The notes under the pieces: model-generated
Told to the model about the DNA's origin: nothing
Database searches by the model: none
Seen by the model: the letters and a program-made list of their open reading frames with translations, nothing else
Shown: piece after piece, positions 1-51,367 of the stretch
Position numbering within the stretch: position 1 is the first letter of the stretch
Layout: each line of letters opens with the position of its first letter
Origin: Candidatus Methanophagales archaeon
GTDB lineage: Archaea; Halobacteriota; Syntropharchaeia; Alkanophagales; Methanospirareceae
Direction: 5' to 3'
Length of the DNA stretch: 51,367 nucleotides
NCBI GenBank assembly: GCA_003336485.1
Contig: QENH01000193.1
Location: 1 to 51,367 of the forward strand
Made by a program: the position numbers and the translations under genes

Positions 1-189
1 TAACACCTCTTCTAATTTCTCCAAAACTTTTTCAGAATGTTTCATATCATGAATTGTATATTCTGGGAAAGTTACGGTTATTTTTGCCAAAAAATCCGCA
101 GCGTTTGCTTTAATCTCCTCTAATTTGTGATAAAGCTTATCTCCTTTTTCCTTTTTCCTCAAAAATTCAATTAATTTCTTCGCGCCCAT
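1..189 (-). CDS. HD-domain-like protein, C-terminal part outside window
   Basis: A minus-strand reading frame opens at an ATG at 187-189 and runs off the left edge of the window, giving the first 63 residues (MGAKKLIEFLRKK...). The stretch TFPEYTIHDMKHSEKVL (about residues 41-57) resembles the start of HD-type metal-dependent hydrolase domains, where an H-D pair sits in an amphipathic helix. The catalytic core lies outside the window, so the activity cannot be judged. It lies 34 bases downstream of mutS on the same strand and could be co-transcribed. The HD assignment is tentative. Confidence 0.5.
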   Translation of the reverse strand, partial: MGAKKLIEFLRKKEKGDKLYHKLEEIKANAADFLAKITVTFPEYTIHDMKHSEKVLEKLEEVL

Positions 190-223
190 CTAAACTCATA
201 TTAACCGGTAAATATTAAAAAGG

Positions 224-2812
224 TTACTTCACCATTTTCTTCATCTCGTACAACATATTTAATGCTTCTATTGGCGAAATCTTCTCCAAATTTATTGCCT
301 TTAACTCCTCTATCACCGGATGCATTTGAACCACATACTCCTTCTTCACTTCTACCGTCTTAACTCCTTTTTCGTCCGCTTCTTTTCTCGCGCTCTCTTT
401 TTCTACTTCGCGTTCCATCCGCATCAACATACTCTTTGCTGATTCTATCACCTCTTCTGGTAACCCCGCTAATTTAGCAACTTGAATACCATAACTCTTT
501 GTGCCTCGCCCTTCTACAACTTTGCGTACAAAAAAAATCTCGTCTGCGACTTCTTTTATTGACACGTTGAAGCATTTTGTGCTATCGTGCGAATCGGCAA
601 GCTCTGTCAGCTCGTAGAAATGCGTTGCAAAAAGTGTCTTCGCTTTTATTCGCTCATGTGCATATTCCGCAACGGACCATGCTATACTGACGCCGTCTAA
701 CGTGCTCGTACCCCGCCCGATCTCATCGAGAATTATCAGGCTGCGTTCTGTCGCATTATTCAATATGTTCGCAGTTTCACTCATCTCGACCATAAACGAG
801 CTCTGCCCCATCGAGAGATCGTCATAAGCGCCAACCCTTGTGAATATCCGGTCCACAACACCCACACGTGCCTCTTTTGCGGGTACGAAAGAGCCGAGCT
901 GTGCCATGAGCGTGATTAATGCGGTTTGACGCATAAACGTGCTTTTTCCGCTCATGTTCGGACCCGTAATAATCATCAACCGGTTATTTTTGTCCAGTTG
1001 GATGTTATTCGGCACGAAACCTTCTCTCACGCCCTTCTCCACTACCGGATGCCGCCCGTCCTCTATAACTATCTCATCGCCTTCATCCACTACAGGACAG
1101 CAATATCCATTTTCCGCTGCGACCTCTGCGAAAGCCAGAAGCATATCCAATTCAGCAATAGAATTCGCAGCTTCTTGGATCTCCTTACCCTGCTTTGCCA
1201 CTTCCTTCCTTATTCGCTCGAATAACTCATACTCTAATTCCTTTATCCGTTCCTCAGCACTTAACGCTTTCGCTTCGTAAACCTTCAATTCTTCTGTTAT
1301 ATACCGCTCTGCCTCGGTAAGCGTCTGCTTTCTTATATACGTAGTGGGTACTTTCGCGATCCACGATTTCCTAACTTCTATGTAATAGCCAAAGACCTTG
1401 TTATAGCCCACCTTAAGCGATTTTATCCCGGTATTGGCTTTTTCATGCTCTTCAAATTCCGCTAACCATCGCCTTCCCGCGTGCTTTATCGTTCTCAACT
1501 CGTCCAGTTCAGCATTAAATGTCTCTTTTATCAGCCCGCCCTCTTTTACCGTTACAGGCGGCTCTTCTATTATGGCTTGTTCTACCATAGCCACAACTTC
1601 TGTGAAGGTACTTGACTTTAACGCCCGCAGCACAATTCGTATCTTTTTCGCACTGCTAGTCTTTAACGTCTCTTTCAATACTTCTATTTGCATTAAGGAC
1701 CGTTTTAGTGCGATTAAGTCACGTGCATTTGCATTCCCATAGGAGACTCGACTTATTATCCGCTCTATATCGGAAATCTCTTTGAAGACGGTTTTTAACG
1801 ATTCCCGCAGCAAAATATCCAAATAGAACTCGTTTACCACCTCTTCTCTTCTTCTTATCTCGTCCGGGTCGAGAAGCGGGAACTGTAAATTCTTCTTCAA
1901 TAGTCTTGAGCCCATACCGGTAAGTGTTTTGTCTAGCACACTAACAAGCGTCCCACGCGGAGTACCATCCCGGATATTATTAAATATTTCCAGGTTTCGT
2001 ACGGTAACACTGTCTAATACCATGTAATCGGAGACAAAGAAAGTCTTAGGCGATTTTATATGTGCGAGTATGCGCTTCTGCGTATCTCGTAGATATGACG
2101 TTACGGCACCCGCAGCCGTTATGCCCACTTTTAGATCACTACAGCCAAAACCGTCAAGTGAGATCACGCCAAAATGGTTTATCAGTGTCGTATATGCGTT
2201 TTTATAATCGAAATAGTAATCGTCATAGCGTGATATGGTGCATGTGTCAAGTTCGAGTTCAAGCTCAAGCGAATCGGGCAGTAATATCTCCGCTGGCTTC
2301 ACTCGCTCTAACTCATTTAGCAATAAAGATTCATCTTCTAATTCGGTCACTGAAAACTCGCCGGTAGAAACGTCAACAATTGCTATGCCCACCTTGCCGC
2401 CACGTAAATTAACACACATTAGATAATTGCTGTGCCGCTCTTCCAAAAATGCATCTTCGATTATCGTACCCGGGGTAATGAGCCGCACCACTTCCCGCTT
2501 CTCTATCTTTTTACTCGCTTTATCTTCTACCTGCTCGCATATGGCCACTTTATAGCCCTTCTTTATCAACTGCTTTATGTATGGCGTTACTGCATGAAAT
2601 GGCACACCAGCCATCGGGATTTTCCCTGTCGCGCCTTTGCCCCTACCAGTAGCGGTTAATGCGATATTGAGTTCTTTAGATGCTACTTTCGCATCCTCAC
2701 CAAAGGTCTCATAAAAGTCGCCGACACGAAAGAGTATAATAGCATCGCTGTATTTCTCCTTTATCTGGTAATACTGCTCCATCATGGGTGTTCTCTCGGC
2801 CATTTTCTTCAT
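224..2812 (-). CDS. mutS: DNA mismatch repair protein MutS
   Basis: Full-length MutS (862 residues, normal for MutS1), which recognises base mismatches and small loops and signals repair. The N-terminal mismatch-binding domain has the Phe-X-Glu wedge (F33-Y34-E35). The C-terminal ABC-type ATPase has Walker A GPNMSGKST at about 617-625 and Walker B/signature DEIGRGTS at about 695-702. The start used is the first of two close Met codons (residues 1 and 4); the second, followed by AERTPMMEQYY, is also possible. No mutL is visible next to it. In archaea mutS is patchy and usually regarded as acquired from bacteria; that is family knowledge, not something seen here. Confidence 0.97.
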   Translation of the reverse strand: MKKMAERTPMMEQYYQIKEKYSDAIILFRVGDFYETFGEDAKVASKELNIALTATGRGKGATGKIPMAGVPFHAVTPYIKQLIKKGYKVAICEQVEDKASKKIEKREVVRLITPGTIIEDAFLEERHSNYLMCVNLRGGKVGIAIVDVSTGEFSVTELEDESLLLNELERVKPAEILLPDSLELELELDTCTISRYDDYYFDYKNAYTTLINHFGVISLDGFGCSDLKVGITAAGAVTSYLRDTQKRILAHIKSPKTFFVSDYMVLDSVTVRNLEIFNNIRDGTPRGTLVSVLDKTLTGMGSRLLKKNLQFPLLDPDEIRRREEVVNEFYLDILLRESLKTVFKEISDIERIISRVSYGNANARDLIALKRSLMQIEVLKETLKTSSAKKIRIVLRALKSSTFTEVVAMVEQAIIEEPPVTVKEGGLIKETFNAELDELRTIKHAGRRWLAEFEEHEKANTGIKSLKVGYNKVFGYYIEVRKSWIAKVPTTYIRKQTLTEAERYITEELKVYEAKALSAEERIKELEYELFERIRKEVAKQGKEIQEAANSIAELDMLLAFAEVAAENGYCCPVVDEGDEIVIEDGRHPVVEKGVREGFVPNNIQLDKNNRLMIITGPNMSGKSTFMRQTALITLMAQLGSFVPAKEARVGVVDRIFTRVGAYDDLSMGQSSFMVEMSETANILNNATERSLIILDEIGRGTSTLDGVSIAWSVAEYAHERIKAKTLFATHFYELTELADSHDSTKCFNVSIKEVADEIFFVRKVVEGRGTKSYGIQVAKLAGLPEEVIESAKSMLMRMEREVEKESARKEADEKGVKTVEVKKEYVVQMHPVIEELKAINLEKISPIEALNMLYEMKKMVK

Positions 2813-2872
2813 CTATCAGATACTCAACTCCTCTTCTGCTTTTTCGTTCATCATATTCTCTTATATTCCTAT

Positions 2873-5206
2873 TTAGCCAGTTGTTAAGAAGTAGAATCCG
2901 ATAAATTTAGCCATTTTAGCCGCGATATCATTCCCTCCAGAAATTACACCCTTGAGTATATTTTTGTACATGGGCAGCATTTCACCATCCTCTAACCTTC
3001 TCAAAGCTTCCGTTCTGTCGTGCAGTGATGATATTATTTTGTATAAGGTGGCGTCTTCAATTACACTCTTCGCTTTCTCCTCCAATCTTAACCCCGCCAG
3101 GTAATCCAACAAAATGAATGCGGGTGAATAATGCATCAAATACATCCTTTTTTGCTCATCCCCTAATTGCATACTTGACAACTCATTGAAAAACTCGTTA
3201 ACCCTCTCTTCTCTATTCACAGAAACGATAGCATTTGCAAATTTATACCCTAAAGTTGGTTCAACATCTCCAACGATATTTTCTTCTGCATTCGTAAGCA
3301 TCTTCAAAGCTCTCAGTTTATCTGATGCCAAAACCGCAGCCAAACTATAGTTTCTTACTGCTAGCCCTTTCAATAGAGGATTAAATTCAGCGCCTTTTGC
3401 AGATTCCTCAAACAATTCTGACGCTTTTTCAAAATCATCCATGTTCCATAGCCCTTTTGTGTATAAAATTTTGTATTTATCTATGCCCTCTACATCATTT
3501 GATTCTTCAAGTATTTCTTTAGCCCTCTCATCCCACAGATATGTTAGCCCCTCGGATGCATAAATTTTTAGTGTTGCCCTTTGCTCCTTTTTCAATGGGC
3601 TATTCTTTAGCAAATCTAATATCTCTTCAGCTTTACCCTCGTTTGCGAAATAACTTATTATGCCGGATACTGCCTCAATGTAATCCTCTAAACCCCTCTT
3701 CCTTATTTTCTCTTGCTTTGATCTTTCCAAACAAAAGAATGTCTTTGCAACTTCCTGAACAATTTCAGCCAGATCAAACTCAAAATAGCTATATAATCCT
3801 TTACTGAAGAGAACTTTAGATTTAACAGCTAAAACCAATAGTTTTTGATGAGTCAGATACTCATCCTTACTCCTCAGCTCAGAAATCAGTTCCAACACAT
3901 AATTTGAGCAAATGTATGCTAAATATTTATTACCATAATTTGAGAAGTGCACTGACGCATCAACCAAGCATTTCAACATTATCCTATTATCAATATACAT
4001 GGCGTGGTAATATGCATGAAGTAATGCTTTTGAGATTGTTATGTGATCCAGCTCCGTCTTAGCAAAGGAAGCTATTCCTAAATAGAATTCAATCGCAGCC
4101 TTTCTTACTCTTTTAACCTGTTCCTTATCCTTATCCTTATCCTTATCCTTATCCTTATCATTCATTACCTCAATTATTCTATCCAATCTCGCATCGTGCA
4201 TGCTTATTTCTTCATTCTTGATTTCGATGAACCCGAACTCCTCGAGTTTCTTATATTTTAGTTCCGTCTCAAGAAGTTTTAAAAAATCCTTGAGGATGTA
4301 AATTGGAATCCTAAACGAATTAACAGTGCTTCCAACTCTTGCACCCGCATCCAAAATCGCTATACTCAAGAGGTTCAACTTCTCATCTTCGTCAAAGTAG
4401 TTGTCCATCACAAATTCCATTGGTCTTGTGAAGGCATCGGAGTTCTCTTTTATGAAATCATCAGTCACTTCAATCTTGTCATACTTCTGTTTCAAAGCAG
4501 AGACTATTGTGTCTATAAAATTCGGATAGCCCTGCGTAACTACAAAAAAGGCATTCTTATCTATTCCTTTGACCACAATCCGCCCATTTGCATGTTCAAT
4601 AAATAACTTGGAGATGTCCTCCTTATTCAAGCCTTCAATCTCGAGAAGAGACCATCCAGACAAATCATTCAAACCTTCTCTGATTTTTCTCTCATCTCTG
4701 TGAATCAAAATCCACTTCAAATTTGCCCAATTCACATTGGCAAGTTCGCAAATCAGCCTTAAATTTTCATCATCTGCCAATTGCAGGTCATCCACAACAA
4801 GTATGATTTTCTTATCATTTAACTTTGAATCCAATTCTTGCATGATTTGCTTTAAACTTCTCTCCGCCTTTTCCTTTGATTTCTTCTTGAGTTCAACTCC
4901 CGCACCTAAACCTATTTTCTCAATTTCCCTCCATCTTTCTCCGAACCATTCCGCAATCGTCCCCCTTAAACCCCTGCATACCCCCCTTATCACGATTTTT
5001 ATAGGTTGAACCGCTTCCGTTTCGCCTTTCAAACTTATGTAAATGCCCTTACCCCCGTGTTTAAAATCATTTGTGGAAATGAACTCCTTGACCAATGTGG
5101 TTTTACCTATCCCTCCTATGCCTGTAATAGCAATGCAAGGTTTAGTACTTTCAGGCCAACTCTTTAACTCCTTTAGTTCATCCACCCTTCCTATAAACAT
5201 CATCAC
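2873..5206 (-). CDS. STAND-type P-loop ATPase with C-terminal helical repeats
   Basis: A 777-residue protein starting with the FIGRVDEL motif typical of AAA/STAND ATPases. Walker A is GIGGIGKT at 29-36 and the Walker B strand ILVVDD is at 135-140. A winged-helix-like segment follows (about 270-350), then about 400 residues of helical, TPR-like repeats ending near position 770. STAND proteins are nucleotide-switched signalling scaffolds whose repeat domain senses a ligand; many act in regulation or phage defence, but no effector domain is recognisable here. A run of Lys-Asp pairs (about 353-364), encoded by a hexanucleotide repeat at 4122-4159, separates ATPase and repeat regions. It starts with three consecutive Met codons; the first is used. 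It is a single gene, ahead of mutS on the same strand. Confidence 0.8.
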   Translation of the reverse strand: MMMFIGRVDELKELKSWPESTKPCIAITGIGGIGKTTLVKEFISTNDFKHGGKGIYISLKGETEAVQPIKIVIRGVCRGLRGTIAEWFGERWREIEKIGLGAGVELKKKSKEKAERSLKQIMQELDSKLNDKKIILVVDDLQLADDENLRLICELANVNWANLKWILIHRDERKIREGLNDLSGWSLLEIEGLNKEDISKLFIEHANGRIVVKGIDKNAFFVVTQGYPNFIDTIVSALKQKYDKIEVTDDFIKENSDAFTRPMEFVMDNYFDEDEKLNLLSIAILDAGARVGSTVNSFRIPIYILKDFLKLLETELKYKKLEEFGFIEIKNEEISMHDARLDRIIEVMNDKDKDKDKDKDKEQVKRVRKAAIEFYLGIASFAKTELDHITISKALLHAYYHAMYIDNRIMLKCLVDASVHFSNYGNKYLAYICSNYVLELISELRSKDEYLTHQKLLVLAVKSKVLFSKGLYSYFEFDLAEIVQEVAKTFFCLERSKQEKIRKRGLEDYIEAVSGIISYFANEGKAEEILDLLKNSPLKKEQRATLKIYASEGLTYLWDERAKEILEESNDVEGIDKYKILYTKGLWNMDDFEKASELFEESAKGAEFNPLLKGLAVRNYSLAAVLASDKLRALKMLTNAEENIVGDVEPTLGYKFANAIVSVNREERVNEFFNELSSMQLGDEQKRMYLMHYSPAFILLDYLAGLRLEEKAKSVIEDATLYKIISSLHDRTEALRRLEDGEMLPMYKNILKGVISGGNDIAAKMAKFIGFYFLTTG
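4122..4159. repeat. Hexanucleotide microsatellite inside the STAND gene
   Basis: About six tandem copies of TCCTTA on the plus strand encode alternating Asp-Lys in the minus-strand STAND ATPase. Each unit adds or removes two residues without shifting frame, so slippage would change linker length only. Confidence 0.9.
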
Positions 5207-5283
5207 ACTCTAAAAGTGTCTTGATTTTTTTGATATTTAATATTTTGTCCCTAATCACGCCGCCTCTTCACGTTGTCGTTAGT

Positions 5284-5292
5284 TTTATATGT
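5284..5292 (+). promoter_or_regulatory. Putative TATA box for tRNA-Arg
   Basis: The TTTATAT element about 50 bases upstream of the mature tRNA end fits an archaeal TATA box with a 20-25 base 5' leader. The assignment rests on position and AT-rich sequence only. Confidence 0.4.
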
Positions 5293-5339
5293 TACACGCC
5301 ATAATCTTCTTAATAGCCTACTAAAGTAGTGAATTGTAA

Positions 5340-5414
5340 GGGCCCGTGGCATAGCCAGGATAAAGCACCGGCCTTCTAAGCCGGGGATCGCGGGTTCGAA
5401 TCCCGCCGGGTCCG
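5340..5414 (+). tRNA. tRNA-Arg (anticodon TCT)
   Basis: A 75-base cloverleaf. The acceptor stem GGGCCCG pairs with CGGGTCC (5407-5413, one G-T pair). The anticodon stem CCGGC/GCCGG encloses a loop with TCT, reading AGA arginine codons. The T arm GCGGG-TTCGAAT-CCCGC is canonical. Discriminator G is at 5414; CCA is not encoded and no intron is seen. It sits between the divergently placed STAND gene and the convergent acetyl-CoA operon. Confidence 0.95.
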
Positions 5415-5452
5415 TTTATATTTTCACGATTGAGTTCTAATAAAAAAGGGTA

Positions 5453-5938
5453 TCAGACCAGCAGATCCAGATATTCGCGGTATTCATCAACCTCTACCGG
5501 TCTGCCGGACCAGTATTTTTTTACTGCGCCGTTATGAATGACAGCAGTCAGAGGCAGAAGCTTCTCCCCCTCGCATTGATGAATAATATGATAAAGCGCG
5601 GCTTCCGGAGTGCTATCATAAAGCTCATAGAAGACGATTCTATCATCATATATCAGTTGCAGCTTCTCGATGTTGGGCTGGTCTCTTTCGCATATCATAC
5701 ATACCGCCTCGCCACATGGGTCCCGTCTTATATTCAGAATAACAGGACGTTTAAATTCCGTTATCTCTGATACTGCACGTTCTACACCTTGGTATTTACT
5801 GTGGACATAATTATCTATCACCACACCCTGCGACTTAAGAACCTGCTCTATTGTCATTGAATGTTTCTCTGCGAACGCCTCTACCACTTTCTGTTTGAAC
5901 GCTTGCTGATGAACTGATAAGAGTTCTTTGAGATACAT
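5453..5938 (-). CDS. Thioredoxin-fold-like protein with CxxC motif
   Basis: 161 residues. The centre contains a strand RPVILNI followed by Cys75 and C80-M-I-C83, then a pattern of strands and helices ending in a TAVIHNGAVKKYW segment, which looks like the back half of a thioredoxin fold. The N-terminal 55 residues are helical and not recognised. No signal peptide is visible. It is the last gene of a three-gene minus-strand operon: only three bases separate it from the DRTGG gene upstream, which sits behind ADP-forming acetyl-CoA synthetase. A redox or metal-binding role is an inference from the CxxC only. Confidence 0.6.
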   Translation of the reverse strand: MYLKELLSVHQQAFKQKVVEAFAEKHSMTIEQVLKSQGVVIDNYVHSKYQGVERAVSEITEFKRPVILNIRRDPCGEAVCMICERDQPNIEKLQLIYDDRIVFYELYDSTPEAALYHIIHQCEGEKLLPLTAVIHNGAVKKYWSGRPVEVDEYREYLDLLV

Positions 5939-5941
5939 AAT

Positions 5942-6994
5942 TTACTTCACCGCCAGTCGATCCAAATCAACAACCAGCTCGACAAGTTCTTTTATCCTTC
6001 TTATCTTCGCATCGCCTCTTATCCTGGCCTTCCCTAATCTCTCGTCTATCTTCTCCATCGTGGCGAGTGTGTCATCCTCAACCAGAATAACAGGGACGCC
6101 CTTTTCTTCCGCTTTTCCTAGCATCATTTGCGGCGGTTCTAAATGCCCGGTGAGCAGGATGCATTTTATATTTCCAGTCTCAAGTGCGAGATTCTGTAAA
6201 TCCGCACGGTCTCCACCAGTTATCAATGCCGCCTGTCTTACACGCCTGAAATATTTCAAGGCTGACGGTGCCGACATCGCACCTATCAGGAACTCCTCGA
6301 TAATATCATCCTCAGCAGGCTTAACTAGCCACTCACCACCCAGAGCGTTACTAATTTCACTCACAAACAAGCCCGCAAGGAGCGGATCGTAAGGCAGCGT
6401 ACCTAGCAGTTCCATCCCATTCCTTTCTAAAAATCGTTCTGCAATACCTCTTACATATACCGTCTTATAGCCTGCGAGTTGATTGAAGAGAACGAACTTA
6501 AATCGATCGCCAAGAAGCTCTTTCGCTACTAAAACCCGGTCGAGAACGAAATCGTCCGTATATTTCACTACCATGAGCACATCTAAATCCAATGCCAATG
6601 AAACATCGCGGTCACAAAGCCCCAACGCCCGCCCAACATTATAGTCCTCTGCACCCTCTACGAGCACTATATCCTTATCCGCAGCGATTCTATTATACGA
6701 CTCTAGAACCAGCTTCTTTAACTCTTTTGAGTCTGCAGAAGAAACAAATTCTATATACGGCTCGTCGAGTTTGACCGGGCATATATCTTCTATATCATCG
6801 CCCGTATTTAACACGATGGATGTATTGTATGCATCTTCATCCACGAGTTGATCCTTTATCCGAGTAATACCAACGCCAAAAGGCTTGAAATAGCCAACAC
6901 GGAAGCCCCTTTCTCGCAGTATCAGCCCTAAAGCTATTATCACCGCACTCTTTCCCGAATAACCTTCTATCGACGATACAAGTATGCTCTTCAT
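5942..6994 (-). CDS. Stand-alone P-loop/DRTGG protein (BioD-like N-terminal domain of phosphotransacetylase)
   Basis: About 350 residues. The N-terminal half is a BioD/CobQ-like P-loop domain with a degenerate loop EGYSGKS at 10-16. The C-terminal half carries a DRTGG-type domain with a GDRADLQ signature followed by ILLTGHLEPP. This arrangement (COG0857) is normally the regulatory N-terminus of bacterial phosphotransacetylase; the catalytic Pta domain is absent here. The start was moved 19 codons inside the longest frame to MKSILVSS, where the domain begins; the upstream extension is a low-complexity leader. It lies 76 bases downstream of the ADP-forming acetyl-CoA synthetase, which suggests a sensor or regulator of acetyl-CoA metabolism. 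Confidence 0.8.
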   Translation of the reverse strand: MKSILVSSIEGYSGKSAVIIALGLILRERGFRVGYFKPFGVGITRIKDQLVDEDAYNTSIVLNTGDDIEDICPVKLDEPYIEFVSSADSKELKKLVLESYNRIAADKDIVLVEGAEDYNVGRALGLCDRDVSLALDLDVLMVVKYTDDFVLDRVLVAKELLGDRFKFVLFNQLAGYKTVYVRGIAERFLERNGMELLGTLPYDPLLAGLFVSEISNALGGEWLVKPAEDDIIEEFLIGAMSAPSALKYFRRVRQAALITGGDRADLQNLALETGNIKCILLTGHLEPPQMMLGKAEEKGVPVILVEDDTLATMEKIDERLGKARIRGDAKIRRIKELVELVVDLDRLAVK

Positions 6995-7070
6995 TGTGAA
7001 CTCTTCTTTTTTTGTTTGTTTGTTTGATATAATAACAAAAAAAGAAAACAATAGTAAAGAAATATATCTT

Positions 7071-9167
7071 CTAGCCTATTGTCATCCGCACATCTATTGC
7101 ACAGCTCCCTTTACCCTTTTCAAAGACTACAATGGGGTTCAAATCGGATTCCAGTATCTCTGGGAAGTCCATACTGAGCTGCGAGAATCTGAGCAAAATT
7201 TCTATCAACGAATCTATATCGGACATTGGCTCGCCCCTTACGCCCCTTAATAGCTCATATGCCTTCACATTTTTAATCATCTCTATGGCATCCACCCTAC
7301 TTAGCGGTGCAATACCAAACGAAACGTCTTTGAAGACTTCCACATAAATCCCGCCCAAACCAAACAAAATCAACGGTCCGAAGTGCATGTCTCGCTTCAT
7401 TCCCACTATCACTTCCCTTCCACCTTCCACCATCTGCTGAACAAGAACACCTTCTATTCGTCTCGCCGTTGTATACTGCTCAGCTCGGCGTAAGATCTCA
7501 AAAAAAGTTTCTTTTACTTCGTCTCTTACAATATTCAATTTTACACAACCCACATCCGTTTTATGTACTATATCCTGTGATATAATTTTCATACTCACGG
7601 GATAGCCTATCCTGTTTGCGATTTCAAGTGCTTCTTCCGCCGTTTCCGCTTTGCCATATTGCGGTACGGGGATACCATATGCGTTTAAGATTTCAAATCC
7701 GTCGGTACCCAAGCCCATTTTCTCATCGGCGTTTGCTATACGTGCCATTAAATCATCTATGGCCACCTTATCAATTTTGAAGTGCGGCGGGAGCGTATAT
7801 ACTTTCTCCTGGATTTTATTGTACTGCACAACGGCGTAAAGTGCTCTTACTGCCCTCACGGGGTCAAAATAATTGGTAATCCCATACTTTTTAAACCGCT
7901 CCACGGTCTCGGTAACCGCCTCACCGCTCATGAACACCGGTACAATAGGTTTAATAATATTCGTGTCAAGAACATAACCGCCAGCCTTATCGAAGTATAT
8001 TGGCGCAGTTGGCGATAGTATAGCAATTATTGCACCCACGCTTTCATCGGCTGCCACGATACCAAGCGCATCACCAAATTTCTCTGAATCTGCATCACCT
8101 CTTACATCAACGGGATTATAAAAGTTCGCAAGATGCAGCGCACTGAGTTTTTCAATTGTTTCTCTATCAAAGGCTGCAAGTTCCAGTCCAAGCTCTTCTA
8201 TTGCATCGGCTGCCATAACGCCTGGCCCGCCGGAATTAGTTACGATTGCTATCCCTCCCTTTATGCTGCGGATTCGCGATAGGGTCAATGAGAAATCAAA
8301 CAAGGCCTCTATTGAGCTTGCTTCTATCACTCCGGCTTGTTGAAATGCGGTTGTGAACGCTTCCACGCTGCCTGCTATGCTCCCTGTATGACTCGAAGCT
8401 GCTTTCGCGCCCGCATCGGTCTTCCCGCTTTTCATCACGATCACTGGCTTTGTTTTCGTGACCTGACTCACAACATCCATAAATCTTCGACCCTCACGCA
8501 CATCCTCGAGATACATCGTTATAACTTCCGTTTCGTCGTCCTTTGCAAGGTGTTCTACAAAGTCACATTCATTGAGAACGGCATTGTTACCTAAGGAGAC
8601 AAGTTTACTAAATCCGCCATTCGCCATTATCGCCCAGTCCATAACAGCCAATGTAAAAGCTCCTGATTGACTCAAAAATGCGATATTACCCTTTGCTGGT
8701 ATTGCGGTACCAAAAGTTGCATTTAAGCCCGCATGTGTGTTCAAAATCCCCAAACAGTTTGGACCAACGAGTTTTATGCGATATTCAGCACATATCCTGA
8801 TAAGTTCGGATTCGAGTATGGCGCCTTCTCGTCCCGCCTCTTTAAAGCCTGCCGAGATAACTACTACGTTCTTTATTCCCTTTTCGCCACATTGTTCAAG
8901 GACTTCGTCGACATTTTCGGCTGGAACTACTATAACTGCTAAATCAACAATCTCTTCTATTTGCAGTACTGTAGGGTAGCACTTGAGACCCAAAATCGCC
9001 TCGTACTTTGCGTTTACCGCATATATTCGCGCACTTAGCTTCCCCTTTGCGTGCTCTTGAAGAGGAAGTATGTTCTTGAAAAGGGTATTCCCCACCTTAC
9101 CCTCTTTTGGCGTTGCTCCTATTATCGCTATACTCTTAGGATTGAAAAGTTGGTCAAGCGTAGCCAT
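7071..9167 (-). CDS. Acetate--CoA ligase (ADP-forming), fused alpha and beta subunits
   Basis: 698 residues. It converts acetyl-CoA (or another acyl-CoA), ADP and phosphate to the acid, CoA and ATP, the standard archaeal route for energy conservation from acetyl-CoA. The N-terminal CoA-binding domain has GATPKEGKVGN at 17-27. The succinyl-CoA-ligase-like domains include SSHTGS with the phosphorylated His at 260, equivalent to the alpha-subunit catalytic His. The ATP-grasp beta portion occupies about 480-695 (SMKIISQDIVHKTDVG, then LFGLGG). Alpha and beta are fused, as in many Euryarchaeota. It heads the operon with the DRTGG and thioredoxin-like genes. An AT-rich TATA-like stretch lies about 30 bases upstream of the ATG. 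Substrate specificity (acetate, aryl or branched acids) cannot be read from sequence. Confidence 0.92.
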   Translation of the reverse strand: MATLDQLFNPKSIAIIGATPKEGKVGNTLFKNILPLQEHAKGKLSARIYAVNAKYEAILGLKCYPTVLQIEEIVDLAVIVVPAENVDEVLEQCGEKGIKNVVVISAGFKEAGREGAILESELIRICAEYRIKLVGPNCLGILNTHAGLNATFGTAIPAKGNIAFLSQSGAFTLAVMDWAIMANGGFSKLVSLGNNAVLNECDFVEHLAKDDETEVITMYLEDVREGRRFMDVVSQVTKTKPVIVMKSGKTDAGAKAASSHTGSIAGSVEAFTTAFQQAGVIEASSIEALFDFSLTLSRIRSIKGGIAIVTNSGGPGVMAADAIEELGLELAAFDRETIEKLSALHLANFYNPVDVRGDADSEKFGDALGIVAADESVGAIIAILSPTAPIYFDKAGGYVLDTNIIKPIVPVFMSGEAVTETVERFKKYGITNYFDPVRAVRALYAVVQYNKIQEKVYTLPPHFKIDKVAIDDLMARIANADEKMGLGTDGFEILNAYGIPVPQYGKAETAEEALEIANRIGYPVSMKIISQDIVHKTDVGCVKLNIVRDEVKETFFEILRRAEQYTTARRIEGVLVQQMVEGGREVIVGMKRDMHFGPLILFGLGGIYVEVFKDVSFGIAPLSRVDAIEMIKNVKAYELLRGVRGEPMSDIDSLIEILLRFSQLSMDFPEILESDLNPIVVFEKGKGSCAIDVRMTIG

Positions 9168-9281
9168 TATATCATATAATCTCTCATCCTAATTAATAAA
9201 AAGATTGGATGTTGCGAGCTTGAAGGATTAAGAGGCTACGACGGTGAAAAGCTTTGGCGCTTAGATGCATGATTGCAAATT

Positions 9282-9308
9282 AAGCCGAATCATTCGGCTT
9301 TTTATTTT
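9282..9308 (+). terminator. Hairpin followed by a T-rich run, plus orientation
   Basis: A perfect 9-base inverted repeat (AAGCCGAAT/ATTCGGCTT, 9282-9300) is followed on the plus strand by TTTATTTTTT. It would end a plus-strand transcript, but the genes on both sides are on the minus strand, so it may terminate an antisense or small RNA, or act bidirectionally after pssA. Confidence 0.4.
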
Positions 9309-10076
9309 TTAGCGCAGAACCCGCATCAAAGGACTACCAATATATATCGCCGTTAACGCAACAATAATAACTGCTGGATAAACGAACGGCAAAGAGCAGA
9401 TATAGAATATGAATAGCGTGAGAAAAATTATGCCCAGTGATATTACTATCCGCATATCCCTTATATTCCTATATCTTATTCTGCTGGTCATTACAATGCA
9501 TAGGACACACATCAAACTGATCAGAATAAAAGAGCAGGTATAAGGCGCAAGATGTGTCTCAACAGCCAGAAGCATAAAGGCAGCCAAAAAAATCGCGCCT
9601 CCGGTAATGGGAAAACCCACAAAATCGCGGCGCTCTTCTTTTTGTGCGCTTTCTGAACTCGCGTTTGCGTCGAATCTCGCAAGTCTTAACAGTCCACATA
9701 TTACATACGCACCGCAGAATGCCAATACAACATCAACATACATATAATAACTAACCCCTAAATAATTCGTGAGCAGTGCATAAGCAACAATTGCCGGTGC
9801 AACACCAAAGGAAATCATATCTGCAAGGGAATCGAGATACTTGCCTATGGGTGAGCACTCTATCGTTCTCGCCACCATACCGTCTAATCCATCAATAACA
9901 GCAGCTGCTAGAATCAATACAACTGCGTTTTTTATCGCCTCTTCTCTTACGCCTGTAAGCACAAGTATTATAGCAGTGAAGCCTAATAATGCATTAACAA
10001 TAGAAAGCAAATCTGGCATTTTTATTAGCTTTAAAATACTCTCTGCGTTTATAGTGCTATCTTTCTCGGTCTCCAT
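9309..10076 (-). CDS. pssA: CDP-alcohol phosphatidyltransferase, probable archaetidylserine synthase
   Basis: 255-residue polytopic membrane protein of the CDP-alcohol phosphatidyltransferase family. The catalytic signature is complete: D62-G-L-D65-G-x-x-A-R70, then G78, D82 and D86 (GKYLDSLAD), followed by SFGVAPA. The following SFGVAPA and the overall length match phosphatidyl/archaetidylserine synthases, which transfer serine to the CDP-activated ether lipid. About seven to eight membrane helices follow the hydrophilic N-terminus. Its start overlaps the end of the upstream yhaM-like gene by 20 bases, so the two are probably co-transcribed. Archaetidylinositol- or glycerol-phosphate synthases are alternative family members. 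Confidence 0.85.
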   Translation of the reverse strand: METEKDSTINAESILKLIKMPDLLSIVNALLGFTAIILVLTGVREEAIKNAVVLILAAAVIDGLDGMVARTIECSPIGKYLDSLADMISFGVAPAIVAYALLTNYLGVSYYMYVDVVLAFCGAYVICGLLRLARFDANASSESAQKEERRDFVGFPITGGAIFLAAFMLLAVETHLAPYTCSFILISLMCVLCIVMTSRIRYRNIRDMRIVISLGIIFLTLFIFYICSLPFVYPAVIIVALTAIYIGSPLMRVLR

Positions 10077-11061
10077 TCTTTTTTCTTTCTTTTTCCTCTG
10101 GATGAGTAGCCCCCAAATAAATGAAACGATCTAATCGCCTGTTGTAGCTGCTCCATACGCCCTCTCTCGCTTTTACAGCCTCAAGCATCTCTTGCTGGCT
10201 GAATTTATTGAGCCGCGCATCAAGCAAATCAGCAAGAAATAGCGCTTCCGCTTCTGCAAACAGAGGCTTTACCGGAGAGCCCCATTCACCATAATTATGA
10301 TGACTCAAGAGGAGATGCAGCAATCTAAGCTCCATCTCCTTCGGAAATCCCGTTATCGCCCTTATTTTCTCCTCCACCATTTGATAGCCTAACACGATAT
10401 GATTCACAAGCCCCCCCTCGTCTGTTACATCAATACGGAAATCGAATACATAAGCCGCTGTTTTTCCTATGTCGTGCAAAATAGCACCTGTAAGTAACAA
10501 ATCACGGTCTAGTTCCGGATATAGCTTGGTGATTGTCTTGCACAGCTCCATAACCGATTGAGTATGCTCTAACAGACCTCCGATGTAATTATGGTGGTGG
10601 ATTTTAGCTGCCGGCGCATCTTTAAAACTAGCTATAAACTCTAAATCGTTGAGAAAAGAGAAGACTACTGCCTTAAGGTATTTATTCTCCATGCTCTCCG
10701 CTGTTTTTACTATCTCTCCAACTAACAAGTCTATTTTTTTCGATGTCCGAGGCAGATATCCCGAAACGCCGCTGGCGCTTTTTTCAACGCCTTCTAGCGT
10801 AAAAATCAACTGTAAACGACCTTTAAATGATTCCACAACACCATTTATATGTATGACCTCGCCGGGTTCAAAAATAGCGCCCGTTTCTTCTGCTCTATCC
10901 CAGCATTTCGCCCCTATACTGCCTGAGCTATCACCGAATTTCGCATGCAGATAGTAGCCCGCCTTCGAGACAAATTCTTTTAGCTCTTTCTCTTGCACTA
11001 GAAGGGTCATATCTACTGAGTCGCCCACCTTCAAATCCCTTACCTTTTTTGGTTCACTCAT
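10057..11061 (-). CDS. yhaM: OB-fold plus HD-domain 3'-5' exoribonuclease, YhaM family
   Basis: 334 residues. The N-terminal OB-fold nucleic-acid-binding domain (about 8-92; strand pattern with GYYLHAKFGD and GEVIHINGVV) is followed by an HD domain with an N-terminal His at 166 (GLLEHT) and H196-D197 in LHDIGK, and a further HH pair near 250 (LLLSHHNYG). This architecture and length match bacterial YhaM/CBF1 exonucleases, which trim RNA or single-stranded DNA from the 3' end using metal ions. It sits between dapB (43-base gap) and pssA (20-base overlap) on the same strand, an operon-like arrangement without an obvious shared pathway. Confidence 0.85.
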   Translation of the reverse strand: MSEPKKVRDLKVGDSVDMTLLVQEKELKEFVSKAGYYLHAKFGDSSGSIGAKCWDRAEETGAIFEPGEVIHINGVVESFKGRLQLIFTLEGVEKSASGVSGYLPRTSKKIDLLVGEIVKTAESMENKYLKAVVFSFLNDLEFIASFKDAPAAKIHHHNYIGGLLEHTQSVMELCKTITKLYPELDRDLLLTGAILHDIGKTAAYVFDFRIDVTDEGGLVNHIVLGYQMVEEKIRAITGFPKEMELRLLHLLLSHHNYGEWGSPVKPLFAEAEALFLADLLDARLNKFSQQEMLEAVKAREGVWSSYNRRLDRFIYLGATHPEEKERKKNGDRER

Positions 11062-11104
11062 CTTTTCCCGATCTTCAAGTACAAAATAAATTATTTATGT
11101 GATC

Positions 11105-11908
11105 TTAGCCCTGTTCCAATTCCTGCATCATATCCGCCATAGAATATATCCCGCTTCCTTCTTTCGCGTTAATCCACTCAATGGCTTTTATCGCGCCTTG
11201 TGCGAAAGCATCTCGGCTATGTGCACGATGAGTAATCTCCAGTCGTTCACCTTTGCCGGCATATAATACCATGTGTTCACCAACGATGTCGCCAGCACGT
11301 ACGGCATGTATGCCCAATTCATCATCCTTTCTCTCTCCGGTTATACCCTGCCGGCCATAAACGAACGTTGTTTTGCCTTTCACGTAATCGGCGAGTATTT
11401 CAGCGGCTTTTACCGCCGTGCCACTGGGAGCATCCTTTTTATGCGAGTGATGCAGCTCTATAATCTCCATGTGATATTGATATGCCTGAAGATGCTTTGC
11501 TGCCGCGGCAATCAAGTTCCAGAAGACATTTACACCAATCGAGAAGTTAGGCGAGATAATAGCCGGTACTTTACCCGTTATAGCGCTTTCTAGCTCTTTG
11601 AACTGTTCATCGGAAAAACCGGTTGTGCCAAGAACGAGCTTTACGTTATTACGTGCGGCGACTTTAACATTTTCCACTGCGGCTGCGGCATTTGTAAAAT
11701 CCACGAATACATCGGGCCTAGAAACTTGTTTTATCACTTTCTCCATCGAGTCAGGACTTGAAATTTCTATACCAGGTGCTATCTCTTCACCCACGCCATG
11801 AATGTCAAAACCCGCTACCAGTTCCATATTCTCGCTTTCTATTATGCTACTTACCACCTGCCCGCTCATTCGCCCTTTTACGCCTGCTACAGCCACATTT
11901 ATTCTCAT
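11105..11908 (-). CDS. dapB: 4-hydroxy-tetrahydrodipicolinate reductase
   Basis: 267 residues, the normal DapB length. It reduces 4-hydroxy-tetrahydrodipicolinate with NAD(P)H in the diaminopimelate route to lysine. The N-terminal Rossmann motif is GVKGRM (9-14); the conserved GTTGF is at about 94-98. The substrate-binding signature is ELHHSHKKDAPSGTA (151-165), with the catalytic His pair (153/154) and Lys in the HSHKKD segment. No other dap genes are visible in the window. It is the first gene of the dapB-yhaM-pssA group and is divergent from the DRG-type GTPase. Confidence 0.95.
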   Translation of the reverse strand: MRINVAVAGVKGRMSGQVVSSIIESENMELVAGFDIHGVGEEIAPGIEISSPDSMEKVIKQVSRPDVFVDFTNAAAAVENVKVAARNNVKLVLGTTGFSDEQFKELESAITGKVPAIISPNFSIGVNVFWNLIAAAAKHLQAYQYHMEIIELHHSHKKDAPSGTAVKAAEILADYVKGKTTFVYGRQGITGERKDDELGIHAVRAGDIVGEHMVLYAGKGERLEITHRAHSRDAFAQGAIKAIEWINAKEGSGIYSMADMMQELEQG

Positions 11909-12016
11909 GTTTAAACCATTGCTTCTACCACTTTATAAATTGTGATCATAATTTCATGGATGAAAGTATAAGCACGTTAAAACGAATGTAATATTATACA
12001 ACCATAAATATAATAA

Positions 12017-13117
12017 ATGACCATCGAAGAGGAGATCAAGAATGTAGAGGACGAAATATGGAAAACACCCTATAATAAGGCAACTTCTCATCATGTCGGG
12101 CGACTAAAAGCGAAACTAGCGAGACTAAAGGATGAACTGCAAAAACGGGCATCTGCAAAATCATCAGGCAAAGGAAAAGGCTATTCCGTAAAAAAATCAG
12201 GTCATGCTACCATCGTGCTAGTAGGGTTCCCTTCAGTTGGTAAGTCAACGCTGCTCAACAGTCTTACCGGTACAAGCGCTGCGGTGGCTGCCTATGAATT
12301 CACTACCCTTGTGGTGATCCCCGGTACACTGATATACAAAGGGGCACAATTGCAATTCCTTGATGTCCCTGGGCTCATCCAGGGTGCAGCAGCAGGACGA
12401 GGACATGGCAAAGAGGTTATTTCGGTGATGCGAAATGCGGATCTAATTCTCATCCTTGTAGATGTATTCCAACAGCAGCAATATGATATACTACTAAAAG
12501 AGTTATATGATGCGGGCATTCGAATTAATGCTAATCCTCCATTAGTAGTCATACGCAAAGCGAGTAGAGGCGGGATTATAATAAACAGCACAGTTGATCT
12601 CGATTATGATGATAGACTAATCCGAGCGGTATTAGCCGAATATCGAATACACAATGGGGAAGTGCTTATACGAGAACGCATAACAATCGATGAACTCATT
12701 GATGCTGTTCTCGGAAATCGTAAATATGTCCGTGCACTCACAGTAATAAACAAGACGGATCTGGTAGATTCAGAGACGCTTCTAGCGTGCATGGCCCGAT
12801 TCCCGGGTGCAGTCCCAATTTCTGCCGCCGTTGGCATAAACATGGATGTGCTAAAAGATAAGGTTTACAATGAGTTAGGCTTCATGCGCGTATATATGAA
12901 GCCGCCGGGTGCGTCTCCGGACATGGATAATCCATTGGTTATAAGAAGAGATTCTACGATTACTGATGTCTGTTCTACAATACATCGCGATTTCGTTGAC
13001 CGGTTCCGATATGCACGCATATGGGGCAAATCGGCGAAGTATGGGGGGCAGCGTGTGGGTCTTTCGCATGTGCTTGAAGAGGGCGATGTGTTGGGTATTG
13101 TGATTCGGAAGCTTTAA
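12017..13117 (+). CDS. DRG-family (Obg-like) GTPase with TGS domain
   Basis: 366 residues, the typical size of archaeal developmentally-regulated GTP-binding protein homologues. An N-terminal coiled helical region (about 1-55) precedes the G domain: G1 GFPSVGKS (70-77), G3 DVPG (116-119) and G4 NKTD (about 249). The S5D2L-like insert lies between G3 and G4, and a C-terminal TGS domain (about 295-366) contains RFRYARIWGKSAKYGGQRVGL. The family binds ribosomes and is linked to translation stress; the exact archaeal function is unsettled. An A/T-rich segment upstream (ATATTATA near 11990) may be the TATA box. It is divergent from dapB. Confidence 0.93.
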   Translation: MTIEEEIKNVEDEIWKTPYNKATSHHVGRLKAKLARLKDELQKRASAKSSGKGKGYSVKKSGHATIVLVGFPSVGKSTLLNSLTGTSAAVAAYEFTTLVVIPGTLIYKGAQLQFLDVPGLIQGAAAGRGHGKEVISVMRNADLILILVDVFQQQQYDILLKELYDAGIRINANPPLVVIRKASRGGIIINSTVDLDYDDRLIRAVLAEYRIHNGEVLIRERITIDELIDAVLGNRKYVRALTVINKTDLVDSETLLACMARFPGAVPISAAVGINMDVLKDKVYNELGFMRVYMKPPGASPDMDNPLVIRRDSTITDVCSTIHRDFVDRFRYARIWGKSAKYGGQRVGLSHVLEEGDVLGIVIRKL

Positions 13118-13123
13118 ATAAAC

Positions 13124-13142
13124 CTTTTCTTAGAAAGAAAAG
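13124..13142 (+). terminator. Hairpin after the DRG GTPase gene
   Basis: CTTTTCTT-AGA-AAGAAAAG forms a short 8-bp hairpin just after the stop codon. It is AT-rich and weak, and is not followed by a long T run, so the assignment is tentative. Confidence 0.25.
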
Positions 13143-13192
13143 CTTTACCAAAAGAAGTTTTAGTAGCGTATATGATAGGAAAGAAAGGGGTC

Positions 13193-13200
13193 TTTAAATA
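13193..13200 (+). promoter_or_regulatory. TATA box with purine-rich BRE for the 13224 gene
   Basis: TTTAAATA is preceded by a purine-rich stretch (GGAAAGAAAGGGG). It lies about 27 bases before the first ATG, which predicts a nearly leaderless mRNA and supports that start codon. Confidence 0.5.
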
Positions 13201-13223
13201 ATTATGTTATAGATTTAAAAGGC

Positions 13224-14246
13224 ATGATCAGAAGTAATATGAAGGGAGTGTTTTTTTGCGTGTTGTCTCTGCTGGTTTTACTTACATCTGCGAATACCGT
13301 CTTCGCAGGTGACGTAGAGGACCTATTAAGCAAGTGCGAAATTGCCCCCGATCCAAAACCATCTGCGATGGTGTATGAATACGAACTCAGTCCAGAGACT
13401 TTAATGCCCGGCGATGTAGGTGTGCTTACAATAACGCTTAAGAATATGCAAGATAAGCCAATAGAAAAGGATATGAAACTAAGCAAGCCGTATGTGGCAT
13501 CAGTTGACGCCGAGACAAGGTTCACAATGGACGCATACATAAAAGAAGCGCATATCGTTGCGCGCGCATTTGAAGTCGAGAACAGGTATACCGCTGCCGG
13601 GGTAATAGGTCCGAACGAAAAAATCAAACTGCCATTTAAGATAACAGCGCCTTTGAAGGACGGGATATATATGCTAAAGTTCATTGCGGACATCGAGGAT
13701 ATGGCAGGTAAAGGGAGCAAAGGGATCAACTATTTTGTACCTGTAGTGGTTTCTGGCACCGTGAACATATTGCCGCAGGAAGTATCTGAGAATGAAGTCA
13801 GGTTGGAGGTGATAAATGAAGGGCTATCGGATGTTACCTGCGTCTATGTTGTCGCCGTGGTTACAAATGCAGAGGGAATAGAAAGCCCGTCGGAAAGTAG
13901 GTATTTGGGCAATATAAAATCAGGCGAGTCCGCTATTGCTACGTTTGAGGTAAATAAGGGGGAGGTGAACAAAGCGGTTTTCAAGGCGGTTTTTAAACAT
14001 GGGATAAACAAACATGAATCAAATCAGGTATGTGTGATAATACCCTCTTCCGGAGAGGAGAGAGGAAAAATGGAGACAATATTGAAAGAGCCATCTTTTA
14101 GCACGCCAACGCACGCATCTTCTTCAGGATCGACGCCACCATTAAGAATACCCGGATTTGTTGCGGCTATCGCATTTGCAGGACTGCTTGTGGTAACATT
14201 GGCTTTGGCACGGGGAAGAAGAAGGGGCGGTACCGGTGAAGAATGA
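13224..14246 (+). CDS. Secreted surface protein with PGF-CTERM-like anchor
   Basis: 340 residues. The N-terminus is a signal peptide (hydrophobic core FFCVLSLLVLLTSA, probable cleavage after VFA near residue 28). The body is beta-rich with two S-layer/CARDB-like segments (PGDVGVLTITLKN near 68; VRLEVINEGLSDVT near 190), typical of archaeal COG1361-type extracellular proteins. A Ser/Pro/Thr-rich linker leads to a C-terminal tripartite sorting signal: IPGF, a hydrophobic helix, then RGRRRGG. That pattern matches PGF-CTERM substrates processed by archaeosortase A and attached to lipid. Function beyond the cell surface is unknown. It is convergent with the winged-helix gene; 19 bases separate their stops. 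Confidence 0.75.
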   Translation: MIRSNMKGVFFCVLSLLVLLTSANTVFAGDVEDLLSKCEIAPDPKPSAMVYEYELSPETLMPGDVGVLTITLKNMQDKPIEKDMKLSKPYVASVDAETRFTMDAYIKEAHIVARAFEVENRYTAAGVIGPNEKIKLPFKITAPLKDGIYMLKFIADIEDMAGKGSKGINYFVPVVVSGTVNILPQEVSENEVRLEVINEGLSDVTCVYVVAVVTNAEGIESPSESRYLGNIKSGESAIATFEVNKGEVNKAVFKAVFKHGINKHESNQVCVIIPSSGEERGKMETILKEPSFSTPTHASSSGSTPPLRIPGFVAAIAFAGLLVVTLALARGRRRGGTGEE

Positions 14247-14265
14247 GGTTATAATCTCATAACGT

Positions 14266-14892
14266 CTATTGGCGGCCTGCACACTCGTCCATTTCCGCAA
14301 GGAAATCGTTGGCGTGCTCGCTCAAGCCCTTCGCCTGTTCGTTCATCTTATCTAGTGTGCCAATGGCTCCGGCAACGAACATCCGCAAAATGTGATAGTT
14401 CTCATCCCACGCTAATAACCGTTTCATGTTCTCCTTCCCTATTTCGTGGTACCATTCATCATGACGCCAGATGAGTATCGCACCCAAGATGCTAACAGCC
14501 TCCTCTAACTTCAGGTCCTCTAATTGAGATAGTTTGAATAGCAATTCCTCTATAATGAATCCAAAAGGATCCTTGACTGCCGGTAAATCCTCCAACGATA
14601 ACGGGACATGTTTCATAATAGCTGGCAGAGCCATAAATAGTTCTGATGTGCGCACACGACCATGAAAATATGCAATGATGGTCCCTTTTGGAGTTGCGGC
14701 GTAGATTTCCGCACCCCTCTTACCATCGCCAATCTTGTGTATGACATGAGCGTTCACCATTTTCGGGAGATTCCTCAGAACTGTTGGATAAGCAATGATA
14801 GTACCCTTTGCTATAGCATACTTGCTGGCCTGTCCGTTCTTGATAAGGAATTCGAGAATAGCATCCGTGTATTCAGATCCCGTCATTTTCAT
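14266..14892 (-). CDS. Winged-helix transcriptional regulator
   Basis: 208 residues. The first 75 residues form a winged helix-turn-helix: ILEFLIKNGQASKYAIAK, then YPTVLRNLPKM as recognition helix and a short wing HKIGDGKRGAEIYAAT. The C-terminal 130 residues are helical with no recognised ligand domain. The gene is divergent from an ABC importer operon across an 81-base intergenic region containing an inverted repeat, so it probably regulates itself and the transporter. Two Met codons open the frame (positions 1 and 3); the first is used. Confidence 0.75.
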   Translation of the reverse strand: MKMTGSEYTDAILEFLIKNGQASKYAIAKGTIIAYPTVLRNLPKMVNAHVIHKIGDGKRGAEIYAATPKGTIIAYFHGRVRTSELFMALPAIMKHVPLSLEDLPAVKDPFGFIIEELLFKLSQLEDLKLEEAVSILGAILIWRHDEWYHEIGKENMKRLLAWDENYHILRMFVAGAIGTLDKMNEQAKGLSEHANDFLAEMDECAGRQ

Positions 14893-14894
14893 GA

Positions 14895-14924
14895 TATGTT
14901 CTTTTATTAATGGATATGAACATA
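14895..14924. promoter_or_regulatory. Inverted-repeat operator candidate in divergent promoter region
   Basis: TATGTTC (14895-14901) and GAACATA (14918-14924) form a perfect 7-base inverted repeat separated by 16 bases. It lies directly upstream of the winged-helix gene start and just before the importer TATA box, a position suited to autoregulation. Confidence 0.5.
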
Positions 14925-14934
14925 AAAGGATATG

Positions 14935-14942
14935 TTTATATA
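14935..14942 (+). promoter_or_regulatory. TATA box for the ABC importer operon
   Basis: TTTATATA is centred about 35 bases upstream of the ATG at 14974, with AAAAGG upstream as a possible BRE. It predicts a very short 5' leader. Confidence 0.55.
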
Positions 14943-14973
14943 GCCATTTTAGTTATTTGTTCTTAGGATAGAC

Positions 14974-15966
14974 ATGGTCAGACAAAACGAGAAAAATGTA
15001 CTGTTGATTGTGGTTTGTTTAGTAATCATCGGAACGAGTTTTGTCCTGCTTATGCAACAACAACCGGAGTCGCAACCGCCAGTTCGAGTGGTCATGGGCC
15101 CCTTTTTCGCTCATTACATACTCTGTTATCCGCTGGAGAACGAGTTTGTAAATCCGCCGATTGAAATGGAAATCGAGAAGACGCTCAACTTCAATGAACA
15201 CCTGATGGCCGGTGGTGGCGATATGGGTGAGATGTCAACAGCAGCCTTCGCTATCGCTTATGATAAGGGTATTCCATTGAAGATTGCGCGTATTTACGTC
15301 TCCCATCACGGTCTGGAAAGAGGGGACGGTGTAGCCCGGGTATTCGCGAGGAATGACAGTGGCATCAATGGGCCGGAAGACCTTGTAGGTAAGAAAGTTG
15401 GCGTTCCCGGCCTTAAAACCACGACCACAACAATTTTCTTGGCGATGCTGAGGCGGAACTATGGCATAGAAGAAGATGAGTTAGAACTCATAAATAAAGC
15501 AGCCCCTATGCTACCCACGCTCTTAGATAAGGGCGATATCGACGCCTCTTTAATGCTTGGCGATGTATCCGTAAAGTCCTATTATAGCAATAAATACCAA
15601 GAGGTGTGGAATGTTGATGAAGCATTCAAGCAGGAGTATGGTGACTATCCGCCTGCTTCACTGCTCGTAGTCAATGCAGATTTCGTTGAGAAACACAAAG
15701 ACCGGGCAGAAGACACAATAGATGCACTCATAGAGTCGAAGACTTATGGTGAGGCGCATATAGATGATATATGCAAGTGGTATGCCGATAAATTCGGTGG
15801 CAATGCGGAATATTACAAGACTGCTTACTACAATCATTATGCCATATTCCTCACACCAATCACAGAAGAAAACAGAAATGCTGTTATGACCATCTTCGAA
15901 TTTACAAAAGATCGAGGCATCATAACAGAGGTTCCAGATCCAGCGAATGCATTTGTAAGTATATGA
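14974..15966 (+). CDS. ABC transporter substrate-binding protein, nitrate/sulfonate/taurine (NMT1/SsuA-like) type
   Basis: 330 residues. An N-terminal hydrophobic segment (about 9-27) acts as signal anchor; no lipobox Cys is seen. The body has the two-lobed NMT1/SsuA pattern, with GGGDMGEMSTAAFAIAYDKGIPL in lobe one and NGPEDLVGKKVGVPGLKTTTT marking the start of lobe two. The true ligand (nitrate, sulfonate, thiamine precursor, bicarbonate, other) cannot be told from sequence. It is the first gene of a three-gene importer operon (6 bases before the permease). Confidence 0.85.
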   Translation: MVRQNEKNVLLIVVCLVIIGTSFVLLMQQQPESQPPVRVVMGPFFAHYILCYPLENEFVNPPIEMEIEKTLNFNEHLMAGGGDMGEMSTAAFAIAYDKGIPLKIARIYVSHHGLERGDGVARVFARNDSGINGPEDLVGKKVGVPGLKTTTTTIFLAMLRRNYGIEEDELELINKAAPMLPTLLDKGDIDASLMLGDVSVKSYYSNKYQEVWNVDEAFKQEYGDYPPASLLVVNADFVEKHKDRAEDTIDALIESKTYGEAHIDDICKWYADKFGGNAEYYKTAYYNHYAIFLTPITEENRNAVMTIFEFTKDRGIITEVPDPANAFVSI

Positions 15967-15972
15967 CTGACG

Positions 15973-16722
15973 ATGAGAGCAAAAATATTTTATTCTGTTT
16001 TCGCCATATCTGCCTTTTTGGTTCTTTGGTTTGTCATTTCAGGATATTACAATTCGCCTCTGTTTCCGGGTCCGGTGGAGACGGCATACTCATTTTTTTC
16101 TATCTTAGCCACACCTGATGGCTGGTATCAAATTGGGGTGACCTGCTACCGAGTCTTTGTTGGGACTCTCTTGGGCTCTTGTGTGGGCGCTCTGTGTGGT
16201 ATATTGCCGAGATACAGCAAGATGGCCGAATACACCGTCAGGTCGGTGGTGTATCCGTTATTTGAATCAATTCCTTCGCTCTGTTGGGTGCTGATCTTTG
16301 TTGTCTGGTTTGGACTCTCGGATATGACACCCATATTGGCAATTACCGCTGCCGTCATCCCGTTCTTCATAATAAATCTATGGGAGGGCGTAAAAGAGCT
16401 GGACGAAAGTCTAATTGAGATGGCGCATACATGCACAAGAAATCGGCTGCGAATATTGCGAAAGGTAATAATGCCTATGCTCTACCCTTATGCCTTCTCT
16501 GCATTTAAGACCTCTTTTGAAGTTGCGTGGAAGGTAGTTATACTAGGCGAGGTCTTTGGCGCTGCGTGTGGGATAGGTTACATGCTATGGATCTCATATG
16601 AAGTCTATGCGATAGAGTATGTATTCGCATGGACACTCTGTTGTGCAATAATAATCATTGTGTTCGATTATGGTCTGTTCAACTACATAGACAGGAGGTA
16701 TATGAGGCGATGGAAGAGGTAA
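15973..16722 (+). CDS. ABC transporter permease, SsuC/TauC-like
   Basis: 249 residues with about six membrane helices. The cytoplasmic coupling (EAA) loop is EMAHTCTRNRLRILRKVIMP, near residues 150-170, followed by a PYAFSAFKTS helix as in SsuC/TauC/NrtB permeases. The last 13 bases overlap the ATPase gene, so translation is probably coupled. Confidence 0.88.
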   Translation: MRAKIFYSVFAISAFLVLWFVISGYYNSPLFPGPVETAYSFFSILATPDGWYQIGVTCYRVFVGTLLGSCVGALCGILPRYSKMAEYTVRSVVYPLFESIPSLCWVLIFVVWFGLSDMTPILAITAAVIPFFIINLWEGVKELDESLIEMAHTCTRNRLRILRKVIMPMLYPYAFSAFKTSFEVAWKVVILGEVFGAACGIGYMLWISYEVYAIEYVFAWTLCCAIIIIVFDYGLFNYIDRRYMRRWKR

Positions 16723-17480
16723 AGGTAAAAGAAGTGTTAAGGATTGAGGGACTGCATAAACGTTTTGGCGCTCTTGTTGTATTGGATGATGTCAATTTCG
16801 ATATATGTCAGGGCGAATTTATTTGCGCATTGGGTCCTTCGGGTTGTGGCAAGACAACAATTCTTCGCATAATCGCTCAGCTTGCACACCTGGACGAAGG
16901 TAGAATTTTCATTCACGGTAATGAGCAAATAACAGATGGTTACCTCGACGATCTAAGCGTAGTCTTCCAGGAGTCGAGACTGCTCTACTGGAGAACGGTG
17001 GAAGAGAATGTGAAACTCGCTCTTGAGTTAAAAAGGGGACGGGTTAGCGATAGGGATGAAGTTGTTGTGAGCAAGGCTCTTTCGATGGTGGGACTGTTGG
17101 ATTTCGCAGATGCATTTCCGCACGAGTTAAGTGGCGGAATGAAACAGCGGGCTGCACTTGCAAGAGCGCTAGTAACCGAGCCGAGCATATTACTTATGGA
17201 TGAGCCCCTTACCGGCTTGGACTTACGAACACGAGAGGATTTGCAGGATGAGATACTACGGATCTGGAAGGAGTGGGATATGACTGCTATTTTCGTTACT
17301 CATGACCCGCTGGAAGCTATTTACATGGCAGATCGCATAATTGTGCTATCCGACCGTCCGACAAAGGTAAAGGAAGTGCTGAGGGTGTCACTTAATAGAC
17401 CACGAAACCGCGATGACCATCGAATTAAGGAATTAGAGAAGTATATAAGAGACCTTTTCGGGTATAAGAAATTAGAATAA
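16710..17480 (+). CDS. ABC transporter ATP-binding protein, SsuB/TauB-like
   Basis: 256 residues from the ATG at 16710, chosen because the ABC domain begins at RIEGLHKRFG and upstream in-frame codons lie inside the permease gene. Walker A GPSGCGKT is at about 42-49. The Q-loop is VVFQESRLLYW; the signature LSGGMKQR is followed by Walker B LLMDEPLTGLD and the H-loop THDPLEA. An AGGAGG sits 11 bases upstream of this ATG. With the two preceding genes it makes a complete importer. Confidence 0.92.
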   Translation: MEEVKVKEVLRIEGLHKRFGALVVLDDVNFDICQGEFICALGPSGCGKTTILRIIAQLAHLDEGRIFIHGNEQITDGYLDDLSVVFQESRLLYWRTVEENVKLALELKRGRVSDRDEVVVSKALSMVGLLDFADAFPHELSGGMKQRAALARALVTEPSILLMDEPLTGLDLRTREDLQDEILRIWKEWDMTAIFVTHDPLEAIYMADRIIVLSDRPTKVKEVLRVSLNRPRNRDDHRIKELEKYIRDLFGYKKLE

Positions 17481-17481
17481 T

Positions 17482-18594
17482 ATGAAAATCTTAAAGCGGA
17501 AGATAAAGGGGGGCCGAAAGCCCACCGGAGAAATAGCTCTGGTTCCGGAGTCGTTAGACGACTTATGGCATCTCAAGCATGTGATAGAAAGCGGTGACCT
17601 CGTCTATTCTCTTACGTATAGGCGGATAGACGCTGCGACAGATAAGGTCAGACCGGACAAAATAGAAAAGAAACCGATCAGGTTGGGCATGAGGGTAGAA
17701 AATGTAGAATTCCATAAATTCTCGCGCAGGTTGCGTATAAAAGGCATAATTGAGGAAGGGCTGGATACCGAGTTGGGCTCTTATCATACATTTAACATCG
17801 AGCCGGGAGTACAGCTTTCCATTATGAAGGATTGGAAAGAGCATCAGTTGAAGCGGTTACGAGAGGCTGAGAAAGTCGTTGACTCGCCAGACGTAATAAT
17901 AGCCACAATAGAGGACGGGGAAGCGGTTGCTGGTATAGTGCGGCAATATGGTGTGGACGAGCTCTTTTCCGTTCGATATGGTTCTGGAAAAGGCGATGGT
18001 GGAAGTAACAAGACGGTTTTCTTTGAGGACGTGTTGAAACACTTGAAGAACTCGATTCAGACATTAGATCCAGAAGCAATAATCATTGCGGGCCCGGGCT
18101 TCATAAAGGACGATTTCTTATCGTTTGTGAAGGCTAAAGATCGCGAATTTGCGACACGAGCAAGAATTGTGCCGACGTCTTCAATTGGGGTGTCAGGGTT
18201 CATAGAAGTATTGAAGAGGGGCGCGGTGGAACAGCTAAGAAAAGAGGAGCGGCTGACACGGGAAGTTGCCCTGATGGACCAGTTAATGGCGGAGATAAGC
18301 AAAGATGAGGGTGGAAAGGCAGTGTATGGCACGGAAGAAGTAATGAAGGCGTTGGAATATGGTGCAATAGAGTCCCTTATGGTCTGCGATGAGAAGCTTA
18401 TGGCGTTTGAAGTGGCGGAGGAGGGGGGCAAAGGGCCAAAGGGTGAGGGTGAAGGGCGAGAGGCGATAGAAAGGTTGCTTGAGCGGGTGGAACGGGAAAG
18501 AGGGAGAATAGTGGTGTTCAGTACAGAGTTCGAGCCGGGGAAGAGGCTTAAAGGGCTGGGGGGGGTTGCAGCGCTGTTGAGGTTTCCAATTTAA
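17482..18594 (+). CDS. pelA: mRNA surveillance protein pelota (aPelota)
   Basis: 370 residues, the normal archaeal pelota length. Pelota is the eRF1-like factor that enters the empty A site of stalled ribosomes with an aEF1A/ABCE1 partner. The N-terminal domain shows KGGRKPTGEIALVPESLDDLWHL (as separate pieces: GEIALVPES and DLWHLKHVI), the central domain DAVIIATIEDG-like strand is VIIATIEDGEAV, and the C-terminal domain contains YGTEEVMKALEYGAIESLMV. The GGQ of eRF1 is absent, as expected. A Gly/Glu-rich insertion (about 312-326) lies in the C-terminal domain. It begins one base after the ABC ATPase stop but is functionally unrelated. Confidence 0.95.
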   Translation: MKILKRKIKGGRKPTGEIALVPESLDDLWHLKHVIESGDLVYSLTYRRIDAATDKVRPDKIEKKPIRLGMRVENVEFHKFSRRLRIKGIIEEGLDTELGSYHTFNIEPGVQLSIMKDWKEHQLKRLREAEKVVDSPDVIIATIEDGEAVAGIVRQYGVDELFSVRYGSGKGDGGSNKTVFFEDVLKHLKNSIQTLDPEAIIIAGPGFIKDDFLSFVKAKDREFATRARIVPTSSIGVSGFIEVLKRGAVEQLRKEERLTREVALMDQLMAEISKDEGGKAVYGTEEVMKALEYGAIESLMVCDEKLMAFEVAEEGGKGPKGEGEGREAIERLLERVERERGRIVVFSTEFEPGKRLKGLGGVAALLRFPI

Positions 18595-18602
18595 TAAAGA
18601 AT

Positions 18603-19253
18603 ATGAAAAGCGATATAGAATCCCAAATACGAGCTGCAATAGCCATAATAAAACGCGGTGGCACTATTGTCTACCCGACAGAAACGGTATACGGTTTAGG
18701 CGCTGATGCGTTATCCGAAACGGCAGTACGGGAAGTATATAGACTAAAACGTAGAGATGTTTCGAAGCCCATCTCAGTCGCGGTTTCATCATTTGAGATG
18801 CTGCACAATGTCGCGTATGCCGATCCAGAAATATCAGAACTCCTTTTTGCACTGCTTCCAGGACCGGTCACGGTATTATTGAAGAAGAAAGAAATAGTGC
18901 CCGCACTTTTAACTGCAGAATCAGATGTTCTTGGCGTCCGATTTCCGGATAATGAAATCGCAACTCGGATAATAGAAGAGACCGGGCCCATAACCGCAAC
19001 AAGTGCGAATGTATCCGGTAGAACTCCACCGACATGCGTAGAAGAAGTGGAGATAAGATCTTTGGTAGATATTATTATACATGGTAGTAAGTGTAAGTAT
19101 CGTATGCCGTCTACCGTGGTGGACATGACGACGGCGAATGAAGGAAAGGCGAAGATAAAAATAAAAAGGAGAGGCGCATGTTATGACAGAGTATTGCACG
19201 TCCTGCGGAGTGAAATTACAGGAGAAGGGCTTTACAGTTTTCCCTTGCCCTAA
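18603..19253 (+). CDS. tsaC: L-threonylcarbamoyladenylate synthase (YrdC/Sua5 family)
   Basis: 216 residues. It makes threonylcarbamoyl-AMP from threonine, bicarbonate and ATP, the first step of the universal tRNA t6A37 modification. The YrdC signature PTETVYGLG is at 25-33, [10 protein letters not shown] follows at about 59-68, and TSANVSG at 133-139. It has no C-terminal Sua5 domain, so it is a short TsaC form. The last 71 bases overlap the out-of-frame zinc-ribbon gene that begins at 19183; the final 20 or so residues fall outside the usual YrdC fold. Confidence 0.93.
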
Positions 19254-19344
19254 ATGTGGGAAAGTAGAGATAGGAAGATGTGCTAAGTGTAGGAAGCAAA
19301 GTAATTTATATACGTGTGAAGAATGTGGTTTTGTAGGACCGTAG
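19183..19344 (+). CDS. Small archaeal zinc-ribbon protein, four CxxC
   Basis: 53 residues, starting ATG inside the end of tsaC in another frame and ending three bases before rps8e. It has four evenly placed CxxC pairs (Cys 5/8, 22/25, 33/36, 45/48), i.e. two zinc ribbons, with [11 protein letters not shown] at the start and [10 protein letters not shown] at the end. This matches the small, widely conserved archaeal zinc-finger family usually found near translation genes (DUF1610/HVO_2753-like). RNA binding is suspected for the family. The reading frame, codon spacing and conserved pattern make it a real gene despite its size. Confidence 0.85.
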
Positions 19345-19347
19345 AAA

Positions 19348-19722
19348 ATGAGATGGCAAGGAAAATCAAGACGGAAATGTTCGGGCGGTAGACTTCATCG
19401 TCACCGCAAAAAGAGAGCGTATGAGGCTGGCCGGCCGCCAGCAGATACTATTATCGGCGAGACAAGAAGGAGGAAGATCATAGCAAGAGGCAGCAGTGTA
19501 AAAATGCGGTTGCTCAGATGTGAATTTGCAAATGTTACAGACATGAAGAGTGGGACCACAAAAGAGGCTAAGATAATAACAGTGAAGAAGAATCTTGCAA
19601 ATCCGTTCTTCGCAAGGCGAAATATAACCACAAAAGGGGCCGTTATAGAGACAGAACTTGGTGATGCGGTTGTTACCAACAGACCCGGTCAGGACGGAAT
19701 AGTGAATGCGAAATTGATTTGA
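19348..19722 (+). CDS. rps8e: 30S ribosomal protein S8e
   Basis: 124 residues. Basic N-terminus MRWQGKSRRKCSGG followed by HRHRKKRAYEAGRPPADT, then the S8e core ending with TNRPGQDGIVNAKLI, all characteristic of archaeal S8e. It starts three bases after the zinc-ribbon stop, so the tsaC-zinc ribbon-rps8e trio is tightly packed. A T-rich tract follows the stop codon. Confidence 0.97.
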   Translation: MRWQGKSRRKCSGGRLHRHRKKRAYEAGRPPADTIIGETRRRKIIARGSSVKMRLLRCEFANVTDMKSGTTKEAKIITVKKNLANPFFARRNITTKGAVIETELGDAVVTNRPGQDGIVNAKLI

Positions 19723-19752
19723 TTTCTTTTGTTTTCTTTTCTTTTCTTTTGA
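19723..19752 (+). terminator. T-rich terminator after rps8e
   Basis: Repeated TTTTCTTTT tracts directly after the rps8e stop codon fit intrinsic termination by archaeal RNA polymerase, which needs oligo-T rather than a hairpin. Confidence 0.5.
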
Positions 19753-19784
19753 TGACAGATTAAAACTGTCCGGGATAGCACAAG

Positions 19785-21272
19785 ATGTATAAATTAGTAG
19801 GTACCATCTCAGGCGAAGTGGGTCTGCATGAATTCGATTTTGTCGTTACTGGCGATGTGAGGCGAAACGAGTACATAAAAATCTGGAGCGAATTGGACGG
19901 GTGGATACTGGGGCGAGTGCTGTCTATAGTGGATGCAGATAAGAAGGTGGCGACTGCGGAGATTCTAGGCTATAAAGACGACAGAGGGTTTTTAAAGCAG
20001 CCGAAGAGCACTTTAGCACGCGATGTGAAGGTTTTCAAGGCGGATCAAACGTTCATCATGGACTCTCTGGGACTGAAATCGGGTGGAATACACCTGGGTA
20101 CGCTAGAGGGACGCAATATACCTGTGTATCTGAGGAAGGAGGAACTTATCCAGAAACATTGCAGCATATTGGCGAAGACCGGCAGTGGAAAATCATACAC
20201 TTCGGGCGTGCTGATAGAGGAACTCCTAGAAAAGAACGTCCCTTTGCTTATCATTGACCCTCATGGCGAATATTTATCGCTGAAATACGAGAACAGAAAT
20301 GATGATGAGCGGAAACAGTTGGAAAAATTGGATATTGCACCTAAAGGATACGCCTCTAAAGTCGTTATTTATACACCTGCGAATTTCTCTATAAATCCGG
20401 AAGCGGATAAGTTATTCCGTATAGATGGGATAAATCTAAGCGTAAGTGAGCTATATGACCTGTTCCCACTATCTGATGCTCAATTAGGTGTTTTATACCA
20501 GTGTATAAATGACATAAAGGCGAAGAAGGAGTTCTATACTATTGAGGACATTATTAAGAAGGTGACGGAGAGCAAAAGCAGTGCTAAGTGGAGAATGGTC
20601 CACTTCCTGGAAAGGATCCGCGAGACCGGTATACTGTCCGACAGCCCCACGCGTATAGAAGACTTAGTAAAGGTGGGTCAAGCAGCAATAGTGGACATGA
20701 AAGGCGCGGATCCGAAATTACAGCAGTTGATCGTTTATCGTATCTGCAAAGAGGTATTTGAAGGGCGGAAGATGGATAAGATACCACCCCTTATGCTCGT
20801 TGTCGAGGAGGCACATAACTTCTGTCCTGAGCGCGGATTTGAAAAAGCAGTCAGTTCAAATATTATGCGTACTATCGCATCGGAAGGCCGGAAATTCGGG
20901 CTCGGTATGCTGGTCATCTCGCAAAGACCTGCTCGTGTGGATAAGAACGTCATTTCACAGTGTAATACGCAGATCATACTCCGTGTTACTAACGCCAATG
21001 ACATCCGAGCGTTGAGCAGGGGGCTGGAATTCATGAGCAGTGAGATGGAAGAGGAAATTAAGCGAGTACCTCTAGGTGTTGCACTGCTTTCGAGTCCGAG
21101 CATAGAGATGCCCATTCTTGTTGATGTGCGGCCGAGAAGAAGCGAGCACGGCGGTAGAGCTGTGGAGATGGTGACAAGTGAGAAAATAAAAGCGGAATTA
21201 CCGGGTGAAGAGCGAAACGCAGTGGAAAAGGCGGAAAAGAAGAGCATGCTTTCCCGGCTGTTGTTTGAATGA
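19785..21272 (+). CDS. herA: HerA DNA translocase/helicase
   Basis: 495 residues. HerA is a hexameric FtsK-like motor that works with the nuclease NurA in double-strand-break end resection. The N-terminal HAS-barrel (about 1-90) contains GTISGEVGLHEFDF. The RecA-like motor has Walker A KTGSGKS at 131-137, Walker B LMLVVEEAHNF near 328-338, and an SQRPARVDKN motif in the C-terminal part. The length is normal. The usual partners nurA, rad50 and mre11 are not adjacent, so they must be elsewhere. Confidence 0.93.
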   Translation: MYKLVGTISGEVGLHEFDFVVTGDVRRNEYIKIWSELDGWILGRVLSIVDADKKVATAEILGYKDDRGFLKQPKSTLARDVKVFKADQTFIMDSLGLKSGGIHLGTLEGRNIPVYLRKEELIQKHCSILAKTGSGKSYTSGVLIEELLEKNVPLLIIDPHGEYLSLKYENRNDDERKQLEKLDIAPKGYASKVVIYTPANFSINPEADKLFRIDGINLSVSELYDLFPLSDAQLGVLYQCINDIKAKKEFYTIEDIIKKVTESKSSAKWRMVHFLERIRETGILSDSPTRIEDLVKVGQAAIVDMKGADPKLQQLIVYRICKEVFEGRKMDKIPPLMLVVEEAHNFCPERGFEKAVSSNIMRTIASEGRKFGLGMLVISQRPARVDKNVISQCNTQIILRVTNANDIRALSRGLEFMSSEMEEEIKRVPLGVALLSSPSIEMPILVDVRPRRSEHGGRAVEMVTSEKIKAELPGEERNAVEKAEKKSMLSRLLFE

Positions 21273-21364
21273 CTAGTAATAAAGGGTGTTGAGCGAAATC
21301 AGAGGCACTTGAATTCGTTCCCAATCCGAGAGTTTTATAATGTTTACTGTATTATTTAGAGAAC

Positions 21365-22675
21365 ATGTTAGAGATACAGAACAGGAAGTATACAAATGAA
21401 ATAACGGCAGCCAACGCTGGAGAACGAGTAAGCGTAGCGGGTTGGGTGCATGAGAAGCGAGATTTAGGTGGCGTCTTCTTCCTTATTGTGCGTGACATAA
21501 GCGGTTTTGCTCAGATTACACTACCCAAGAAGAAAGTAGATAAGGCGCTGTTCGACCACGTGAAAAGAGTCCCACGTGAATCCGTGGTGGTGGTGGAGGG
21601 CGAAGTAAAGGGCGAGAAGAAAGCGCCGAATGGGTATGAAATAATACCACGGCAGATGGAGGTGCTAAGCGAGTCATCGCAAGTCTTACCTCTGGATACC
21701 ACGGGAAAAGTGGGTGCTGAGCTAGATACACGGTTGGATGCGAGATTCATGGACTTGAGAACAGAGAGAACAAAACACATCTTTATTGTCCGTAGTTTGA
21801 TGCTTAAAGCGATGCGGGATTTCTTTGATGAACGAGGGCTTATAGAGATAAACACACCAAAGATAGTAAGTGCAGCGACAGAAGGCGGCACCGCGCTATT
21901 CCCTATATCCTATTTTGAACGTGAAGCGTTCTTAAATCAGAGCCCACAGCTTTACAAACAGATACTCATGGCTTCCGGATTTGACCGCGTATACGAGATA
22001 GCGCCGATATTCCGCGCGGAGGAGCATGACACTACGAAGCACCTTAACGAAGCGACATCGGTGGATGTAGAACTCGCATTTGTGTCGGATAAGGAAGTAA
22101 TGACGCTATTAGAGGAGCTTATTGCGTTTGTATATTCAAGGGTTGTGGGGTATCCTGGCTTAGCTAAACTGAATGTGACTCTGGAAGTTCCGGCGATACC
22201 GTTCAGGCGGATAACCTATGATGAAGCAATAGAACTACTTTCTGGAGAAGGTGAGCAGATAGAGTGGGGTGAAGACATCGGCACTTCCGCTGAGCGTACC
22301 CTGGGCACGATAATAGGCGAACTATATTTCATTACCGATTGGCCATGTGCGATAAAGCCGTTTTATGCACAGCCTGCGGATGTCGACGGAAAAAGTGGCG
22401 ATATTTGCAATGCGTTTGATCTGATGCATCCGCGATTAGAGCTCTCTTCGGGCTCACAGCGTGTCCATTCGTACGAGTTATTGAAGCGGCAGATAGAAAC
22501 AAAAGGGCTGAGTGCAGATAGTTTTGAGTTTTATCTTGACGCTTTTCGTTATGGAATGCCGCCGCATGCGGGCTGGGGTCTTGGCGTTGAAAGGCTGTTG
22601 ATGAGCATGCTGGAAATAGAAAACATAAGGGATGTGGTGCTTTTCCCTCGCGATAGGAGACGGTTGGCGCCATAG
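21365..22675 (+). CDS. aspS: Aspartate--tRNA(Asp/Asn) ligase, archaeal type
   Basis: 436 residues, the length of the archaeal/eukaryotic-type enzyme without the bacterial GAD insertion. The N-terminal OB-fold anticodon-binding domain covers about 15-105 (GWVHEKRDLGG). The class II core has motif 2 with IFRAEEHDT and HLNEATSVD, and motif 3 AGWGLGVERLLM near 400-411. Many archaeal forms are non-discriminating and also charge tRNA-Asn; deciding this needs the rest of the genome (asnS or gatCAB). It is a single gene. Confidence 0.95.
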   Translation: MLEIQNRKYTNEITAANAGERVSVAGWVHEKRDLGGVFFLIVRDISGFAQITLPKKKVDKALFDHVKRVPRESVVVVEGEVKGEKKAPNGYEIIPRQMEVLSESSQVLPLDTTGKVGAELDTRLDARFMDLRTERTKHIFIVRSLMLKAMRDFFDERGLIEINTPKIVSAATEGGTALFPISYFEREAFLNQSPQLYKQILMASGFDRVYEIAPIFRAEEHDTTKHLNEATSVDVELAFVSDKEVMTLLEELIAFVYSRVVGYPGLAKLNVTLEVPAIPFRRITYDEAIELLSGEGEQIEWGEDIGTSAERTLGTIIGELYFITDWPCAIKPFYAQPADVDGKSGDICNAFDLMHPRLELSSGSQRVHSYELLKRQIETKGLSADSFEFYLDAFRYGMPPHAGWGLGVERLLMSMLEIENIRDVVLFPRDRRRLAP

Positions 22676-22727
22676 TCAGGGAATTACGAATTAGGAATTA
22701 CGAATACGGAAGGAAAAAACCAAAAAA

Positions 22728-22735
22728 TTTATATA
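22728..22735 (+). promoter_or_regulatory. TATA box for the hdrA pair
   Basis: TTTATATA preceded by an A-rich stretch lies 46 bases before the first hdrA ATG; AGAGG just before the ATG is the likely ribosome-binding site. Confidence 0.55.
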
Positions 22736-22773
22736 TAGATTGTAATAGATTATTCAGCAGGGGTGAAAGAGGT

Positions 22774-24465
22774 ATGGCGACTGAAGCTGAAACTGATGAG
22801 AAAGAAGTAAAAGAAGTAAAAGAAGCAGAAGAAGAAGTAAAAGGGGTAGAAGGCGCAGAAGCGGTAGAAGAAGTAGAGAAGGCTAAGGATACGCCGGGGA
22901 CGAAAAAGATAGAGGCGACCCGACGCATGATGGAATCAATAAAAGATACAGTGGAAAAATCGCTTTTAGAGAAGATGGAAGAGACGGAGGTAGATGTGGT
23001 TCCGGAAGCGTTAGTGATAGGTGGAGGAATAGCGGGTATGTATGCGGCATTGGATATCGCAGATGCTGGGTTTAAGGTGCATCTTGTTGAAAGATTACCT
23101 TCCATTGGTGGACATATGGCACAGCTTGATAAGACTTTTCCAACGCTTGATTGTTCCGCTTGTATTCTAACGCCAAGGCTGGTGGATGTGGGCGGACATC
23201 CAAACATAAATCTGATGTCTTATTCCGAGGTAGTGGGAGTAGAAGGGTCAATCGGTAATTTCAAAGTGAAAGTACTAAAGAAAGCGAGATACGTAGATGA
23301 GAAGTCATGTACCGGCTGCTCGACGTGCGAAGAAGTCTGTAGGTTGAAGGGCAGGTTTCCAAACGAGTTTGATGTAGGGCTGATGAAAAGAGCACCAATA
23401 TATAGGCCATTCCCATTTGCAATTCCCGCTATTTACACCGTAGATGGCGAGACTTGTTTGATGATAAAGAAGGGTAAATGTGGAAAAGCAACGCTTGAGA
23501 GCACAGCGGAAGCGATAAAGAAGAAAGAGCGAGGCGAGGAAGTAACCAAGAATGAAGCACCTCCTTGTGTTATGGCATGTGATACCCTTTCGATACGCCA
23601 TGATATGCAGGATGAAATAGTAGAGCTAAACGTTGGCGGGATTATAGTAGCAACGGGTTATGACATCATTGAGCCGGAGTGTATGCCCGAATACAAGTAT
23701 GGCGTGTATCCCAATGTAGTTAACGGCTTGGAGTTTGAACGTTACTCATCTGCAAGTGGACCCACAATGGGTAGGATATTGATAGGTGACATGCCAGAGC
23801 CAAAAGATGCGGTATTCTTGTCTTGTGTTGGTTCGCGAAATGCACAAACGGGATACGAATACTGCTCTCGTGTATGCTGTATGTACATAGCGAAACAGGC
23901 ACATTTGCTACAGGAGAAAATCCCGGACTGCAACATAACTGTTTTATATCAAGACGTGCGGGCATTTGGAAAAGGCTTTGAGGAATTTTATGACCGTGTA
24001 AAAGGAGAAGGACTTAGCTATCGTAGGGGCCTGGCATCCGAGATATACAAGAAACCCGGTAGTGATAGAGTGGTAGTGCGAGCAGAAGATACGATGCTTG
24101 GTGAGCCTATTGAGCTCGAAACAGACCTTGTAATACTTGGTGTAGGTCTGAAACCGAGTGAAGGCATGGACAAGCTATTGGAGATGATGGGAGTCCCATT
24201 GACGGATGATAAATTTGCAAAAGAGGCACATCCAAAACTCAGACCGGTAGATACAGATGTAGCCGGCGTTTTTGTTACCGGATGCGCTCAGGGGCCAAAG
24301 GATATTCCTGACAGCGTTGCGCAGGCAAAAGGAGCGGCTGGCGCTCTTCTTGCCGTATTAGCACGAGGCAAAGCGAGCGTAGTACCTACGGTAACAGAGA
24401 TAGAAGAAGAGATGTGCATAGGAAGTAAGTCGTTAATAGAAATGGCGGAGAAGATAGGGGCGTAA
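22774..24465 (+). CDS. HdrA-like flavoprotein lacking the N-terminal cluster domain
   Basis: 563 residues, shorter than canonical HdrA (about 650). HdrA is the FAD subunit that bifurcates electrons in heterodisulfide reductase-type complexes. Here an acidic, repetitive N-terminus (about 1-70) replaces the usual N-terminal cysteine domain. The FAD motif is GGGIAG (83-88), followed by the canonical C127-S-A-C130 in PTLDCSACILTPR. An inserted ferredoxin-like motif has Cys 179, 182, 185, 189, paired with Cys 228, 236, 265 and 269. The C-terminal ferredoxins are absent. A second, complementary HdrA follows 16 bases downstream behind a strong AAAGGAGGT. No hdrB or hdrC is nearby. It probably forms a heterodimer with its neighbour. 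Confidence 0.88.
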   Translation: MATEAETDEKEVKEVKEAEEEVKGVEGAEAVEEVEKAKDTPGTKKIEATRRMMESIKDTVEKSLLEKMEETEVDVVPEALVIGGGIAGMYAALDIADAGFKVHLVERLPSIGGHMAQLDKTFPTLDCSACILTPRLVDVGGHPNINLMSYSEVVGVEGSIGNFKVKVLKKARYVDEKSCTGCSTCEEVCRLKGRFPNEFDVGLMKRAPIYRPFPFAIPAIYTVDGETCLMIKKGKCGKATLESTAEAIKKKERGEEVTKNEAPPCVMACDTLSIRHDMQDEIVELNVGGIIVATGYDIIEPECMPEYKYGVYPNVVNGLEFERYSSASGPTMGRILIGDMPEPKDAVFLSCVGSRNAQTGYEYCSRVCCMYIAKQAHLLQEKIPDCNITVLYQDVRAFGKGFEEFYDRVKGEGLSYRRGLASEIYKKPGSDRVVVRAEDTMLGEPIELETDLVILGVGLKPSEGMDKLLEMMGVPLTDDKFAKEAHPKLRPVDTDVAGVFVTGCAQGPKDIPDSVAQAKGAAGALLAVLARGKASVVPTVTEIEEEMCIGSKSLIEMAEKIGA

Positions 24466-24481
24466 TAAAGGAGGTAAAAAA

Positions 24482-26671
24482 ATGGCTGAAGAAGAAGAAT
24501 ATGATTACACAAAAATCCCGCCGATGGATAGTATAGAAGGCGTAGCGGCGGGAGCACCAGAGGACAATCCAAGAATCGGCATTTATGTTTGCCACTGCGG
24601 TATAAACATAAAGATGGCGGTAGATGTAGATGAGGTGATGAGGTATGCGGCGTCCTTGCCGAACGTTGTTGTGGCACGGCATTACATTTTTATGTGTTCA
24701 GATCCCGGACAGGACCTTATAAGAAAAGACCTAGCAGCGGGTACGATCAATAGAGTGATAGTGGCTTCCTGTTCGCCGAGGATGCACGAGCCCACATTCA
24801 GAAAGACCTGTTCGGATTCGGGATTGAACCCGTTTTACTATGAAATGGCGAACATAAGGGAGCACTGTAGCTGGCCACACGGTGATTTTATTAGTGGGGC
24901 GACAGAGAAGGCGAAGGAATTGGTAAAAAGTGCAGTTGCGAGGTGTACCCTATTGGAACCCCTAGAGGAAAGAGAAGTGGAGGTTACGCCAGAAGTGCTA
25001 GTGATTGGCGGCGGTGTAACCGGGATGTACGCGGCACTTGATATCGCGAATGGTGGCTACAAGGTGCATATGGTGGAGAAAGAGCCGTCTATTGGTGGGC
25101 ACGTAGCACAATTAAGCCGATTTTTCCCGACTCTCGAGCGTGCAACTTCACTCATGACGCCGCGAATGATAGAAGTGGGTGCACATCCGAACATAAATCT
25201 AATGGATTATTCCGAGGTTGAAGAGATAGGCGGCTATATCGGTAATTTTGACGTAAAGGTAAAGCGGAAGCCGAGATACATAGATTCTGAGAAATGCAAG
25301 GATTGCACGCCTTGTATAGAAGCATGCCCGGTGAAGGATATACCAGACGAATTCAACGAGGGCTTGAGCACGAGAAGTGCAATATACATACCGTTCCCGT
25401 TTGCGGTTCCGCCAGCTTATACGATAGATGCGGAACATTGTTTGTTGCTAAAAGAGGGTAAGTGTGGAGATGCAACGCTGGAAACTATAAAGGACGGTAA
25501 AGCAGTACCACCTTGCATGGCAGCATGTCCTGGCGCAATAGACTTCGAGCAGAAAGAGGAGATAGAAGAGTTAACCGTTGGAACGGTTATAGTAGCAACC
25601 GGGTATGACCTCGTGGACCCACGAGTATCAGCGGAATACAAGTATGCAGAGTATCCAAATGTAATTACGAGTTTAGAGTTTGAGCGGCTATTAGCTCCAA
25701 GCGGACCTACGGGTGGCAAGATAGAGCTAAACGGGAAAGAGGTAAAAGATATTGTCTTTATAAGTTGTGTTGGGTCAAGGAATAAACAGGTAGGGAATGA
25801 ATACTGCTCAAGGGTATGCTGTATGTACATAGCGAAGCAGGCGTACTTAGCAAAAGAGCAACTGCCTGATGCGAACATAACGGTGACTTTCCAGGATATA
25901 AGAGCGTTTGGCAAAGGCTTTGAGGAGTTTTATGGCGATGTGAAGCTGAGTGGTGTTTCGTATATGAGAGGACTTCCCAGTGAGATATATAAGAAACCGG
26001 GCAGTGACCGAGTAGTAATACGTGCCGAGAACACGCTACTTGGCGAGCCGTATGAGAGAGAAGCGGACATAGTTGTGCTTGGTATGGGTCTGGAGCCCAA
26101 CAAGGGTGTGGAGAGCATAATAAATATGCTAAAGCTATCAAAATCAGTTGATGGATTCTTGATGGAGGCACATCCAAAATTAAGACCTGTTGATACAGCA
26201 ACCGATGGTATTTTTATTGCGGGATGCTGTGCGAGTCCGAAAGATATAACCGATAGTATAGCACAGGGCAAAGCGACAGCTTCTGGTTCCTTGCTCTATT
26301 TGGTACAGTTGAAGGCGAAGATAGAACCCGCGATATCGCAGATAAACGAAGAGGTTTGCATCGGGTGTGGGACTTGTGCAGAGGTCTGCCCGTACGGAGC
26401 ACTCGAGCTTGACGAGGTGATACAGGTGATGACAGTTAATGAAGCGGTTTGTAAGGGCTGTGGTGGTTGTAATTCAGTATGTCCTTCGGGAGCAGCGACT
26501 ATGAAGCATTACCGCGACAGACAGGTATACGCACAGGTAGAAGCGTTGACGGAGCGAGGCATGCACATTGTTGAGCTTGAGAGTGTTGTAGAGCCAGTAG
26601 AAGCACCAGCAGGTGCAGCTCCTGAACCAGAAGAAGGCGCGAGTCCGGAACCGGAGCCAGTTGCGGAGTGA
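24482..26671 (+). CDS. HdrA-like flavoprotein with N-terminal and C-terminal Fe-S domains
   Basis: 729 residues. The N-terminal HdrA domain is present, with CHCG (37-40) and Cys 72, 97 and 129. The FAD motif is GGGVTG (176-181). The segment equivalent to PTLDCSACILTPR reads PTLERATSLMTPR, so both cysteines are replaced (R220, S223). An inserted ferredoxin motif has Cys 272, 275, 278 and 282. The C-terminus carries two 4Fe-4S motifs, CIGCGTCAEVCP and CKGCGGCNSVCP, then an acidic Pro/Glu tail. It is missing exactly what the upstream HdrA keeps and keeps what that one lacks, which suggests one composite heterodimer. It ends at a strong hairpin terminator. Partner subunits and electron donors are not in the window. 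Confidence 0.9.
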   Translation: MAEEEEYDYTKIPPMDSIEGVAAGAPEDNPRIGIYVCHCGINIKMAVDVDEVMRYAASLPNVVVARHYIFMCSDPGQDLIRKDLAAGTINRVIVASCSPRMHEPTFRKTCSDSGLNPFYYEMANIREHCSWPHGDFISGATEKAKELVKSAVARCTLLEPLEEREVEVTPEVLVIGGGVTGMYAALDIANGGYKVHMVEKEPSIGGHVAQLSRFFPTLERATSLMTPRMIEVGAHPNINLMDYSEVEEIGGYIGNFDVKVKRKPRYIDSEKCKDCTPCIEACPVKDIPDEFNEGLSTRSAIYIPFPFAVPPAYTIDAEHCLLLKEGKCGDATLETIKDGKAVPPCMAACPGAIDFEQKEEIEELTVGTVIVATGYDLVDPRVSAEYKYAEYPNVITSLEFERLLAPSGPTGGKIELNGKEVKDIVFISCVGSRNKQVGNEYCSRVCCMYIAKQAYLAKEQLPDANITVTFQDIRAFGKGFEEFYGDVKLSGVSYMRGLPSEIYKKPGSDRVVIRAENTLLGEPYEREADIVVLGMGLEPNKGVESIINMLKLSKSVDGFLMEAHPKLRPVDTATDGIFIAGCCASPKDITDSIAQGKATASGSLLYLVQLKAKIEPAISQINEEVCIGCGTCAEVCPYGALELDEVIQVMTVNEAVCKGCGGCNSVCPSGAATMKHYRDRQVYAQVEALTERGMHIVELESVVEPVEAPAGAAPEPEEGASPEPEPVAE

Positions 26672-26710
26672 AGTAAAAAACTTCACTCATTTTTCTTATT
26701 TTTTGTTTTG
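26666..26710 (+). terminator. Strong hairpin plus T-run terminator after hdrA pair
   Basis: GAGTGAAGT (26666-26674) and ACTTCACTC (26680-26688) form a perfect 9-bp stem with a 5-base A loop, followed by a long T-rich tract. The hdrA stop codon lies inside the stem. Confidence 0.8.
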
Positions 26711-26776
26711 ATCTTCCTTTACATTACTTTACTTTAACCTGTAACCTAGCAAATCGGATTATTATTGGAACGTATA

Positions 26777-27811
26777 TTAAAGCCTCAATTCCCCTGCTAC
26801 ACTTACGCCCATATTTATCGTTACTTCTGCTATATCCTCACAATACTTCGCTATCCTGCCTAAACTCGCCAGTATAGAAAGAGCGTGTATTTTGTCGGTG
26901 ACAGAGCATTCTTCTGCCAGTATTCGCTCATTTATCTCTTCAACAGCATCAGAAAGAATAGTTGCAGCTTTTATCGCTTCATTCGCCTTTTTTATATCTA
27001 AATCAGATAATGAAGCTAACGTCGCAATGAACAGAGTTTTAGCAGAAACACCTGCCTCTTTTATGCCTTCTAAGCCCTTAAATTCGCCCGGTAATGACAT
27101 CATCATAGAATTCTTTGCTATGTTCTCTACATGGTCACCGATCCGCTCCATGCTCTTTACTATTATTCTGTGACCCAGGCTATCGCGCTGTCGGCCCACG
27201 CCTATCTTCTTCGCAAGCTCGGAGTCGCTCATCGCAGCCTTAAGCTGCCTCACAATTAGCAAATAGAATCTATCTATCTCGTTATCTCGCTCTACAACAT
27301 TAGCCGCAAGGTTAAGATCGCGTGTATCAAGTGACGCGATTGCATCTTCTTGCATTGACAATATTATCATGGACATACTACGTATCGCATCCCGTAGCGT
27401 AAAGTCCTCGTACTTCAAGAAACTCTTGAGCACTATTTCACCCGCGGATTCACCAACGACCTCCATACCTATAAGCCTCTTTCTTACCTCATCCTTTATC
27501 CGCTTCCTTTCATCAGCGCCAAAACCGTCTGGGAACAAGAGCTTTATGATGTCATATCCGACGAGGTAATGGGCGATGATACACCGGAAGTTCCCCTCAA
27601 AGCTTTCTTGTTCTGATAGAACGAGTTCAGCGCTTTTTATCTGCTCTCTCTTATCCCTCACGGGCGTTAGAATGAGCGAGTTGTCAGTACGCTGAACCAA
27701 AGAGAGTTCATCGCCTTGCTTTATTCCTACATCCTTTGCCCATTTTATAGGTAGCGAGACAGTAAAAGTCGAACCACCAGTAAGTTGTATCTTTCTCTTC
27801 TCTTCTTTCAT
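26777..27811 (-). CDS. AbrB-PhoU regulatory protein
   Basis: About 344 residues from the ATG at 27811, chosen because the recognisable SpoVT/AbrB swapped-hairpin domain starts there (KIQLTGGSTFTVSLPIKWAKDVGIKQGDEL) in short pieces: GGSTFTVSLP and GIKQGDELSL. Two PhoU-like helical bundles follow, with RDNEIDRFYLLIVRQ and MERIGDHVENIAKNSM, the metal-binding-type motifs of PhoU. Archaeal AbrB-PhoU proteins are thought to link phosphate status to gene control. No phosphate transporter is adjacent. It is divergent from the Mpa/ARC-like ATPase gene. Confidence 0.88.
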   Translation of the reverse strand: MKEEKRKIQLTGGSTFTVSLPIKWAKDVGIKQGDELSLVQRTDNSLILTPVRDKREQIKSAELVLSEQESFEGNFRCIIAHYLVGYDIIKLLFPDGFGADERKRIKDEVRKRLIGMEVVGESAGEIVLKSFLKYEDFTLRDAIRSMSMIILSMQEDAIASLDTRDLNLAANVVERDNEIDRFYLLIVRQLKAAMSDSELAKKIGVGRQRDSLGHRIIVKSMERIGDHVENIAKNSMMMSLPGEFKGLEGIKEAGVSAKTLFIATLASLSDLDIKKANEAIKAATILSDAVEEINERILAEECSVTDKIHALSILASLGRIAKYCEDIAEVTINMGVSVAGELRL

Positions 27812-27962
27812 CGTATTATGTGTCTTATGTCGATACGCTTTTATTTTGAGCCATGTATTTGCTACAAATTGCAATGCATCAAGAATATATATATAAGGCT
27901 AGATTATATAGTAATTAAAATAACCAGCTTCTTTGGTGATGCTTTCTTTTTTAACGAAAGCT

Positions 27963-27970
27963 TTTTTATA
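27963..27970 (+). promoter_or_regulatory. TATA-like box ahead of the Pup-system operon
   Basis: TTTTTATA lies about 28 bases before the ATG at 27991, preceded by an A/G-rich stretch. It predicts a leaderless or very short-leader mRNA for the ATPase gene. A GGGG four bases later could instead serve the Met at 28003. Confidence 0.45.
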
Positions 27971-27990
27971 AAACCAAGTTCTATCTTTTA

Positions 27991-29634
27991 ATGGGGATAC
28001 GTATGGAGACGGAGGACTATATACCAAGATATGAGTATGAGCGATTAGAGAGCGAGTATCGGAGATTAAGGCGCAAATATGAAGAAACCGAGGCGTATAA
28101 AGCAGATTTAGAGAAGCTCGTTTCAAAATCAAGGTCACCTCCTTTAGACTGTGGGTTCGTAATAGAGAAGCTAGAAGACAGCGCAATTGTGAATTTGAAT
28201 GGCGCTTTAAAAGCGTTGCCCTACGGAACGCTTGCTGCGGAAGAGATAGAGGCGCTACAAGCGGGTGAATATGTATTCGTAGGTCGCATCCCTGATAGGA
28301 ATAACCCCAGTGGGTTTACAATAGGTATCACGAGGGGGTATGATCGTAGGGTGGATTTAGAGGTTGGAGAAGTAGAAGAGCTGATAAAAGACGAATATGA
28401 CGATGGTTGGGTAGCCGAAATATCAATAGGGAAGGGCCGCGGCAGGTTATATAAGCGGCTGGGAGAAGAAGAGAAGGAAAAGCTAAGAGAAGGTATGAAA
28501 GTAGGTCTTCTTCCTGGAACGTTTGATATACTGCGGGCCTATAGATCAAAGGATTATTCACGCTATGAAGTCACGAAGAGTCCTGGCGCGAGCTTTAATG
28601 ATATTGGTGGTTTAAAAGAGGTAAAGCAGGAATTAATAAAGAGCATTATTCTTCCAATGGTAAATCCGGATGATTACACAAAATATGGTGAATCCTCCAG
28701 AAGGATACTGATGTATGGTCCGCCGGGCTGTGGAAAGACAATGTGCGCAAAGGCTTTAGCATCGGCATTACCCAACTGTGAATTTGTAAAGGTGGGTGCA
28801 GGCGAGCTTTTCAGTATGTGGCTCGGCGAGTCGGAGAAGAATGTGCGGCTGGTGTTTAAGGCGGCAAATGATAAATTAGAGGAGGGTGAGAATGACTATG
28901 GTGTGATCTTCTTTGATGAGATAGACGCATTAGCACAAGAAAGGGGCATGTATTCTGGGTCATCCGGTGCACCCGAAAGAGTTACGGGACAATTACTGGA
29001 TATTTTAGATGGGTTTCATGCACTACACCCGCACCTTACTGTGATAGGCGCAACAAACCGATTGCACCTTATTGATTCTGCATTCAGATCGAGATTTGAC
29101 AAAATAATTGAAGTTTCACAGCCTGATAGAGAAGCGGCATATTCCATCGCTTCCATTTATGCAAATACGCTCCCCCTCGATTACCATCTGGTAAAGGAGA
29201 AGGGCGGAGATGAGGAAACAAGGTCGTATCTGGTGAATGAGATTGTCGGATACATGTACAGTAATACTCTTGTTGAGACAGAGATAGGGCGGATAAAGCG
29301 AGAGGACACAATAACCGGACGGTTCATCGCACAGATATTCGGCTATGCGCAAGATAAGGCATTAGAGGAGCGAACAATGTTGATGCTGAAGAAAGGAACA
29401 ATAAAAGATGAAGAACTAAGGGTTATGTGGGATAAGGAAGGGCTTGAGTCGATATTAGATGCCGGAAGTAAGGCAGAGGCGTTACAGAAGAGATATAAGC
29501 ATGTAGGGGAGATAGGTGTGAGCATGCGGCACTTAATAGAAGGGTTTGATAAGTTCGTGCAGAGAAGGGCAGAAGAGATGATTGCGTCCGGCTATGAGGC
29601 GCTGCCAGAGGAAGAAACCGGAATGCATTTTTAA
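27991..29634 (+). CDS. Proteasome-activating AAA ATPase, Mpa/ARC-like
   Basis: 547 residues. Mpa/ARC forms a hexameric ring that recruits pupylated proteins through its N-terminal coiled coil, unfolds them and feeds them to the 20S proteasome. Visible here: a coiled coil at about 15-47 (RLESEYRRLRRKYEETEAY), two OB-like segments (about 55-185) that match the double-OB inter-domain of Mpa rather than the single OB of PAN, and an AAA module with Walker A GPPGCGKT (243-250) and Walker B VIFFDEIDAL (305-314). The C-terminus is GMHF, where a Tyr would be expected in the penultimate position of an HbYX or GQYL tail. It heads a four-gene operon (17 bases to the PafA-like gene). A Cdc48-like or PAN role is less likely given the neighbours. 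Confidence 0.85.
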   Translation: MGIRMETEDYIPRYEYERLESEYRRLRRKYEETEAYKADLEKLVSKSRSPPLDCGFVIEKLEDSAIVNLNGALKALPYGTLAAEEIEALQAGEYVFVGRIPDRNNPSGFTIGITRGYDRRVDLEVGEVEELIKDEYDDGWVAEISIGKGRGRLYKRLGEEEKEKLREGMKVGLLPGTFDILRAYRSKDYSRYEVTKSPGASFNDIGGLKEVKQELIKSIILPMVNPDDYTKYGESSRRILMYGPPGCGKTMCAKALASALPNCEFVKVGAGELFSMWLGESEKNVRLVFKAANDKLEEGENDYGVIFFDEIDALAQERGMYSGSSGAPERVTGQLLDILDGFHALHPHLTVIGATNRLHLIDSAFRSRFDKIIEVSQPDREAAYSIASIYANTLPLDYHLVKEKGGDEETRSYLVNEIVGYMYSNTLVETEIGRIKREDTITGRFIAQIFGYAQDKALEERTMLMLKKGTIKDEELRVMWDKEGLESILDAGSKAEALQKRYKHVGEIGVSMRHLIEGFDKFVQRRAEEMIASGYEALPEEETGMHF

Positions 29635-29651
29635 TTTGAGCCCCCAAGAAA

Positions 29652-31406
29652 ATGGAACGGGTGGATTTGAACAGATGGCAAGGATTAGAGCATGAATTCA
29701 GAGTGGGAATAAGCTCAGAATCACCTAACTTGTACAGATACGCAAGGTTTTATCATGTAGATGAAGTGATCCATGCACTTGAGCATTATGCTTTTTTCGA
29801 CGGTTCGAAAGCAATCTGCTCGAAGATGCGAAGGCGGAACGATGGTTTTTTGCGTAATGGCTCACGAATTTATATATGCACCGGTGGTCACTTAGAGATA
29901 GCCACGCCAGAATGTAGAAACGCATTTGAAGTGCTAAAATATGATAAAGCAACGGAGTTGTATATGCAGATCGGCGTGGAGAAAGCGAACGAGAAATATC
30001 GGGAGAAACGGAAACAAAGTGTGAATTCTAGTTCATATATCCAATGCTGGAAAGCAAACGTGGAGATAGACAAGCGGTATAGCCGTGGCACACATGAATC
30101 TTATATTGTAGAGCGGAAGAAATATGTAGGTAAAGAGAACCTGCTCATCCCGTTTTTAGTGCTTCGTAAGATATTTTTTGGCGCGGGCGGCTATGTAGCA
30201 GATAAAGAGCACATAAAATATGTACTATCGCCAAAAGCGATGGTCTCAAAGAGGGTACTTACCGAATCACCTTCACAGTGGCCAATATTATCCCTGAGAG
30301 ATGAGCCATTGAGCACAAAGGATACATATCGTGTGCATGTAACATCAGGCGAAGGAGTTCGTTCTGAGGTCACGAGGCTGCTCAATAATGCTATTACATC
30401 ATACGTAATAGATGCAATAGAATCGGGTAAAATTACGCATGTGGAAGAGATCCGGAATCCGCTACAAACATTTAAAGATATTTCCGAGAACATAAGTGGG
30501 GACTGGAGAATACGGCTAATGAATGGTAGGACGCAGTCAGTCACAGATTATATTATGAGTTATTATATTGCGGCAATAGAGGAGTTGTTTGAGGAGCGAG
30601 AAGTGTCTTATTGGGATAAATACTGTTTGGACACGTTTAAGCGTATTTGCGCCAAGTTCGATCAGGGCCTGCTAGAGGACCCATATGTTCTTCGTCGTAT
30701 AGAATGGGTGATGAAGTTATGGGTGATAAAGAATGAGTTGGGCGAGTTTGATTATAAGCATATACCAAAGGGTAAATTCGATTACCGGAGCAAGTACCAG
30801 ATGGAAGGTATGGAAGAGAAAGAGATAGCGGCTTCTTTTGAGTTCACCAATCTCTGTGATTCTGACTTATACGAGAGTGTAGCAGATAAGATAGGGGTGG
30901 AACGAATACTGACGGAGGAGGATATAGGGGAAGCAATGCTATATCCACCGAAGGGTTCAAGAGCTGAGCTAAGGGTGAAACTCGCATCGGAATACAAGAA
31001 TGCGGCACTGAGCTGGAATAAGATAACGATAATTAATGAGCCAAATGTGAAGATCGACATTGGCCGACCGAGCAGTGATGAATATGCGCGGCTGTTTGAG
31101 CGGTATCCAGAACTCGCGAGGATGCCCAGTGCGGTAGTGGTCTTTTTCCAAGAGCAGGGTAGAGGAGAAGGCGCAAGACAGGTTCTTGTGCGGCTACTTG
31201 CAGAAGAGGAAGACATAAGGGGCTGGGAGGAGGAGCTAAGCCGGGAAATAAGGAATAGAATCGTAAGAAATCCATACCTAGATTCATTGTTGTATTCTAA
31301 TAACAAAACATATCGGTTTGATGAACTTGATGGCTGGGACGATGCGTCAATAAGAAAGAAGATAGAAGAGATAAAGCAGGGCGAGAAGGGGGGCGATCAG
31401 ATATAG
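29652..31406 (+). CDS. PafA-like Pup ligase homologue, altered active site
   Basis: 584 residues versus about 450-480 for bacterial PafA. PafA, a carboxylate-amine ligase of the glutamine synthetase superfamily, joins the C-terminal Glu of Pup to substrate lysines. Family landmarks: GLEHEF (11-16, E13 as metal ligand), FLRNGSRIY then GGHLEIATPEC (66-88), GTHESYIV (H148, E149), SLRDEP, NPLQTFKDIS, then TEEDIGEAMLYPPKGSRAELR near the end of the core, matching PafA's TDEEIAEAV-PP-TRARLR block. The catalytic Asp of PafA (Asp57 in the M. tuberculosis enzyme, in RLYLDVG) is Cys76 here (IYICTGG), and the EPH motif is EPL. A roughly 100-residue C-terminal extension is unrecognised. It lies between the ATPase and Dop-like genes. 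Confidence 0.85.
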   Translation: MERVDLNRWQGLEHEFRVGISSESPNLYRYARFYHVDEVIHALEHYAFFDGSKAICSKMRRRNDGFLRNGSRIYICTGGHLEIATPECRNAFEVLKYDKATELYMQIGVEKANEKYREKRKQSVNSSSYIQCWKANVEIDKRYSRGTHESYIVERKKYVGKENLLIPFLVLRKIFFGAGGYVADKEHIKYVLSPKAMVSKRVLTESPSQWPILSLRDEPLSTKDTYRVHVTSGEGVRSEVTRLLNNAITSYVIDAIESGKITHVEEIRNPLQTFKDISENISGDWRIRLMNGRTQSVTDYIMSYYIAAIEELFEEREVSYWDKYCLDTFKRICAKFDQGLLEDPYVLRRIEWVMKLWVIKNELGEFDYKHIPKGKFDYRSKYQMEGMEEKEIAASFEFTNLCDSDLYESVADKIGVERILTEEDIGEAMLYPPKGSRAELRVKLASEYKNAALSWNKITIINEPNVKIDIGRPSSDEYARLFERYPELARMPSAVVVFFQEQGRGEGARQVLVRLLAEEEDIRGWEEELSREIRNRIVRNPYLDSLLYSNNKTYRFDELDGWDDASIRKKIEEIKQGEKGGDQI

Positions 31407-31447
31407 AGGAGAAACTGTTATACTTGCAGAATGCATATTAAAGATTA

Positions 31448-33010
31448 ATGAGTGAGCGGATGAAGAGCGCAGGTACAGAGAATAAGATAAGAGGCATAGA
31501 GCAGGAATACCCAGTGAGTGCCAAAGCGGGTATGAATCCGTCCTTGCTCGTTAATGCTGCGATACAAGGAATAAAACACGGTAAATTTTCGCGGGATGTC
31601 AACTGGGACGTGGTTATGGAGATCACGCAAGAAGCGCACGAATCGCGAATATTGTCCTCATATGGCAAAAACGGCAGTCGTATTTATAACGATCTGGGCC
31701 ATCTCGAAATATCGACACCGTCGTACAACAATCCCTTTGACGCTGTGGCATATGATAAGGCATCAGAGATATATGCCTATGTGGGCTCACGGGAGGCGAG
31801 TTTGGCGTTAAAGAAGGAAGTGCGTATCCATAAGAATAATGTCGCCAACTTCTTTACTTCTCTTGGCAGGTGGAAGGAGAAAGGAAAGAAGGGAAGGATA
31901 AAGACCAATACGTACGCTACGCATGGCAATATAATAACCAAAAGGGAAGCGTGCAAGGATTGGAGTCGCGTAGAAAAGGCTTTATTACCCTGGATAATTA
32001 CGAGAATCTTGTTTACCGGGTCAGGAGATGTTGTTTCTGGCGACATGATAAGAAAAGGAAGCGTGAAGTTCGTAATTTCGCCGCGGGCTATGTTTGTAGC
32101 CCATAAGTCTTCTCTTTCCACTACACGCGAGCGAGGCATATTGAACACGAGAGACCAGCCCCATGCTGCGCATCAGTACTGGCGACTGCACGACATCCAT
32201 TACGAAGCACTTCGGTCGCAATATGCGATTTTCTTACGCGATATAGTACAAGCGCAGGTGATTTGCGCCTTTGAGTCAGGGTTCTTAGACAATGCACCTG
32301 CGATAGAGGATCCTGTGAGTGCGTTTAAGAAACTGTCATTGGATACACAGGAATGCAAGTGGCAGCTAAAATTGAAGAGCGGTGAGGTGACCGATGCAGT
32401 ATCCATATTACAGTTCTATTTGGATGCGATAGAGCAGATGCATGAATTTGGTGGTACGGAACTAGGTAAGTGGGATGAACTGGGTCTGAAAGGGTTTAGG
32501 GAACTGTTAGACGATTTAGAGGCTCGGCACATGGAGAAATATGTGGATGGCATAGATTGGGTAACGAAATTGGCGCTGCTTGTGAATTATGAACCCAAAA
32601 GCGCTTCGGAAGGAATAAGCATATGTAACCAGTATGCCTTACTGGATGAAAGCGTACAGGAATACATAGAGGGCAAGAAGGGCAGTAGCGCCTGCCTGTT
32701 CAATCCCTCAGATTCAATGGCATTTGCAAAGAGTAAATTACCGCAGGTAAATTGGTCTTCGTTTCCTGATCGGGTAAGATATGCACTCAGTAATGCACCC
32801 GAGCAAACGCGCGATTTTTTTAAGGCGGAAGTAATGAAACGATATGGTTCGCAAGTGAGCAGTGTTAGCTGGTCAACATTGGTGCTTGACAAAGCGAAGA
32901 TAGCATTGGATGAGCCGTTTATGTTGAACAAGGAAGAGATAGAGCTAAGGGGCGGAATAGAGGAGATCATATCAGCAGCGAAAAAGTTATATCCTGAGAA
33001 GGTTAGTTAA
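31448..33010 (+). CDS. Dop-like depupylase/deamidase homologue
   Basis: 520 residues, close to bacterial Dop (about 500). Dop removes Pup from substrates and converts a C-terminal Gln of Pup to Glu. Landmarks: GIEQEYPVS (16-24, E18), a Dop-type insertion with NWDVVMEI matching the WDYE-type segment but shorter than in actinobacteria, then NGSRIYNDLGHLEISTP with the catalytic Asp kept (D82), HKNNVANFF, GSGDVV, LNTRDQPH and WRLHDI, and near the end TRDFFKAEVMKRYG followed by VSWSTLVLD, aligning well with Dop's TRAYFRGECLRRFG block. The normally conserved HEN motif reads HGN (G160). Because the Pup-like protein already ends in Glu, deamidation would be unnecessary; depupylation is the expected job. 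Confidence 0.85.
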   Translation: MSERMKSAGTENKIRGIEQEYPVSAKAGMNPSLLVNAAIQGIKHGKFSRDVNWDVVMEITQEAHESRILSSYGKNGSRIYNDLGHLEISTPSYNNPFDAVAYDKASEIYAYVGSREASLALKKEVRIHKNNVANFFTSLGRWKEKGKKGRIKTNTYATHGNIITKREACKDWSRVEKALLPWIITRILFTGSGDVVSGDMIRKGSVKFVISPRAMFVAHKSSLSTTRERGILNTRDQPHAAHQYWRLHDIHYEALRSQYAIFLRDIVQAQVICAFESGFLDNAPAIEDPVSAFKKLSLDTQECKWQLKLKSGEVTDAVSILQFYLDAIEQMHEFGGTELGKWDELGLKGFRELLDDLEARHMEKYVDGIDWVTKLALLVNYEPKSASEGISICNQYALLDESVQEYIEGKKGSSACLFNPSDSMAFAKSKLPQVNWSSFPDRVRYALSNAPEQTRDFFKAEVMKRYGSQVSSVSWSTLVLDKAKIALDEPFMLNKEEIELRGGIEEIISAAKKLYPEKVS

Positions 33011-33021
33011 AACAAAAGAAA

Positions 33022-33030
33022 CTTTATTTA
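33022..33030 (+). promoter_or_regulatory. TATA-like element upstream of the Pup-like gene
   Basis: TTTATTTAT in the 72-base gap after the Dop-like gene may give the small protein an extra promoter, which would allow it to be made in excess over the enzymes. Only sequence and spacing support this. Confidence 0.3.
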
Positions 33031-33082
33031 TCAAAGAGCGGGAATATTTATTTACTATGGCGTGGCAGAGAGAGGGTTTAAA

Positions 33083-33337
33083 ATGGACGTGATTAAAGGC
33101 AGTATGGAAGAGGTGGAGTTAGAAGCGGAAGAGGAAGAGGAAGAGGAAGAGCTATTAGAAGGTGAAGTAGAATACGGCGGAGAGGAGAAGGATAAAGAGA
33201 TGGCGGGCATAATGGGGCGGTTGAAGAAAAGGGAGAACAAGGAGAAAGCCGCTGATCTTGTAAGCAAATTGAAGGGTAAAAAGAAATCGAATAAGAAGAT
33301 AATGCATTATGAAATATACGCAACTTCAGGGGAATGA
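33083..33337 (+). CDS. Pup-like small acidic protein ending Ser-Gly-Glu
   Basis: 84 residues from the ATG at 33083, preceded by a good ribosome-binding site (GAGAGGG, 6-base spacing). A GTG at 33062 would add seven residues. The N-terminal half is strongly acidic with a run of Glu (about 13-31); the middle is charged and probably helical (DKEMAGIMGRLKKRENKEKA), and the tail is MHYEIYATSGE. Bacterial Pup is 60-75 residues, acidic, disordered with a helical centre, and ends in an aromatic-rich segment plus GGE or GGQ. Size, acidity, tail and position directly behind ATPase, ligase and Dop genes all support Pup. Homology is too weak to be certain from sequence alone. It may also have its own TATA-like element near 33022. 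Confidence 0.7.
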   Translation: MDVIKGSMEEVELEAEEEEEEEELLEGEVEYGGEEKDKEMAGIMGRLKKRENKEKAADLVSKLKGKKKSNKKIMHYEIYATSGE

Positions 33338-33342
33338 ATTAA

Positions 33343-34212
33343 TTATAAATCTCCCGCTGGTTTCAGTATACTCAGATAGAATCTGCTCCACCATATAACG
33401 ATTAAAGGTTGAATAACGATAACAGATACGACAATGTTTAAAAACGGTCCAATATAGGGTATTACACTGAGAATAATGCTAACAACAATGGCTATCACAA
33501 GTGCAACGAGCCAGAGCAAAAAGACATCTAATTTGTTCTTCATGAACATGTTAAAACCGTTCTTAACTGCTTCTATCGCACCAAGGTCATCTATAACAAC
33601 TGAATATCGCGTGAGGGCGAACAAAATGGTTACTATTAGCATGTAGATAAACATACATAATAGGCCCAACATAATGGTCGCAAGAAGGATTGCATTCGGT
33701 GCCGGCTCGGAAGACGTTGTTATAATAGGAAGTGCGTAAACTATGCCGGGGATCAAGAAAACGAAACCTATAAGTGCGATTAAAGCAACGATGATGTCGG
33801 CAAAGAGCAAACTAATGAATTTCCGCTTACCGTATCCTTTCATGTCGGACAGACTGGTTCTACCCGTTTCCGTCGCCTCTTTCGCCATGCCAATCGCACC
33901 GGCGCTGAAAAACGCATTTATCAGCAGCCCTAAAACCACGGCGATGATGACGGCCGCCATGATCAGACCTATACTTTGATTTAATTGCGACATAAGCGGT
34001 CGAATGAGTTCCGGTGGGATTCCATCTGGTTGGGATATGTAGGGTATCAAAGAGGGTAGCGAAGGAACTGCTGCCAATATGGCACTGCCCATGATTATGA
34101 GTGCTACTATGGCTGTTATTATCGAACTAAACAGAAACGGGAGACAAATACACAAATTCGCCTTCCACGTATCGAACCCCTTCTTTATTACACTGCCAAG
34201 GTCTTCTACCAT
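33343..34212 (-). CDS. Polytopic membrane protein of unknown function (paralogue of 45220-46104)
   Basis: 289 residues starting MVEDLGSVIKKGFDTWKANL. About six membrane helices; the cytoplasmic link between helices 2 and 3 reads AGAIGMAKEATETGRTSLSDM, and YSVVIDDLGAIEAVKNGFNMF precedes the last pair. The pattern resembles archaeal DUF4013/DUF7847-type or glycerophosphodiesterase-membrane-domain-like proteins. It is convergent with the Pup-like gene (5 bases between stops) and is clearly related to the gene at 45220-46104, with the same start, the same GMAKEATETGR loop and the same end (FYLSILKPAG versus LYLSMVKPAE). No function can be given. Confidence 0.75.
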   Translation of the reverse strand: MVEDLGSVIKKGFDTWKANLCICLPFLFSSIITAIVALIIMGSAILAAVPSLPSLIPYISQPDGIPPELIRPLMSQLNQSIGLIMAAVIIAVVLGLLINAFFSAGAIGMAKEATETGRTSLSDMKGYGKRKFISLLFADIIVALIALIGFVFLIPGIVYALPIITTSSEPAPNAILLATIMLGLLCMFIYMLIVTILFALTRYSVVIDDLGAIEAVKNGFNMFMKNKLDVFLLWLVALVIAIVVSIILSVIPYIGPFLNIVVSVIVIQPLIVIWWSRFYLSILKPAGDL

Positions 34213-34290
34213 GTTACTCGTTACGAGACATTAGAAGTATAAAAACTTTTCGCTTTTTTCGTTTATGAAACCTAGCCTTAAAATCGGCTA

Positions 34291-34479
34291 CTATTTCATT
34301 ACCGCGTCCAATATCAATCCTGCATAGTTTATGCATTCTTCTGCATCCTCCTTCTCGTACTATTCAAACGGTGCTAAATCATCTGCGATACCATTTGGAT
34401 ATCGACTAGGAATGTAAACACTATCAAAAACTTTCGCCTGTTTTAACCATCTCAAAGCTTCATCTGAATTACCACTCAT
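34291..34479 (-). pseudogene. HEPN-domain protein remnant (internal deletion plus stop)
   Basis: The reading MSGNSDEALRWLKQA is the start of a HEPN nuclease-domain protein, and VYIPSRYPNGIADDLAPFE is its C-terminal segment. The roughly 80 residues normally between them, including the A-C-F-x-A-Q-Q-A-A-E-K-A helix, are gone. A TAG interrupts the frame after APFE; the reading then continues YEKEDAEECINYAGLILDAVMK, a typical HEPN ending. No minimal nucleotidyltransferase partner is visible. Confidence 0.7.
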
Positions 34480-34617
34480 TTAATTATTCACATTATTTCT
34501 TGTATTTTCTTATTATTGTTTTGTGTGAATTTTCATCGCTACTTAAAGAGCGCAGCCGAAAGCTCTTGAATGATGGTTTTGGCATTGATGCGAAAAGAGT
34601 CAAGTCTTTCAGTGAAC

Positions 34618-34686
34618 ATGACCGAAGTGAGGCTCGTAGCTGACACTTACGCTTGGATAGAAGGCATATCAGAAATTGAAGCATAA
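34618..34686 (+). pseudogene. PIN-domain toxin remnant
   Basis: A 22-codon frame with VRLVADTYAWIEG, the first strand and catalytic Asp region of a PIN (VapC) nuclease, stops after GISEIEA. Overlapping upstream codons reading FGIDAKRVKSFSEHDRSEARS could be the tail of its antitoxin. Too short to function. Confidence 0.5.
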
Positions 34687-34725
34687 ATATTTATATTCAG
34701 TAGTTTCATTGTTTAAACACATGAT

Positions 34726-34851
34726 ATGGAATTGAAAATGCAGAGGTTTGTGTTCGGTGTGGTGAACTCATTATGGGCGATGAGTAGGATTGAGAAAGCA
34801 AGAGAGAAGATAAAGGGAACAAAAAGAAAAAAGAAAGAAGGAGGAGAATAA
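34726..34851 (+). CDS. Small basic protein of unknown function
   Basis: A 41-residue frame (MELKMQRFVFGVV..., Lys/Arg-rich tail ending KKKEGGE) behind a TATA-like TTTATATT (34690-34697). Its stop overlaps the start of the antitoxin gene (TAATG), and its end supplies that gene's ribosome-binding site GGAGGAG. It could be a real leader peptide or the remains of a longer gene. Not recognised. Confidence 0.35.
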   Translation: MELKMQRFVFGVVNSLWAMSRIEKAREKIKGTKRKKKEGGE

Positions 34852-35060
34852 TGGAAAATGTAAAACCCGTAACATTGGAAATGATATACAAGGACTTGGA
34901 ATTTGTAAAGAGGGAATTAATGGATATAAAAGGGCATATGGTTGATATAGACAGCATAATGACGGAAGATGACTATAAGGCATTGCAAGAGTATAACATA
35001 GAAAAATCAGAAGGAAAATTAACATCGCACGAAGAGCTTAAAGAAGAGTTGGGCGTATGA
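34851..35060 (+). CDS. Antitoxin of a RelE-type module
   Basis: 69 residues, acidic, mostly helical (MIYKDLEFVKRELMDIKGHM, then SEGKLTSHEELKEELGV). The SHEEL-KEELGV ending is typical of RelB-like archaeal antitoxins encoded just before RelE toxins. The stop overlaps the toxin start (ATGA at 35057-35060). The frame is intact although the toxin is interrupted. Confidence 0.7.
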   Translation: MENVKPVTLEMIYKDLEFVKRELMDIKGHMVDIDSIMTEDDYKALQEYNIEKSEGKLTSHEELKEELGV

Positions 35061-35314
35061 GGTTTAATGTATGCTATTCCTATAGATCAAAGAGATTTCT
35101 AAAGAAAGCAGACAAAGTCCTCGTCAAAAGGATAATAGAAAAAATAGAAAAACTCAGGGAAGATCCAATTATTCACGATACAAAAACAGTTGAATGATCT
35201 AAAAGTTTATTTAGAATACGAGTTGGAGATTACAGGATACTCTATGAAGTGGACTATAGGAACAATTTGATAGGTATAGTAAAAATTGATAAACGGCCAA
35301 GGGTTTATGATTAA
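35057..35314 (+). pseudogene. RelE-family toxin with premature TGA
   Basis: The frame starts MRFNVCYSYRSKRFLKKADK, continues KRIIEKIEKLREDPIIHD, then reaches an in-frame TGA at codon 47 (35195-35197). Beyond it the same frame continues SLFRIRVGDYRILYEVDY and ends KIDKRPRVYD, exactly the RelE C-terminal half with its conserved Arg/Tyr residues. One base change (for example TGG to TGA) would explain the break. The toxin is probably inactive. Confidence 0.8.
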
Positions 35315-35387
35315 TTAAACGTCAAAGAGAAAAAACCGAAAGTTATTATATATTCCTCTATCTATATTGATGGTGGTGAATATCAGA

Positions 35388-35518
35388 TGAGAAAAGGCGG
35401 TAAGGGTAAGACGATTTTGGGTTTGTTTGTGTTTTTGATGTTTGTAAGCTCAATTTTAGCGGTCTAGTGGCGGCCACTACTTATGACCCTCAGGCAGCAG
35501 TAAACTACGCTTGTCGAT
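35388..35518 (+). pseudogene. Signal-peptide gene remnant
   Basis: An ATG at 35388 opens a signal peptide (KGGKGKTILGLFVFLMFVSSILAV) ending in TAG. After a one-base shift the reading resumes AATTYDPQAAVNYACR and then stops. The upstream sequence and first codons resemble the start of the secreted protein gene at 37208 (GAATATCAGA-ATGA-AAAGGCG), so this is probably the front of a decayed relative with most of the gene deleted. Confidence 0.5.
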
Positions 35519-35605
35519 AAATCAAAGAGCTGTAAGAGAAATAGGGGGTGATGGTATGAACGCAGTGGAAAAGTATATATAACGCAGAGGGATAATCATT
35601 AAATT

Positions 35606-35875
35606 ATGAGCACAAGTATAAAAGTGGAGGAAGTAGATAAGAAGGAATTTGAGAGATTGCAATCGGAGCTTACTTTGAAGTTTGGAATGGAGATAACGCA
35701 ACAAGAATTGTTCTCAAGAATTATTAAGCTTGTTGGTGACTCGGAAGAAGTTATCATCAATGAGTGTCCCTTGCCATTGTCAGGTGGTGAAATAGAGAAA
35801 ATTAGAAACTTACAAAGTGATTGGGGTGTTATAACAAGCGAAGAAGAAATAGATGAAATACTTTATGATAAATGA
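35606..35875 (+). CDS. Antitoxin of a VapC-type module
   Basis: 89 residues (MSTSIKVEEVDKKEFERLQ...), acidic, with an N-terminal segment like ribbon or short-helix antitoxins and a C-terminal EEIDEILYDK tail that would bind a PIN toxin. ATGA overlap with the following PIN gene. Intact, unlike its partner. Confidence 0.65.
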   Translation: MSTSIKVEEVDKKEFERLQSELTLKFGMEITQQELFSRIIKLVGDSEEVIINECPLPLSGGEIEKIRNLQSDWGVITSEEEIDEILYDK

Positions 35876-36304
35876 GCATCTTCATTGATACCGGTGTTTT
35901 CGTAGCGTATGTGAACAAAAAAGATAAAAATCATAGTAGTGCAGTAAATTTGTTAGAGGATATTATGAGGAATAAATTTAGAACATCTTTCACCTCTGAT
36001 TACATACATCTTCGATGAAGCAATTACTGTTGCTTTACATCGAACAAAGGATGTCAGAAAGGCAATTGACGTTGGAGAGTTAATTGTTGGTAACGAGGAG
36101 AAGGGAATAATTCGGTTTGTAAATATTATACCAGTATCAAAAGTTGTGTTCAACGAAGCTTGGAAGTTATTTTTAAAATATCCAGAGAAAATGCTGAGTT
36201 TTACTGATTGCACATCTATAGCCCTTATTAAGGGAAGAGAAATCGATTATGTCGCCAGTTTTGATACAGATTTTGATGGGATAGTGGATAGAGTGGCGGA
36301 ATGA
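35872..36304 (+). pseudogene. PIN-domain (VapC) toxin with 4-base frameshift
   Basis: The first half reads MSIFIDTGVFVAYVNKKDKNH, with the catalytic Asp6 of a PIN nuclease. At about 36000-36012 the sequence TACATACATCTTCGATGAA contains a duplicated 4-base unit; removing it restores SDYIFDEAITVALHRTKDV. After the shift the frame runs through KMLSFTDCTSIALIKGREID and ends FDTDFDGIVDRVAE, the conserved acidic C-terminal half. It is a clean frameshift pseudogene. Confidence 0.85.
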
Positions 36305-37207
36305 TATACAATGTAGACGAGGGTTAAAGGGAAGGAGAGAGAAGAAGGGACTAGAAATAAAAAATAGAGTGATAGAACCGAAGGAAGTAAGAAGAATAGC
36401 GGTGGTGTCTTTGTAGTTAAGTTAAGAGTACGAGTTGGAGATTACAGGATACTCTATGAATATCTAACGAAACCAAGAAGATATTTAGGGAGGAAGAGAT
36501 GATAAAATATTGGATATGTTAGTTGAAACGGCTGGATGATTTTGTTTGTGATTGAAATGATAACACGGCATTAGTTGATGGAGGAAGGAAGGAAAGGAAA
36601 GGCGGAGAGAGTTAAAGCGTGAAGAAGATCAAATCATAAATCAGTAAATCTTCTTAGCTTCTGGGATTTCTCCCTCTTTTGCAAATCTTCTCTGTTCTAT
36701 CCTATTGTTCGGCTTTTCGACCACGTAGGAGATGCAGACACCGAAACACATCGCTATTAGAACGATTTTAAACATCACTCCCTGTTTAAGCCTTCTCGAA
36801 GCGCCGATAATAAGTATTTATCACAAAAGCATCCACATTTGGTCTTTTAGCTCTATTATAAGCGAGCTGTCCATTTATATCATCATAAAACAGTTGTTCT
36901 AACACACACACATATTTTTTTTTGGTCCCATTTCAGGTAGAATCAAATTTAATGGATTTTTTGTTGTGCTTTTACAATTCAATGAATGAGTGGCTGTGAA
37001 TACGCAAAAGATGCATTTAAAATTTAGAGTTATAGGGTAAGTTAGGGATGGGGCCAAATTTTAATAGCTTCATTATCTGTCTATGTTGAACACAAGTTAG
37101 TTCTACTTAAAGCTTTCTATACTGTTCCGTACAATGTACGTTTCGCTGTAAACATATCTCTTATGGTTAGTGGAAGAAGCGACAAATGTGGAGGCGAATA
37201 TCAGAAG
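36305..37207. other. Long region with gene remnants only
   Basis: No intact recognisable gene. At 36428-36460 there is a near copy of the RelE segment RVRVGDYRILYEY, sharing about 30 bases with the relE pseudogene at 35217-35247. A minus-strand 41-codon frame from a GTG (36786-36911; ends YYRRFEKA) and the short frame listed separately below are not recognised. The rest is AT-rich, with the probable promoter for the 37208 gene in its last 150 bases. Confidence 0.5.
36641..36775 (-). CDS. Possible 44-residue membrane peptide
   Basis: ATG at 36773-36775, a hydrophobic segment FKIVLIAMCFGVCISYVV, then a charged tail ending PEAKKIY. GGGAG lies just upstream. No homology recognised; it may be a remnant. 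Confidence 0.25.
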   Translation of the reverse strand: MFKIVLIAMCFGVCISYVVEKPNNRIEQRRFAKEGEIPEAKKIY

Positions 37208-40200
37208 ATGAAAAAAGGCGATAAATGGAAGAAGGTTTTGGGTGTGATTGTGATCTTGGCGATTATTGTGGCAGTATTTAGTGGTGCCGTGTCGGCTGAG
37301 GATGTGTCGAGAGGGTTAAAACAAAGTGTTGTCGACAAGGCCCCTAGTAAAGACAACACCATTTTAGATGAGGAATATGGCGTAGTGCCAGCGGAGGATG
37401 TGTCGGAGGGGTTAAATGAAAGTGTTGAAGATGCGGAGATACAAACTGCATTTGCTGAGGATAAAATACAAAGTCTGAATAGCCAAACTGAGATCTTTGT
37501 GGGACAAGGCTTCGATAAATGCGAGATACCCACCCTAAGCCAAATGCAAAATTGGATAACTAACAGCCCTTATGGAGCAGTGAACCTCTATATCGGTGGT
37601 TCATGTCGTAGTTGTCCTAACTCGGCGCTAACAGCTTCTTACGTATCACAACTAAGCCAGCAAGGTTGGAAGTTCATCCCTACTTGGGTGGGCCCACAAT
37701 CTGCTTGTTGGGGTGGCAGTTGTGGCAGCATAAGCAATGATCCAGCTACCGCTTACAACCAAGGCATAAGCGAAGCAAATGCTGCCATTGGTGTTGCCAT
37801 CGATCTCGGACTTGCGTTGGCGGATGGGTCGGGTACAATCATCTATTATGATCTAGAGGGTTACGACACAACGAATACCGCGTGTCGTAATGCTGCTAAG
37901 TCTTTCATTTCCGGTTGGACTGCCCAGCTTCACGCGAGAGGTAGCTATGCGGGTGTCTATGGATCAGCCTGTAGCTCGGCAATTAGCGACTTCGCTACCA
38001 TAAGCAATATCCCTGATGCTGTTTGGGCCGCTCACTGGTTAACTCCATACCAATATAGACCTGACGCTACGGTGTGGGATGTTGCATGTCTATCAAACGG
38101 TCTCTGGGTTGACCATCAACGCATCAGACAATACGCAGGCGGGCATGGCGAAACGTGGGGCAGTGTTACGCTGATTATTGATTGCAATGTGATTGATGGT
38201 ATCGTGGCATCTGTGGGAGACAAGTTCAATATAGGTGATACTGTTAGAGTTACTACGAATCTTAATGTGCGTACCGGACCAGGAACTAGCTACCCAGAAA
38301 TTACAGATCCCGATTATCCCGGTTATGCACCAGCAGGAACTATTGGAACAGTCCTTAGCGGACCTTCAAGTGCTGATAGTTTTATTTGGTGGGAGGTGAA
38401 TTACGGTCCCGGATTATATTCCGGTTGGTCTGTTGAAGGTGGACTTGAGAAAGTTGACGATAATATACGGCCAACAGTTGATGCTTTCTCTGTCACGCCT
38501 GCTTCTGTCACTTTGGGTGACTCATTTACTGTATCCTATACAGTCTCAGATACAGGCGGTTCCGGTCTAAAGCAGGTAGAACTCTGGCGAAAAGGTACGG
38601 GATCTTGGGAACAAATCGACGTAACCTCGCTTGTAGGCGAAGGTGACGGACCTTATTCTAATTCATTCTACGATGCGCCTACTTCAGTTGGCACTTATTT
38701 GTATGGGATACATGTACAGGATATTGCAGGAAATGAGGGTCTGGAACCAGACCCACCTGGTCCAATTGAGGTAGAAGTTACGCCTGTGAACCAGCCGCCA
38801 ACGCTATCAAACGGTTATGTAACTCCAGCTTCAGGCGATACATCAACAACCTTCGATTATTACGTCACTTACACTGACTCTGATGGAGATGCACCAACAA
38901 CGAAATACGTTTATGTTGATGGGTCGCCGCACATGATGACAATGGTAAGCGGGTCCTACACCTCAGGCGCTACTTTCAAATATTCTACCACGCTTTCGGC
39001 AGGGAGCCACAATTATTACTTCTATTTCGATGACGGGCATAGCCATACAAAGCGATTGCCTACTTCAGGAACGTATTCGGGTCCTACTGTATGTGGCAAC
39101 ATGGGTGTGAATCCAACGACCTGGAGTCCACCAACGCTAAACTGTGGCGAGTCGGATAGCCAAATCGTCACTGTTTCGGCAACTGGTGGTACGGTTGAAG
39201 GTGTAACGGTAAGTAAGATTTCTGGAGAAACATGGCTCTCTCTTAGCCAGACAAATCTCGGGGACATACCCTCCGGCTCGAGCGAGACATTCACGATGAC
39301 TGCTGCTCCACCTTCCGAAACCAGCGGAGATTTTACGTACACTGTCCGAGTGAGCAATACCTGTGGAAGTCCGTCATCGAGGGATGTGACAGGAACGATC
39401 CATGTGGAGTGTCCTGATACAACACCGCCATCAGCCGTTACAGACTTAGCTACAATTGACCCGACAAGCAACTCAATAAAACTCACATGGACAGCGCCGG
39501 GCGATGATGGTAATACTGGCACAGCCACAACCTACGATATTAGATATTTGGAAGGAACATCAATAACAGAATCTGAGTGGGCTTCGGCAATTCAATGCAC
39601 AGATGAACCATCACCAAATCCTGCTGGTAGTGCTGAAGCGTTTGTTGAGACAGGTTTGTCACCGGATACAACATATTACTTCGCACTAAAAACCGCGGAT
39701 GAAGTACCCAACTGGTCTCCGATTTCTAACAGTCCAAGTGGGACGACAGAACCGGGAGAAGTGTCAATCATTTCAATTGACCCATCAAGTTCTAAGATCA
39801 GTGCAGGTTCGACCACAAAAATAAATCTAACCCTTGATAAAGCTCCAAATGGTCTTTCAGGCTATAATTTAACAGTATCATTGTCCAAGGTAACTGTGGC
39901 TGAGATAGTATCCGTAAGCTTCCCATCATGGGCAACTTTACATGATAACTCCACACTTCCTGCGGGTTCGATTTGGATGAAAGCCGCAGATTTAAGTGAT
40001 CAAGTTAAAAGTGGTGCAACTGATATCAACCTTGGAACATTAACGCTTAGAGGGGATAATCAAGGGACGAGTGATATAGTTATAACGGTTACAAAGATGG
40101 ATGATGATAATGGGTATCCGATTAATCCAAATACTATATCAGGTCAAATAGAAGTTACCAGTGTCATTCCAATTCCCGGACACACCAATCCACCCACTGA

Positions 40201-40384
40201 CCCTGACAGTGATGGACTTTACGAAGATTTGAATGGTAACGGCATGAAGGACTTCGATGATGTTGTTCAATTCTTCAAATACATGGAATGGATTGAGGAT
40301 AATGAGCCTATTGCCTGTTTTGACTTCAATGGTAATGGTCTGATAGATTTCGCTGACATAGTGACGTTATTTAAAGAGGTGTAA
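37208..40384 (+). CDS. Large secreted multidomain protein: glycosidase-like, SH3, Ig-like, FN3, cohesin-like and dockerin domains
   Basis: 1058 residues from the ATG at 37208 ([12 protein letters not shown]), where a signal peptide begins (cleavage after VSA near 31). Domains by rough position: a DUF1906/Rv2525c-type glycoside-hydrolase-like TIM barrel at 97-331 ([20 protein letters not shown]); a bacterial SH3 domain at 348-413 ([13 protein letters not shown]); Ig-like or Big domains at 420-738; fibronectin type III at 738-848 ([18 protein letters not shown]); a cohesin-like beta domain at 851-986; and a C-terminal dockerin at 998-1058 with two calcium loops [12 protein letters not shown] and [12 protein letters not shown]. 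It was probably exported and attached to other cohesin-bearing surface proteins, perhaps acting on cell-wall or matrix polysaccharide. The next gene, 5 bases away, carries a nearly identical cohesin-like domain. Confidence 0.8.
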
Positions 40385-40389
40385 ATAAA

Positions 40390-41892
40390 ATGAACAACAA
40401 GAACAAACTATGTGCAATGTTTTTGGCAAGCCTTTTAGTAGTTTCTATTGGAACTGCCGTTGCCTCTTCTCCCGTAGTGGACGTTGGCGACGGTCAGATA
40501 GATACTATTGGCTCAACGACAACAGTAAATATAACCCTCAATGAAGCTCCAAATGGTTTATCGGGATATAATCTAACTGTGTCGTTATCTAAACCCAGCA
40601 TAGCTGAAATTATATCGGTAAGCTATCCATCATGGGCAACTTTACATGATAACTCCGCACTTCCTGCGGATTCGATTTGGATGAAAGCCGCAGATCTCTT
40701 AGAGCAAGTTGAAAGCGGTGCAACAAATATCAATCTTGGAGCATTAACATTCAGAGGCGACGAAGAAGGAACTAGTGACATTCTTATAACGGTTACAAAG
40801 ATGGATGATGATAATGGGTATCCGATTAACCCTTCTATTGATCCCGGTCATCTCAGAGTTGGTGAAGCAGAGTGTGAAGGCACAGATACCAGTTGCGGCA
40901 TTTACCCGAATTGTGAAAACTGCACGGAAAAAGATGGTTGCTATCCCTATGGTAATGGTTGTGAAGAAAGGGCGTATTATTGCAAGAGCAATGAAGAGGG
41001 TTGTGACTATACTTACTCAAATAGGCATACTGACGAGTGGGTAGATACAGGTAACACGAGATGGGTAGACGATCCAGAGAATGAGTGCAAGGAGAAGAAG
41101 CAGAAGGAGCAGGAATACCGCAATTATAATTGTTCAGATGGTACTTGCACGTACAGCGTCACGGATACGCAATGGCTAGACACAGGAAATACGTGGAACA
41201 AGCCGGATGGAACTATCTGTGGTTGCACCGTGAATAACACTCTTAAGACCTGTTATGATGGTAATTGTACAGATACCGGAATTTGCAACTCGACTAATTG
41301 TAGTGCGGATGCTGTGTGCGATGGCAAGAAGCCCGGGGAATCATGTGGTGCTGGTAGATTATGCAATTCTACTTGCAGATGTGTACGCCTAGCACCACCG
41401 GAAATAATTTTCTATGTGCCGGATTCGCCAGTCCACGATTCCCGCGGTGCAACAAGGACGTTTAACATCACAATCAATCAAACAGTAATTGTTAGTTGGC
41501 AGATAAACGGCACGACGGTTCAGACTAATGGAAGTGTAACAGAAGCATCATACACGAATACTAGTGCGGTCATTGGTACCTGGAACATTTCTGCTATTGT
41601 CACTAATGCGAATGGAACCGACATGCAGATGTGGGCTTGGACTGTGACATCTCCGTGTTTCATAGCAACAGCAGCATATGGGACGCCATTGCACGATGAT
41701 ATAAACGTTCTGCGAGATTTTCGGGATAAATATCTGATGTCCAATTCCGCCGGGCGAGCATTTGTCATGACTTATTATACCTTGAGTCCACCTGTTGCGG
41801 ACGTGATAAGGGCGAATGAAGGTTTGATGGCGTTAGTAAGAGCGGGGCTGGTAAAACCGTTAGTGCATATTACGGGGATGTTTGTCGGATGA
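40390..41892 (+). CDS. Secreted cohesin-like, Cys-rich surface protein with C-terminal CFI-box domain
   Basis: 500 residues. A signal peptide (MNNKNKLCAMFLASLLVVSIG, cleavage near residue 25) precedes a cohesin-like domain (about 28-158) almost identical in places to that of the upstream gene (for instance WATLHDNS and [14 protein letters not shown]). A Cys-rich region (about 160-333) holds roughly 25 cysteines in short CxxC and CxC spacings. An Ig-like segment follows (340-420), then a C-terminal domain starting CFIATAAYGTPLHDD, the CFI-box found at the end of many secreted proteins of bacteria and archaea. It probably provides cohesin sites for dockerin proteins. The last 33 bases overlap the convergent ROK gene. 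Confidence 0.75.
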   Translation: MNNKNKLCAMFLASLLVVSIGTAVASSPVVDVGDGQIDTIGSTTTVNITLNEAPNGLSGYNLTVSLSKPSIAEIISVSYPSWATLHDNSALPADSIWMKAADLLEQVESGATNINLGALTFRGDEEGTSDILITVTKMDDDNGYPINPSIDPGHLRVGEAECEGTDTSCGIYPNCENCTEKDGCYPYGNGCEERAYYCKSNEEGCDYTYSNRHTDEWVDTGNTRWVDDPENECKEKKQKEQEYRNYNCSDGTCTYSVTDTQWLDTGNTWNKPDGTICGCTVNNTLKTCYDGNCTDTGICNSTNCSADAVCDGKKPGESCGAGRLCNSTCRCVRLAPPEIIFYVPDSPVHDSRGATRTFNITINQTVIVSWQINGTTVQTNGSVTEASYTNTSAVIGTWNISAIVTNANGTDMQMWAWTVTSPCFIATAAYGTPLHDDINVLRDFRDKYLMSNSAGRAFVMTYYTLSPPVADVIRANEGLMALVRAGLVKPLVHITGMFVG

Positions 41893-42831
41893 GGTCAGTT
41901 TCATAGCATAGCCTCTTGCAACAACAGACGCACCCAGTAGTGGAGCCAAGCCATCGAGAGTACTGACTCGGATTTCCGGTACCGTCAAGTAATGCTCGAT
42001 ATTCTTCTTCAGATATGGCACTATGTAGTTCTGGTTGTGCCGGACCACAGCGCCATCCAATATGATGAGCTCAGGATTATAGGCTACAATAACATTTGAA
42101 ATGCCCCGTCCATTGATCTTCCCCAACTCTTCAAGGAACCGCAACGCGAACGGGTCATTATTTCTCGCGGCTGCGAAGATGGACTCACTGGTACTACAGT
42201 CAAATGCAACGTCATTATGAGTTTCCGAATCACACCATCGCCGGAAAAATTCGGGAATGTTCTTTCCTGATGCGTAGCCCTCCCAGTGGCCATAATTGCC
42301 GCATCCGCAGCGGATGCTATAGCGTGTATCAACAAAGAAATGCCCGATTTCCGATGCGTTTCCGTCTCGACCAAGTAATAACTTGCCGTTTATCACGGCA
42401 CCGCCACCTATTCCGGTCGATATCGTGATGTAAACTACATTTTCACAGCCCTTCCCGGCACCAAAACAGATCTCGCCCAGTACCCCGGCACGGCAATCGT
42501 TGATTAGATATACCGGCAGACCCAGGGCTTCCCTGATCGGCTGCACTAGTGGTACAGACGGGAAGCGAATGTTGGGTGGATTGAGTAATACGCCTTTGCA
42601 AAGGTCTAGAGGGCCGGCACTACTAATCCCAATACCCCGAATTACCTTTAGCTCTTCTGGGGTAGTCAATTGCCGTATCTTTTCTGTGATGTCGTCAGCA
42701 ATGAGAAGTGGAGAACGGCCTTCTGTTTTTGTCAGGGCGACGCTTTTTTTAATGATTTCTCCCGTAATTTCTGTTACCAGTGCTACCCTGAGATTCGTAC
42801 CGCCTAAATCAACTGCAATTACTCGTCCCAT
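41860..42831 (-). CDS. ROK-family sugar kinase
   Basis: 323 residues, typical of ROK glucokinases. The phosphate-binding motif is DLGGTN (8-13), the catalytic Asp is D112 in LINDCRAG, TGIGGG is at about 139-144, and the Zn site uses H164 (SEIGH) and a CGCGNYGHWEG segment: C175, C177 and, unusually, His182 where most ROK proteins have Cys. It phosphorylates glucose or another hexose or amino sugar with ATP (or possibly polyphosphate); substrate not resolvable. It converges with the surface-protein gene, overlapping its 3' end by 33 bases. A dispersed repeat copy sits directly upstream of its start. Confidence 0.88.
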   Translation of the reverse strand: MGRVIAVDLGGTNLRVALVTEITGEIIKKSVALTKTEGRSPLLIADDITEKIRQLTTPEELKVIRGIGISSAGPLDLCKGVLLNPPNIRFPSVPLVQPIREALGLPVYLINDCRAGVLGEICFGAGKGCENVVYITISTGIGGGAVINGKLLLGRDGNASEIGHFFVDTRYSIRCGCGNYGHWEGYASGKNIPEFFRRWCDSETHNDVAFDCSTSESIFAAARNNDPFALRFLEELGKINGRGISNVIVAYNPELIILDGAVVRHNQNYIVPYLKKNIEHYLTVPEIRVSTLDGLAPLLGASVVARGYAMKLTSSDKHPRNMH

Positions 42832-42846
42832 AGCTTGTTGTATATT

Positions 42847-42940
42847 GTGTATAACTTCTACCTATAAATTTATTTAAGACGCCGATTTAGACTGATTTGA
42901 TTTCTTCTGTGTCAATCCACGTTAATCGGTGTCTATAATT
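42847..42940. repeat. Dispersed intergenic repeat, copy 1
   Basis: Begins GTATAACTTCTACCTATAAATTT, then a GACGCCGATTTAGAC arm and a partly complementary TGTGTCAATCCACGTTAATCGGTGTC arm (each shown here in under 27 bases; core motif GTTAATC-GTGTC). It lies just upstream of the ROK gene. Confidence 0.75.
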
Positions 42941-43015
42941 TGTTTGTCGCATCCAAAAGTTGTACCTTCAATACGTTTTTAAACATTTGATTGCCCTCCT
43001 ATTTATTGTTTAACT

Positions 43016-43253
43016 CTACTCTCTGGCGATCTCCGCAAAGGTCTTATCAAGCCAGTCAAAGATACGCTTCGCGGGCGCTGACATTATCGCCATTTGCCAG
43101 ACACGTATCAGCAATCCCGCAGACCCGGTCGGCGGTCTTGAGCCACTCTCCGTACCAGCTTTCTAAATCGCCGTCCTTGATGCGACAGGCAGTGGACAGA
43201 CATTCTTCGACATCGGCACCGCCATAATATGTGTATCCAAGCGTTCTCTGCAC
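43016..43253 (-). pseudogene. Alpha/beta-hydrolase-type gene remnant (internal deletion)
   Basis: The first 65 codons (GYTYYGGADVEECLSTACRIK and DLESWYGEWLKTADRV) look like the N-terminal helical cap of DUF1100/BD-FAE-type hydrolases. The frame stops after SAREAYL; shifted by one base the sequence continues IFDWLDKTFAEIARE and ends, which resembles the C-terminus of the same family. The catalytic middle is missing. Confidence 0.6.
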
Positions 43254-43393
43254 CTCTTATATCTGAAACAATAGGTGGCAGGCAACCTCATATAACATTC
43301 TGCGGATAATTATTGTTCCGACTTGTCGTGATTTGCTAAACTCGGTAATCCCTCTTTTATCTGTGGTTATACGCTGTCAGCGAAGTGGAGTTA

Positions 43394-43687
43394 CTATCTC
43401 CTTTTAGCTTCCCTTGCTTTATATTCTGCTTTCGCTTCCTTTTCCGTAAGCTCTTTCTGCATCCAGTGAACACTAAACAGATAGTGCATAGATATACCGA
43501 TTCCCCAACCTATGAGTGGATAAAAGAACCAGATAGTCTCGGGAGTGTATATGAAGTTAAAGGCTATCAACATAACGTTAACCAGCACGTACACAACCAG
43601 ATGAACGAAAAAGTCTCTTTTCTCCTCTTCCAACACTATTTCCCTATACGCCTTTTTGTATTCTGCTAATGGGATTTCTTCTGCCAT
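43394..43687 (-). CDS. 2TM-domain membrane protein
   Basis: 97 residues: N-terminal helix, two transmembrane segments (FFVHLVVYVLVNVMLIAFN and WFFYPLIGWGIGISMHYLF) and a basic tail rich in Lys, Arg and Glu. This is the layout of the 2TM domain family (PF13239), often linked to sensor histidine kinases or found alone. Function unknown. Confidence 0.75.
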   Translation of the reverse strand: MAEEIPLAEYKKAYREIVLEEEKRDFFVHLVVYVLVNVMLIAFNFIYTPETIWFFYPLIGWGIGISMHYLFSVHWMQKELTEKEAKAEYKAREAKRR

Positions 43688-43768
43688 AGTTCCTTAATGT
43701 CGTTTATAGTATATTATACTACATATTAGCTATTTGGAGAAGTTTTTTTCAAGAAAAAATAATAATCG

Positions 43769-43906
43769 GACGCAGATGAACGCAGATACTCGGGATTTTA
43801 GATATAAGGTTTAGTTGACGGTCTTCTATCGAGTTTATAAATTTGATACTTTGAGGGAATAGTTTTCTGCGTAAATCAGCGTCCTAAAAATGTAGAAGTT
43901 ATACGT
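43769..43906. repeat. Dispersed intergenic repeat, copy 2 (inverted, diverged)
   Basis: Contains GACGCAGATGAACGCAGAT and, at the far end, TAAATCAGCGTC followed by GTAGAAGTTATAC, the reverse complement of the repeat's GTATAACTTCTAC head. Orientation is opposite to the other copies. Confidence 0.6.
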
Positions 43907-43928
43907 TATATAGAATAAAAGAAAGCTT

Positions 43929-44771
43929 TTATGACACTTCAAACCCACCCGGTTTTGCAATTATTGTTTCTGTTTTCATATCCGGATACACGCGAACCCA
44001 TTTTTTCGTGCCCTCTGCTCTTGGTTCCGTAGCAGCGTGGACACATGCCTTGCCACCGGCAACATTTAGCAGGTATGTTGACGCGGAATTAACCGCAAGT
44101 TGGATCTCAACGTCACTTGGTCTTCTTGTTACTTTTTCACGCGCCTCGCCCGGTGCAAACTTGACGACTTTATATTTGATTTTTGGGTCAATCAGCGCCA
44201 AAAAAGAAGCGATTTGCTCGATTTCTGCCACATCTACTATCTTCGGCATCAAGACCGTTTCAACCCTGAAATCAAGTTTGCCGTTATAGAGATTTCGCAC
44301 AGCCTTAAGAACCGGACGGTTGGACATACCGGTGTACCACTTATGGATTGCGTCATTGTATGCTTTTAGGTCTAGTTTAACTTCGTTGAGACCGAGGTCC
44401 TTCAAGTCATTTACAAATTCACGGTCTAATAAAAATCCATTTGTAGACAGCGTAATGTGTTTCACTCCTACACGCATTTTGAGATTTAGCACGAGATCCC
44501 GCAAAAAGTCCTTGTCCAGAGTTGGTTCGCCACCTGTTATTATGGCCTCTTCCAGGGGTCCAATGTTGTCTTTATAAGTCCTGCTCGATTTCTCCACCCA
44601 GTTTATTAATCCGTCAACAGTCATCGGCACACCCACCGTGTCACGAGCACCGCTGAAACAGCCCTTACAATTGAAGTTGCAGCCAGAAAGAGTAATCCAA
44701 ATACGTTGTTTCGGCTCTGATAATGATAACGTAATAAATGGGATATACCTAGATCCGTTTATCGTTTTCAT
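43929..44771 (-). CDS. Radical SAM protein, activating-enzyme-like
   Basis: 280 residues from the ATG at 44771 (the longer frame starts at a GTG six codons earlier). The 4Fe-4S motif is C31-N-F-N-C35-K-G-C38, followed by TGGEPTLDKDF, the SAM-binding segment, and ITLSTNGF. The layout is like pyruvate-formate-lyase activating enzymes and other glycyl-radical activators or AmmeMemoRadiSam-type proteins. No glycyl radical enzyme or other partner is adjacent; upstream lie only remnants. The reaction is unknown. Confidence 0.8.
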   Translation of the reverse strand: MKTINGSRYIPFITLSLSEPKQRIWITLSGCNFNCKGCFSGARDTVGVPMTVDGLINWVEKSSRTYKDNIGPLEEAIITGGEPTLDKDFLRDLVLNLKMRVGVKHITLSTNGFLLDREFVNDLKDLGLNEVKLDLKAYNDAIHKWYTGMSNRPVLKAVRNLYNGKLDFRVETVLMPKIVDVAEIEQIASFLALIDPKIKYKVVKFAPGEAREKVTRRPSDVEIQLAVNSASTYLLNVAGGKACVHAATEPRAEGTKKWVRVYPDMKTETIIAKPGGFEVS

Positions 44772-44816
44772 CGCAGGCTTCCACCACACATACTTATTAA
44801 ACTTATTTTATTAATA

Positions 44817-44970
44817 TAATTGATCCATTGCGCGACTTGAATCTCTCAACGAACTCGTTAACGAGGCCACAAATTTTCGCCTTTGTTTGCTCATCTGCAG
44901 GTCTGATCATCCATTATTTAAGTCAAATGAGCATAAACGCACCCGTTACCGCACCACATTATTCACCCGC
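44817..44970 (-). pseudogene. C_GCAxxG_C_C-family protein remnant
   Basis: Reading on from the aldo/keto reductase fragment: CGAVTGAFMLI, stop, LK, stop, then IRPADEQTKAKICGLVNEFVERF and KSRNGSI. With two stops replaced (Gly and Tyr are expected) this matches the middle of the redox-type C_GCAxxG_C_C family (CGAVTG-x-x-M-x-I-GLKYG). Beginning and end are missing. Confidence 0.65.
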
Positions 44971-45117
44971 GTAATTTATGCCCATGTCAAAAGCGAGCTT
45001 TAGCATTTCAACGAATAGATCTGAATCAACACGACCTTTTACCTTCGGAAAGCGCATCGCACCAAAGCCAAGCACGGAAACCTTGTCGCCTGTCTTTCCA
45101 TAGGCTTTGTATTGCAT
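44959..45117 (-). pseudogene. Aldo/keto reductase N-terminal fragment
   Basis: From an ATG at 45117: MQYKAYGKTGDKVSVLGFGAM, RFPKVKGRVDSDLFVEMLKLA, then FDMGINYAGE and stop. Aldo/keto reductases continue after GINY with the D-T-A-x-x-Y catalytic segment; here the sequence switches directly to the C_GCAxxG_C_C remnant. It is a deletion chimera. Confidence 0.8.
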
Positions 45118-45149
45118 CTCGGCACTCCTTTTCAATTTGCTAGTTGTAT

Positions 45150-45226
45150 ACAAACTATAACTTCTACCTATTTAATTTCGTTTATTTTTTTCTGTGTTAA
45201 TCAGAGTTAATCTGTGTCTCTAATTT
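45150..45226. repeat. Dispersed intergenic repeat, copy 3
   Basis: Starts ACAAACTATAACTTCTACCT and ends with TCTGTGTTAATCAGAG and TTAATCTGTGTC. The left complementary arm is shortened. It lies between the aldo/keto reductase remnant and the membrane protein. Confidence 0.7.
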
Positions 45227-46104
45227 ATTTTGTTTTGTTCTTCTTCCGCAGGTTTTACCATGCTCAAATACAACCTGCTCCACCATATAGTGGTTAAAGG
45301 GTAGATAACAATGACAAATATTATCGTGCTTATTAGCCATCCGATATTTTCTATGGCGCCAAAAGCCGCAGAGATTATAAATAGTACAAAAGTAATAAGC
45401 CATAGCAAGAAGACAGCGACTTTATTACGCATAAAAAAACCAAATCCGTTTTTAACACCCTGTATTGCACCTACATCGTCTATAACAACAGAATATCTAG
45501 GAAGTGCAAATATTATACTGATAATCAAGGTGTAGACGATCATAGCTAAAACCCCCAGTCCAAATACTGCAACTGTCGTAATCACTTCCTCGGGCGGTAG
45601 CACGGAAAGTACGCTTAATTTTGGGATAATGTATAAAATGCTCGGGACCAGGAAAACAAGACCAACAAAAGAGATCAAACCAATGATAACGTCAGTTACG
45701 AACAGACTAATGAACTTCCTTTTTCCATATTCTGTCATATGCGCGATATTAGCACGTCCCGTTTCTGTCGCCTCTTTCGCCATACCGATAGCACCAGCCG
45801 AGAAAAATGCATTTATCAACATGCATATTATTATCGCGGCGATAATGGCAATTATGATTATGCCCGCGCTTTGAAGGATATGAGGTAGAAGCAGAGGAAT
45901 AACATCAGGTGTGTAACATTTTTCATCGAGTTTTGTGAACAGTGGCACCACCGAAGGAATTGCCGCCAGTATGGCACCGCCTATGATTATAATCCCCACT
46001 ACAGATGTTAGTACAGTGCTAAACACAAACGGAAGACAAATACTCAAATTTTGCTTCCATGTCTCGAACCCCTTTCCTATTACACTGCTTGTCTCTTCTA
46101 CCAT
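45220..46104 (-). CDS. Polytopic membrane protein of unknown function (paralogue of 33343-34212)
   Basis: 294 residues from the ATG at 46104, chosen because its start MVEETSSVIGKGFETWKQN aligns with the paralogue; the longer frame adds MIEI. About six membrane helices, with the same loop AGAIGMAKEATETGRANIAHM, the same VVIDDVGAIQGVKNGFGFF and a matching tail (LYLSMVKPAEE). The two paralogues have the same orientation, and their short upstream regions are also alike (both A/T-rich with CATTAGA). Function unknown. Confidence 0.75.
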   Translation of the reverse strand: MVEETSSVIGKGFETWKQNLSICLPFVFSTVLTSVVGIIIIGGAILAAIPSVVPLFTKLDEKCYTPDVIPLLLPHILQSAGIIIIAIIAAIIICMLINAFFSAGAIGMAKEATETGRANIAHMTEYGKRKFISLFVTDVIIGLISFVGLVFLVPSILYIIPKLSVLSVLPPEEVITTVAVFGLGVLAMIVYTLIISIIFALPRYSVVIDDVGAIQGVKNGFGFFMRNKVAVFLLWLITFVLFIISAAFGAIENIGWLISTIIFVIVIYPLTTIWWSRLYLSMVKPAEEEQNKIN

Positions 46105-46570
46105 GATCTCAATCATTAGCTAGTAGTCATTAGAGCTTAAAAATTTTTCGGTTTTTATCACGCTTCCAAAATTGAGATGCTTCCGATTTTTACAATGCCA
46201 TATAGCGCCTCATAAATACACTTCTCATATCTGCAACGGCACAGCTTTATTATCCGCTCTTGCTTCTACTTTTTCCTTGTATTCTTCTGGATCTGCCTCC
46301 AAATAATGCGTAGGGATAACAATTTTGTATTGGGCTTTATTTTTTAAATGTATATAAAGTATAACTTCTACCCATAAATTTGATTCATGACGCAGATTTA
46401 ACACGGATTTATTTTTTTCTGTGTTAATCAGTGTTAATCAGTGTCAATAATCATTTTTAGTTGGATTTTATGCTTTTTCAACTATGAAAAAATGATATTT
46501 ATGGAAAAGGGCCCGTTGATTCTTATTGATGCAAATAGCAGAACTAGAATACGTTCCGATTGTTAGAAAA
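46105..46570. other. Intergenic region with a C-terminal gene remnant and a repeat copy
   Basis: On the minus strand, 46225-46345 reads KAQYKIVIPTHYLEADPEE then YKEKVEARADNKAVPLQI and a stop, with no start codon: probably the tail of a lost gene, not recognised. The rest is repeat copy 4 and the short A/T-rich leader of the membrane protein gene. Confidence 0.45.
46350..46453. repeat. Dispersed intergenic repeat, copy 4
   Basis: Best-preserved copy: GTATAACTTCTACCCATAAA head, left arm ATGACGCAGATTTAACACGG, T-rich spacer, right arm TGTGTTAATCAGTGTTAATC then AGTGTCAATAATC. The two arms are partly complementary. Confidence 0.75.
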
Positions 46571-47182
46571 TCATCGACACAACTTGTTTACCAAATCAAG
46601 GAAATAGTGATGAATTCTTCTATCCTCTGTGAGTTCCGGATGAAAAGAGAGTGCAATTGTATTACGCTGCTTAGCAGCAACTATATGCCCATCAAAAGTT
46701 GCTAATACTGTCACATCGTCCGAAGCTTGGATTATCGCAGGTGCTCTAATAAAGACGGCATGAAATGGTGTCTCAAAAATAGTCAGTTTTAGCAGCGTTT
46801 CAAATGATTCCCGTTGCCTGCCAAATGCGTTCCGCTTTACTTTTACATCCATCAAACCGAGCAACGGCTGTTTGGTCTTTACAACTTCTTCATCGCCCTC
46901 ATTCGCAAGTAATACCAGTCCTGCACAGGTGCCCAATATCGGCTTCTCCGCATTTGCCGCCCCTTTTAGTTCGGGGAGGATGCCCTCTCGCTCAATCAGT
47001 CTGCCTATAGTTGTGCTTTCACCGCCAGGTATGACGATAGCGTCACAGGCGCCCACAATCCCGCGCTGCTTTATCTTTACTACCTCGCCCTTCTCACCGC
47101 TCCCGACTAACGCCTTCTCCAATGCGATAACGTGCTCTGCCACATCACCCTGTATCGCAATTACACCTATCTTAGTTTTCAT
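46571..47182 (-). CDS. pdxT: Pyridoxal 5'-phosphate synthase, glutaminase subunit
   Basis: 203 residues. PdxT hydrolyses glutamine and passes ammonia to PdxS, which builds PLP. The start KIGVIAIQGDVAEH is characteristic. IPGGEST is at about 51-57, the nucleophile Cys86 is in LGTCAG, and the His/Glu pair is in SFHPELTEDRRIH near 177-189. The length is normal. pdxS is not adjacent. A T-rich stretch precedes the ATG. Confidence 0.95.
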   Translation of the reverse strand: MKTKIGVIAIQGDVAEHVIALEKALVGSGEKGEVVKIKQRGIVGACDAIVIPGGESTTIGRLIEREGILPELKGAANAEKPILGTCAGLVLLANEGDEEVVKTKQPLLGLMDVKVKRNAFGRQRESFETLLKLTIFETPFHAVFIRAPAIIQASDDVTVLATFDGHIVAAKQRNTIALSFHPELTEDRRIHHYFLDLVNKLCR

Positions 47183-47238
47183 AGCAGTAAACGCCCTTAG
47201 TTTTTTTGTTTTGTTTTTGTAGCGAAATTATAGTTTTT

Positions 47239-47313
47239 GCCACCGCGTAGTTACACCAAGAGCACCGAGTATTTCCCCTCTGCTCTGTGTGCTCGGTGGT
47301 CTCTGTGGCTATT
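47239..47313. repeat. Imperfect inverted repeat, CACCGAG type
   Basis: Arms ACCAAGAGCACCGAGTA and CTGTGTGCTCGGTGGTCT are imperfectly complementary around a C/T-rich loop. Such CAC(A/C)GAG repeats occur between genes in many bacterial and archaeal genomes. Confidence 0.6.
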
Positions 47314-47322
47314 CTTTTTGAT

Positions 47323-47424
47323 TGTATATATATATATATATACAGTACAAGTTCTAACCATTTAATTTAAGACACAGATTTACACGGATTGGATTTAATC
47401 GGCGATATTCTGTGTCAATAATAG
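47323..47424. repeat. (TA)n tract followed by dispersed repeat copy 5
   Basis: A palindromic TGTATATA-to-TATATACA run of about ten TA units leads into ACAAGTTCTAACCATTTAAT, GACACAGATTTACACGG and TCTGTGTCAATAATAG, the same order as the other copies. Confidence 0.7.
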
Positions 47425-47611
47425 ATTTTAGTTTGTTCTCGGTTTATAATCCCTGCATGTAAGTTCTCCCACTTTCGATATTCCACCCCAACAAAATATA
47501 ACGCCTTTATACCTGCCAACTGTCGTGATTGCACTTCATTAAGACATCACAAAAAAACGTATCCAAAGTTCATCGGAATTATTTTCTAGCAGTACAAATA
47601 CCGAAAAAGTA

Positions 47612-47619
47612 TTTATATA
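47612..47619 (+). promoter_or_regulatory. TATA box for the RHH-cysDN cluster
   Basis: TTTATATA, with an upstream CGAAAAAG-like BRE, lies 28-35 bases before the ATG at 47647, predicting a leaderless or nearly leaderless transcript. Confidence 0.6.
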
Positions 47620-47646
47620 CTCCAATAATACTACAATTAGAGTGTG

Positions 47647-47859
47647 ATGTCAGGCAAAGTCACCATAAAGATACCAAGGGAACTGTACGAAAAGCTGCAA
47701 GGGATGATCGAGGGGACGGGTTTTTCAAGCGTTACCGAATTTATCGTCTTTGTAATGCGGAGTTTAGCGTCCGGCGGAAAGATAAAAGAAGAAGATACGC
47801 TAACGGAAGAAGAGGTAAATGCAATACGGGAAAGATTAAGGAGGCTTGGTTATATATGA
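47647..47859 (+). CDS. Ribbon-helix-helix (CopG/Arc-like) protein with LGY tail
   Basis: 70 residues. The N-terminal strand KVTIKIPRELYEKLQGMI and helices GFSSVTEFIVFVMRSL form a ribbon-helix-helix DNA-binding fold. A Glu-rich link leads to the tail RERLRRLGYI. It is likely a small transcription factor that may regulate the downstream sulfate-activation genes. A GTG one codon earlier is possible; the ATG is preferred. ATGA overlap with the next gene. Confidence 0.75.
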   Translation: MSGKVTIKIPRELYEKLQGMIEGTGFSSVTEFIVFVMRSLASGGKIKEEDTLTEEEVNAIRERLRRLGYI

Positions 47860-48080
47860 AAGAAGAAGAAGGAAAGAAAGCGGTATTTTTATCGGCTCTG
47901 CTTTATGGCAGAATAGAAGAGCGGGTGCATGCTACAGAATTTGACTCTGTGGAGGATTATGTCTCGTATGTGATGGAAGAGATACTAAGAGGAGAGGATA
48001 GCGAAGAGGAACCTACGTTTAGTGAAGCGGAGGAAGAAGAGGTGAAGAATAGGTTGCGGGCGTTGGGCTATTTAGAGTAA
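47856..48080 (+). CDS. RHH-like small protein, diverged paralogue, with LGY tail
   Basis: 74 residues from the ATG that overlaps the previous stop; a longer frame through 47529 runs across the preceding gene out of frame and is not real. It aligns with the upstream protein over its length: LSALLYGRIEERV / EFDSVEDYVSYVMEEIL / EEEVKNRLRALGYLE. The first strand is less typical of DNA-binding RHH (VFLSALLYG), so it may have lost DNA binding or partner with its neighbour. Confidence 0.65.
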   Translation: MKEEEGKKAVFLSALLYGRIEERVHATEFDSVEDYVSYVMEEILRGEDSEEEPTFSEAEEEEVKNRLRALGYLE

Positions 48081-48086
48081 GTAGAA

Positions 48087-48404
48087 ATGGAGACTAATAA
48101 TAATAAGAACACGAAAATGGATTCGTGGGTACGCAGTTGGACAAAATCGTTCACATGGCGTATTATTGGAATTGTAATTTTAATCGTGCTCTCCTATTTT
48201 GTTACTGGTAGTTGGGTTGAAGCGAGTGTAATTACTTTTCTCTTCCATGCAGTTAGATTGGTTTTGTATGTGCTTCATGAGCGTGCATGGGAGCTTACTG
48301 CGTGGGGTCGTGCAGATCCGGACATCAACATGTTCTGGTTTTATTTTTGGTTAGTGATACTAATTATCGCCTTTGCGGCGATTGGTTTAATGGGCTGTTT
48401 GTGA
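48087..48404 (+). CDS. DUF2061 membrane protein
   Basis: 105 residues. The DUF2061 core: SWTKSFTWRIIGIVILIVLSYFVTG, then VEASVITFLFHAVRLVLYVLHERAW, with a further C-terminal membrane helix. These small membrane proteins are frequently found next to cysD/cysN-type genes, as here. Role unknown; perhaps linked to sulfate assimilation or export of sulfated product. Confidence 0.85.
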   Translation: METNNNKNTKMDSWVRSWTKSFTWRIIGIVILIVLSYFVTGSWVEASVITFLFHAVRLVLYVLHERAWELTAWGRADPDINMFWFYFWLVILIIAFAAIGLMGCL

Positions 48405-48433
48405 GTAAGTATACATGAGGTGACGAGAAGAGA

Positions 48434-49270
48434 ATGGGACTGAAAGAACTGGAAAATAAGAGTATATATATAATACGGGAAGCGTATGCGGAATTCGATA
48501 ACCCGGCAATTCTCTGGAGTATGGGAAAAGACAGCACAACTGCGCTATGGCTGTGTAGAAAAGCTTTCTTTGGTGATATACCATTTCCTGTTATCCATAT
48601 AGATACCGGTTACAAGTTCAAGCAGATGTATGAGTTCAGAGACAGAATCGCATCGGAATGGGGCTTTGATTTAGTAATCGCAAAGAATGAAGACGCAATA
48701 AAAGCGGGGGTTGGCCCGAAGAGCGGTAAATTAGAGTGCTGTACGAAATTAAAAACGGAAGCATTGATGCAGTACATAGATAAGCGCGGGTTTGATGCTC
48801 TGTTTTTGGCGATACGGCGAGACGAGCATGGGATAAGGGCGAAGGAACGTGTCTTCTCTCCACGAGATGAAGCGTTCAGATGGAATTACAGGGACCAGCC
48901 GCTGGAGATGTGGGACCAATATCAAACTCAAACTCAAACTCAAACTCAAACTCAAAGTCAGAGCGAGGAGACTGTTCAGAATCACACGCGAGTTCATCCA
49001 ATTCTGCATTGGCGTGAGTTAGATGTCTGGGAGTATATAAAGCGGGAGAAGATAATTCCAGTGAATTCAATGTATTTCGCCAGCAATGGAAAACGGTATA
49101 GGAGCTTAGGTTGTGAGCCGTGCACATCACCTATAGATTCCAATGCAAATACGATAGATGCGATAGTAAAAGAGCTGAGAACGACAAAGGTTGCAGAACG
49201 GTCCGGGCGCGCACAGGATAAAGAGAAGGCGTTTATGATGCAGAAGCTGAGAGCGCTAGGATACATGTAG
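48434..49270 (+). CDS. cysD: Sulfate adenylyltransferase subunit 2 (CysD-like, PAPS reductase family)
   Basis: 278 residues. CysD forms APS from ATP and sulfate, driven by GTP hydrolysis in CysN. The PP-loop motif is SMGKDSTTALWL (29-40), then HIDTGYKFKQMYEFRD and GKLECCTKLKTEAL with the conserved Cys pair, and WRELDVWEYI. The end, GRAQDKEKAFMMQKLRALGYM, resembles the CysD ending but carries an LGY tail. At about 163-175 lies a Gln-Thr repeat encoded by a hexanucleotide microsatellite (48922-48957). It stands directly before cysN. Confidence 0.9.
   Translation: MGLKELENKSIYIIREAYAEFDNPAILWSMGKDSTTALWLCRKAFFGDIPFPVIHIDTGYKFKQMYEFRDRIASEWGFDLVIAKNEDAIKAGVGPKSGKLECCTKLKTEALMQYIDKRGFDALFLAIRRDEHGIRAKERVFSPRDEAFRWNYRDQPLEMWDQYQTQTQTQTQTQSQSEETVQNHTRVHPILHWRELDVWEYIKREKIIPVNSMYFASNGKRYRSLGCEPCTSPIDSNANTIDAIVKELRTTKVAERSGRAQDKEKAFMMQKLRALGYM
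48922..48957. repeat. Hexanucleotide microsatellite in cysD
   Basis: About six tandem TCAAAC units encode a Gln-Thr run in CysD; length changes would keep the frame. Confidence 0.9.
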
Positions 49271-49420
49271 ACAAAATGTAAAAGTTAAAATGTAAAAATC
49301 AAAATGACAAGTCAAAAATAAAAAATAGTAGATTAAAACTCAAAAATACCCCTGTAATATATAGCGGGATTTTTACATTTTACATTGTCATTTTAACTTT
49401 TAACCTTTGGTTTTTGAATT
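49271..49420. repeat. AT-rich imperfect inverted repeat between cysD and cysN
   Basis: Left arm contains AATGTAAAAGTTAAAATG and GTAAAAATC; right arm contains GATTTTTACATTTTACATTG and CATTTTAACTTTTAAC, its near reverse complement. The whole element is about 140-150 bases and occupies almost the entire gap. It resembles short non-autonomous palindromic elements. Confidence 0.6.
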
Positions 49421-49439
49421 TGGGAGGAAATGCGAAAAT

Positions 49440-50645
49440 ATGAACGTGAATGTAGTACTCGTAGGACATGTGGATCATGGCAAGTCCACATTGATAGGTA
49501 GATTGCTATACGACAGTGAGAGCCTAATGGGTGAGCGGGTGGAAGAGATCCAGAAATTAGCAGAAGAATATAAGCGCAAATTCGAATTCGCTTATTTCCT
49601 TGACTCTTTTGAGGATGAGCTGAAAGAAGAGCGGACGATAGATACGGTAAGTCTGATGTTCAAAAGTAAGAAGAATTATTACACGATAACAGACGTGCCG
49701 GGACATAAGGAGTTCATAAAGAACATGCTTACTGGCGCTTCACATGCAGATGTAGCTGTTTTGGTGGTTTCAGCAGAGGAAGGCGTGCAAGAGCAAACGA
49801 GACGGCATATGTTCCTGCTCAAGATGCTCGGCATAAGACAGGTCTTTGTCGTTGTGAATAAGATGGATGCGGTCGGCTATAAGAGCGAGCAGTTTGAAAC
49901 AGTTAAGAGCCAAATAGGTATGCTTTTGAATTCCTTCGGATTCAAAACAGAAGTCTTCATACCCATCTCTGCTATGGACGGGGATAACGTTTACCGTAAG
50001 TGCGAAGTAATGGACTGGTACAAGGGTCCTACATTGATAGAGACTCTGGATGGCGTGAAACTAAGCAGTGACGAGAAACCACTGCGATTTGTTGTTCAGG
50101 ACATCTATTCTGTTGACTCAGAGCGGATAATAGCAGGGAGGGTCGAATCCGGCCGGTTACAAAAGGGCGCTGAAGTGATTTTCGAACCGTCGGGCACAAA
50201 AGGCGAAATAGAACGAATAATTGTCTTTGATGCAGACTTAGAAGAAGCCGAGGCAGGAGATAGTATAGGTGTGGTTATTACGGCCGGTGACGTAAAGAGA
50301 GGCGATGTTTTTGGGCTGCTAAAAAGGCCACCAAAACCAGTGAACGAATTTTTGGGTGAAGCGGTTTTGCTAGATAAGAGCATGAGAAAAGGTGAGACAT
50401 TAGAGCTGAGGTGCGGAACTGCAAAAGTGGCGTGTAAAATAAAAGAGATAAAAGAGAAAATAAATTCGGAGACGGGACAAGTGATAGGCGAAAGACCGGA
50501 AGAGATATATGAGCACGATGCGGCGACAATTGTCTTTGCCACGGAACCTGTAGTAGTAGAGAAATTCGCAGATATTCCAGAGCTTGGTAGGTTTGTTCTT
50601 GTGAAAGCGGACAAAAATATTGGGGCTGGAGTGGTCCTAAATTAA
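49440..50645 (+). CDS. cysN: Sulfate adenylyltransferase subunit 1 (CysN-like GTPase)
   Basis: 401 residues from the ATG at 49440, with GGGAGGA about 12 bases upstream. EF-Tu-like GTPase: G1 GHVDHGKS (9-16), G2 around ERTIDTVSL, G3 DVPGHKEF and G4 NKMD, followed by two beta-barrel domains. The region FAYFLDSFEDELKEERT is typical of CysN-type GTPases rather than aEF1A. It is shorter than bacterial CysN and has no CysC (APS kinase) fusion. Together with CysD it activates sulfate to APS. Confidence 0.88.
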   Translation: MNVNVVLVGHVDHGKSTLIGRLLYDSESLMGERVEEIQKLAEEYKRKFEFAYFLDSFEDELKEERTIDTVSLMFKSKKNYYTITDVPGHKEFIKNMLTGASHADVAVLVVSAEEGVQEQTRRHMFLLKMLGIRQVFVVVNKMDAVGYKSEQFETVKSQIGMLLNSFGFKTEVFIPISAMDGDNVYRKCEVMDWYKGPTLIETLDGVKLSSDEKPLRFVVQDIYSVDSERIIAGRVESGRLQKGAEVIFEPSGTKGEIERIIVFDADLEEAEAGDSIGVVITAGDVKRGDVFGLLKRPPKPVNEFLGEAVLLDKSMRKGETLELRCGTAKVACKIKEIKEKINSETGQVIGERPEEIYEHDAATIVFATEPVVVEKFADIPELGRFVLVKADKNIGAGVVLN

Positions 50646-51367
50646 ATGCAAACTAAGGGGCATGTTGGAATGGCGGGCACGTTTCTCGTTTTAGGTATAG
50701 ATGCCGCTACGTGGTCTGTCATAACACCTAATTTGGACACGTTGCCGAATTTTAAGCGGTTGTTAGATCTGGGCAAAAGTAAAGCACTTATCCTGGACGA
50801 GAAGCCAATATCCGCTTCTGTTTGGTGCGGCATGTTCTCTGGTAAGCTCCCGGATGAGCATAAGCATGATAGCTATGTTGTTAATGACGTTATAGTAAAG
50901 CGCGAAGATATAAATGTTGATTTTATATGGGATGTCCTACATAGGAACGGAAAAGAAGTAAAAGCATTGAATGTGCCTTTTGTTGTGCCGCCTTATACAT
51001 TCAACACGGATTTCAAGCCAGTCGGGTTTGGATTGCCGACAAACGAGCAGGAATGGAATGAAGAATTGGAACGCGTCACGGCGAAGACGAAAGAACTGTT
51101 AGCGGAGGGACCGGATTTACTCATCTCTGTTTTTACGTTCCTGGATCGGATCCAGCATTTCCATTGGGGTGAAGAATACGTACTAAAGTGGTATAAGCGG
51201 ATGGATGACAAATTGGGAGAGCTTTTATTTGATTCCGGCTTCTTAGATGGGGATAACAGGTTAATAGTTATTTCGGATCATGGTTTCTGTTCGTTTGGCG
51301 ATGCGAAAGTGCAGACGTTGCCGGAATACACAAAAGAAGGGAAACTAAAAGGCGATCATCATGAAAC
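50646..51367 (+). CDS. Alkaline-phosphatase-superfamily phosphodiesterase/sulfatase-like protein, truncated by window
   Basis: The first 240 residues of a frame that runs off the right edge. It starts directly after the cysN stop (ATG at 50646; a second Met at 50670 precedes GTFLVLGIDAATW). Superfamily marks: first metal Asp in GIDAATW, nucleophile region PISASVWCGMFSG, then later IVISDHGF and GDHHE, the metal-binding Asp-His and His motifs of type I phosphodiesterase/nucleotide pyrophosphatase-like proteins. No signal peptide. Placement with cysDN suggests action on a phosphorylated or sulfated compound, but the substrate is unknown. Confidence 0.8.
   Translation, partial: MQTKGHVGMAGTFLVLGIDAATWSVITPNLDTLPNFKRLLDLGKSKALILDEKPISASVWCGMFSGKLPDEHKHDSYVVNDVIVKREDINVDFIWDVLHRNGKEVKALNVPFVVPPYTFNTDFKPVGFGLPTNEQEWNEELERVTAKTKELLAEGPDLLISVFTFLDRIQHFHWGEEYVLKWYKRMDDKLGELLFDSGFLDGDNRLIVISDHGFCSFGDAKVQTLPEYTKEGKLKGDHHE

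Follow-up and report, generated by a model that had tools for sequence, protein, structure and literature searches.

A divergent candidate Pup-type tagging gene cluster in ANME-1 archaea

We describe a gene cluster of ANME-1 (Methanophagales), methane-oxidising archaea, that probably encodes a divergent archaeal Pup-type tagging system native to these organisms, with a 91-residue protein as the tag and an AAA ATPase docking on the native 20S proteasome. Pup-type tagging has until now been described in bacteria only, and the ANME-1 tag and enzymes are very divergent. Our search of the open-access literature, with subscription papers and preprints outside its scope, found no earlier report of an archaeal Pup system. 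The preliminary description of this DNA had called such a system under-described.

Results

The cluster occupies positions 27991-33337 of the window, by which we mean the whole stretch of 51,367 nucleotides analysed. It consists of four consecutive plus-strand open reading frames, among them those of two Pup-ligase-family enzymes that we name P1 (the first) and P2 (the second); two features on the upstream side are listed with them:

26777..27874, minus strand: divergent AbrB/MazE-PhoU protein (PhoU E 2.7e-21, MazE_antitoxin E 1e-11)
27965..27972, plus strand: putative TATA-like element TTTATAAA, read from the sequence, upstream of the ATPase gene
27991..29634, plus strand: Mpa/ARC-like AAA ATPase, 547 aa (AAA core E 5.9e-35; the conserved start is the second in-frame ATG, at 28003)
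29652..31406, plus strand: P1, 584 aa (PF03136 E 9e-57; PDB Dop E 6.7e-23)
31448..33010, plus strand: P2, 520 aa (PF03136 E 8.3e-64; PDB Dop E 2.2e-36)
33062..33337, plus strand: candidate tag of Pup type, 91 aa (starts with GTG, or alternatively with the ATG at 33083; ends ATSGE)

The order ATPase, P1, P2, small protein is repeated across ANME-1 loci; together with the family matches, this bears out the earlier claim of an apparently complete four-gene Pup-type cluster. The most constant neighbour is the AbrB/MazE-PhoU protein, with a homologue in 33 loci, which makes it a possible regulator of the cluster. The window also holds Pelota-type eRF1 domains, S8e, HerA, a DRG-type GTPase and a tRNA-Arg gene, an archaeal context. 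A defence role is rejected: a PADLOC search returned nothing beyond generic AAA matches, and a PHROGs search gave no match.

PF03136 genes occur in 38/38 genomes of the order in a first sample and in 52 of 53 in a larger one, and in none of 344 other genomes of the phylum, the survey covering Halobacteriota. Cluster genes were found in both families of the order. Searching genome contigs with P2 yielded relatives from ANME-1 only, and viral contigs, scanned at the protein level and with a DNA pattern, gave no further bacterial or viral relatives. The PF03136 family is otherwise described in bacteria, which could suggest bacterial contamination or an assembly chimera as the source of the cluster, but the genes recur in the same arrangement in many independent assemblies and their GC content (0.445) is close to that of the window (0.434). 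Since the cluster is order-wide, we exclude this extremely improbable source and, as the preliminary description had held, take the genes to belong to the archaeon; stable inheritance in ANME-1 is the best reading.

Both enzymes belong to the Pup-ligase family. PF03136 is matched by P1 with 193.4 bits and by P2 with 216.6 bits (cut-off 25), Pup_ligase being the sole significant Pfam family for either, and in a PDB search Dop comes out best and PafA second, with no other clear matches. Glutamine synthetase and gamma-glutamylcysteine ligase are rejected as identities of P1 and P2, neither being among the clear Pfam or PDB matches; the profile check proposed earlier hence places the enzymes with PF03136 and the PafA/Dop structures. 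The GhExE metal/ATP signature of the PafA/Dop family (PMC2588565) reads GLEHE in P1 (39/40 copies) and GIEQE in P2 (40/41 copies), and by sequence comparison the ATP/Mg residues are retained in both. Invariant residues R437/W455 in P1 and R455/W475 in P2 align with Dop and PafA, whose specific C-terminal domain carries a nucleotide-binding Arg and Trp (PMC12053664). An AlphaFold model of P1, built from a shallow alignment, had a mean pLDDT of 33.5, too low to be of use.

Subfamily assignment is a different matter. In the PF03136 tree, whose branches are long and whose bacterial sequences are few, actinobacterial PafA and Dop cluster together, separate from both P1 and P2. Subject to the same long-branch caveat, AU tests reject P1 as a PafA orthologue and P2 as a Dop orthologue, the p-AU for a grouping of P1 with PafA being 2e-5 and 0.0013. 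Neither enzyme reaches the equivalog cut-offs: TIGR03688 (Dop; cut-off 492.3) gives 188 bits for P2 and 152 for P1, and TIGR03686 (PafA; cut-off 551.3) gives 150.7 bits for P1 and 140.3 for P2. Judged by the spacing from GhExE to beta2, which is 81-124 residues in Dop, 43-44 in PafA, 59-65 in P2 and 54-58 in P1, neither P1 nor P2 has a full Dop loop, a stretch of 40-65 residues before beta2. Given the separate grouping, the missing full loop and the scores below cut-off, the names PafA and Dop cannot be given to P1 and P2. As labels within the PF03136 family, the "PafA-like" and "Dop-like" of the preliminary description stand, but orthology is not supported, and the PafA/Dop phylogeny that it proposed sets P1 and P2 apart from the actinobacterial enzymes.

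The two enzymes also differ in the catalytic Asp of the beta3-beta4 loop, which is present in P2 and replaced by Cys in P1:

29877..29879, plus strand: codon of P1 Cys76, the counterpart of PafA D64 / Dop D94
31691..31693, plus strand: codon of P2 Asp82, the catalytic Asp retained in P2

All 45 readable copies of P2 have the Asp, and the Cys is found in 40/40 readable copies of P1 and in 5 unlinked paralogues.

The small protein resembles Pup by its context and C-terminus alone:

33305..33334, plus strand: tag C-terminus ...YEIYATSGE (ATSGE in 33, ATAGE in 2, ATSGQ in 1)

It is conserved in 36/38 genomes of the order, including genomes in which the gene is unlinked, as open frames of about 80-115 aa that adjoin a PafA-family gene in most loci; in every bacterial lineage examined the Pup gene likewise adjoins the enzyme genes (PMC2588565). 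The N-terminal half is variable and acidic, the C-terminal half is basic, and the C-terminus IMPYEIYAT[SA]G[EQ] is nearly invariant, with Gln in place of the terminal Glu in one genome, which matches the E/Q alternation of bacterial Pup (PMC3511204). In 630 pairs compared across the final 45 codons, pS is 0.63 and pN 0.07, i.e., purifying selection is strong, and the frame is therefore not a chance one. The Pfam Pup profile PF05639 had no match in 59 genomes nor among 19 members of the small-protein family, and the NCBIfam UBact models and a PDB search with the small protein gave none either. Of the earlier proposal of a small acidic Pup ending in SGE, the context and the C-terminus stand; a Pup profile match is lacking, and only the N-terminal half is acidic.

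For the ATPase, the AAA match and an alignment with ARC uphold the earlier designation as Mpa/ARC-like, with coiled coil, double OB and AAA:

28717..28740, plus strand: Walker A GPPGCGKT, invariant in the alignment
29617..29631, plus strand: C-terminal TGMHF tail, candidate 20S-docking motif ([ED]TGMH[FYL] in 38 copies, aligned with ARC TGQYL)

Aligned with Nonomuraea ARC and the PAN of its own genome, the protein begins with a coiled-coil-like stretch, followed by two OB-sized segments and the AAA domain; the second OB is common to ARC and missing from PAN, and the region of the Mpa beta-grasp hairpin is shortened. The C-terminus has TGMH[FYL] in place of TGQYL and no GQYL. TIGR03689 (pup_AAA) aligns with residues 124-449 at 156.9 bits, below its cut-off of 504.75, and on the AAA core the PAN model scores slightly higher. 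The N-terminus is found solely in ANME-1 genomes; an AlphaFold model from a shallow alignment had a mean pLDDT of 37.7, too low to bear out the domain layout. The genome encodes native 20S alpha and beta subunits, the latter beginning with GTTT as active subunits do, and every genome examined has 20S genes, which are not linked to the cluster. ANME-1 also has a separate PAN, above cut-off and ending in EMFA or VMFA, and Cdc48-type ATPases; with PAN present, the cluster ATPase is not the sole possible partner of the 20S.

Discussion

What is observed is the set of genes, their order and conservation, the families they belong to, the ATP/Mg residues they keep and a native 20S; from this we infer a conjugation chemistry, a ligase, 20S docking and degradation that would proceed as follows. 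A Pup-ligase-family enzyme would use ATP to activate the Glu side chain at the C-terminus of the tag and link it to lysines on target proteins, and its partner would take the tag off, or first deamidate the rare Gln-ending form. The conserved C-terminal half of the tag may be the enzyme-binding part, and a more N-terminal part may be captured by the coiled coils of the ATPase, which would dock via its TGMH[FYL] tail on the archaeal 20S and thread tagged proteins into it. The system thus probably feeds the native 20S.

Speaking for Pup-type tagging are PF03136 membership of both enzymes, with Dop and PafA as the only clear structure matches, the conserved GhExE, Arg and Trp, a tag gene that adjoins the enzymes and ends in G[EQ], and the ARC-type second OB, the TGQYL-like tail and a native 20S with a GTTT beta subunit. 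Counting against it are the lack of a Pup or UBact profile match, the Cys in P1, the basic C-terminal half of the tag, the presence of PAN and the distance of the cluster from the 20S genes. There are two other readings. The PF03136 enzymes might have some other small carboxylate or peptide as substrate, the small protein being a mere regulator or chaperone of the cluster; it has no profile similarity to Pup and its gene is unlinked in several genomes, but its C-terminus hardly varies and ends in G[EQ], with Gln in a single genome, and it co-occurs with an ARC-like ATPase and enzymes bearing the PafA/Dop-specific C-terminal domain, all of which makes this improbable. Less easily set aside, though still rather unlikely, is tagging without degradation: the tag would be a reversible regulatory mark, the ATPase would extract or unfold tagged proteins or aid tag removal, and PAN and Cdc48 would serve the 20S. 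Unlinked 20S genes, the presence of these other ATPases, a tail that is neither canonical HbYX nor GQYL and the retention of Pup and ATPase in proteasome-less bacteria (PMC3511204) fit such a role, yet the tail is kept in 38 copies, aligns with TGQYL, and is accompanied by 20S genes in every genome.

Compatible with Pup-type tagging as the main explanation is the tentative reading that P1 departs from a conventional ligase. Conjugation and removal of the tag might both fall to P2 alone, with P1 as a catalytically altered partner, or P1 might ligate via Cys76, perhaps through a thioester. An invariant Cys in P1 and its paralogues, next to a retained GhExE and other active-site residues, and a tree that denies orthology to PafA/Dop point this way, but long branches and few bacterial sequences weaken the tree. 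More speculatively, the archaeal ligase/de-ligase pair could have arisen by a duplication of its own, independent of the one behind actinobacterial PafA/Dop, its ligase using Cys76 for Asp, e.g., in a gamma-glutamyl thioester with the tag, as a distinct Pup-type branch serving the native archaeal 20S.

Compared with the actinobacterial Pup-proteasome (Mpa/ARC, Dop, Pup, PafA, PrcBA), the ANME-1 system likewise has two PF03136 enzymes, an adjoining small tag ending in G[EQ], an ATPase built of a coiled coil, a pair of OB segments and an AAA domain, and a 20S in the same cell. It differs in its archaeal host with an archaeal 20S and PAN, in a cluster devoid of 20S genes, in enzymes that by the tree are not PafA/Dop orthologues, with Cys in P1, and in the tail and shorter hairpin region of the ATPase; the C-terminal half of the bacterial Pup compared is acidic, whereas that of the ANME-1 tag is basic and without profile similarity. 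The UBact C-terminus, R[TS]G[EQ], is close to the ATSGE of the ANME-1 tag. UBact systems of some Gram-negative bacteria (Lehmann et al. 2017, doi 10.1016/j.bbrc.2017.01.037) share a Pup-like tag and homologous conjugation enzymes and include proteasome genes, but they are bacterial, and their models do not match the ANME-1 protein. PAN and the cluster ATPase are both AAA ATPases of one broad family, but PAN has neither the second OB segment nor the C-terminal extension of the cluster ATPase. SAMP/Urm1-type modifiers have a beta-grasp fold and E1-like activation, a chemistry unlike that of PF03136 enzymes. They too are archaeal protein tags that may lead to the 20S, and SAMPs are mentioned in PMC3511204.

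In one view, bacteria acquired the proteasome by transfer (PMC3511204). With a conserved Pup-type system in archaeal cells that have their own 20S and PAN, it becomes possible to test how Pup and the proteasome came to be paired: from an archaeal source, by transfer from bacteria or through separate duplications of a single ancestral enzyme. In P1, a Pup-ligase-family enzyme has its active-site Asp naturally exchanged for Cys, and ANME-1, important anaerobic methane oxidisers, may have in this system a means of degrading proteins selectively.

Results

The cluster at 27991-33337 had been described as four consecutive plus-strand genes in archaeal surroundings, and both statements are confirmed: the genes are separated by gaps of 17, 41 and 51 bases, and their neighbours in the window include Pelota-type eRF1 domains, ribosomal protein S8e, HerA, a DRG-type GTPase and tRNA-Arg, besides a protein that we infer to be an HdrA-like iron-sulfur flavoprotein. 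In GC content the cluster (0.445) hardly differs from the window as a whole (0.434). Its most constant neighbour (33 loci) is a divergently oriented AbrB/MazE-PhoU domain protein, which could be a regulator of the cluster. Further downstream lies a large protein of 1073 aa.

26777-27874 (-), AbrB/MazE-PhoU domain protein
29652-31406 (+), P1, Pup_ligase E 9e-57
31448-33010 (+), P2, Pup_ligase E 8.3e-64
33062-33337 (+), candidate tag, 91 aa
37163-40384 (+), Rv2525c-like glycoside-hydrolase-like domain and fn3 domain

P1 and P2 share 29% identity, and among known structures only Dop and PafA match them clearly. Each retains the GhExE signature, described as absolutely conserved in PafA and GCS2 (PMC2588565), as well as the Arg and Trp of a C-terminal domain unique to PafA/Dop (PMC12053664). 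Yet the preliminary naming of the two as PafA-like and Dop-like finds no support in subfamily scores, Dop-loop spacing or trees. Neither protein reaches the NCBIfam subfamily cut-offs, with scores far below them, P1 scoring equally for PafA and Dop and P2 favouring Dop; the spacing that gauges the Dop loop runs to 54-58 in P1 and 59-65 in P2, against 81-124 in Dop and 43-44 in PafA. When trees were built with actinobacterial-type references, PafA and Dop fell into one group that excluded P1 and P2; here long-branch attraction has to be taken seriously, given the length of both archaeal branches and a bacterial sample of just five sequences. A topology pairing P1 with PafA and P2 with Dop was rejected (p-AU 2.2e-5, LG+G4), as was a single P1+PafA clade (p-AU 0.0013, LG+C20 PMSF). 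Judging from the sequences, the names PafA and Dop should not be given to P1 and P2.

An Asp conserved between PafA and Dop is held to activate the lysine or water that makes the attack (PMC3511204); in Dop it is D94 (PMC8599861). At this position all 45 readable copies of P2 carry Asp (D82) and all 40 of P1 carry Cys (C76), a residue also found in five unlinked P1-like paralogues. P1 may be either a ligase of altered chemistry or itself a changed partner enzyme, its sequence fitting either. Some ANME-1 genomes hold extra unlinked P1-like PF03136 enzymes with the catalytic-site Cys (loci L075-L081), near which no tag-like gene was found; the three full-length ones lack the RDEP motif.

L075, 2400-3923, extra P1-like enzyme
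L076, 2575-4173, extra P1-like enzyme
L077, 2003-3523, extra P1-like enzyme
L078-L081, further extra P1-like enzymes

The candidate tag has an acidic N-terminal half (20 D/E, 5 K/R) and a basic C-terminal half (6 D/E, 13 K/R). Across ANME-1 the former is variable and the C-terminus, IMPYEIYAT[SA]G[EQ], nearly invariant (ATSGE 33, ATAGE 2, ATSGQ 1); in the final 45 codons of the gene pS is 0.63 and pN 0.07. The single ATSGQ tag (L045, 1827-2090) would need deamidation before conjugation if its mode of action is that of bacterial PupQ. A profile search found the tag in 36 of the 38 genomes of the order; in the other two the contigs stop within or just past P2. Several genomes, among them both from the second family, have the tag on a separate contig with an unchanged C-terminus, and it is therefore retained without linkage. 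Tag genes relocated from beside the enzymes, with the C-terminus kept, are those at L055, L072, L074, L093, L094, L097 and L098. The Pfam Pup and NCBIfam Pup/UBact models gave zero matches to the tag and PDB chains no convincing one; homology being undetected, it is called Pup-type for its position, size, C-terminus and co-occurrence.

Among 59 sampled relatives, PF03136 genes occur in 38/38 genomes of the order, 0/5 others of the class and 0/16 others of the phylum, and the N-terminal 187 residues of the ATPase in 37, all within the order. Across the host's own archaeal phylum, 52 of 397 genomes have PF03136 matches, all belonging to Methanophagales. One genome of the order (G228, 92% complete) is the sole sampled ANME-1 genome in which neither the enzymes, the tag nor the ATPase N-terminus was found, which may reflect an assembly gap or loss. 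Both families of the order share the cluster genes, which are therefore long established in this lineage. Where the genome is named, relatives are mostly from Methanophagales/ANME-1, some being filed as Methanosarcinales MAGs; one of them, AG-394-G06, has a name that suggests a single-cell genome. For the window's own genome, completeness is 93.6% and contamination 0.8%.

Discussion

The literature places pupylation in actinobacteria and scattered bacterial phyla (including PMC3511204), and in the open-access papers searched we found no report of its genes in archaea; the genes described here may already carry automatic database labels. An unverified 'Bacteriophage sp.' record with ARC, Dop and PafA genes (L105; MT835496.1, 34126-51355) is probably a bacterial contig.

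What we establish directly are the genes, their conservation and family, the active-site features and the co-occurrence. Likely, one PF03136 enzyme joins the terminal Glu of the tag to lysine in an ATP-dependent manner and the other reverses this, the division of these roles between P1 and P2 being less sure. Less sure, too, is that the ATPase would deliver tagged proteins to the 20S, the main rival being a tag that serves as a regulatory, non-degradative mark. Aligned with Nonomuraea ARC and the PAN of the same genome, the ATPase shares with ARC a second OB-sized segment, which PAN lacks, and a similar C-terminal extension, but it ends in TGMHF where ARC has TGQYL ([ED]TGMH[FYL] in 38 copies), and the region around the beta-grasp hairpin is shorter than in Mpa. 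The 20S contacts made in Mycobacterium come from GQYL and the beta-grasp domain (PMC9599533), so docking here is plausible but would take an altered form.

A 20S for such delivery is native to these organisms: 20S subunit genes are present in every genome examined, and PAN scores above cut-off in most. In the window's genome the alpha subunit lies in the usual archaeal exosome neighbourhood, its neighbours judged by eye, and the beta subunit begins with GTTTIG, the start of an active subunit. Given this native 20S and PAN, the tagging cluster is an addition to the archaeal proteasome, not a package carrying its own 20S.

Follow-up and report, generated by a model that had tools for sequence, protein, structure and literature searches.

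Gene organization of the locus

The window, meaning the entire 51,367-nucleotide stretch that was analyzed, belongs to a Methanophagales (ANME-1) contig and carries a four-gene operon on the plus strand, encoding an ARC/Mpa-like AAA ATPase, two PF03136 enzymes (g2 and g3), and an acidic protein of 84 residues (Table 1). The gaps to the following start measure 17 nt between the ATPase and g2, 41 nt between g2 and g3, and 72 nt between g3, whose stop at 33010 lies upstream of the last gene, and the ATG of that gene. An earlier note on this DNA had placed an ORF at 33062-33337 and described its product as a Glu-rich protein of 84 residues. Translation confirmed both the ORF and the protein, which measures 91 residues from the GTG or 84 from the ATG and ends in KKIMHYEIYATSGE before the stop codon. 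The ATG agrees with the start of many homologs (MDVIEGSMEE, MKSDVFEGRMEE).

Two further genes of the window were noted. Divergent to the operon lies a gene for a protein with MazE/AbrB-type DNA-binding and PhoU domains, a possible regulator, and a large secreted-looking protein combines an Rv2525c-like glycoside hydrolase domain with Fn3 and an end that appears dockerin-like by eye.

Table 1. Coordinates of the operon genes and of two further genes in the window
Feature	Position	Strand	Evidence
MazE/AbrB-PhoU protein	26777-27874	-	
ARC/Mpa-like AAA ATPase, 547 aa	27991-29634	+	Pfam AAA, TIGR03689, BLASTP
g2, PF03136 enzyme, 584 aa	29652-31406	+	Pfam 193 bits, alignment to solved structures
g3, PF03136 enzyme, 520 aa	31448-33010	+	Pfam 217 bits, alignments
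Candidate Pup-like modifier, 84 aa	33083-33337	+	ORF, homolog alignments; 91 aa from the GTG at 33062
Large secreted-looking protein	37163-40384		

Conservation and distribution of the small protein

Among the aligned homologs, which measure about 74–100 residues depending on the start chosen, the N-terminus is acidic and variable, and the C-terminal half is conserved, basic, and predicted to be helical, with a consensus of approximately KEMAxIMERLKKREKKEKAADLVSKLKGKKKVNKKIMPYEIYATSGE and an almost invariant tail (NKKIMPYEIYATSGE). The copy in the window reads IMHYEIY (within 33305-33337), with His in place of the Pro (IMPYEIY) shared by all other copies seen. An AF2 model of moderate confidence (mean pLDDT 69) shows a low-confidence N-terminus followed by C-terminal helices at residues 34-71 and 75-82. 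Pfam and NCBIfam searches returned no significant name for the small protein, and a PDB sequence search with its profile yielded chance matches only.

A profile of the last 51 residues (51 columns) was searched against the 53 genomes of the order and 341 other Halobacteriota. Of the 53 genomes, 48 contain the small protein, with every one of the 15 genera represented; the 341 others yielded no match. The distribution of PF03136 runs in parallel (52/53 within the order, 0/341 outside); co-occurrence limited to one order is therefore phylogenetically confounded. Scanning downstream of g3 located a homolog at 38 loci and had suggested that some genomes lack the protein. This idea was dropped, as the gene sits on another contig in ten genomes (e.g., G051, G098, G076, G142, G113, and G156), with an identical tail. 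Overall, the small protein accompanies the operon enzymes in 48 of 51 genomes, and in the remaining three (G171, G205, and G313) the contig ends inside g3 or no more than 90 nt past it. The other two genomes without the small protein are also without the operon enzymes: one (G215) has no PF03136 protein, and the sole PF03136 protein of the other (G308) is an orphan third-type paralog. In one genus, the gene lies outside the operon and adjoins a putative PRPP synthetase gene, with a putative ketol-acid reductoisomerase gene nearby (L126, L127, L128, L129, and L130). Separately, g3 and the small-protein gene are doubled and mirrored on a single 13.6 kb contig (G225:C191), which is likely an assembly palindrome.

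Bacterial Pup has been described as a protein of 50–90 residues with a bihelical core, a G[EQ] end, and a PafA neighbor (PMC2588565). A tail of the form YEIYAT[SA]G[EQ] closes all 49 distinct archaeal sequences, unlinked copies and those of a second family of the small protein (f2) included. The terminal triplet is Ser-Gly-Glu in 46 sequences, Ala-Gly-Glu in two, and Ser-Gly-Gln in one. Gly-Gly ahead of the terminal residue is absent from these 49 sequences; because the published signature comprises G[EQ] only, the Ser-Gly or Ala-Gly is a variant that does not exclude the protein from Pup. The earlier note had expected homologs to retain a terminal Gly-Glu or Gly-Gln and to be linked to PafA/Dop genes, and both expectations were borne out, with homologs found only where PafA/Dop-type enzymes occur. 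Ser in place of the first Gly, which it had pointed out in this copy, is the rule (47 sequences). The note had also reasoned that an encoded terminal Glu makes deamidation unnecessary; this would apply to 48 of the 49. The exception (G123, L049:1031-1276) ends in Gln through a CAG codon and represents either a deamidation-requiring lineage or a single-base error.

The low-complexity, Glu-rich N-terminus could be taken for that of a chance acidic ORF or an assembly artefact. However, when 48 distinct nucleotide versions of the final 51 codons were compared, variable sites were distributed over the three codon positions as 27/25/50, indicating that selection acts on the protein, and extra synonymous codon types outnumber extra residue types (114 versus 81). 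Occurrence in 48 genomes, this synonymous turnover, and the invariant tail refute the idea of a chance ORF, to which we assign a negligible probability.

The PF03136 enzymes

Both g2 and g3 score far above the PF03136 (Pup_ligase) cut-off of 25 bits and possess the GhExE and metal-binding residues by which PafA and Dop are recognized. Residues were checked by alignment to the solved structures of CgPafA (4B0T/4BJR) and AcDop (4B0R) and across the order. In g3, the catalytic Asp82 (D94 in AcDop, D64 in CgPafA), GhExE, Tyr, and Glu are kept in 38 of 38 distinct sequences, as are both metal-site His residues, the acidic/Mg ligands, the Thr-Thr pair, and the alpha-loop Arg. In g2, the position of CgPafA D64 is taken by Cys76 in 19 of 19 distinct orthologs, Ser-Pro stands for Thr197-Thr198, and Trp stands for one Arg, while the ATP and metal residues are kept. 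Mutation of the Thr pair slows bacterial PafA, and an Arg is essential to it (PMC7947786); this essential Arg is retained in both archaeal enzymes. The active-site spacing of g2 is of the PafA type, with a one-residue insertion adjoining the catalytic position. That insertion is missing from g3, as in Dop, and of the Dop-loop g3 retains only a short remnant, WDxxxE. The full Dop-loop (40–65 residues before strand beta-2) is absent from the archaeal enzymes, in which GhExE and NGxRxY are spaced by 52–53.

In a maximum-likelihood tree built with seven reference sequences from Actinobacteria, PafA and Dop group together, and g2 and g3 fall outside. With these references, a tree that groups g2 with PafA and g3 with Dop was rejected (p-AU 3e-4), as was the opposite grouping (p-AU 4e-8). 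The placement of the archaeal pair outside the bacterial PafA/Dop split is provisional, given few references and long branches, and on this comparison neither g2 nor g3 should be named PafA or Dop. The earlier note had called the gene upstream of the small protein Dop-like. A PF03136 enzyme does precede it, but the label is oversimplified: the archaeal enzymes are not one-to-one orthologs of PafA or Dop, g3 holds the canonical catalytic set, and it is the partner g2 that has Cys at the catalytic Asp position.

Because its catalytic set is complete, g3 is slightly favored as the ligase, with g2 as its Cys-containing partner or the remover of the tag; the reverse assignment appears nearly as likely. 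A more tentative scenario, which we hold to be rather unlikely, is that the pair forms a separately evolved old archaeal branch in which g2 uses Cys76, either for a thioester relay to lysine or, acting as a cysteine isopeptidase, to take the tag off again. In the thioester variant, the modifier would be carried on Cys76 and relayed in the manner of a ubiquitin E3, on a glutamine-synthetase fold.

Several ANME-1 genomes also contain an orphan third PF03136 paralog (L073:2003-3523, L074:2075-3673, L075:2900-4423, and L077:2647-3567), in which Cys replaces the catalytic Asp (YICN/YLCN) and no Pup-like gene was seen alongside. In L073 and L080, the two copies in which the alpha-loop was read, it is GGGG. 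Close relatives of g3 in a named collection are mostly Methanophagales/ANME-1 MAGs (some are labeled Methanosarcinales), which identifies the window as ANME-1. The g3 scan of the viral collection gave no match. A single match, in a record from feces labeled Bacteriophage sp. (L151, MT835496.1), contains an ARC-Dop-Pup-PafA locus of bacterial type; this contig most probably comes from an actinobacterium and was misassigned.

The ARC-like ATPase and the proteasome

The first gene of the operon encodes an ATPase with a predicted N-terminal helix (residues 13-45), a beta-rich middle region, and a single AAA domain containing the Walker A motif GPPGCGKT, FFDEID, and a pore-loop-type W-L-G. It scored 157 bits against TIGR03689 (pup_AAA), below the cut-off of 504.75, and similarly against PAN models. 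By BLASTP, residues 15-319 are 27% identical to bacterial ARC, in an alignment that begins in the N-terminal helix. Its AF2 model is poor (pLDDT 39). The protein ends in EETGMHF, and TGMH[F/Y/L] is conserved in the order; neither GQYL with its penultimate Tyr nor HbYX was found at the C-terminus order-wide. Mpa, by comparison, ends in GQYL (PMC8755798). Genes for the alpha and beta subunits of 20S and for a separate PAN lie elsewhere in the genome.

These features bear on the fate of a tagged protein. The tag may be conjugated for a non-proteolytic purpose, as may hold in the Pup systems of proteasome-less bacteria, and the lack of the penultimate Tyr used in 20S docking, together with the separate PAN, fits this. 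However, the operon itself includes an ARC-like ATPase whose N-terminus is predicted to form a helix, as that of Mpa does, its TGMHF end positionally resembles GQYL, and 20S subunits are available. We regard the non-proteolytic purpose as possible but doubtful, and degradation of the tagged substrate by the 20S proteasome as plausible from the gene content.

A candidate pupylation-type pathway in ANME-1

Judging from these comparisons, the small protein is highly likely to serve as the modifier in an archaeal system of the pupylation type. In the proposed pathway, a PF03136 enzyme would use ATP to phosphorylate, in its active site, the side chain of the terminal Glu, which would then be joined to a substrate lysine. 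The predicted helical half of the modifier would bind the coiled coil predicted in the ARC-like ATPase, which would thread the presumably disordered N-terminus and pass the substrate to the 20S proteasome. Conservation of the tail in all distinct sequences, even where the gene is unlinked, supports this assignment, as do the parallel distribution with PF03136, the strong Pup_ligase matches of both enzymes, the intact catalytic set of g3, and the presence of 20S and PAN; the predicted helices behind the N-terminus of low confidence are like the published description of Pup (PMC2588565). Against it stand the missing link to bacterial Pup by PF05639 or hhalign, the lack of the catalytic Asp in g2, an ATPase end that is neither GQYL nor HbYX, and the confounding of the co-occurrence by phylogeny.

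Alternatively, the small protein could act unconjugated as an accessory factor, regulating the ATPase or the PF03136 enzymes or serving them as an adaptor, with its Gly-Glu end conserved solely for docking. Conservation of the entire basic C-terminal half, beyond the last residues, would suit such a factor, as would the lack of a sequence tie to Pup. Nevertheless, the PF03136 enzymes that have been characterized, a ligase and a hydrolase, act on a small protein at its C-terminal Glu or Gln (PMC2588565, PMC7947786), and an invariant terminal G[EQ] encoded behind PF03136 genes is what their chemistry requires. Moreover, the sole terminal replacement, Glu to Gln, is the one exchange that also occurs in bacterial Pup. 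An accessory role consequently appears improbable to us.

No match to PF05639, the Pfam model of Pup, was obtained in the genome or in 36 members of the small-protein family, and hhalign of the small protein with a bacterial Pup gave a probability of 0.1%. The protein is thus assigned to a new Pup-type family rather than to recognized Pup orthologs. The proposal of an archaeal Pup in the earlier note is accordingly upheld in substance: the comparative evidence makes a Pup-type function likely, whereas homology to bacterial Pup is not demonstrable by sequence. We describe the protein as a Pup-type modifier by its probable mode of action; common descent from Pup is unproven.

Pupylation has been placed in Actinobacteria and scattered other bacteria only (PMC2588565, PMC3511204, PMC7947786). 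No paper on archaeal or ANME pupylation was found in the partial literature collection, and an earlier mention elsewhere is possible. In methane-oxidizing ANME-1 archaea, proteins are very probably tagged by a Pup-like modifier, through a type of system for which the descriptions to date come from bacteria. The non-orthologous archaeal enzyme pair and the invariant Cys in g2 are new here, as is the complete catalytic set of g3. If the interpretation is true, Pup-type tagging extends to a second domain, to archaea that already own a 20S proteasome and PAN. It would also bear on the origin of the system, as the archaeal pair lies outside the bacterial PafA/Dop split, and would provide a naturally occurring pair of enzymes in which an active site is changed. 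Furthermore, it offers a starting point for work on how ANME-1, which are central to anaerobic methane oxidation, target proteins for turnover. If the tag is conjugated, trypsin would leave a long IMPYEIYATSGE branch on lysine.

Comparison with known systems

SAMPs are beta-grasp proteins with a Gly-Gly end and depend on an E1. The small protein resembles SAMP/Urm1-type modifiers in being a small archaeal protein with a proposed joining to lysines, but it is predicted to be helical, ends in Gly-Glu, and is encoded beside enzymes of the glutamine-synthetase fold. The Gly-Glu end and the predicted helices, as opposed to Gly-Gly on a beta-grasp fold, set it apart from SAMP and ubiquitin-like proteins.

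The two enzymes share with PafA and Dop a domain-wide profile match, GhExE, the metal-binding residues, and their arrangement as adjoining paralogs. They differ in not being one-to-one orthologs, in lacking the full Dop-loop, and in the Cys of g2 at the catalytic Asp position, and g3 mixes signature residues of PafA with those of Dop. Mpa/ARC (TIGR03689) combine an N-terminal coiled coil, tandem OB domains, and one AAA domain. The ATPase appears to resemble them in its predicted N-terminal helix, beta-rich region, and single AAA domain, but scores under the equivalog cut-off and has GMHF for GQYL. Compared with bacterial Pup (PF05639), the candidate modifier shows no detectable sequence similarity, has Ser (or Ala) for the first Gly, encodes the terminal Glu in 48 of 49 sequences, has a basic C-terminal helix by prediction, and occurs in an archaeal host. 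Nonetheless, it is like Pup in its approximate length, variable N-terminus, predicted helical C-terminal part, and terminal Gly-Glu or Gly-Gln, and its gene is likewise associated with those for PF03136 enzymes and an ATPase of the ARC/Mpa type.
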